A stretch of DNA of 37,992 nucleotides, from assembly GCF_017853185.1 (NCBI RefSeq), contig NZ_JAFMJZ010000012.1:1-37992 (forward strand), given 5' to 3'. The notes under the pieces were generated by a model, which had not been told where the DNA came from, made no database searches, and worked only from the letters and a program-made list of their open reading frames with translations. The DNA is from Mycolicibacterium sp. Lineage in GTDB: Bacteria > Actinomycetota > Actinomycetes > Mycobacteriales > Mycobacteriaceae. Made by a program: the position numbers and the translations under genes. Shown piece by piece: positions 1 through 37,992 of this stretch; position 1 is the stretch's first letter, and each line of letters starts with the position of its first letter.

Positions 1-1
1 C

Positions 2-1177
2 GGGCTCGCGACCACCGCAGGGATCCTCGCGCTGAGCCTGCTGACCACCGTCAGCAGCGCCGCCCAACTGGCGACGAACACCGTGCTGGCGATGGGCGGC
101 ACCCAGAACGGCAACGCACTGAACCCGCCGATCAAGCAGGAACTCGGTGGCGACCCCTGGTATCCGGCGCCCGACACCGACCCGTTCCGGTCGGCGGGGA
201 CCTTCGGGCACGGATACCTCGACACGGTCAACAACCACGCCTCGCCCTACTTCGGTTGGGACTTCGTCCCCGTGACGTGGCCGGCCGACGTGCTGGCCTA
301 CGAAACCTCTCAACAGCAGGGCCTGCACAACTTCTCCGGAGCGTTGAGCGCCGCACTGGCCGGCGCCGGATCAACCGGCAGCGTCGTCGCCGTCGGCTAC
401 TCCTCGAGCGCCAACGTCATGGTCCGCGAGATGCGCACACTGCAGAGCCAGGCCGGGGGCGCCCCGGCCACCGATCGGCTGCAATTCCTCCTGGTGGGCA
501 ATCCCAACCGGCCCAACGGCGGCATCCTGCAGCGGTTCGCCGGGCTCTACGTGCCGCTGCTGGACATCCCACTCGACGGTTCCACGCCGCTGGACACCCC
601 CTACGCGACGACCGACATCAGTTGGGAGTACGACGCCGCCTCGGACTTCCCGACCTACCCGCTCAATCTGCTCGCCGTGGCCAACGCCGTGCTGGCCGGA
701 TCGTTCGTGCACGGCAACTATTTCGCCGCCGACCTCACCGGCCCGCGCGCATTCCCCGACACGACGGTCGGCAACATCACCTACATCACCCTCAAGACGC
801 CGCACCTGCCGCTTCTGATGCCGTTGTATGAAATCGGTTTCCCCACAGCGCTGCTGGATCTGGTCGAACCGGCGCTCACCGTGATGGTCGACTGGGGCTA
901 CGACCGGTCCGCCGGCCCCGGCACCCCGGCGACAGCCGGCTTGCTGCCGCGGCTGGACCCCCTCACCGCGGCCACCGACCTGGTCGACGCGATCGGTCAG
1001 GGAGTGCGCAACGTCGTCGCCGACCTCGCACCGGCCGCGGTGCGCAGCGTCGCAGCGACGCCGCGCTCCCGGGCGGGCGGCCCGCGCGGCCGGGGCGACA
1101 AAGCTGACGGTTACCGCGCCAAAACCCCCCAGCTAAGGCACAGTGTGCTCACTGAATCGTCCGCACCGAAGTCATAG
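2..1177 (+). CDS. Secreted PE-PPE domain (PF08237-type) serine hydrolase-like protein, 5' end truncated by window
   Basis: Frame 2 is open from the window start and reads GLATTAGILALSLLTTVSSAAQLATNTVLAMGGTQN (signal-peptide-like), then a body with a GYSSSA nucleophile-elbow-like motif; ORF track starts only at internal ATG 83. Confidence 0.75.
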   Translation, partial: GLATTAGILALSLLTTVSSAAQLATNTVLAMGGTQNGNALNPPIKQELGGDPWYPAPDTDPFRSAGTFGHGYLDTVNNHASPYFGWDFVPVTWPADVLAYETSQQQGLHNFSGALSAALAGAGSTGSVVAVGYSSSANVMVREMRTLQSQAGGAPATDRLQFLLVGNPNRPNGGILQRFAGLYVPLLDIPLDGSTPLDTPYATTDISWEYDAASDFPTYPLNLLAVANAVLAGSFVHGNYFAADLTGPRAFPDTTVGNITYITLKTPHLPLLMPLYEIGFPTALLDLVEPALTVMVDWGYDRSAGPGTPATAGLLPRLDPLTAATDLVDAIGQGVRNVVADLAPAAVRSVAATPRSRAGGPRGRGDKADGYRAKTPQLRHSVLTESSAPKS

Positions 1178-1186
1178 AGGAGCGCC

Positions 1187-2839
1187 ATGGGCACGCTGCG
1201 TCGGGCAGTCACGGTCGTGGGGATCACGGCCATCGCCGCCTGGGGAGTCACGGGCTGCGGCGGCAAGGGCGGCACCGGCGCCGGCGCGGGCGGCAAGACC
1301 GGAGGCGACGTCAACGTCACCCTGACCTCCTTCCCGGACTACGTCGACCCGCAACTCTCCTACACCGTCGAGGGTTGGGAGGTGTTGTGGAACACCTACG
1401 TCCCGCTGCTGACCTACAAGCACCAGAAGGGCGCGGACGGGACCGCCGTGGTGCCCGGTCTCGCCAAGGACATGCCGCAGGTCTCCGAGGACGGCAAGGT
1501 CTACAAGCTCACCCTTCGGCCGAACATGAAGTACTCAGACGGGACGCCGATCAAGGCCAGTGACTTCACCCACGCCATCAAACGACTGTTCAAGGCGAAC
1601 TCCGGCGGATCGGTGTTCTACGAGGGGATCGTCGGCGCCGGCGACTTCGCCGACGGCAAGGCCGACACGATCAGCGGCATCGTCACCGATGACAACACCG
1701 GTGACATCACCATCACCCTGGAAAAGCCGAACGGCACCTTCACCAACGTATTGGGATTGATGTTCGCCGCGCCGGTGCCGCCGACCACTCCGCTGGACAA
1801 GGAAGCGACCAACAACCCGCCGCCGTCGAGCGGTCCGTTCGTCATCACCAAGGTCGACGCACCCAACAGCCTGACGATGGAACGCAATCCGAACTTCAAA
1901 ACGGTCAAGGACGCCGGCGCCACCGAGGTCGCCGACGCGTCGGTCGACAAGATCGTCGTCACCCAGAACAAGAACAACTCGGCGCAGGTGACAGGCATCG
2001 AGCAGAACACCATCGACTACATGAACGATCCGCCGGACGCCGACCGCTTGCCTGAGGTGAAGGCCAAGTTCTCCGACCGCTTCCGGTTCGAGGATTCGAT
2101 CAACACCTACTACTTCTGGATGAACAATCAGCAGGCGCCGTTCAACGACGTCAAGGTGCGCCAGGCGATCAACTACGCGATCGACCCTGAGGCGCTCAAC
2201 CGGGTGTTCGGCGGCCGCCTGCACGCCACCCAGCAGATCCTGCCGCCGGGCATGCCGGGCTACGACGAGTACAAGCTGTATCCGGGTCCGGACATGGACA
2301 AAGCCAAAGCGCTTCTGGCCGAAGCCAATCCGGCCGACAAGGACATCACGGTGTGGACCGACGACGAGCCGGACCGCAAGCGGATCGGGCAGTACTACCA
2401 GGATCTGCTCAAGGAGTTGGGCTTCAACGCCCAGCTGAAGGTAATCTCCGGGGACACCTATTTCCAGACCATCGGCAACCTGTCGACGCCGGATCTCGAC
2501 ACCGGCTTCGCCGACTGGTTCCAGGACTTCCCGCACCCGGACGACTTCTTCCGTCCGTTGCTCAACGGAGCCAACATCCTGCCGACGAACAACAACAACT
2601 ACTCGCAGGCCAAGATCGAGGCCAACGACGCCATGCAGGACGAGTTGGTCCAGCAGCAGTTGACCGACGAGGTCAAGAAGCAGTACGCCGAATTGGACAA
2701 GGCCTACATGGAGCAGGCGGTGTGGGCTCCCTACGGCAATGAGCAGTTCACCACCTTCCTGTCGGACCGGCTCAACTTCGACAAGTCCTACCGGCACCTG
2801 CTGTTCTCACAGGACTTCACGTCATTCGTCCTGAAGTAA
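1187..2839 (+). CDS. ABC transporter substrate-binding lipoprotein, family 5 (peptide/oligopeptide)
   Basis: N-terminal signal with lipobox-like VTGC; family-5 SBP features (DGTPIKASDFTHAIKRL, VRQAINYAIDPEALNRVFGG); RBS GAGGAG upstream; first gene of an ABC operon. Confidence 0.9.
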   Translation: MGTLRRAVTVVGITAIAAWGVTGCGGKGGTGAGAGGKTGGDVNVTLTSFPDYVDPQLSYTVEGWEVLWNTYVPLLTYKHQKGADGTAVVPGLAKDMPQVSEDGKVYKLTLRPNMKYSDGTPIKASDFTHAIKRLFKANSGGSVFYEGIVGAGDFADGKADTISGIVTDDNTGDITITLEKPNGTFTNVLGLMFAAPVPPTTPLDKEATNNPPPSSGPFVITKVDAPNSLTMERNPNFKTVKDAGATEVADASVDKIVVTQNKNNSAQVTGIEQNTIDYMNDPPDADRLPEVKAKFSDRFRFEDSINTYYFWMNNQQAPFNDVKVRQAINYAIDPEALNRVFGGRLHATQQILPPGMPGYDEYKLYPGPDMDKAKALLAEANPADKDITVWTDDEPDRKRIGQYYQDLLKELGFNAQLKVISGDTYFQTIGNLSTPDLDTGFADWFQDFPHPDDFFRPLLNGANILPTNNNNYSQAKIEANDAMQDELVQQQLTDEVKKQYAELDKAYMEQAVWAPYGNEQFTTFLSDRLNFDKSYRHLLFSQDFTSFVLK

Positions 2840-3831
2840 TGGTCGCCGCCGTAGCCGAAGCTCCCCAGTACGGCAAGAGTCCGGGACGGTTGGCCTGGCT
2901 TCGGTTGCGGCGCAACCGGATCGCGCTGGCTTTCGGCGCCCTGTTCGTCCTGATCGTGTTGTTCTGCCTTGCTGCACCGCTGTGGGCCGAGCATGTCGCT
3001 CACACCGGGCCGAATCAGAATCACATCACCGACAAGATCATGGTGGACGGCGAGCAGTTGCACGTCGTCTCACCGGAGGGCATCCCGATCGGGCCGGGAC
3101 TGCGCGGTCGCTATCTTCTCGGGGCCGATCAGAACGGTCGCGACGTGATGGTGCGACTGATGTACGGCGGACGCACGTCGATCTACATCGGCGTGCTCGC
3201 CGCGGTCATCACGACGCTTCTCGCCGTCGTGGTCGGCATGCTCGCCGGCTACTACCGGGGGTGGGTCGATGCGGTGTTGTCCCGCATCCTCGATGTCATC
3301 TGGGCCTTCCCGGTGCTGCTGCTGGGCATCGCGTTGGGAACCACGCTCGCCCTTGGCGGCATCCGGATCGGCGGCCTGCAGATCGCCGGCGAATCGCTGT
3401 GGATTCCGATCCTGATCATCGGCCTGGTCTACGTGCCGTACATGGCCAGGCCGATCCGCGGCGAGATCCTGGCATTACGGGAGAAGGAGTTCGTCGAGGC
3501 CGCGGTGTCCCAGGGCAAGGGACCGCTGCGCATCATGATCTCCGAACTGCTCCCCAACATCGTCTCGACCATCATCGTGTTCTTCACCCTGAACATCGCC
3601 AACAACATGCTGTTGGAGTCCGCGCTGTCGTTCCTGGGCGCCGGTGTTCGGCCGCCGAACGCGTCCTGGGGAACGATGATCGCCGAGGGCTACCAAACGA
3701 TCTACACAGCACCGCATCTGACCATCGTTCCGGGCCTGATGATCGTCCTGACGGTGTTGTCGCTCAACGTCTTCGGCGACGGCCTGCGCGACGCCCTGGA
3801 TCCGCGCGCCACCATCCGGCCGGGGCGGTAG
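2839..3831 (+). CDS. ABC transporter permease, DppC/OppC type
   Basis: Start overlaps preceding stop; LGADQNGRDVMVRLMYGGRTSIYIG and EFVEAAVSQGKGPLRIMISELLPN EAA-loop motif; hydrophobic segments. Confidence 0.92.
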   Translation: MVAAVAEAPQYGKSPGRLAWLRLRRNRIALAFGALFVLIVLFCLAAPLWAEHVAHTGPNQNHITDKIMVDGEQLHVVSPEGIPIGPGLRGRYLLGADQNGRDVMVRLMYGGRTSIYIGVLAAVITTLLAVVVGMLAGYYRGWVDAVLSRILDVIWAFPVLLLGIALGTTLALGGIRIGGLQIAGESLWIPILIIGLVYVPYMARPIRGEILALREKEFVEAAVSQGKGPLRIMISELLPNIVSTIIVFFTLNIANNMLLESALSFLGAGVRPPNASWGTMIAEGYQTIYTAPHLTIVPGLMIVLTVLSLNVFGDGLRDALDPRATIRPGR

Positions 3832-3833
3832 CC

Positions 3834-4796
3834 GTGCTGCGCTTCGCCGTCCGCCGCACGATCGGCATGGCCACCGTGCTGTTCGCCATCTCGGTGATCG
3901 TGTTCCTGATCTTCAACGTCATCCCCAACTCCGACCCGGCCGCCCGGATCGCCGGCAAGAACGCCAACCCGGCGCTGATCGCCCGGGTTCGCGCCGACCT
4001 GGGCCTGGACCAGTCGCTGCCGGTGCAGTACCTGACCATGATGAAGCAGATCTTCACCGGCCAACTCACCTCGTACAGCAGCGACCAGAACGTCGCCCAG
4101 CAGATCTTGAAGGGCCTGCCCGTCACGCTGTCGCTGACGATCGGCGCCGCCGTGCTCTGGATGGTGCTGGCGGTGTGGTTCGGCTATCTCAGTGCGGTGC
4201 GGGCCGGACGATTCACCGACCGGGCACTGACAATCCTTGCCCTGGTGGGCATCTCTCTGCCGGTGTTCTGGCTCGCCGCGATCCTGCTGTACTACCTGAG
4301 CTTCAAGGCGCAGATGTTCCCGACCGGAAGCTATGTGCCGTTGAGTGAAGACCCGCTGCAGTGGGCCTACCACCTGATCCTGCCGTGGCTGACGCTGGCG
4401 GTGCTCTACGTCGGCTTCTACAGCAGGCTGCTGCGCTCGAACATGCTCGACGCGATGAACGAGGACTACGTGCGCACCGCGCGGGCCAAGGGCATCAGCG
4501 AACGGCAGGTCCGGATCCGGCATGTGCTGCGCAACTCGATGATTCCGATCGTCACGCTGTTCGGGTTGGACTTCGGCGCGGTGGTCGGCGGCGGGGCGAT
4601 CCTGACCGAGACGGTGTTCAACCTCAACGGCGTCGGCCTCTACGCCGGACAGGCGATCGGCAAGTTGGACCTGCCGCCGTTGATGGCGGTGACGATGTTC
4701 GGCGCCTTCTTCATCGTCCTGTTCAACACCATCGTCGACATCCTCTACGCGTTCCTTGACCCGCGCATCCGGCTCGGCGAGGCGGCACCGGTATGA
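3834..4796 (+). CDS. ABC transporter permease, DppB/OppB type
   Basis: GTG start in frame with ORF 2982..4796; [66 protein letters not shown] loop. Confidence 0.9.
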
Positions 4797-5760
4797 CCCC
4801 ACTGCTGAGCGTGCGGGACCTGCGGGTCCGCTTCGCCACCGATGACGGCGTGGTCGGCGCGATCGACGGCGTCTCCTTCGACATCGGAGCCGGTGAGGTG
4901 CTGGCGATCGTCGGGGAGTCCGGCTGCGGCAAGAGCGTCACCGCGCAGAGCCTGATCGGACTGACCCGCTCCCCCAACGCCACCATCACCGGGTCGGCGA
5001 TGTTCGGTGATCGCGATCTGGTGACCATGGGCGACGACGAACTGCGGTCGGTGCGCGGCGAGCAGATCGCGGTGGTGTTCCAGGATCCGATGACCTCGCT
5101 CAATCCGGTCTATCGGGTGGGCGATCAGATCGCCGAGATGATCCGGGCGCATCGGGACGTGTCCAAGCGCGAGGCCATCGACCGCGCGGTGGAACTGCTT
5201 GCCGCCGTGGGAATCCCGAATCCGGAACGCCGGGTGCGTGATTATCCGCACGAGTTCTCCGGGGGTATGCGCCAGCGGGTGATGATCGCCATGGCGCTGG
5301 CGCTGGAACCGCAGCTGCTGATCGCCGACGAACCGACTACCGCACTGGACGTGACCATCCAGGCCCAGATACTGGATCTGCTGCGGCGGCTCAACCGCGA
5401 GCGCGGCGTGGCGGTGCTGCTGATCACCCACGATCTCGGCGTTGTCGCCGAGCTCGCCGACCGGGTGGTGGTGATGTACGCCGGCCAGGTTGTCGAGCAG
5501 GCGGGCCTGGACGGGGTGTTCTACGACCCCCGCCACCCCTACACGGTCGGGCTGCTGAACTCGATCCCCCGCCTGGATGCGCCACGGCCCGAACGACTTC
5601 CGCAGATCCCTGGTCATCCGCCGTCGCTGCTGGCTCCCCCGACCGGGTGCCGGTTCGCCCCGCGCTGCGACCGGCGCTTCGCCGACTGCGATCGGCCACC
5701 GCCACTGACCGAGCGTGACGGCCACCTCAGCCGGTGCTGGCTTGCGCCAGGAGCGCTGCG

Positions 5761-5764
<4 letters not shown>
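4793..5764 (+). CDS. ABC transporter ATP-binding protein, OppD/DppD type
   Basis: Walker A GESGCGKS, signature SGGMRQR, Walker B LLIADEPT; oligopeptide-transporter C-terminal [18 protein letters not shown] overlap with previous gene. Confidence 0.95.
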
Positions 5765-6735
<971 letters not shown>

Positions 6736-7161
6736 TCAGTCCGTCGACGGGACCTCGGTGTCGGGCTCCTCCGGCTCGGCGAGGCTGGCGTCCAGAACGC
6801 TGACGTCGATGCCGTAGGGCAGGAACCGCACATTGCGGCTGTTGTCGGTGTTGTGCTTATTGGCCCGCAGCGCGTCCAACTCGGTCTTGTAGACCTGCTC
6901 GACGTGGGCCTTGCCTTTGCCGTCGGAGATGTAGATCGCCCACACGCCGTCACCGGCCTCACCGGCGGTCTCCGGTTGCGGCCGCGGCCTCGCGGTCCGC
7001 TGGCCGGGCTTGATGAACTGATCGAACAGCATCCCGAAACCGGCACCCTGGCCCGACGAGTTGAGCATCTTCCCGAAGGCGTCCCGAAGACCCTCACCCG
7101 CCTCACGCACGACCCGGTCGAATTCCTCGGGGTCGATGCCGAACGGTCCGTTGTTGTCCAT
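6736..7161 (-). CDS. Conserved hypothetical protein (mycobacterial type)
   Basis: Reads MDNNGPFGIDPEEFDRVVREAGEGLRDAFGKML...; start at 7161 chosen because the upstream ORF extension is low-complexity Arg/Gly. Confidence 0.65.
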   Translation of the reverse strand: MDNNGPFGIDPEEFDRVVREAGEGLRDAFGKMLNSSGQGAGFGMLFDQFIKPGQRTARPRPQPETAGEAGDGVWAIYISDGKGKAHVEQVYKTELDALRANKHNTDNSRNVRFLPYGIDVSVLDASLAEPEEPDTEVPSTD

Positions 7162-7220
7162 AGCAGCAAGTGTGCGCCGGGTTTGCTGATCCGTCGATAC
7201 GCCGATGGCGAAACCGGCCG

Positions 7221-8453
7221 TCAGACGACCGTCAGCGGCAACGACCGGCGGGGCTGGAACTGGAACGCCGCACCGCTGCTGACGTTGGTGATCTGCACCT
7301 CGACCGAGTCCTTGAGCGCGGTGTCCACCGTCTCGAATTCCGCCGTCCAGTCGGTGTCGGTGCCGGTCACCCGGACCACCAGATACGGGTCGACGGCGGT
7401 CGCTATCGCCTGCAACGGCGCCGTCGATGCCGGCGAACACAGGGCGATCCAGGCGCCGTCGTCATGGGCGGGTGAGGGATGCACATGCAGCCGGTCCTCG
7501 GCGATCTCGGCGACGACGTAACCGGCCGGGTTCAGCAGCGGATGAAGGTTCAGGACGGCCGCCAGACCCGCGGCGTCGGCCGGAAGGTTCAGGGCCCGTC
7601 GGATCCTCGTCGCCGCCACACCGGCGATGCCGGTGAGTTGCTTGGTGCAGATGTCGGTGGCCTGGGCGCTGTCGGTGGCGCGTGCCCGCACCGCGATACC
7701 GAAGGAGAGGTTGAGCAGGTGCATCTGCAGGCACACCTCGTCGGCGATGCGCACCAGCGCGGCATGCGAGTAGGCCCCGAAGTCGAAATCGCTCAACAGC
7801 TGTCCCGAGTAGTCGGATCGGCCGGCGTCATCGGAATCGATCGGAGCCAGTTGCCAATCGGCGGCGCGGGTCCGGGCGACGACCTCGAGCGCCGGAATTC
7901 CGACCGCATCCGGATGGGACTCGTCGATTGTCACCGTCCAGGCGCAGTGCGGGAGACGATCGGCCGGCGCACGCGGCGGCCGGTGGATCGGCCGAACCTG
8001 GGCCTTGGGGTTGGTGGCCACCGCGGTGGCGTCGAAGGTCGGGTCCTCGATGTCGTGGCACATGCCGCGGACGTAGTCCGGGCCCATCGGCTCGACGTCC
8101 ATCAGGGCGCCGCAGTGGTCCAGGTGGAACTCGCCGTGCCAGCGGTCGTGCACGGTGTAGCGGAAGTCCATGAACTGCGGCGGGGCGCCGATGTCGAGTT
8201 GCAGGCCCTTGAAGATGGTGATGATGTCATCGCCCTCATACCCCAGCGCCTTCTGCATCCGCCGGGTGTAGAGCGGGCTGGAGCCGGCCCACTCCTCGAT
8301 GGCGATCTGCAGCATTTCCTCCCGCCCGAAAGCCTGGATGCACCAAGCCATTCCGGAGCGGTCGATCAGCTGGCCGATCAGCAGCAATTCCGGCACCAGA
8401 ACGGCCAGTTCCTCGCGGGACAGCGCGGCGTATCGGCTCGCGGTATAGCTCAC
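7221..8453 (-). CDS. Conserved hypothetical protein
   Basis: Long ORF with balanced composition (ALSREELAVLVPELLLIGQLIDRSGMAWCIQAFGREEMLQIAIEEW); GTG start at 8453 (VSYTASRY) proposed; ATG at 8504 also possible but overlaps the divergent gene start. Confidence 0.65.
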   Translation of the reverse strand: MSYTASRYAALSREELAVLVPELLLIGQLIDRSGMAWCIQAFGREEMLQIAIEEWAGSSPLYTRRMQKALGYEGDDIITIFKGLQLDIGAPPQFMDFRYTVHDRWHGEFHLDHCGALMDVEPMGPDYVRGMCHDIEDPTFDATAVATNPKAQVRPIHRPPRAPADRLPHCAWTVTIDESHPDAVGIPALEVVARTRAADWQLAPIDSDDAGRSDYSGQLLSDFDFGAYSHAALVRIADEVCLQMHLLNLSFGIAVRARATDSAQATDICTKQLTGIAGVAATRIRRALNLPADAAGLAAVLNLHPLLNPAGYVVAEIAEDRLHVHPSPAHDDGAWIALCSPASTAPLQAIATAVDPYLVVRVTGTDTDWTAEFETVDTALKDSVEVQITNVSSGAAFQFQPRRSLPLTVV

Positions 8454-8502
8454 CTGTTCAAAGCTAGTTGAGACCGCGGGTGGTTGTGCTGCAATGTCGA
8501 TC

Positions 8503-8970
8503 ATGGCTGATCTGGAGACGATCGAGGCGATCAAACGGGTGAAGTACCGCTACCTGCGGGCACTGGACACCAAACACTGGGACGACTTCGCCGACACCCT
8601 GACCGAGGACATCGTCGGCGAATACGGGTCCTCGGTGGGTAAGGAGCACCGGTTCACCAACCGGGCCGAGCTCGTCGAGTTCATGAGGAACTCGATGCCG
8701 GCCACGGTGTTCACCGAGCACCGGGTGACCCACCCGGAGATCACCGTCGACGATCACGACCAGGCCGAGGGCACCTGGTATCTGCAGGACCGCGTCATCG
8801 TGCCGGAGTACAACTTCATGCTCTTCGGCGCCGCTTTCTACCGCGATCGCTACCGCAAGACCGAGGACGGCTGGAAGATCTGCGCCACCGGGTACCAGCG
8901 CACCTACGAGGTGACGCAGTCCTTGGACGGAAGCAATTTCAAGCTCACGCCGGGCTCAGCACTGGCGTAG
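8503..8970 (+). CDS. SnoaL-like / NTF2-like domain protein
   Basis: MADLETIEAIKRVKYRYLRALDTKHWDDFADTLTEDIVGEYG is the typical N-terminus of a SnoaL_4 polyketide cyclase-like fold; ends DGWKICATGYQRTYE. Confidence 0.85.
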   Translation: MADLETIEAIKRVKYRYLRALDTKHWDDFADTLTEDIVGEYGSSVGKEHRFTNRAELVEFMRNSMPATVFTEHRVTHPEITVDDHDQAEGTWYLQDRVIVPEYNFMLFGAAFYRDRYRKTEDGWKICATGYQRTYEVTQSLDGSNFKLTPGSALA

Positions 8971-8973
8971 CCA

Positions 8974-9015
8974 CTCCCCGATCGTCGCTCCCCGATCGTC
9001 ACTGCCCGATCGCGA
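8974..9015. repeat. Three tandem 14-bp units CTCCCCGATCGTCG / CTCCCCGATCGTCA / CTGCCCGATCGCGA
   Basis: Direct reading; units at 8974-8987, 8988-9001, 9002-9015; first two differ at one position, third more diverged and inside the minus-strand CDS end. Confidence 0.8.
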
Positions 9016-9664
9016 TCACCGCACCGGGCTGCAACCACGCGATGATCTTGACCAGGGTGGCGTCGTCGAGTGCGACACAACCGGCGGTGGGTGCGCCATT
9101 GGTGGTGTGGACGAAGAACGCCCCGCCGTGGCCCGGGATCCGTTCGGAGTTCACCCCCATCACCAGTGCGTGGGCATAGGCCGGGATGTAGAGGTTCTCG
9201 GTGCCACTGGCCGGCGACGTGTCGAACGGACAGTCGGCCTTCTTACACACCTGCATGGTGTTGTAGGTGGGTCCGTCGGCGGACCACCAGTAGTCCGGTG
9301 TGGTCTGGAAGTACTTCAACCCGCCGCCCGGACTGGGTTGGGTTCCGAAGGCGAAGTCGAGGCTGTAGACGCCCATCGGGGTGGCCGGGACGTTGTCGCG
9401 GGCCTCCGGCGCCAGACCGGCCGAACCGAGGTGGACTCCGATGCCGGTGCCGACCGGTTGCCAGCCCGCCGGACCGCGCTGCCAGACGTCCATCTTTCCG
9501 ACCGAACCGCCGGTGCCGACGACGGAGAGCACCTGGGTCGCGTTGCCGACCTTGCCGTCGAACCACGGCGTCGCGGCGGCACCGGGAGGTGCCGATATCA
9601 GGGCGGCCACCAGCGCGGTGAGCGCAGCACTGAGCAAAGACGGAATCCGGCGCATGGAATTCAT
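8999..9664 (-). CDS. Secreted L,D-transpeptidase (YkuD-like) family protein
   Basis: Signal peptide MNSMRRIPSLLSAALTALVAALISAPPGAAA; C-terminal GGAFFVHTTNGAPTAGCVALDD resembling the H...GC catalytic region of YkuD-type proteins. Confidence 0.7.
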   Translation of the reverse strand: MNSMRRIPSLLSAALTALVAALISAPPGAAATPWFDGKVGNATQVLSVVGTGGSVGKMDVWQRGPAGWQPVGTGIGVHLGSAGLAPEARDNVPATPMGVYSLDFAFGTQPSPGGGLKYFQTTPDYWWSADGPTYNTMQVCKKADCPFDTSPASGTENLYIPAYAHALVMGVNSERIPGHGGAFFVHTTNGAPTAGCVALDDATLVKIIAWLQPGAVIAIGQ

Positions 9665-9722
9665 GGTCGCACGGTTGCGGGTGAATACCGTGCCGGCGCC
9701 GCCGTGCCTAGCATCGCCGCTC

Positions 9723-11375
9723 ATGAGCGATCTCCCCGGCGACCCCTGGGCCGCGCTCCTGGTCGGCCACCACTGGCCCGGTTCGTCCGCTCTGGCGATC
9801 CTGTCGGCCGCCGCGGCCTCACGTCATGCGGTGGGCGCCTCCTTCCACGGCTATGCCGATGCGCTGCGGTCGGTCGCCGATACCGTGCTCAGCGATCAGG
9901 AGGGCCACACCGCCGACGGCGTGCGAACGTCCTTCCGGAGCGGTGAGACACACGCCCGCGGTGTCGCCGAACGCAACACCGCCAAGCGGGAAGCGCTGAC
10001 CCGGGCGCAGCACTGCGCATCGGAGTTGCGGTCGACGCTGGCCGAGATGGCCGACCGGGGCGGCAGACAGATCCGGACGATCGTGGGCGGCAAGGAGCCA
10101 GCACCCGCCAAGGTCAGCGCGATCGTCGACGTGGTCCGCGCGATCCACACCGAGGCCGACGCGCGAGCGGCGGTGTGCATGCAGGAGATCTACGGCTCCA
10201 TCCAATCCGTGCTCGACACCGGAGGGTCGCCCATCTCGGCCCGGCAGTTCGCCCACCGGCACGGCGTCGGAACGCGATCGCCGCACACCGCGGCACCGAC
10301 CGACGCAATCCACCAGCAGGTGAAGGAGATGCTGGAAAAGGACTCCGGTGCAGCCGAATCGGTGGCCGACGTCCTCGGTGGATCATCAGCGTTCGGCAGA
10401 ATCCCGTTACCGGCCGGTGCCGACAAGCAGCCTTCGGCGCCGTCCCCTGAACAGCCGGGCCTCACCGTTGCGGCTCCGATTCCGGCGGCGGCGATCCCGA
10501 CGGCACACTCGTTGGGCGGTCAGACGGCCGTCACCACAGCGGCAGCGCCGGTCAGCTCATCCCCGATCCGGACCGGGGCTGCACCGGCGGCCCGGCCGCT
10601 GCTGCCCTACGGCGCCGGCCTTCGTCCCACTGCGGGCTCCGCGGTCGCGGCACCGGCCTCGGCCCCGCGCAACGCAGCGCCCACGGCCGGACCGACCACC
10701 GCGGCGGCTGCCGCATTCACCCGGACCTCGGCGCCGGCCGGGACCACCGTCGAGCGGGCCCGTCCCACGGACTCCCGCGGCCGACTGACCACTGTGTTGC
10801 ACGCGGTGGCCCGTCAGCGGCCCACCTTGCGCTGGGCGGTCAGTGCCGCTGTCGAAAACCCCGTTCTGGCAACCGATCTGGCCTCCGGCTGGATTCCGCC
10901 GCACATCGACATCCCGGCCGCCGTGGAACTACTGTCCCCGGCAGCGCGGACCGGCGGCCTGATCGACTGGTTCGACAAAGATGCGGCCACCGTGATCCAC
11001 GATCCCGGCCAGTGGGTGCCACCCCCCGGGGATCCGGTCCTGGCACGCGACCGTGCCATCCACCCGGTCGCCGAACTCGGGTGGAAACTGCTGCAGGCCA
11101 CCAGTTGGCGGGACGGGTTACCGAGGCTGGCGCACACCGCGGCCAGGGCGATTGCGACGGGAGCAGGCCTGCTGGACTCGGAGGTGAACCAACTGCGCGG
11201 GCATCTGGAATCGGTCGGCCACCGGGTGATCGCCGGCTACCCGGACACGGTGGATATCGCCGACGTGGGCGACTGGCAATTGCTCGCGACCATCGAAGCG
11301 CTAGTCGACCGCGAGAGTGTTTCTGCGCATTACCATTTCGCATGGTTCGAGGCACTCCATGGGAGTTACCGATGA
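9723..11375 (+). CDS. Ala/Pro-rich protein with C-terminal domain resembling mycobacterial ESX-associated DUF5632-type proteins
   Basis: Starts MSDLPGDPWAALLVGHHWPGSSALAIL; helical N-terminal domain, low-complexity Ala/Pro middle, C-terminus PTLRWAVSAAVENPVLATDLASGWIPPHIDIP recalled as similar to Rv3899c-type proteins (not verified). Confidence 0.65.
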   Translation: MSDLPGDPWAALLVGHHWPGSSALAILSAAAASRHAVGASFHGYADALRSVADTVLSDQEGHTADGVRTSFRSGETHARGVAERNTAKREALTRAQHCASELRSTLAEMADRGGRQIRTIVGGKEPAPAKVSAIVDVVRAIHTEADARAAVCMQEIYGSIQSVLDTGGSPISARQFAHRHGVGTRSPHTAAPTDAIHQQVKEMLEKDSGAAESVADVLGGSSAFGRIPLPAGADKQPSAPSPEQPGLTVAAPIPAAAIPTAHSLGGQTAVTTAAAPVSSSPIRTGAAPAARPLLPYGAGLRPTAGSAVAAPASAPRNAAPTAGPTTAAAAAFTRTSAPAGTTVERARPTDSRGRLTTVLHAVARQRPTLRWAVSAAVENPVLATDLASGWIPPHIDIPAAVELLSPAARTGGLIDWFDKDAATVIHDPGQWVPPPGDPVLARDRAIHPVAELGWKLLQATSWRDGLPRLAHTAARAIATGAGLLDSEVNQLRGHLESVGHRVIAGYPDTVDIADVGDWQLLATIEALVDRESVSAHYHFAWFEALHGSYR

Positions 11376-12292
11376 ATGGTGACCGGCTGAACGCCGCCGT
11401 GGACCGCTACCTGCAGGCAGCCGCCCTGAACGCCGCCCCGCCGCCCGTCGCCTCCGACGCGTTGGTCGACGGCGGCACCCCGATCGAGCAGCTGCTGCGG
11501 GTGCTGGGCCTGGCCGCCAATACCGGCGATCCCGAGGACGCCGCGGCCAGCGCCGAAGGGCACGGGCAGCGGGAGGCCTGGACCGCCGAGGCGGCCGGGA
11601 CCTTCGCCGGACAGGATGACGGCGCGGCACAACAGTTGGGAGACGTCGCGGGAGCCGGCGGCATGATCGCCGGTCTGGTCGGTGGCCTGTTGACGCCGTT
11701 GGCTCAGATCCCCCAGCAGTTCTCTCAGGGGGCACAGCAGGCCGTGCAGGCCGCCACCTCCCTACTCGGACAGCACGACTCCCTGGCGGAGTACCCGATC
11801 GAGGATCCGGCGACCGGCGCCGCCGACGATACGGGCTGGGACACAGCTGAATTCGATGATGTCACAGGTTCGGGGGACGCCGGCTGGCCGAGTGCAGGGT
11901 CCGGCGGCGGCGCTACGCAGGGTGGTGGCGGCACCGTCCCCGCCGCCGTACTGGGACCCGCACCGATCCCGTCGCCGGCCACCCACCCGTCGGCGGCACC
12001 GGCCCTCCCGTCACCTCAGGTGGGTGCGGGGACGCCGGCGCCATCCGTCTCTCCGGGAATGGCCGGCATGCCGATGGTTCCGCCCACCGGCCTGGCGGGG
12101 GCAGCCGCCGCGGACCCGAAAGCCGACACCAAACGGCTCGCGGTGCCCGCGGTGCCCAACGGCGCCCCGGTGCAGGGCCGGATCACCCCGGCGTCCGGGG
12201 CGGGAGTCACTACCCGGATCGAGGGGAAACCCGTTGCGGCGCGGCGTGTCCGGGCTGACGAGGCCCCGACTGACGGGGCGGAATCGCGATGA
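11372..12292 (+). CDS. Pro/Ala/Gly-rich protein, ESX-associated type hypothetical
   Basis: ATGA overlap with upstream gene; MNGDRLNAAVDRYLQAAAL... helical N-terminus, Gly/Ala/Pro-rich C-terminus. Confidence 0.6.
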   Translation: MNGDRLNAAVDRYLQAAALNAAPPPVASDALVDGGTPIEQLLRVLGLAANTGDPEDAAASAEGHGQREAWTAEAAGTFAGQDDGAAQQLGDVAGAGGMIAGLVGGLLTPLAQIPQQFSQGAQQAVQAATSLLGQHDSLAEYPIEDPATGAADDTGWDTAEFDDVTGSGDAGWPSAGSGGGATQGGGGTVPAAVLGPAPIPSPATHPSAAPALPSPQVGAGTPAPSVSPGMAGMPMVPPTGLAGAAAADPKADTKRLAVPAVPNGAPVQGRITPASGAGVTTRIEGKPVAARRVRADEAPTDGAESR

Positions 12293-12893
12293 GGCACGAC
12301 CGGTACCACAGGTAACCCAGTGCCCAGCCGGCCACGATGTCGGTCGGGTGGTGGACGTTGAGCGCCACCCGGGCCAGTGACACCGACAGCACGACCAGTG
12401 TTCCCGCCGCGATCGCCGGCACCCGTGCGCGTCGCGGGATCTCCGGCCACAGCACGGTGAGGAAGGACAGCACCCCGACCGTCGCGCCAAGCGCATGACC
12501 GGAGGGGAACGCCGTCGACGTTTCCAAGGCCAGCGCGGTTTCCGGGCGCGGCCGGTTGCTGATCGCCTTGGCCACCGCGGTCAGCGGGCCCATCAACATG
12601 ACGGTGATCACCAGAAAGCCCGCGATGTGGAACTGTCGTCGCACCGCGGCGACGACGATGCCGACCAGAGCGATCAACCGCATCGCAGAAGGTCCGAAGG
12701 CCGTCGACACCGTCACCCAGAACGTGATCCACCCGGGTCGGGTGACCCCGAATTCGTGGAAGACCCGCACTGTGCCGTTGTCCAGTGCGGTGATCCAGCC
12801 CCAGTTGCTCGCGAACGCCAGCCACAATGCCGCGTAGGTCAGCACCGAGACCACGACGAGGATTGCGCTGAGGTTCCCGGACTTTCGCGACAT
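12210..12893 (-). CDS. PAP2-family phosphatase (membrane)
   Basis: PAP2 motifs KAISNRPRP, PSGH, SLARVALNVHHPTDIVAGW; several transmembrane segments; start MSRKSGN at 12893. Confidence 0.9.
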   Translation of the reverse strand: MSRKSGNLSAILVVVSVLTYAALWLAFASNWGWITALDNGTVRVFHEFGVTRPGWITFWVTVSTAFGPSAMRLIALVGIVVAAVRRQFHIAGFLVITVMLMGPLTAVAKAISNRPRPETALALETSTAFPSGHALGATVGVLSFLTVLWPEIPRRARVPAIAAGTLVVLSVSLARVALNVHHPTDIVAGWALGYLWYRSCLIAIPPRQSGPRQPGHAAPQRVSPRSG

Positions 12894-12955
12894 CACCGGA
12901 CAACGATTATCACGCGCACGGGTGTCGGTACGAACTGCGGTTAGCATCATCGGCG

Positions 12956-14143
12956 ATGACATCCGATGTGGAGTTGCCCATCCCGGTTCCCGACGTTGCG
13001 GGTGCCGACGCCGGCTCCGGCGGCCTGCCGGAGCGCTCGGACCTGACGTTCACGCAGCGACTCATCGTCGATTCCTCAGCGATCGCCGACATCGGACTGC
13101 GTACCGCCGTCTCGACCGTTGTGGGCGCCGCCGTACTACCCAGCCTGGCGACGACGGCGTTGCACCGCGGGGAGAACCGCCGCGAACGCGAGAACCTGGC
13201 GTTCTACGCCGAGTTGGCGGCCCAGCATGACGCCGCAGTCTCGTTTCCCGCTCCGGGCGTGGTGCCGAAGGTGTCGTCCCGGACCGCCAACCCCGTCGCG
13301 GAGTACATCGCGCGCGGACATGTGCACAACGTGTCCTTCCCCAGCTCCTTCGAGCCGATCAATCCCGCGGTACGCGACCGGTGGCGGAAGCTACGGCGCA
13401 ACAACGTTGTCCGGCTGCAGCACTGGCGGCACAGCGACGGTCCCCGACCCACCCTGTGCGTGATTCACGGCTTCATGGGTTCGCCCTATCTGGTCAACGG
13501 TCTGTTTTTCGCGCTGCCCTGGTTCTACCGGTCCGGCTATGACGTACTGCTCTACACACTGCCGTTCCATGGACAGCGGGCCGAGAGATTCTCACCGTTC
13601 AGCGGATACGGCTTCTTCGCCCAGGGGATGACCGGATTCGCCGAGGCGATGGGCCAGGCCGTCTACGACTTCCGGACCATCCTCAACTGGTTGCAGCACA
13701 ACGGCGTCGACAAGATCGCCCTGACCGGGCTGTCCCTCGGCGGCTACACCTCGGCGCTGGTGGCCAGCGCCGACGACCGGCTCGAAGCGGTGATACCCAA
13801 CGTTCCGCTGGTCACCCCGGAGTCGGCGTTCGACGACTGGTGGCCGGCCAGCAGCGTGCTCCAGTTGAGCCGGCTCCTCGGCGGGATCAGCCGGGATGAG
13901 TCCTACTCCGGTTTCGCCTACCACTCGCCGCTGAACTACGCGCCGAAGATCGCCAAGGACCGGCGGCTGATCATCACCGGACTCGGGGACCGGCTGGCGC
14001 CCCCTGATCACGCCGAGGCGCTGTGGCGGCACTGGGACCGGTGCGCCCTGCACTGGTTCCCCGGAAACCACGTGCTGCACGTCAGCCAGCCGGAATATCT
14101 CCGGCGCACCAACAGGTTCCTGCGCCCGCTGATGTTCGGCTAG
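12956..14143 (+). CDS. Alpha/beta hydrolase family protein
   Basis: LCVIHGFMGSPYL, nucleophile elbow GLSLGG, late Asp/His candidates (GLGDRLAPPDHAE, FPGNHVLH). Confidence 0.85.
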   Translation: MTSDVELPIPVPDVAGADAGSGGLPERSDLTFTQRLIVDSSAIADIGLRTAVSTVVGAAVLPSLATTALHRGENRRERENLAFYAELAAQHDAAVSFPAPGVVPKVSSRTANPVAEYIARGHVHNVSFPSSFEPINPAVRDRWRKLRRNNVVRLQHWRHSDGPRPTLCVIHGFMGSPYLVNGLFFALPWFYRSGYDVLLYTLPFHGQRAERFSPFSGYGFFAQGMTGFAEAMGQAVYDFRTILNWLQHNGVDKIALTGLSLGGYTSALVASADDRLEAVIPNVPLVTPESAFDDWWPASSVLQLSRLLGGISRDESYSGFAYHSPLNYAPKIAKDRRLIITGLGDRLAPPDHAEALWRHWDRCALHWFPGNHVLHVSQPEYLRRTNRFLRPLMFG

Positions 14144-14162
14144 CGCTTCAAGCCCCAGATCT

Positions 14163-15080
14163 TCACACCAGGGGCCGGCCGGTGCGGATGCGCCAGTCCA
14201 GATCGTGCAGCAGCACATTGAACGGGAACGCCCGCACGAACGGCGGCGCGATATTGTTGGCCAACCGGATGGCGCTCATCAGACGATCGAACTCACGCTG
14301 CTTGCCCGGATTCCACTCCAGATGCATTTCGTCGCGGAACTTCTGCGGCAGGAATCCTCCTGTGATCAGAAGCGCGGAGGCGTCACTGCGACTCTGCAAC
14401 GGGGCGGGCAACCGGACACCGCGCATCCGCGACGCCGCGATCGGATAGAGGTACTCACGCACCGCGTCGTCGATGTGAATCTTCGCCAGCGACTCCTGCC
14501 AGTACACGTCGAAAGCGGCGCGGTCGGCGGGCCACATCTCGGCCGGCATCTGCAAGGTGGTGCCCAGCGCCATCCCGTCGCGGTAGTGCTGATCGGCGGT
14601 CTCCTCGTCCATCTCCCCGACGAAGGTGCGGTAGACGTCGACCCCGCCCTTGTAGAGACAGGCGGCCACCCACAGCTGAAGGTCGCGGTCGAACGCGTTG
14701 TAGGAGACCGGGCTCTCATCGGTGGAAAACACCTGGGCGTGAGAACGATTCACCGCCCGGCGGTAGGCCTGCTTCTGTTCATCGGTCCCCCGGGTGGCCA
14801 CCGCAAGATAGGTGAACGTGGTGCGCGCCCGTTTGATCGGATGCCGGTCGATCCGTCCGCTCTCAACCCTGCTCTCCATCACCCCGTAGCCCACACCGGG
14901 GCGACCGAGTTGCATGATCACGTTGGCCGGACCGGCCAGCAGTGCGACGCCCATCAGGCCGTCGTCGGATCCAGCACCGCGCGGCAGCCACCACGGCCGT
15001 CGTCTGGGAACCGTGCCCGCCGACTCGCTGACCGGTCGCTCCACCACATTTGCGAACGAACGGGCAGTCACGGAATTCAT
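14163..15080 (-). CDS. MpaB/DUF2236 oxygenase-like protein (Rv0276-type)
   Basis: LLAGPANVIMQLGRPGVGYGVMESRVESGRIDRHPIKRARTTFTYLAVATRGT is typical of the DUF2236 family; ATG at 15080 rather than the 15581 ORF-track start. Confidence 0.85.
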   Translation of the reverse strand: MNSVTARSFANVVERPVSESAGTVPRRRPWWLPRGAGSDDGLMGVALLAGPANVIMQLGRPGVGYGVMESRVESGRIDRHPIKRARTTFTYLAVATRGTDEQKQAYRRAVNRSHAQVFSTDESPVSYNAFDRDLQLWVAACLYKGGVDVYRTFVGEMDEETADQHYRDGMALGTTLQMPAEMWPADRAAFDVYWQESLAKIHIDDAVREYLYPIAASRMRGVRLPAPLQSRSDASALLITGGFLPQKFRDEMHLEWNPGKQREFDRLMSAIRLANNIAPPFVRAFPFNVLLHDLDWRIRTGRPLV

Positions 15081-15115
15081 TGTGGTCGGCACGGCGATGG
15101 TGTCAAGATGACGCG

Positions 15116-15736
15116 GTGACTCAGGCACGGCCCTATGCCGGTGTGGAGGCAGCCGATCGTCTGGCCGGCCGTCGTGCCCGGCTGTTGTGCGCGGGCCTGG
15201 AACTCCTGGGCAGCACTGTCGATCCCGCCGAGTTGACGGTCCGCGGCGTGTGCCAGGAGGCCGGCGTCGCCACCCGCTACTTCTACGAAAGTTTCCCGGA
15301 CAAGGACGAATTCGTGGGTGCGGTTTTCGATTGGGTGATCGCTCAACTGGCCGCCACCACCCAGGCTGCGGTGGCCGCCGCACTGCCCGGTGAACGCAAC
15401 CGGGCCGGTCTCGCCCACATCGTGCACTCCATCCAGCGGGACCCGCGTCTGGGCCGGCTGGTGTTCGGCGACCAGGTGGCGAACGCCGCCGTCGTCCGCA
15501 AGCGGCAGGAATCCGAGGCCTTCTTCGCCATGCTGTCCGGCCGGCACGTCGGCGCCATCTTGCAGCGGCCGACCAACGCACGCATCAACGCGGTGTCGCA
15601 CTTCGTGGTGGGCGGGGTGACTCGGACCATCAGCGCCTGGCTGTCCGGGGGCATCGATCTGGACTCCGTCGAACTGGTCGATCAGCTCAGCGCGATCGTC
15701 AACGGGTTCGGCGAACCGCGGCTGTTCCGGGACTAA
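15116..15736 (+). CDS. TetR-family transcriptional regulator
   Basis: GTG start; HTH RGVCQEAGVATRYFYESFPDKDEFVGAVFDW. Confidence 0.9.
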   Translation: MTQARPYAGVEAADRLAGRRARLLCAGLELLGSTVDPAELTVRGVCQEAGVATRYFYESFPDKDEFVGAVFDWVIAQLAATTQAAVAAALPGERNRAGLAHIVHSIQRDPRLGRLVFGDQVANAAVVRKRQESEAFFAMLSGRHVGAILQRPTNARINAVSHFVVGGVTRTISAWLSGGIDLDSVELVDQLSAIVNGFGEPRLFRD

Positions 15737-15739
15737 CCG

Positions 15740-16321
15740 CTACGGCGCGACCGGGTGGCGCGGGTGCCGGTCCGCGGCGGTCCTCGGAACGGCGGCAAGA
15801 TCCGCCGCGCTGAACTCCTTGGTCCAGCATGCGAACTCGAGCAGGATGCCGTCGGGGTCGGTGAAGTAGAAGGACCGCACATAGACGCCCGGCTGCATCT
15901 TCCGCGCCACCTGGTGGGGGCTGTCGTCATGGTTGAGCACCGGTCCGACCCGCACGCCCTTGTCGATCAGCCGCTGCCGGTACTCGTCGAACTTCTCGGC
16001 CGGCACATGGAAAGCAAGGTGGTTCATCGAGCCGACTGCCGTGACGATGTCACCGACGCCAGGCAGTGCGGCGGGGACGGTCTCCCCCGTCTCGCCGTCC
16101 GGGGCCTCGGTGAACCAGAAGAAGGCGACGCAGTCACCGTTGCCGGCGTCGAAGAAGAAATGCTGGCCCATACCGTCCGGCAGATCGAGGGATCTGATCA
16201 GCGGCATGCCCAGCACACCGGTGTAGAAGTCCACGGTGCGTTGCATGTCCGAACACACCAGCGCGACGTGGTTGATGCCGCCGAGTTCGAACTCGCGATT
16301 GGGGTAGTCCGGCTTGATCAT
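15740..16321 (-). CDS. VOC/glyoxalase-fold protein (Rv0274-type)
   Basis: GGINHVALVCSDMQRTVDFYTGVLGMPLI; MNHLAFHVP; FYFTDPDGILLEFACW; RBS GAGGAGG upstream. Confidence 0.9.
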   Translation of the reverse strand: MIKPDYPNREFELGGINHVALVCSDMQRTVDFYTGVLGMPLIRSLDLPDGMGQHFFFDAGNGDCVAFFWFTEAPDGETGETVPAALPGVGDIVTAVGSMNHLAFHVPAEKFDEYRQRLIDKGVRVGPVLNHDDSPHQVARKMQPGVYVRSFYFTDPDGILLEFACWTKEFSAADLAAVPRTAADRHPRHPVAP

Positions 16322-16356
16322 GACGAACCTCCTCGATTGATTCTAGTCTTCTCCCC

Positions 16357-17478
16357 ATGCCGAAACCCGGAGTCGTCCGCGAGTTCGTCGGACTGCCCTC
16401 GCCAACGGCACCGCGCGCCGGCGCGGGGGGCCACCCGTGTCAGGGGCTGTATCACCACCTCGAGGGCACCAGACCCCGAGTCGCGGTGATCGCGACGCAC
16501 TATCAGATCGACTTCTCCGAGCACTACATCGCCGATTACCTGGCCGCCCGCGGCATCGGGTTCCTCGGGTGGAACACCCGCTTCCGCGGATTCGAGAGCA
16601 GCTTCCTGCTCGACCACGCGCTGGTCGACATCGGCGTCGGAGTCCGCTGGCTACGTGAAGCCCGGGATGTGCAAACGATTGTGCTGCTGGGTAATTCCGG
16701 CGGCGGATCATTGATGGCCGCCTACCAGTCCCAAGCCGTGGAACCCAACGTGACCGCACTGGACGGTATGCGACCGGCCGTCGGCCTCGACGACCTTGCG
16801 GCAGCCGACGGCTACATCGCCAGCGCGGCGCACCCGGGACGACCCGATGTGCTGACCGCCTGGATGGACGGTGCGGTGGTCGACGAGAACGACCCCGTCC
16901 CCAGCGACCCGGACCTGGACCTCTTCGACAACCGCAACGGCCCGCCGTTCTCCGCCGAATTCGTGTCCCGTTACCGCGCCGCCCAGGTGGCCCGCAATCA
17001 GAGGATCACCGACTGGGCGCGCGACGAACTGGTCCGGGTGCGGGCCGCCGGATTCTCCGACCGGCCGTTCACCGTCATGCGCACCTGGGCCGACCCCCGC
17101 ATGGTCGATCCGACCATCGAGCCCACCGGCCGGGAACCCAACATGTGCTACGCCGGGGTGCCGGCTGTGGCCAACCGTTCACCGCGCGGCATCGCCGCTG
17201 CCTGCACGCTGCGCAACTGGCTGGGGATGTGGAGCCTGGAGACGGCGCAGACCCGCGCCGAACCGCATCTGGCCCGGATCACCTGCCCGGCCCTGGTGAT
17301 CAACGCAGACCGTGACACCGGGGTGTTCCCCTCCGACGCCGCGCGCATCACCGCCGCACTGGCGAGCGCCGATGTCACCCGATCGTCGATCGACACCGAC
17401 CATTACTTCACCACTCCCGGCGCTCGGGACGAGCAGGCCGACGGCATCGCGGACTGGATCGGCCGCAGATGGCCGTGA
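16357..17478 (+). CDS. Alpha/beta hydrolase (Rv0272c-type)
   Basis: GNSGGGSLMAAYQ nucleophile elbow; CPALVINADRDTGVFPSD; C-terminal DTDHYF. Confidence 0.85.
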   Translation: MPKPGVVREFVGLPSPTAPRAGAGGHPCQGLYHHLEGTRPRVAVIATHYQIDFSEHYIADYLAARGIGFLGWNTRFRGFESSFLLDHALVDIGVGVRWLREARDVQTIVLLGNSGGGSLMAAYQSQAVEPNVTALDGMRPAVGLDDLAAADGYIASAAHPGRPDVLTAWMDGAVVDENDPVPSDPDLDLFDNRNGPPFSAEFVSRYRAAQVARNQRITDWARDELVRVRAAGFSDRPFTVMRTWADPRMVDPTIEPTGREPNMCYAGVPAVANRSPRGIAAACTLRNWLGMWSLETAQTRAEPHLARITCPALVINADRDTGVFPSDAARITAALASADVTRSSIDTDHYFTTPGARDEQADGIADWIGRRWP

Positions 17479-18434
17479 AAGTGCTGGCGCATTTCCTGCC
17501 CAGCGATGCGGTGCTGGATATCGTTGGGCCGGAATCGGATTGGCTCGACATCCGCTGGTGCCACGAGGACGACGACGAGACCCTGCACCGGGAACTCCCC
17601 TGGGCCGATGTGGTCTGGCACGTGCTGCGCCCGCTGTCCGAGGCGGACCTGCGCCGCGGCACCCGGCTTCGCCTGGTGCACAAACTGGGCGCCGGCGTGA
17701 ACACCATCGCCGTCGACACCGCCACCGCATCGGGCATCGCGGTGGCCAACATGCCGGGCGCCAACGCCCCGTCGGCCGCCGAAGGAACGGTGCTGCTGAT
17801 GCTGGCGGCGATGCGCCGGTTACTGGAGTTGGACACCGCCACCCGCGCCGGCCGGGGATGGCCCACCGACCCGACACTCGGCGAGACAGTGCGTGACATC
17901 GGCGACTGCACCGTCGGACTGGTCGGCTACGGCAACATCGCCCGACGGGTGGAACGGATCGTCACCGCGATGGGCGCCGAGGTGCTGCACACCAGCACCC
18001 GCGACGACGGCTCCGCCGACTGGCGGCCGCTGGCTGATCTGCTCGCCGTCAGCGACATCGTCAGCCTGCACCTGCCGCTGACCCCGGACAGCGAGAAGCT
18101 GATCGACGGCGCGGCGCTGGCCTTGATGAAGCCGGGGGCACTACTGGTCAACACCTCCCGCGGCGGTGTGGTCGACGAGTCGGCGCTCGTCGATGCCCTG
18201 GCCTCCGGTCGGCTGGCCGCCGCCGGACTCGATGTGTTCACGAAAGAGCCGGTGCAGACCGGCAATCCTCTACTGGCGCTGGACAATGTGGTGCTCAGCC
18301 CGCACGTGGTCTGGTACACCCGGGACACCTGGCGGCGCTATCTGCAACAGGCGGTGGACAACTGCCGGCGTCTGCGTGATGGAGTGGATCTGGTGAACGT
18401 CGTCAATGGAAAGCAGGGGGTCCGCCTTGACTGA
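17469..18434 (+). CDS. D-isomer-specific 2-hydroxyacid dehydrogenase
   Basis: VGLVGYGNIARRVERI Rossmann motif; LVNTSRGGVVDESALVDAL (Arg), KEP (Glu) and SPHV (His) catalytic positions. Confidence 0.93.
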   Translation: MAVKVLAHFLPSDAVLDIVGPESDWLDIRWCHEDDDETLHRELPWADVVWHVLRPLSEADLRRGTRLRLVHKLGAGVNTIAVDTATASGIAVANMPGANAPSAAEGTVLLMLAAMRRLLELDTATRAGRGWPTDPTLGETVRDIGDCTVGLVGYGNIARRVERIVTAMGAEVLHTSTRDDGSADWRPLADLLAVSDIVSLHLPLTPDSEKLIDGAALALMKPGALLVNTSRGGVVDESALVDALASGRLAAAGLDVFTKEPVQTGNPLLALDNVVLSPHVVWYTRDTWRRYLQQAVDNCRRLRDGVDLVNVVNGKQGVRLD

Positions 18435-19743
18435 CTCCGGATTGGAGGCGCGCACACTGCGCCGGGTGACCATCCGGCTGGTGCCGATTCTGATGGCGTT
18501 GTATTTCGTCAACTATCTGGACCGCACCAATCTGGGTATCGCCAAGGCCGAATTGAGCGCCGACCTCCAACTGTCGGCGACCATGTTCGGTCTGGCGTCC
18601 GGCATCTTCTTCATCGGCTACGTCCTGGTGGAGGTGCCGTCGAACCTGGCACTGGTGCGCTTCGGTGCCCGGCGCTGGCTGGCCCGGATCGCCGTCTCCT
18701 GGGGCATCGTCGCGGTCGCCATCGCCTTCGCCCCCAACGCCGGATGGTTGCTGGCCCTGCGATTCCTGCTCGGCGTAGCCGAGGCCGGCCTGTTCCCGGG
18801 CGTCATCCTCTTCCTCGGCCACTGGTTCCCGGCCGCCTACCGGGCCCGGATCGTCGGGGTGTTCATGCTTGCCATCCCGATCGCCTCGGCGATCGGAACA
18901 CCGTTGGCGGCGTGGCTGATTGAGGCCGGACACGGCGCCTTCGGACTGTCCGGCTGGCGAGTCATGATGATCTGCGTCGGCTCGCCGGCGGTGATCCTCG
19001 GGGTGATCTGCTGGTTCTATCTCACCGACCGGCCCGCCGACGCACACTGGCTACCGGCCGATGAGCGGCGCTGGCTGATCGACACACTCGCCGCCGAGGA
19101 GCACGAGGTGGCCCGGACCTTCCACTTCCCGCTGCGCCGGGCGCTGACCAGCCCCCGGGTCTGGGCACTCGCGGTGGTCTATTTCGGTGTCGCCTACGGC
19201 CTCTACGCGCTGGCGTTCTTCCTGCCGTCGATCATCGCGGGATTCAAGAAGACCTTCGGGGTTCAGCTCTCCATCATCGAGGTGGGGCTGATCACCGCGA
19301 TCCCCTATGTCTTCGCCGCGCTGGCGATGTTCCTGTGGTCACGGCATGCCGATCGGGTACGCGAGCATGTCTGGCACGTCGCGATCCCACTCCTGTTGGG
19401 CGGCTTGGCGATTCCGGTCGCGTTGTACCTGCGCCATCCGGTCGCGGTGATGATCCCGGTCACCATCGCCGCGATGGGCGTCTACAGCGCCCTCCCGGTC
19501 TTCTGGGCGCTGCCGTCCCGGTTCCTCACCGGTGCCGCCGCCGCAGCCGGGATCGGCCTGATCAACTCGTTCGGCAACCTCGGCGGTTTCGCCGCCCCGT
19601 ATGCCACCGGAGCGCTGTCCGATCTCACCGGAAGCAACCGCGCCGGCATGTGGGCGGTGGGCGTGATCATGGTGGTGTGCGCGGGCCTGGTCGTCGCACT
19701 GAAGGCCACCCCGGCACCCGATCGGCCCCCGGCCGACGGGTAG
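18427..19743 (+). CDS. MFS transporter (anion:cation symporter / ACS type)
   Basis: MALYFVNYLDRTNLGIAKAELSADLQLSATMFGLASGIFFIGYVLVEVPSNL is the ACS family N-terminus; TTG at 18427 overlapping the previous stop, alternative ATG 18406. Confidence 0.9.
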   Translation: MTDSGLEARTLRRVTIRLVPILMALYFVNYLDRTNLGIAKAELSADLQLSATMFGLASGIFFIGYVLVEVPSNLALVRFGARRWLARIAVSWGIVAVAIAFAPNAGWLLALRFLLGVAEAGLFPGVILFLGHWFPAAYRARIVGVFMLAIPIASAIGTPLAAWLIEAGHGAFGLSGWRVMMICVGSPAVILGVICWFYLTDRPADAHWLPADERRWLIDTLAAEEHEVARTFHFPLRRALTSPRVWALAVVYFGVAYGLYALAFFLPSIIAGFKKTFGVQLSIIEVGLITAIPYVFAALAMFLWSRHADRVREHVWHVAIPLLLGGLAIPVALYLRHPVAVMIPVTIAAMGVYSALPVFWALPSRFLTGAAAAAGIGLINSFGNLGGFAAPYATGALSDLTGSNRAGMWAVGVIMVVCAGLVVALKATPAPDRPPADG

Positions 19744-19757
19744 TACCCTCGGTCCCA

Positions 19758-19771
19758 ATCAACCGGTTGAT
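19758..19771. promoter_or_regulatory. Perfect 14-bp palindrome ATCAACCGGTTGAT, candidate operator
   Basis: Self-reverse-complementary, in the 45-bp intergenic gap 18-31 bp upstream of the double acyl-CoA dehydrogenase start. Confidence 0.6.
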
Positions 19772-19788
19772 CAAGAAGGCGGTCGCAC

Positions 19789-21987
19789 ATGCCCATCGCA
19801 ATCGAGTCCGAGCACGTCGAACTGGCCAAGTCGGTGAAATCCCTCCTCGCGAAGGTCGCACCGGCCGAGGTCCTGCACGCCGCACTCGAGGCGCCGGTGC
19901 AGAACCCGCCGGTCTACTGGCGAGGTGCCGTCGAACAGGGGCTCCAGGGCCTGTCGCTACCGGAATCGGCGGACGGCCAGGGCGCGGGGTTTCTCGAACT
20001 GGCGGTCGTGATCGCCGAGTTCGGCTACGCCGCCGCGCCGGGGCCCTTCGTCCCCTCGGCAATCGCCGGTGCACTCATCGCCGCGCACGCGCCCGAGGCC
20101 GCGGTGCTTCGCCGGCTTGCCTGCGGTGAGTCCATCGCCGCCTACGCGTTGGAGTCCGACCTGACCGCCAACCGGCACGGGGACACCCTGGTGATCTGCG
20201 GTGAGGCCCGGTCGGTGCCGGGTGCGGCCCAGGCCGACGTGCTGGTACTCCCGGTGGCCATCGAAAGCGGTGTCGAATGGGCGGTGATCGACGCCTCCCA
20301 ATTGGAGATCGAAGTCCTACGGTCGGTGGACCCGTTGCATCCGGTCGCCCATGTTCGCGCCAACAGCATCGAGATCGGCGTGGATGCGTTGCTGTCCAAC
20401 GTTTCCCAGGCCGCCGGCCGGGCGATCATCACCACGCTGCTGTCCGCCGAGGCCGTCGGGATCGCGCGGTGGGCCACCGACACCGCCTCGGAGTACGCCA
20501 AGATCCGCGAGCAGTTCGGCCGCCCGATCGGCCAGTTCCAGGCCATCAAGCACAAGTGCGCCGGGATGATCGCCACCACCGAGCGGGCCACCGCCGCGGT
20601 GTGGGATGCCGCCCGGGCGCTCGACGAGGCCGCCGGAAGCGGTTGGGACAACGGGTCGACCAACTACGAGTTCGCCGCCGCGGTGGCTGCCACCCTGGCC
20701 CCGGTCGCCGCCCAGCACTGCGCCCAGGACTGCATCCAGGTGCACGGCGGCATCGGGTTCACCTGGGAGCACGACACCAACATCTACTACCGCCGCACCC
20801 TGGCTCTGGTGGCGGCGTTCGGCCGCTCGACGGAGTATCCACAGCGGGTGTTCGACACCGCGACGACCACCGGGATGCGCGCGGTGAAGATCGACCTCGA
20901 CCCGGCCACCGAGAAGATGCGCGCCGAGATCCGCGCGGAAGTCGATGCGCTCAAAGCCATTCCGCGGGAGCAGCGCGCCGTCGCCATCGCCGAGGGCGGC
21001 TGGGTGCAGCCGCACCTGCCGCTGCCCTGGGGCCGCGCCGCGACCCCGATCGAGCAGATCATCATGGCCCAGGAGTTCTCCGCGGGCCGGGTCAAGCGCC
21101 CCAATATGGGTATCGCCGCCTGGCTGATCCCGTCGATCGTCACCTACGGAACCGAGGAGCAGAAGCAGCGATTCCTGCCTCCGACGTTCCGCGGCGAATT
21201 GATCTGGTGCCAGCTGTTCTCCGAACCGGGTGCCGGATCGGATCTGGCCAGCCTGACCACCAAGGCCACCAAGGTCGACGGCGGCTGGCGGATCACCGGG
21301 CAGAAGATCTGGACCACCGCCGCACAGTTCTCCCGGTGGGGGGCACTGCTGGCCAGAACGGACCCGAGCGCTCCAAAACACAATGGCATCACCTACTTCC
21401 TGCTCGACATGAAGAGTGAGGGCGTGGAGGTCAAGCCGCTGCGCGAACTGACCGGCAACGCGTTGTTCAACACCGTGTTCATCGACGACGTCTTCGTGCC
21501 GGACGAGATGGTGCTCGGCCAGGTGAACCACGGCTGGGAGGTCAGCCGCAACACCCTTACCGCCGAACGGGTTTCGATCGGCAGCGATGAGCCCGGCTTC
21601 CTGCCGAACCTGACCCGGTTCGTCGAGTTCGTCAGCGAGGGCCACTTCGATCAGGTGGGCCACCACCGGGCCGGCGAGCTCATCGCCGAGGGCCACGCCG
21701 CCAAACTGCTGAACATGCGCTCGACGCTGCTCACGCTGGCCGGCGGCGACGCGATGCCCTCGGCCGCGATCGGCAAGCTGCTGTCGATGCGCACCGGTCA
21801 GGGCTACGCCGAATTCGTGGTGTCCTCATTCGGCGTCGACGGCGCCATCTGGGAGGAGAACTCGGTGCAGGGCAAGTGGGCGGAGTACCTGCTCGCCAGC
21901 CGGGCCACCACCATCTACGGCGGCACCTCCGAGGTCCAGCTCAACATAATCGCCGAGCGCCTGCTCGGACTGCCCCGCGACCCGTAA
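19789..21987 (+). CDS. fadE6: Fused two-domain acyl-CoA dehydrogenase, FadE6-type
   Basis: Two ACAD regions in one 732-aa ORF: HGGIGFTWEHDTNIYYRR ending domain 1, second with FSEPGAGSDLASL, WRITGQKIWTT, IYGGTSEVQLNIIAERLLGLP. Size and neighbours match M. tuberculosis fadE6 (recalled, not verified). Confidence 0.9.
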   Translation: MPIAIESEHVELAKSVKSLLAKVAPAEVLHAALEAPVQNPPVYWRGAVEQGLQGLSLPESADGQGAGFLELAVVIAEFGYAAAPGPFVPSAIAGALIAAHAPEAAVLRRLACGESIAAYALESDLTANRHGDTLVICGEARSVPGAAQADVLVLPVAIESGVEWAVIDASQLEIEVLRSVDPLHPVAHVRANSIEIGVDALLSNVSQAAGRAIITTLLSAEAVGIARWATDTASEYAKIREQFGRPIGQFQAIKHKCAGMIATTERATAAVWDAARALDEAAGSGWDNGSTNYEFAAAVAATLAPVAAQHCAQDCIQVHGGIGFTWEHDTNIYYRRTLALVAAFGRSTEYPQRVFDTATTTGMRAVKIDLDPATEKMRAEIRAEVDALKAIPREQRAVAIAEGGWVQPHLPLPWGRAATPIEQIIMAQEFSAGRVKRPNMGIAAWLIPSIVTYGTEEQKQRFLPPTFRGELIWCQLFSEPGAGSDLASLTTKATKVDGGWRITGQKIWTTAAQFSRWGALLARTDPSAPKHNGITYFLLDMKSEGVEVKPLRELTGNALFNTVFIDDVFVPDEMVLGQVNHGWEVSRNTLTAERVSIGSDEPGFLPNLTRFVEFVSEGHFDQVGHHRAGELIAEGHAAKLLNMRSTLLTLAGGDAMPSAAIGKLLSMRTGQGYAEFVVSSFGVDGAIWEENSVQGKWAEYLLASRATTIYGGTSEVQLNIIAERLLGLPRDP

Positions 21988-21990
21988 TCC

Positions 21991-23667
21991 CTACTTGACC
22001 TCGATCTGACGCAGTTCGCGCTTGAGGATCTTCCCGGTCGGGTTACGCGGCAGTTCGGCCAGGAAGACCACCTCACGCGGGACCTTGTACCGCGCGAGGT
22101 GGTCGCGGACGTAGTTCTTGACGGTCTCCTCGGTGAGCTCGACACCGTCCTTGGCCACCACGAAGGCGCGCAGCCGGGCACCGAAGTCCTTGTCCTCCAC
22201 GCCGATTGCGGTCGCCTCGATGACGTCGGGGTGCCCGCTGATGAGGTCCTCGACCTCCGCGGGGAAGACGTTCTCACCACCGGAGACGATCATCTCGTCG
22301 TCGCGGCCGCTGACGTACAGCAGTCCATCGGGGTCGAGGTGGCCGACGTCGCCCGACGACATCAGCCCGTCGATGATCTCCTTGCCGCCGCCTCCGGTGT
22401 ACCCCTCGAACGGAAAGAAGTTTCCGACGAAGATGCGGCCCACCTGACCGCGGGGCACCTCCTTGCCGTGCTCGTCGAGGATCTTGACCTTGACGCCCTT
22501 GACCAATGGGCCGACGGTCGCCGGGCTCTTCTTGAGATCCTCGGGCCGCGCGATGGAGACGAAGGCGATCTCCGTTGAGCCGTAAAGGTTGTAGACCACC
22601 GGGCCGATGTCCTTCATGGCCCGGCTGGCGAGTTCGGCGCCCAACTGCGAGCCGGAGACGAAGACGATCCGCAACGAGGACAGATCAGGTTTGGGATCCA
22701 GGGTCTCCAGGACGTCCAGCATCCGGGACAGCATCACCGGCACCACCACGATCGCGGTCACCTTGTGCTTGGCGACGTCCTCGAGCACCTCGGCCGGCCT
22801 GAATCGGCGGTGCAACACCAGGGTGGAACCCAGCGTCATCGCGATGGTCGCGTGCAGGTAACCCAGCGCGTGGAACATCGGCGAGGGCAACGCGGTGACC
22901 TCACCGGATTTGAACGGAACGCTGGACAGCACACCGCCGATCGGCGCCAGCGTGGGCGGGGCGTGCCGGTTAGCGCCCTTGGGCGTACCGGTGGTGCCAC
23001 TGGTCAGGATGATGATCGACGAGCGTTTGGTCGCCTTCGGAGCGGGTTCGCGACTGCTGCGGTCGATCAATTCGGCCAGCGTCTCGTCGGTGCTCGTCGA
23101 CGGATCCGGACTGTCCGGGTTGGTGGCCAGTGCCCGCAGCATGCCCACCTCGGGGCTGGCCATCTTCACTGCGTCGGCGTACTCGTCGTCGTAGATGATC
23201 ACCCGAGCGCCCTCACGCTCGGAGACGTCGCGGATCTGCGGACCGGAGAACTCCGTGTTGAGCATGATGGTCCGCGCCCCTACCCGGGCACATGCGTAGT
23301 TGGCGATGAGGAACCAGCGGTGGTTGCGCGCCAGGATCGCCACCCCGTCGCCGCCGGTGATACCCATGGCCAGCAGTCCGTTGGCAACCGCATTGGTGGC
23401 GTTGTCGAGTTCGGCGTAGGTCATCGAACCCTCGTCGTCGATCAGCGCCAGCCGGTGCGGGGTGCGGCGGGCGTTGAGCGCCGGGATCATCCCGACCTCA
23501 CCCCAGCGACGCATGTCAGCGACCATCGCGACCAGGTTCTGCGGCGGCTCCAGGCCGAACGCACCGGAGTCGATCATCTTCTGCAGGTAGTGCAGTTCGG
23601 CCGAACCGCGTTCCGCCAGTTGCTGCACCTTGGCCAGCGCCTGGTCCCGTAGATCCCAAAGGCTCAT
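21991..23667 (-). CDS. fadD2: Long-chain-fatty-acid-CoA ligase / acyl-CoA synthetase, FadD2-type
   Basis: AMP-binding motif IIILTSGTTGTPKGANR, LYGSTE, YVSGRDDEMIVSGGENVFPAEVE, NPTGKILKRELR; convergent with fadE6-type gene as in M. tuberculosis (recalled). Confidence 0.9.
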   Translation of the reverse strand: MSLWDLRDQALAKVQQLAERGSAELHYLQKMIDSGAFGLEPPQNLVAMVADMRRWGEVGMIPALNARRTPHRLALIDDEGSMTYAELDNATNAVANGLLAMGITGGDGVAILARNHRWFLIANYACARVGARTIMLNTEFSGPQIRDVSEREGARVIIYDDEYADAVKMASPEVGMLRALATNPDSPDPSTSTDETLAELIDRSSREPAPKATKRSSIIILTSGTTGTPKGANRHAPPTLAPIGGVLSSVPFKSGEVTALPSPMFHALGYLHATIAMTLGSTLVLHRRFRPAEVLEDVAKHKVTAIVVVPVMLSRMLDVLETLDPKPDLSSLRIVFVSGSQLGAELASRAMKDIGPVVYNLYGSTEIAFVSIARPEDLKKSPATVGPLVKGVKVKILDEHGKEVPRGQVGRIFVGNFFPFEGYTGGGGKEIIDGLMSSGDVGHLDPDGLLYVSGRDDEMIVSGGENVFPAEVEDLISGHPDVIEATAIGVEDKDFGARLRAFVVAKDGVELTEETVKNYVRDHLARYKVPREVVFLAELPRNPTGKILKRELRQIEVK

Positions 23668-23725
23668 ACACCGAGCCTATGTGACTCAGGTAACTCCGAT
23701 GGGTCGATGAACCTATTCTGATCCG

Positions 23726-24175
23726 GTGGCATCGATAAGCCGGACGCGCACCGTCAGCGCACCCGCGGCGGCGGTATGGGATGTGCTGGCCGACTTCGGC
23801 TCGATCAGCGCCTGGGCCGGCAACGTCGACCATTCCTGCCTGCTGCAGCACGACGCGGACCCGGCCGCGGTCGGCACGACGCGACGCATCCAGGTGGGCC
23901 GGGACACGCTCGTGGAACGGATCACCGACAGCACCGCTCCCACCACGCTGCGCTACGAGATAGAAGGGCTGCCCCGCCGGCTGGGCCGGGTGGCCAACCG
24001 CTGGACGGTGATGGGATTCGGCGAGACGGCCGCCGTCACGCTGACCAGCACGGTGGAGATCGCCGACAACCCGCTGGCCCGGATCGCCGAGAAGGCGGTG
24101 TGCCGGTTCATGGCCAAGCAGTCCGACACCATGCTCGACGGGCTGGCGCAGAGACTGGAGGAGTCCCATGAGTGA
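23726..24175 (+). CDS. SRPBCC-family protein
   Basis: VASISRTRTVSAPAAAVWDVLADFGSISAWAGNVDHSCLL typical SRPBCC start; GTG start. Confidence 0.85.
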   Translation: MASISRTRTVSAPAAAVWDVLADFGSISAWAGNVDHSCLLQHDADPAAVGTTRRIQVGRDTLVERITDSTAPTTLRYEIEGLPRRLGRVANRWTVMGFGETAAVTLTSTVEIADNPLARIAEKAVCRFMAKQSDTMLDGLAQRLEESHE

Positions 24176-25907
24176 CCGTCCCGACATCGTGATCGTGATG
24201 ACTGACGAGGAGCGGGCCATCCCGCCGTACGAGCCCGACGACGTCCGCGCCTGGCGGCATCGGGTGCTGGCCGGACGCCGCTGGTTCGACGAGCACGGGG
24301 TCGACTTCGTCCGGCATTACACCGGTTCGCTGGCCTGCGTGCCCAGCCGGCCGACGATGTTCACCGGGCAATATCCCGATCTGCACGGGGTCACCCAGAC
24401 CGACGGGATCGGCAAGAGCGCGGAGGACTCGCGGATGCGCTGGCTGCGCCGCGGGGAGGTGCCCACGCTCGGAAACTGGTTCCGCGCAGCCGGTTACGAC
24501 ACCCACTACGACGGCAAGTGGCACATCTCGCACGCCGATCTCACCGATCCGGCGACCGGACGGCCACTGGCCACCAATGACGATGACGGCGTCGTTGATC
24601 CCGCCGCCGTGCGCCGCTACCTCGACGCCGATCCGCTTGACCCGTACGGGTTCTCCGGCTGGGTCGGCCCGGAACCGCACGGTGCCGGACTGGCCAACAG
24701 CGGCATGCGGCGCGATCCTCTGATCACCGAACGGGTGGTGGCCTGGCTGACCGACCGCTACGCCCGCCGGCGCGCCGGTGACCCGGATGCGTTGCGCCCC
24801 TTCCTGTTGGTGGCCAGCTTCGTCAATCCGCACGACATCGTGCTGTTCCCCACCTGGGTGCTGCGCAGCCCGGTGAAGCCCTCACCACTCGACCCGCCGC
24901 ACATCCCGCCCGCTCCCACCGCTGATGAGGATCTGCGCACCAAACCCGCGGCCCAGATCGCGTTCCGGGAGGCCTACTACTCCGGCTACGCACCGGGTCC
25001 GGCGATCGAGGCGATCTACAAGCGCAACGACCAGCGCTACCGGGATCTTTATTACCGTCTGCACGCCGAGGTCGACTCCCCGATCGACCAGGTTCGCCGT
25101 GCGGTGACGGAAGGCTCGTCGAACGCGGTGCTGGTGCGCACCGCCGACCACGGCGACCTACTGGGCGCACACGGCGGACTGCACCAGAAATGGTTCAACC
25201 TCTACGACGAGGCAACCCGGGTGCCGTTCACCATCGTCCGGGTAGGCGAACATGCGACCACCGCGCGGACGGTCGACGCGCCGACCTCGCACGTCGACCT
25301 GGTGCCCACCCTGCTCGGCGCGGCCGGGGTCGACGTCGAGGCGACTGCCGAGACGCTGCGTGAGTCGTTCACCGAGGTGCACGCACTGCCCGGCCGCAAC
25401 CTCATGCCCGTCGTGGACGGGGCCGCGGCCGAAGCCGACCGTGCCGTCTATCTGATGACGCGCGACAACGTCCTGGAAGGCGATTCCGGCGCGTCAGGCC
25501 TGGGCCGTCAGCTCAAGGCGACCTCGAACCCGCCTGCGCCGCTGCGGATCCGGCTTCCCGCACACACTGCGGCAAATTTCGAGGGCCTGGTTACCGATGT
25601 GGACGGCCAGCTGTGGAAGCTGGTCCGCAGTTTCGACGACCCGTCGACCTGGACCGAGCCGGGCGTGCGTCACCTGGCGGCCAACGGCCCGGGCGGGGAC
25701 ACGTATCGGACCAGCCCGCTCGACGACCAGTGGGAGCTCTACAACCTGACCGGTGACCCCATCGAGGCGGTCAACAGGTGGGAGGATCCCGATCTGCACG
25801 ACTTGCGCCAGCACTTGCGGATGAGACTCAAAGAGGTTCGCGCGACATCTGTTCCCGAGCGCAACAACCCGTGGCCGTACGCGGCGCGGGGATCGGGTCA
25901 GCATTGA
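24168..25907 (+). CDS. Sulfatase / alkaline-phosphatase-superfamily hydrolase, Cys-type formylglycine motif
   Basis: GSLACVPSRPTMFTGQYP (C-x-P-S-R), GKWHIS, TADHGDLLGAHGGLHQKWFNLYDEATRVPF; overlaps SRPBCC gene by 8 nt. Confidence 0.92.
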   Translation: MSDRPDIVIVMTDEERAIPPYEPDDVRAWRHRVLAGRRWFDEHGVDFVRHYTGSLACVPSRPTMFTGQYPDLHGVTQTDGIGKSAEDSRMRWLRRGEVPTLGNWFRAAGYDTHYDGKWHISHADLTDPATGRPLATNDDDGVVDPAAVRRYLDADPLDPYGFSGWVGPEPHGAGLANSGMRRDPLITERVVAWLTDRYARRRAGDPDALRPFLLVASFVNPHDIVLFPTWVLRSPVKPSPLDPPHIPPAPTADEDLRTKPAAQIAFREAYYSGYAPGPAIEAIYKRNDQRYRDLYYRLHAEVDSPIDQVRRAVTEGSSNAVLVRTADHGDLLGAHGGLHQKWFNLYDEATRVPFTIVRVGEHATTARTVDAPTSHVDLVPTLLGAAGVDVEATAETLRESFTEVHALPGRNLMPVVDGAAAEADRAVYLMTRDNVLEGDSGASGLGRQLKATSNPPAPLRIRLPAHTAANFEGLVTDVDGQLWKLVRSFDDPSTWTEPGVRHLAANGPGGDTYRTSPLDDQWELYNLTGDPIEAVNRWEDPDLHDLRQHLRMRLKEVRATSVPERNNPWPYAARGSGQH

Positions 25908-26734
25908 CCGAGGACGCGGCGCACGCCCTGCTGGCAGCGATCGAAAAGATTCTCACCGGCGGCAAGCCGGAGAACCTGGATACCGCCCTGGCCGCGTTCC
26001 GGCATCGAGCCACCGACTTCGTCCGCCGCTATCACCGGCTGGAGATCGACCGCGAAGTGCAGGCGTTGAACAAACCCGTGCTGTTCGTCGGCAACCACGG
26101 CTTCGGCGGCATCTTCGATCTCAACGTGCTGGCCGCCTTCGCCGCCCTGGAGGATCTCGGCCTGGACCGGCCGGTGACCTTCCTGACCCATGAACTTGCC
26201 TGGACGCTGGGCGTCGGTCCGCTGATCGAACATCTGGGCGCCCGGCCCGCCAGCGAGGAGAGCGCGACCGAGGCCTTCGCGCGGGGCGACCACGTCGTGG
26301 TCTTCCCGGGCGGCGATATCGACGCCGGCAAGTCGTGGTTCCACCGCAACGAAATCGTCTTCGGCGGGCGCACCGGCTTCGCCCGGCTGGCCATCGAACA
26401 GAAGGTGCCGATCGTTCCGATCGTCACGGCCGGGGCCGGCGAGACGCTGTTCGTGCTGACCGACGGCAAGAGGTTGGCCACGGCGCTGGGCCTGGACAGG
26501 CTGCTGCGGGTCAAGTCATTGCCGATCAGCCTGTCGGTGCCCTGGGGACTCAATGTCGGTCTCGTCGGCATGCTTCCCTACCTGCCGTTGCCCGCCAAGC
26601 TGCACACCTCGGTGCTTCCGGCCATGAAGCCGCACAAGGGTGAGGATGCCGCGGCATTCGCCGCACGGGTGCATGACGCGATGCAGCAGACCCTGACGGC
26701 GATGACTACCGACCGGTGGCCGGCGCTGGGCTGA
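25871..26734 (+). CDS. Lysophospholipid/glycerol acyltransferase (PlsC-like) family protein
   Basis: VLFVGNHGFGGIFDLNVLAAF, HVVVFPGGDIDAGKSW, VPIVPIVTAGA; GTG 25871 or TTG 25904 as start. Confidence 0.75.
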   Translation: MAVRGAGIGSALTEDAAHALLAAIEKILTGGKPENLDTALAAFRHRATDFVRRYHRLEIDREVQALNKPVLFVGNHGFGGIFDLNVLAAFAALEDLGLDRPVTFLTHELAWTLGVGPLIEHLGARPASEESATEAFARGDHVVVFPGGDIDAGKSWFHRNEIVFGGRTGFARLAIEQKVPIVPIVTAGAGETLFVLTDGKRLATALGLDRLLRVKSLPISLSVPWGLNVGLVGMLPYLPLPAKLHTSVLPAMKPHKGEDAAAFAARVHDAMQQTLTAMTTDRWPALG

Positions 26735-26765
26735 TCCCGGCCTTGACTGACCCATCCGTCGCATG

Positions 26766-26779
26766 TGACGATTTCGTCA
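26766..26779. promoter_or_regulatory. Candidate TetR operator O1: perfect inverted repeat TGACGA-TT-TCGTCA
   Basis: Direct reading; part of the 19-mer GCATGTGACGATTTCGTCA (26761-26779) also found at 29552-29570; TTGACT 23 nt upstream. Confidence 0.75.
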
Positions 26780-26801
26780 ACATCACCGGAGGTGAATGCT
26801 G

Positions 26802-27932
26802 ATGAGCGAGATCGTGGGTGCGCACAACGAGCTGCACAGCGAGCGGGGCGCGCTGCCCGGGGAGCACCCGGGCCGCGTCCGCAACCCGGCGGACAAGGTC
26901 GCCGACCTGGCCTGGCTGGAGTTCGACAAGCCGGATCTGGGCCGCGCGGAGACCTTCGCCCACGCGTTCGGATTCCAGACCGCGGCCAGGGAATCAGGCG
27001 AGATCCAGTTGCGCGGCACCGATGCCGGGGCACCGTGCGTGATCCTCCGCCGCGGAACGCAAACCCGGTTTCGCGGGTTCGCCTTCCGCGCCGCCGACGA
27101 AGCCGACCTGCTGCGCCTCGCCGACAAGACCGGGGCTCGGCCGGTCGCGCTGCCGGAGAACCTCGGCGGCCGGGCCGTGCACCTGGTCGACCCCAGTGGT
27201 AACCGGGTCAGCGTGGTGGCCGGACTGCACGAACTCCCGGCGCTGCCCGGTCAGCGATCGCACGTCTTCAACTTCGGCCAGAAAGCCCAGCGGATCAACG
27301 CAACTCAGCGCCCGCCCCGCTCCCCGGCCCGGATCCAGCGACTCGGCCACGTGGTGCTGTCCTCGACGAAATACCTCGAGAACCTCAACTGGTATCTCGA
27401 GCACTTCGGCCTGATCGTCAGCGACTTCCAGTACTACGCCGGGCAACGCGACCGCGGCCCGACCATGAGTTTCATCCGCTGCGACCGCGGCAGCACCCCG
27501 ACCGACCATCACACCCTGGCCATGGCGCTCGGTCCGGCCAACCGCTACGTGCACTCCGCCTACGAGATCAGTGATCTCGACGCCCTGGCCGCCGGCGGGG
27601 AGTACCTGCGCGAGCGCGGGTACTACCGGTCCTGGGGTATCGGGCGACATATCCAGGGCAGCCAGCTCTTCGACTACTGGCGCGACCCCGACGGCTTCAT
27701 GGTCGAGCACTACACCGACGGTGACGTGTTCGACAACACCGTCGAACCGGGGTGGGCGCCCTTCACCGCATCCGGCTTGGCACAGTGGGGCCCGCCGGCC
27801 AGCAAGGATTTCCTGGGCATTGATCCCAGGCATGCGCGCGAGGAGGTCGGCGCAATCGCCACCGCACTGCGGGAACACAACGAGTTCGACGTCAAACGGT
27901 TGATCGGATTACTGAAGGTGGCTCGCTCATGA
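26802..27932 (+). CDS. VOC-family extradiol ring-cleavage dioxygenase (catechol 2,3-dioxygenase-like)
   Basis: Two VOC modules; candidate metal ligands H (RLGHVVL), H (YVHSAYE), E (FMVEHYTDGD); RBS GGAGGTG 8 nt upstream of ATG 26802. Confidence 0.87.
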   Translation: MSEIVGAHNELHSERGALPGEHPGRVRNPADKVADLAWLEFDKPDLGRAETFAHAFGFQTAARESGEIQLRGTDAGAPCVILRRGTQTRFRGFAFRAADEADLLRLADKTGARPVALPENLGGRAVHLVDPSGNRVSVVAGLHELPALPGQRSHVFNFGQKAQRINATQRPPRSPARIQRLGHVVLSSTKYLENLNWYLEHFGLIVSDFQYYAGQRDRGPTMSFIRCDRGSTPTDHHTLAMALGPANRYVHSAYEISDLDALAAGGEYLRERGYYRSWGIGRHIQGSQLFDYWRDPDGFMVEHYTDGDVFDNTVEPGWAPFTASGLAQWGPPASKDFLGIDPRHAREEVGAIATALREHNEFDVKRLIGLLKVARS

Positions 27933-28861
27933 CGATTTCGGTGTTGCGCACGGCAGACGGATGGTGGGTGCAGACACCCGACGGTGCGGTCAAGGTCCAG
28001 ACCTCGGCTGTGACCACCGCGGAACTTCTCGCCGACCGGGCGGCGGTCAAGGCCACCGCGGGCTCTCCGGTTCCCGTCGGAACCCTGTCGCTGCTCTCCC
28101 CGGTCACCAAGCCGTGCCGCGTCATCGCCCAGATGACCAACTTCGCCTCCCACGTCAAGGACGCGGGCTTGGACCCGAAGACCATTCCGCTGACCTTCTT
28201 CCGGAAGTCCTCGGCGTCCATCAGCGGCCCGTTCGATCCGATCGTCAAGCCAACCCACGTTAAGCTGCTCGACTACGAGGTGGAGATCGGACTGGTGGTC
28301 GGTCGCGATATCGCATGCGGCACAAGAATTTCCGAGCAGGATCTCCCCGACGTCATCGCCGGCCTGGTGATCACCAACGACGTCTCGGCACGTGATGTTC
28401 AGCTGCCGCAGACCCAGTTCTACGAGGCCAAGTCCTATCCGAGTTTCACCCCGGCCGGTCCGGCGCTGGTCCTGCTCGACGCCGGCGAACTCAAGCATTT
28501 CGGGCAGTTGCGGCTCCGGTTGAGTGTCAACGGCGACACGCGGCAGAACGCACTGGTCGACGGCGACATGATGTACAAGCCACTGCAGGCGCTTCAGTCG
28601 CTGACCAGGTTCCAGGATCTGTCCGCCGGCGACCTGATCCTGACCGGCACTCCGGTCGGGACCGCACTCAGCGCACCCCCCAAGCCCGTCGAGATGATCT
28701 CGCGACTGCTGCCGCCCGCGGTGAAGTGGAAGGCGTTCTTCAAGAGCCAGGCCGCCAATCCGAAGTACCTGAAGGACGGCGATGTGGTGGAGGCGTCGGT
28801 GCGGACCGACGACGGCGCGATCGACCTCGGCACCCAACGGATGACCGTCAAGTACGCCTAG
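27929..28861 (+). CDS. Fumarylacetoacetate hydrolase (FAH)-family protein
   Basis: LLDYEVEIGLVVGRDI, VITNDVSARDVQ, KSYPSFTPAGPAL, AGDLILTGTPVGT; ATGA overlap with dioxygenase gene. Confidence 0.93.
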   Translation: MTISVLRTADGWWVQTPDGAVKVQTSAVTTAELLADRAAVKATAGSPVPVGTLSLLSPVTKPCRVIAQMTNFASHVKDAGLDPKTIPLTFFRKSSASISGPFDPIVKPTHVKLLDYEVEIGLVVGRDIACGTRISEQDLPDVIAGLVITNDVSARDVQLPQTQFYEAKSYPSFTPAGPALVLLDAGELKHFGQLRLRLSVNGDTRQNALVDGDMMYKPLQALQSLTRFQDLSAGDLILTGTPVGTALSAPPKPVEMISRLLPPAVKWKAFFKSQAANPKYLKDGDVVEASVRTDDGAIDLGTQRMTVKYA

Positions 28862-29493
28862 AGAGTCGCCTCCGGCAGGGGCCGCGAGCACACTTTATGC
28901 GCCTGGGCGGCCGACATCCCGAACATCCGGAGCAGATCCTCGGTGACGGCGTCGGCGGTTGCCCCGTCGTCACGGGTGGTGTCGCGTTGCAACAGAGTGC
29001 CAAGACCGAGCAGGATCCCGCTCGCGACAGCCAGCGCAAGCTCCGGATCATCGACGGTGAACCGGCCCGCCGCGACCGCCGCTTTGATGTCACGCAACGC
29101 ACGTGGCGCCAGTCCGCGGTCCGAGGTGATCAGCCTCGGCCAGTTGGCCATCAGGATGAGGCTCTCCAGCGGACGCCGCCGGAAGAAGCGGCCGGTCAGC
29201 CGGAAGCTGGCGGCGAAGGTCTCGGCCGGATCATCCATACCGATCGTCAGAGAGTCCAGCACTGCGCCGTAGGAATCCAGGACATCGGCGACAGCGGCTT
29301 CGAAAAGCTCTTCCTTGCTGTCGAAGTGGTTGTAGAACGAGCCCATCCCGACATCGGCGAGTTGGGTGATCTCCAGAACCGGGACGTTGAGCCTGCCCTC
29401 CACGATCAACTGCTGGGCGGCCTTGATCAGCGCCGAGCGCGTCCGTTGCTTGCGGCGCTCCAGCCGGTTGACCGGTTCTTCGGCCTCTCCCAC
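28858..29493 (-). CDS. TetR-family transcriptional regulator
   Basis: RTRSALIKAAQQLIVEGRLNVPVLEITQLADVGMGSFYNHFDSKEELFEAAVADVL HTH; GTG start at 29493 (VGEAEEPVNRLERRKQRT); ORF-track start at 29730 overlaps the divergent gene. Confidence 0.9.
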   Translation of the reverse strand: MGEAEEPVNRLERRKQRTRSALIKAAQQLIVEGRLNVPVLEITQLADVGMGSFYNHFDSKEELFEAAVADVLDSYGAVLDSLTIGMDDPAETFAASFRLTGRFFRRRPLESLILMANWPRLITSDRGLAPRALRDIKAAVAAGRFTVDDPELALAVASGILLGLGTLLQRDTTRDDGATADAVTEDLLRMFGMSAAQAHKVCSRPLPEATL

Positions 29494-29510
29494 AGGACGG
29501 ACTCTATCAG

Positions 29511-29530
29511 TTCTGATGATTTCATCAGAA
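29511..29530. promoter_or_regulatory. Candidate TetR operator O2: perfect inverted repeat TTCTGATGA-TT-TCATCAGAA
   Basis: Direct reading; 9-bp arms, 2-bp spacer, 18 bp upstream of the TetR GTG start; core TGATGATTTCATCA matches O1/O3 at 12 of 14 positions. Confidence 0.8.
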
Positions 29531-29556
29531 CCCCTTGACGGCCGACCGGGAGCATG

Positions 29557-29570
29557 TGACGATTTCGTCA
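29557..29570. promoter_or_regulatory. Candidate TetR operator O3: perfect inverted repeat TGACGA-TT-TCGTCA
   Basis: Direct reading; identical to O1; TTGACG 22 nt upstream; RBS AAGGAG and GTG start follow. Confidence 0.75.
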
Positions 29571-29586
29571 GTTGCAAGGAGAACCC

Positions 29587-31089
29587 GTGAACCAAGCGCA
29601 GTCGACCGTGGTCATCGTCGGCGCCGGCCCGACCGGTGTCACCACCGCCACCCTGCTCGCCCAGTACGGCGTCGCCACCACGGTTCTGGACCGCTGGGCC
29701 GACGTGTATCCGCAGCCACGGGCCGTTCACCTCGATGACGAGGTCTACCGGATTCTCGATCGAGTCGGCGTCGGTGAACAGTTCGCCGCGGTATCACGGC
29801 CCGCGCTCGGGCTTCGCCTGATCGACCCGAAGATGCGGGTGCTCGCCGAGTTCCACCGCGACCCGGACCAGGACCGCAACGGGCATCCATCGGCGAACAT
29901 GTTCGACCAGCCCGTCCTCGAAGGACTGCTGCGGTCCAACATCACCCGCTATCCGGAGATCACCCTGCGCGGCAGCGTCGAGGTGACCGACATCGCGGCG
30001 CTTGAGGGCGGACGGACCCGGGTCACCTTCACCGATCGTGACGACGGCACCGAGCACTGCATCGAGGCCGACTATCTGCTCGGCTGTGACGGCGCAAACA
30101 GCCTGGTGCGCAACCGGATCGGTGCAGCGATGGAGGATCTCCGATTCGAACAACGGTGGCTGGTGATCGACGTCGCCAGCGATGAGGAGCTGCAGCAGTG
30201 GGACGGCGTGCACCAGTTGTGCGACTCACGCCGGGCCGGCACGTTCATGCGCATCGGCCCCAACCGCTACCGGTGGGAGTTTCGGCTGCTCGACGGCGAG
30301 AAGGCCGAGGACTTCCGCGCGATGGGCACCCTTGGACCCCTGATCGCGCCGTGGACAGAGCGGGTCGATGCAGGCCGCCTGGAGATCATCCGGGTCGCCG
30401 AGTACACCTTCCGCGCGAAGATCGCCGACCACTGGCGTCGCGGCAACACCTTCCTGCTCGGCGATGCAGCGCACCTGACTCCGCCGTTCGTCGGCCAGGG
30501 TCTTTGCGCGGGATTGCGGGACGCGATGAACCTGGCCTGGAAACTCGCCGGCGTCGTGAACGGAACACTGGATCCGGCGGTGCTGGACACCTATGAGCAG
30601 GAACGGAAACCACACGCACGCAGCATGATCGACCTGGCGCTGATGGTGGGCCGGGCGATGACCTCCGGAGGCAGAGCAGGTGACCTGCTGCGCGGGATCG
30701 TGGTGCCCCGGTTGCAGCTGCTGCCGGGATTGCGGAAGAAAGTGCTGGACTCCGAGACTCCCGCACTGTCTCGTGGCCCCCTGGTTCAGGGGCCCAGCAG
30801 GCTCGCAGGAAAGCTCTGCCCGAACCCGCGGACGCAGGACGGCCGGCGTCTCGACGCGGTACTCGGAGACGGCTGGGCGGTGATCAGCATCGAATCGTTG
30901 CCTTCCTCCGCTGCGGAACTGGCCGCGCAGCGTGGCGCCGCCATCCATGTCACGGACCCGGACAGCGAAATCGGTGAGTGGTTGAGCAAGGGCCGGGCCG
31001 CCGCCGCAATCCTGCGGCCGGACCGGACGGTGATGCTGGCCGGAACGGATGTATCCCGGTTGTGTGCGGCACTACCCGCGTTGCGCTGA
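29587..31089 (+). CDS. FAD-dependent aromatic hydroxylase (MhpA-like, PheA/TfdB-type)
   Basis: VVIVGAGPTGVTTATLL (GxGxxG), YLLGCDGANSLVR (DG motif), TFLLGDAAHLTPPFVGQGLCAGLRDAMNLAWKL (GD motif). Confidence 0.92.
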   Translation: MNQAQSTVVIVGAGPTGVTTATLLAQYGVATTVLDRWADVYPQPRAVHLDDEVYRILDRVGVGEQFAAVSRPALGLRLIDPKMRVLAEFHRDPDQDRNGHPSANMFDQPVLEGLLRSNITRYPEITLRGSVEVTDIAALEGGRTRVTFTDRDDGTEHCIEADYLLGCDGANSLVRNRIGAAMEDLRFEQRWLVIDVASDEELQQWDGVHQLCDSRRAGTFMRIGPNRYRWEFRLLDGEKAEDFRAMGTLGPLIAPWTERVDAGRLEIIRVAEYTFRAKIADHWRRGNTFLLGDAAHLTPPFVGQGLCAGLRDAMNLAWKLAGVVNGTLDPAVLDTYEQERKPHARSMIDLALMVGRAMTSGGRAGDLLRGIVVPRLQLLPGLRKKVLDSETPALSRGPLVQGPSRLAGKLCPNPRTQDGRRLDAVLGDGWAVISIESLPSSAAELAAQRGAAIHVTDPDSEIGEWLSKGRAAAAILRPDRTVMLAGTDVSRLCAALPALR

Positions 31090-31091
31090 CG

Positions 31092-32093
31092 TCACCTGTC
31101 GGGAATGCCCGCGCCGGCAAGAGCCGGCACTGGATCCTCATGCCGCAGGATTGATTTCGTCCCCGTCCTGAACCGGTCCAGGAGTTGCACGATGGCCTGC
31201 CCCTGCGGAGTGTGGCCCCAGATACTGATGCCCTGATGCGTGGTGGGCTGCCACACCGACTCGTCGACGACGATCGGGTTCCAGCCCAGTTCCCATTCGA
31301 AACCCGACGGCGTCACCGCGTAGAACGACAACTCCCTGTCGTTGGTGTGCTGGCCGACGGACAGCGCCATCTGGAAACCCAGTTGTTTGACCCGCTGGTA
31401 TGCGGCGGTCATATCGTCGAGTTCGGCGACCTGGACGTTGCAGTGCTGAATCCGGGTCCGGATCGGGTTGAGCGGCAACCGGTTCACCGAGGCGATGGCC
31501 ACCGTGTGGTGGCGCTCGTTGACGCGCAGGAATCGGATCTTGAACTTCAGCCCGCTGATCGTCTCGTCGATGTAATCCGATAACCGGGCGTCGAACACCG
31601 TCTTGTAATAGCCGTGCATCTGGTGCGGTTTCTTGGTGGCGATGGCGACGTGTCCCATACCGTCCGCTCCCGTGACGAATCCTCCGGTCACGGCGAGTTT
31701 CAGTGGTTCCGTCGACCGGTCGGCCCTGACGTACATCTCCTGGGCCAGGCCGTTGGGTCCCGGGAACCGCAGGAACCGCTCCACACCGCGCAGAGAGGTC
31801 TCCTCCGCCGTCCCTTCGGTGATCGGCACACCATGGCCGGTGACCCGGGCCGCGATGACGTCGAGGGTCTCGTGGTCGTCGATCTCCCAACCCAGCGCCG
31901 TGGTGTCCTCGGCCGGACCGCGCTGCAGCAGAAATCGGCACTCATTGCCGTCGAGTCGGAAGCGCGCGACGTCCGGCAACGTCTCGTCGAGGTGCATGCC
32001 GATGGCGTCGCGTCCGAATCGCTTCCAGTCGGCGAACTTCTCGGTCTCGATGACGAGGTAGCCGAGGTGGACCTTCCCGAAGACGTCGTTCAT
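31092..32093 (-). CDS. VOC-family extradiol dioxygenase (BphC-like)
   Basis: FGKVHLGYLVIET first module; second module ligands H (GMGHVAIAT), H (RIQHCNVQV), E (GFEWELGW). Confidence 0.88.
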   Translation of the reverse strand: MNDVFGKVHLGYLVIETEKFADWKRFGRDAIGMHLDETLPDVARFRLDGNECRFLLQRGPAEDTTALGWEIDDHETLDVIAARVTGHGVPITEGTAEETSLRGVERFLRFPGPNGLAQEMYVRADRSTEPLKLAVTGGFVTGADGMGHVAIATKKPHQMHGYYKTVFDARLSDYIDETISGLKFKIRFLRVNERHHTVAIASVNRLPLNPIRTRIQHCNVQVAELDDMTAAYQRVKQLGFQMALSVGQHTNDRELSFYAVTPSGFEWELGWNPIVVDESVWQPTTHQGISIWGHTPQGQAIVQLLDRFRTGTKSILRHEDPVPALAGAGIPDR

Positions 32094-32947
32094 GAATGCG
32101 CCAATTGCGATTCGGCCGAGAGGAACTCGGTGACGAGCTGGTTGAACAGTTCCGCACGCTCCCACTGCATCCAGTGGCCGGTGCGCGAGGTCATCACCAA
32201 TTCCGCGTTACGCATCAGATTGAGCAGCAACGGCCCGCCGGAGGGGCGGTTGACCTTGTCGTCACGTCCCCACAGGATCAGCGTCGGCGTGGGTAGCCGC
32301 TTGAGTCGCTTGTCCCGGGTGAGATCCATCCGCAACAAAGTGCTCAGTCCGGACGGTCGCTGCAGTGGCGGGTTGGCCATCACCTGCGGGTCGACGGATG
32401 CCCGATACCGCAGATCGATCAACTCATCGGGGATGTCCGCCCCGTCGTACACCAGGTAGGTGCGGATGAAAGTCGCCAACTTGTCCCGGCTCGGGCCTTC
32501 ACCCCCGTAATAGGAGAGCAGGCTCTTCAACCCTGCGGTCGGCAGCGTACGGGTGGTTCCGATCCCCCCGGGTCCCATCAGAACGAGCTTGCCGACCCGG
32601 TGCGGGGTGTCCATCGCCAGGCGCAGTGCCGCGGCCCCACCAAGAGAGTTTCCCACCAGATGCGCTGTGGCGATGCCCATCTCGTCGAGCAGACCTCGGA
32701 TGGCGGATGCCAGGTAACCGAACGGGTCGCTGTGGTCGAGGAACTTCGCCGAGCGACCGTATCCCGGCATGTCCGGGACGATGACCCGATGGTTCGCCGC
32801 GAGTGCCTCGATGTTGCGGGAGTAGTTCGACACCCCGGAGGCCCCCGGACCGCCGCCGTGCAACAACACCACCGCAGGATCCCGCCCGCCGGTGTCGGTC
32901 ACGAAGATCTCAGAACTTCCCACCGTGATGGTGTGCTCGTTGGTCAT
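32090..32947 (-). CDS. Alpha/beta hydrolase, meta-cleavage product (C-C bond) hydrolase-like (MhpC/BphD/HsaD type)
   Basis: VVLLHGGGPGASGVSNY oxyanion motif, GNSLGG nucleophile elbow, LILWGRDDKVNR, GHWMQWE; ATGA overlaps on both sides. Confidence 0.92.
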   Translation of the reverse strand: MTNEHTITVGSSEIFVTDTGGRDPAVVLLHGGGPGASGVSNYSRNIEALAANHRVIVPDMPGYGRSAKFLDHSDPFGYLASAIRGLLDEMGIATAHLVGNSLGGAAALRLAMDTPHRVGKLVLMGPGGIGTTRTLPTAGLKSLLSYYGGEGPSRDKLATFIRTYLVYDGADIPDELIDLRYRASVDPQVMANPPLQRPSGLSTLLRMDLTRDKRLKRLPTPTLILWGRDDKVNRPSGGPLLLNLMRNAELVMTSRTGHWMQWERAELFNQLVTEFLSAESQLAHS

Positions 32948-34488
32948 GTACGGAATCCCTTCGGAGGTGGCGGCAGCGGACGGCCGGGAGCATTGGCGGC
33001 ATAGACGAATCCGTCGGGGCGCACGGCGATCGCAAAGGCCTTCTTCTCGGCAAGCCAACGGGTCAGCACGTCGTCGCGATCCACGATGCATCCCGGCGCA
33101 GGCTCGCTGCCGGCCGGAAGGATTCGTATCAACGGGACTCCTGTCGATTGCCACGACGGCCAGTGGCCGGACCCGATGTGCAGAAGGGTCCACCGCCCGC
33201 CGATGACGTCGTCCAGAAGAACCTCGCTCCCGTTCTCGTCGACCACCCTCGGTTGCGGGATCAGCCAGCCGACAGCGGGACTTCCCCCGCGGGCCAGCAA
33301 CCCCTCGGGGTAGTGCGCATCGGGCAGCCAGCGGTTGTTGAGAAGCCAGGTGTTGAAGGCCGGCACCTTGGTCGCGATCCGGAAGAAGTGGTTGCGCAGC
33401 GCCGCTTTCCACCGCGTGCGCTCGATGATCAGCTCGCCCACCTTCACCGCGCGGTTGGTCACCTCCTTGACGTGAGGCAGCCGTTCTGACTGATAGCTGT
33501 CGAGCACCGCCACCGGGAGTGCCCCGTTGAGGACGGCCGTCAGCTTCCAACACAGGTTCCCGACATCGCGCACGCCGGCACACATCCCCTGACCGATCCA
33601 GGGCGGCATCGCGTGCGCTGCGTCGCCGGCCAGGAACACCCGGCCGACCCGCCAGCGGTCGGCGAACCGCACATGGTGGCTGTAACAGGCGAAGCCGAGA
33701 ATCTTGACGTTCGCCCGGTCGATTCCCTGGGCGGACAACACCTTCCAGATTGCTTCCTCGTTCAGCAGGTCCGCCTCGTTCTCCCCGTCGTGAACCGGGA
33801 ACTCCCATCGGTGATGTCCTAGCGGGGTCGGGCAGTCAACGGTCGGCCGGGCCGGGTTGCAGTGGAACCGCAGCCGATCGTGGCCGGGCCACTCGTTGAG
33901 CACCTTGGTGTCGATGACGATCCAGCGTTCGGAATACGTCTGCCCACTGAAGCCGATCCCGAACTGTGAACGGATGGAACTCGATCCGCCGTCGGAGGCG
34001 ATCACATAGGAGGCGCGGATGGTCTTCTGCGCTCCGGTGGTCAGATCGTTGAGCGTCAGTTCCACGAAGTCGGGCTGCTCGTTGAGCCGCAGAAACTCAT
34101 GCTCGAGAAGCACCTCGACATCAGGAAACCGGTCGACTCCTTCCCGGAGCACCCGATCGACGGCCGGTTGATAGATGAACTGCTGGGGCGGATGTCCGTT
34201 ACCCCGGTCGACCGGCAGCAACTTCGCGAACGGCCGGCCGTCGGAGTCGACGAAGTTGGCGCCCGCACCCGGCAACATGTCGGCGTTGAGCCGGTCGGCC
34301 AGGCCTATCTGCTGCCAGATGCGCACCGTCTCCTCATCGGTGGAGATGGCGCGGGCGCGAAAGTAGATGTCGGGATCGCGTTCCACGACCGCCACCCTCA
34401 GCCCGCTCTGCCCCAGCAAGTTGGCCGCCGTCGCACCAACCGGGCCGTAACCGACGATCGCCACGTCGTACTGCGGGGTCTGCACCAT
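32944..34488 (-). CDS. FAD-dependent aromatic hydroxylase (MhpA-like)
   Basis: VAIVGYGPVGATAANLLGQSGLRVAVVERD, VIASDGGSSSIRSQFG, VFLAGDAAHAMPPWIGQGMCAGVRDVGNLCWKL. Confidence 0.93.
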   Translation of the reverse strand: MVQTPQYDVAIVGYGPVGATAANLLGQSGLRVAVVERDPDIYFRARAISTDEETVRIWQQIGLADRLNADMLPGAGANFVDSDGRPFAKLLPVDRGNGHPPQQFIYQPAVDRVLREGVDRFPDVEVLLEHEFLRLNEQPDFVELTLNDLTTGAQKTIRASYVIASDGGSSSIRSQFGIGFSGQTYSERWIVIDTKVLNEWPGHDRLRFHCNPARPTVDCPTPLGHHRWEFPVHDGENEADLLNEEAIWKVLSAQGIDRANVKILGFACYSHHVRFADRWRVGRVFLAGDAAHAMPPWIGQGMCAGVRDVGNLCWKLTAVLNGALPVAVLDSYQSERLPHVKEVTNRAVKVGELIIERTRWKAALRNHFFRIATKVPAFNTWLLNNRWLPDAHYPEGLLARGGSPAVGWLIPQPRVVDENGSEVLLDDVIGGRWTLLHIGSGHWPSWQSTGVPLIRILPAGSEPAPGCIVDRDDVLTRWLAEKKAFAIAVRPDGFVYAANAPGRPLPPPPKGFRT

Positions 34489-34508
34489 CGGGCCTCGTTC
34501 CGGTATCC

Positions 34509-34548
34509 TCTGTAGTGATCCCTACGGTAATAGAACGATCACTACAGA
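34509..34548. promoter_or_regulatory. Inverted repeat TCTGTAGTGATC-16 nt-GATCACTACAGA, candidate operator of the divergent TetR
   Basis: Direct reading; perfect 12-bp arms 34509-34520 and 34537-34548, in the 72-bp divergent gap. Confidence 0.8.
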
Positions 34549-34560
34549 AGCAAGGGTCAA

Positions 34561-35184
34561 ATGGCGGAGAAGCCCAAGAAGCGCCGTGCGGACGGTGAGC
34601 TTTCCCGAACCCGCATCCTTGATGCGGCCACCGAGATCGCCGCCGAGCGTGGCTACGAGGGCACCAGCATCGGCGCGGTAAGCGCCAAGTGCGGCCTGCC
34701 GGCCAGCTCGATCTACTGGCACTTCACCGATAAGGACGACCTGATGGCGGCCGTCATCGAACGAAGCTTCGGCACCTGGCTGGACGTCTGGCAGCTTCCC
34801 GCCGAGGGCTCACCACAGGAACGCCTCATCGCGATCTCCATCCGGTGCGCCCAGGCCTTCGCAGAATCACCCGACTTCATCCGGCTCGGACTGATGCTCA
34901 CTCTGGAGCGCCGGCCGGTGGAACCTCGGGCCCGTGCGATGTTCCTTCAGGTGCGCGAACGGGCGTTCACAATGCTCGTCGGCAGCGTCCGCGAGTTGGC
35001 GCCCGAGCTGACCGAAGCCCAGGCCCAACAGCTCGCCGGCTACGCGATGGCCGGAGCCGACGGACTCTTCATCGCCAAGGAGATCGGCGGTGACAGCGTC
35101 GATCTGCTGGCCCTGTTCGAGACCCACGGCCGGTCGCTGTGGGCGACTGCGGAGCGGATGATCGCCGATAGCCGAACGGGGTGA
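34561..35184 (+). CDS. TetR-family transcriptional regulator
   Basis: RTRILDAATEIAAERGYEGTSIGAVSAKCGLPASSIYWHFTDKDDLMAAVIERSF. Confidence 0.95.
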   Translation: MAEKPKKRRADGELSRTRILDAATEIAAERGYEGTSIGAVSAKCGLPASSIYWHFTDKDDLMAAVIERSFGTWLDVWQLPAEGSPQERLIAISIRCAQAFAESPDFIRLGLMLTLERRPVEPRARAMFLQVRERAFTMLVGSVRELAPELTEAQAQQLAGYAMAGADGLFIAKEIGGDSVDLLALFETHGRSLWATAERMIADSRTG

Positions 35185-35238
35185 CCTGGCGACTAGAATT
35201 CTGACCTGACACCAACCCCCTTGTGATCGGGACGATAA

Positions 35239-36432
35239 ATGAGCACGACAGCCGCGCCAGTCAAGAAGGACGTCTACTCGCCTCTGGAGTTGTTCGACAT
35301 CGACCGCCTCCTCGACGAGGACGAGCGCGATATCGCCGCCACCGTCCGCAAGTTCGTCGACACCCGGCTGCGGCCCAACGTCGAGGGCTGGTTCGAATCA
35401 GCCAGCCTGCCCAAGGAGTTGGCCAAGGAGTTCGGCGCACTCGGTGTGATGGGGATGCACCTGGAGGGCTACGGCTGTGCGGGCACCAACGCCGTCTCCT
35501 ACGGGCTGGCCTGCCTGGAACTGGAGGCCGGCGACAGCGGCTTCCGCAGCTTCGTCTCCGTGCAGGGCTCGCTGTCGATGTTCTCCATCTACCGCTACGG
35601 CTCCGAGGAGCAGAAGCAGGAATGGCTGCCCCGGCTGGCCTCCGGTGAGGCCATCGGCTGCTTCGGCCTGACCGAGGCCGACTTCGGATCCAACCCGGCC
35701 GGCATGCGCACCCGGGCCCGCCGCGACGGAAACGACTGGGTGCTCAACGGCACCAAGATGTGGATCACCAACGGCAACCTCGCCGATGTCGCCACCGTGT
35801 GGGCGCAGACCGATGAAGGCATCCGCGGGTTCCTGGTCCCCACCGACACCCCCGGATTCACCGCCAACACCATCCACAAGAAGCTCTCCCTGCGGGCCTC
35901 GGTCACCTCCGAACTGGTCCTCGACAACGTCCGGCTGCCCGCATCGGCACAACTGCCCGAGGCACGCGGCCTGGGCGCCCCGCTGTCGTGTCTGAACGAG
36001 GCCCGGTTCGGCATCGTCTTCGGCGTGATGGGTGCCGCCCGCGACGCCCTGGAGACCACCATCGCCTACACCCAGAACCGCGACGTCTTCGACCGTCCGC
36101 TGTCCAGTTTCCAGCTCACCCAGGAGAAGCTGGCCAACATGACCCTCGAACTCGGCAAGGGTGTGCTGCTGGCCATCCACCTGGGCCGGATCAAGGACGC
36201 CGGGGGCGTGACACCCGAGCAGGTCAGCCTGGGCAAGCTCAACAACGCCCGCGAGGCCATCGCGATCGCCCGCGAATGCCGCACCCTGCTCGGCGGCAGC
36301 GGCATCACCCTGGAGTACTCGCCGCTGCGCCACGCCAACAACCTCGAATCGGTACTCACCTACGAAGGCACCTCCGAAATGCACATGCTCTCCATCGGCC
36401 GCGCGCTGACCGGCCAGGCCGCGTTCCGCTGA
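35239..36432 (+). CDS. Acyl-CoA dehydrogenase, glutaryl-CoA dehydrogenase-like
   Basis: CFGLTEADFGSNPAGM, WVLNGTKMWITNG, LTYEGTSEMHMLSIGRALTG with YEGT catalytic Glu. Confidence 0.93.
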   Translation: MSTTAAPVKKDVYSPLELFDIDRLLDEDERDIAATVRKFVDTRLRPNVEGWFESASLPKELAKEFGALGVMGMHLEGYGCAGTNAVSYGLACLELEAGDSGFRSFVSVQGSLSMFSIYRYGSEEQKQEWLPRLASGEAIGCFGLTEADFGSNPAGMRTRARRDGNDWVLNGTKMWITNGNLADVATVWAQTDEGIRGFLVPTDTPGFTANTIHKKLSLRASVTSELVLDNVRLPASAQLPEARGLGAPLSCLNEARFGIVFGVMGAARDALETTIAYTQNRDVFDRPLSSFQLTQEKLANMTLELGKGVLLAIHLGRIKDAGGVTPEQVSLGKLNNAREAIAIARECRTLLGGSGITLEYSPLRHANNLESVLTYEGTSEMHMLSIGRALTGQAAFR

Positions 36433-36434
36433 GC

Positions 36435-37892
36435 ATGACGGAGTCCATCCGGCAGTTCATCGCCGGACAGTGGCGCCCCGGCACGGGCGCCGGCGTGCAG
36501 AGCGTCAATCCCGCCCGGCCGGCAGAGGTTGTGGCCGATGGCCTTTCGGCCACCGCACCCGACGTCGAGGAGGCCATCGCGGCGGCCCGCGGGGCGCTGC
36601 CCGGATGGGCCGGCACCACGATGCATCAGCGCGGTGCGGTGCTGGCCGCGGCCGCCGCCGTCATTGAACGCAACGCCGCCGTCTGGGGCGTCGAGCTGGC
36701 CGCCGAGGAGGGCAAGACCAAGGCCGAGGGCATCGGCGAGGTCGGACGCGCCGCCCAGATCCTGCGCTACTACGCCGGCGAGGGCGACCGTCAGGCCGGT
36801 GAGGTGTTCGCCTCCCCACGCGCCGGCGAACAGATCCTGGTCACCCGCAAGCCGGTCGGCGTGGTCGCGGTGATCACCCCGTTCAACTTCCCCATCGCGA
36901 TCCCCGCCTGGAAGATCGCCCCGGCGCTGATCTTCGGCAATACCGTGGTGTGGAAACCGGCGAGTTATGTTCCGCTGCTTGCGATCCGGCTGGCCGAGGC
37001 GCTGCACGAGGGCGGGCTGCCGGCCGGGGTGCTGAACCTGGTGATCGGCAACTCCGCGGTGGGCGACGTGATGGTCAATCACGCCGACGTGGACGCCATC
37101 ACCTTCACGGGATCGACCGGGGTGGGGCGGCGGATCGCCGCCGCGGCCGCCGCCCGCGGAGTTCCGGTGCAGGCCGAGATGGGCGGCAAGAACGCCGCGG
37201 TGGTCCTCGACGACGCCGACTTCGACCTCGCGGTCGAGCAGGTGATGCTCGGCGCGTTCCGCAGCACCGGCCAGAAGTGCACGGCCACTTCGCGTTTGGT
37301 TCTGACCGAGGGCATCGCCGACCGCTTCCTGACGGCGCTGACCGCACGGGCAGATGCGCTGACGGTGGGCGATCCGACCGTCGACGCCACCGAGATGGGT
37401 CCGGTCGTCAGCGGTTCGGCGCAGGACAGCATCGTCGGCGGCATCGACACTGCCAAAGCCCAGGGTGCCACCGTGCTGGCCGGCGGCGGACGTTACAGCG
37501 ACGGGCCGCTGTCGCAGGGCTACTTCGTCGCGCCCACGATCGTCGAACTCTCGGGCCCGGCAGACGTCTGGACCGAGGAACTCTTCGGTCCGGTGCTCGC
37601 GGTGCGGCGCGCAGCCGATGCCGAGGAGGCCTTCGCACTGGCCAATGACAGCGAGTTCGGATTGTCTGCCGCGGTGTTCACCCAGGACCTCACCCGCACC
37701 CTGCAGGCGATGGAGCACATCGACGTCGGTGTGCTGCATATCAATTCGGAGTCCGCCGGCGCCGACCCGCATGTGCCGTTCGGCGGCGCCAAGAAGAGCG
37801 GCCTCGGCCCCAAGGAGCAGGGCAGCGCGGCGCGGGAGTTCTTCACCCACACCACGACGGTCTATCTGCGCGGGGGCCGCGCCGGCGTTTAG
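36435..37892 (+). CDS. Aldehyde dehydrogenase family protein
   Basis: ITPFNFPIAIPAWKIAPAL, TFTGSTGVGRRIA, EMGGKNAAVVLDDAD, FRSTGQKCTATSR catalytic Cys; ATG 36435 in frame with ORF 35988..37892. Confidence 0.95.
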   Translation: MTESIRQFIAGQWRPGTGAGVQSVNPARPAEVVADGLSATAPDVEEAIAAARGALPGWAGTTMHQRGAVLAAAAAVIERNAAVWGVELAAEEGKTKAEGIGEVGRAAQILRYYAGEGDRQAGEVFASPRAGEQILVTRKPVGVVAVITPFNFPIAIPAWKIAPALIFGNTVVWKPASYVPLLAIRLAEALHEGGLPAGVLNLVIGNSAVGDVMVNHADVDAITFTGSTGVGRRIAAAAAARGVPVQAEMGGKNAAVVLDDADFDLAVEQVMLGAFRSTGQKCTATSRLVLTEGIADRFLTALTARADALTVGDPTVDATEMGPVVSGSAQDSIVGGIDTAKAQGATVLAGGGRYSDGPLSQGYFVAPTIVELSGPADVWTEELFGPVLAVRRAADAEEAFALANDSEFGLSAAVFTQDLTRTLQAMEHIDVGVLHINSESAGADPHVPFGGAKKSGLGPKEQGSAAREFFTHTTTVYLRGGRAGV

Positions 37893-37937
37893 CCCTGACC
37901 CCCGAAACTTGTCGGACCCCGTTGCGATGATGTCGGT

Positions 37938-37992
37938 ATGTCCACGGTCGCTCCGCCCGTCCCGCGCCTTGAGGTGTTGTTCGGTGAGCTCT
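37938..37992 (+). CDS. Start of a gene truncated by the window, possibly a 13E12/DUF222 HNH-endonuclease family member
   Basis: Frame from ATG 37938 is open to the end: MSTVAPPVPRLEVLFGEL; LEVLFGEL recalled as the opening of mycobacterial 13E12-repeat proteins. Only 18 residues visible. Confidence 0.4.
   Translation, partial: MSTVAPPVPRLEVLFGEL

Follow-up and report, generated by a model that had tools for sequence, protein, structure and literature searches.

A RolR-like TetR regulator and its predicted operators at an aromatic-degradation locus of Mycolicibacterium

Introduction

The stretch of Mycolicibacterium DNA analysed here (37,992 nucleotides, hereafter the window) carries a tetR gene. 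Genes for a dioxygenase and a fumarylacetoacetate hydrolase-family enzyme (FAH) adjoin it on one side, and on the other lies the gene for an MhpA-like FAD hydroxylase. Three related dyads, O1, O2 and O3, lie in front of these genes, which raises the question of whether the regulator acts through them and, if so, how. A first-pass annotation had proposed an autoregulated TetR regulon with two flanking transcripts. This proposal is largely supported by the conservation of the dyads upstream of orthologous genes, by the non-random distribution of the motif, and by the covariation of recognition helix and operator. From these comparisons, we consider it very probable that the locus is a local autoregulated repressor switch, in which a RolR-like TetR protein acting on O1, O2 and O3 controls its own gene and two aromatic gene sets.

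Results

Genes and putative operator sites of the locus

The extradiol-type ring-cleavage dioxygenase (26802-27932, plus strand, 376 aa, PF00903) has an ATG start at 26802 or 26796, and it also matches HpaD/BphC-type NCBIfam models weakly, below their cut-off. The FAH gene (27929-28861, plus strand, 310 aa; PF01557, E 2.4e-45) shares its first 4 nt with the end of the dioxygenase gene. The RolR-like TetR-family regulator (212 aa; PF00440, PF21306, and RolR 3aqs with E 9.5e-32) is encoded on the minus strand at 28858-29496. The convergent ends of FAH and tetR overlap by 4 nt (28858-28861), and a generic terminator scan of the window found nothing, including none between these two genes. The FAD-dependent aromatic hydroxylase (29587-31089, plus strand, 500 aa, GTG start; PF01494, E 2.5e-64) scores 612.9 bits against the NF004829 subfamily model, for which the cut-off is 390. 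Further along the window, a perfect 12-bp inverted repeat, TCTGTAGTGATC-N16-GATCACTACAGA (34509-34548), unrelated to O1-O3, sits between a second TetR gene (34561-35184) and a second FAD hydroxylase gene; it probably acts as operator for a regulon of its own.

A direct check of the sequence located the 19-mer GCATGTGACGATTTCGTCA on the plus strand at both positions given by the first-pass annotation, 26761-26779, where it includes operator O1 (26766-26779), and 29552-29570, where it includes operator O3 (29557-29570). All three dyads match the core pattern TGAYGATTTCRTCA at the places claimed for them. The third, O2, lies in front of tetR and was described as TTCTGATGA-TT-TCATCAGAA at 29511-29530; this sequence is present, but its extent was understated, as the arms are 10 nt long and remain perfect with one base more on each side, giving GTTCTGATGA-TT-TCATCAGAAC at 29510-29531 (no strand assigned). 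The term perfect palindrome is slightly too strong for these sites, because perfection is limited to the arms: the two central base pairs have TT on one strand and AA on the other and so lack self-complementarity. The distance between O2 and O3 is 43 bp, as claimed.

A scan of the window with the core pattern, allowing up to two mismatches, gave seven matches, corresponding to the three sites on both strands and one weak site, whereas 0.48 were expected in shuffled sequences and no shuffle reached seven. The exact pattern occurs three times in the host assembly, each time at this locus, so that its genome-wide distribution is non-random, and the reversed control pattern has zero exact matches in the same 3.58 Mb draft. 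As this assembly (287 contigs) is 91% complete, further operator sites may be missing from the count. The window shuffles, the host-genome count and the conservation in 80 loci described below led us to reject a chance origin of the dyads.

Conservation of gene order and operators

We compared 149 relatives; within the genus, many of them carry an evident tetR ortholog or a close paralog, with 55-83% identity. In the majority gene order, tetR is divergent from dioxygenase-FAH-hydroxylase. The window belongs to a minority in which dioxygenase-FAH is followed by tetR on the opposite strand and then by the hydroxylase gene. A scan of named genomes yielded 80 loci, mainly from Mycobacterium and Mycolicibacterium with some from Amycolatopsis and Antrihabitans, where the tetR orthologs are 62-90% identical and the neighbour of tetR is the dioxygenase gene in 53 cases and the hydroxylase gene in 22.

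Alignment of orthologous intergenic regions had been suggested as a check on the dyads. A dyad was found upstream of tetR in 79 of the 80 named loci and two dyads in 59, whereas the remaining sequence of these loci, scanned in the same way, leads one to expect 0.008 dyads per upstream region. The two dyads are 43-44 bp apart in 53 of the 59 loci, and TTGAC stands 23 bp before the dyad on the structural-gene side in 59 of the 67 orthologous promoters that have a TTGAC. The conserved loci share descent, so these counts represent non-independent events; flanking positions vary, and the dyad hardly does. Across 57 aligned promoters, the O3-type consensus is cTTGACtGa...tcGTATGTGACGATTTCGTCAGt, with core positions invariant or nearly so, and the O2-type consensus is TCAnTnnTGAgGATTTCGTCAgaa. 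The orientation of the TT centre is preserved also at O2 (47/57 and 53/57; L152-L231), where there is no -10 element to explain it. O1 is exact in all 17 loci of the window's gene order in which that DNA is present, two more loci ending inside the dioxygenase gene. The exact motif occurs in 127 of 199 genomes of the genus, and the reversed control pattern has a single match among those listed. This conservation across the genus argues that the switch is real.

Where the genes are separated, the sites are distributed accordingly: an O2-type site is all that four stand-alone tetR loci (L034, L037, L067, L094) retain, and an O3-type site is kept by structural genes located apart from tetR, which is the split expected between autoregulation and target control. 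In six loci with the window's gene order (L076, L081, L169, L171, L180, L197), O1 and the O2-type site are kept and O3 is lost; in L076 and L081, the hydroxylase gene starts directly after O2. One locus (L105, in G076, a 3.27 Mb single contig) is a decayed copy, with a stop in the tetR match and fragmented dioxygenase and FAH matches.

Pairing of regulator and operator

The recognition helix of the regulator is DVGMGSFYNHF. In a paralogous clade, LEIT...DVGMGSFYNHF is replaced by QDIS...DVGVGSFYNHF, and the sites of this clade are TGAAGATWTCTTCA. Loci with the M-type helix have 48 sites of the TGA[C/T/G]GA class and none of the TGAAGA..TCTTCA class (A-class), whereas loci with the V-type helix have none of the former and three of the latter (Fisher p 4.8e-5, treating as independent loci that are related). 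Both operator arms change together in the paralogs (TGAAGATATCTTCA), so that symmetry is preserved. A changed recognition helix accompanied by a changed operator ties the regulator to the site; together with the conserved dyads, this covariation strongly, if indirectly, supports the predicted binding. Nevertheless, the association may reflect a single evolutionary event, as it comes from one paralogous clade with only three V-type loci having clean sites. The variable Met/Val residue (Met51) occupies what we take, as a lead, to be the position of Gln38 in the TetR recognition helix.

These observations also bear on whether another regulator, such as the second TetR of the window, binds the dyads. 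That protein shares the aromatic-degradation window with the RolR-like TetR, but the dyads accompany the RolR-like gene in nearly all of the named loci, and of the 72 loci examined, just three (L066, L069 and L070) have the second TetR in the vicinity. Its own promoter carries the unrelated TCTGTAGTGATC-N16-GATCACTACAGA repeat, and the operator changes track the recognition helix of the RolR-like protein. Binding by another regulator is thus very improbable, and the RolR-like protein is the preferred candidate for binding the dyads.

Probable promoter elements and proposed mode of repression

The first-pass annotation placed a TTGAC 22-23 nt upstream in both structural-gene promoters, and this holds: the one at 26743-26747 stands 23 bp before O1, and the one at 29535-29539 stands 22 bp before O3. 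We assign the -35 element of the dioxygenase-FAH promoter to TTGACT (26743-26748, plus strand), based on its sequence, on the TTGAC-dyad spacing in orthologous promoters and on the consensus cTTGACtGa, and that of the hydroxylase promoter to TTGACG (29535-29540, plus strand), based on its sequence and the conserved spacing. The probable -10 elements are GACGAT at 26767-26772, within the O1 19-mer, and GACGAT at 29558-29563, within the O3 19-mer; these assignments rely on the spacers, of 18 bp for dioxygenase-FAH and 17 bp for the hydroxylase, and on the xANNNT form. No promoter reached the threshold of a generic sigma-70 scan, which is uninformative for a mycobacterial promoter whose -10 is GACGAT. 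Since the downstream dyad begins 22-23 bp after the conserved TTGAC, it would cover the -10 region, and the fixed distance in relatives (usually 23 bp) supports the first-pass annotation on this point.

The coincidence of O1 and O3 with a probable -10 element, together with the single orientation in which the TT centre is kept, could mean that the conserved sequence is chiefly a promoter element and that its dyad symmetry is incidental. We give this explanation very little credence: O2 is the same dyad but lies upstream of the -35 element, where it has no part in a structural-gene -10, the arms of the paralog operators change jointly with symmetry kept (TGAAGATATCTTCA), and the dyad is retained at stand-alone tetR genes.

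On the tetR side, O2 is conserved before the gene. In 36 of the 57 relatives with aligned promoters, a TANNNT is found 16-18 bp away from O2 on the side of tetR; with this spacing, O2 would fall on the -35 element of tetR in those relatives. In the window, there is no TANNNT at 16-18 bp from O2 toward tetR, the nearest one being 7 bp away, so the tetR-side promoter is poorly placed.

Instead of covering the -10 element, the RolR-like TetR bound at the dyads could repress by a roadblock or by a DNA loop joining O1 to O2/O3. In PMC9210681, the operator of RolR, the closest characterised relative, is described as a single 29-bp site, rolO, that contains two repeats and from which RolR reportedly works as a roadblock (+66 to +94). 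In addition, O1 sits 2.75 kb from O2/O3 in the gene order of the window. However, the TTGAC-to-dyad spacing of 22-23 bp is fixed genus-wide and places the dyad on the probable -10 element, and the majority gene order has the O2-O3 pair only, so that a distant site is not needed. We therefore consider these modes unlikely and retain direct cover of the -10 element.

Relationship to RolR and predicted inducer

The first-pass annotation correctly assigned the protein to the TetR family but missed its relationship to RolR. An N-terminal helix-turn-helix (PF00440, E 4.9e-08) and a C domain (PF21306, E 8.5e-25) are recognised, and the AlphaFold model (pLDDT 89.5) is all helical, with TetR proteins as its best PDB fold matches. 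The nearest solved relative is RolR of Corynebacterium glutamicum, with 72 of 199 aligned residues identical (36%). In a PDB sequence search, 3aqs matched over residues 6-210 (E 9.5e-32), the next match having an E-value of 3e-07, and 3aqt/3aqs ranked first in a fold search with the AlphaFold model.

In RolR, resorcinol is bound by four polar residues, Asp94-Arg145-Arg148-Asp149 (PMC3086911). The equivalent residues D81, R132, R135 and D136 are present in the regulator and invariant in 66-67 of 67 aligned homologues. The closest full-length homology and this effector quartet place the regulator, as judged from sequence and model, in the RolR group. The rest of the pocket is partly altered: F107 and L142 of RolR are kept and L111 is conservatively replaced by F, while L114 corresponds to T101 and F172 to S159, a position where G or A is common among homologues. 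As the hydrophobic pocket is not preserved at these last two positions, we do not claim that the protein is a resorcinol regulator. In addition, the single rolO-type downstream roadblock operator expected of a RolR ortholog was not found at the locus, which has separate dyads on the probable -10 element and upstream of the -35 element. Because L114 and F172 are replaced by T and S/G/A, the effector pocket is probably larger or more open than that of RolR. Given the conserved quartet and this more open pocket, the predicted inducer is a phenolic compound, a phenol with a side chain being the natural guess. The RolR structure paper had predicted that homologues bearing the quartet sense resorcinol-like compounds (PMC3086911).

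Further sites in sister genomes

In sister genomes, the operator also stands, in its TTGAC context, before unlinked genes for CYP199-like P450s and before additional copies of dioxygenase-FAH. Sites before CYP199-like P450 genes, whether linked to tetR or not, are found in L106, L116, L117, L120, L121 and at L099:4417. Ten of 30 P450 loci have an operator site of their own. Among the remaining 20, several are located on one contig with the tetR/dioxygenase genes and within a few kb of them, which suggests that they belong to the same operon. The genome of the window has no close P450 of the CYP199-like kind (best 30%). At L110:4001, a full TTGACTGA-dyad promoter, judged by eye, precedes a gene for a 658-aa acyl-CoA synthetase-like protein, a possible further member of the regulon. 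Of 20 extra motif sites inspected in sister genomes, roughly half look like chance occurrences, those lacking a promoter-like context being L107, L109, L111-L115, L118, L122 and L123.

Discussion

The sites, their conservation and fixed spacing, their gene association and the joint change of helix and operator were all computed; from these, we propose the following mechanism, in which the sign of the control, repression, is inferred. Without inducer, dimers of the RolR-like TetR (28858-29496) would occupy O1, O2 and O3. At O1 and O3, a dimer would cover the -10 element of a TTGAC-17/18-GACGAT promoter, so that RNA polymerase could not open the dioxygenase-FAH or hydroxylase promoter. A dimer at O2, which precedes tetR and lies immediately upstream of the O3 promoter, would repress tetR itself, and the dimers at O2 and O3, about four helical turns apart, may assist each other. 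The inducer would be a phenol from the pathway, either a substrate or an intermediate, that enters the RolR-type pocket and contacts the D81/R132/R135/D136 network. This contact would release TetR and turn on the ring-hydroxylation and ring-cleavage genes.

A bolder reading, which we offer tentatively and hold to be somewhat doubtful, treats O2-O3 as one cooperative unit, in which two RolR-type dimers, separated by about four turns of the helix, would sit on either side of the -35 element and keep a bidirectional promoter locked. It adds a specificity rule, by which Met or Val at the TetR Gln38 position would select C/T/G or A at operator position 4, as contrasted in TGACGATTTCGTCA vs TGAAGATATCTTCA. 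The whole would then constitute a widespread, undescribed aromatic-sensing switch of mycobacteria.

For a regulator present in many mycobacteria and in Amycolatopsis and Antrihabitans, the analysis provides a defined operator, a list of targets and a prediction of the type of inducer. A motif search can now read the regulon in any genome, unlinked CYP199-like P450 genes included, and the paralog pairs constitute a natural test of base choice by TetR recognition helices. The outcome is a solid annotation rather than a surprise.

None of the papers searched contains the exact 14-mer operator, and literature searches for the operator sequence otherwise returned unrelated matches. Among mycobacterial TetR repressors, KstR and KstR2 govern larger sets of genes, bind other operators and respond to CoA-thioesters derived from steroids. 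Nevertheless, the present system resembles them as a predicted TetR repressor with conserved palindromes at degradation genes, and their motifs were also defined through conservation of intergenic regions (PMC4482099; see also PMC1995591). In its available part, the mycobacterial TetR survey (PMC4482099) makes no mention of RolR or resorcinol. As in QacR of Staphylococcus aureus and other multi-dimer TetR repressors, more than one dimer is predicted near one promoter; QacR, however, binds one 28-bp site according to PMC9210681, whereas the present dyads are separate and 43-44 bp apart.

With RolR/rolO (PDB 3aqs, 3aqt), the regulator has in common the TetR family, a glycine-rich recognition helix and the effector quartet, as well as the control, predicted here, of an aromatic-degradation gene set and of its own gene. 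The rolO repeat TGAAC-N4-GTTCA, as given in PMC9210681, shares the TGA-N8-TCA frame with the present dyads. In contrast to rolO, two or three separate dyads of 14-22 bp lie on promoter elements. The targets also differ, being extradiol dioxygenase-FAH and an MhpA-like hydroxylase here and rolHMD in C. glutamicum. The switch is best described as a further example of known TetR-type regulation, with an operator layout unlike that of rolO.
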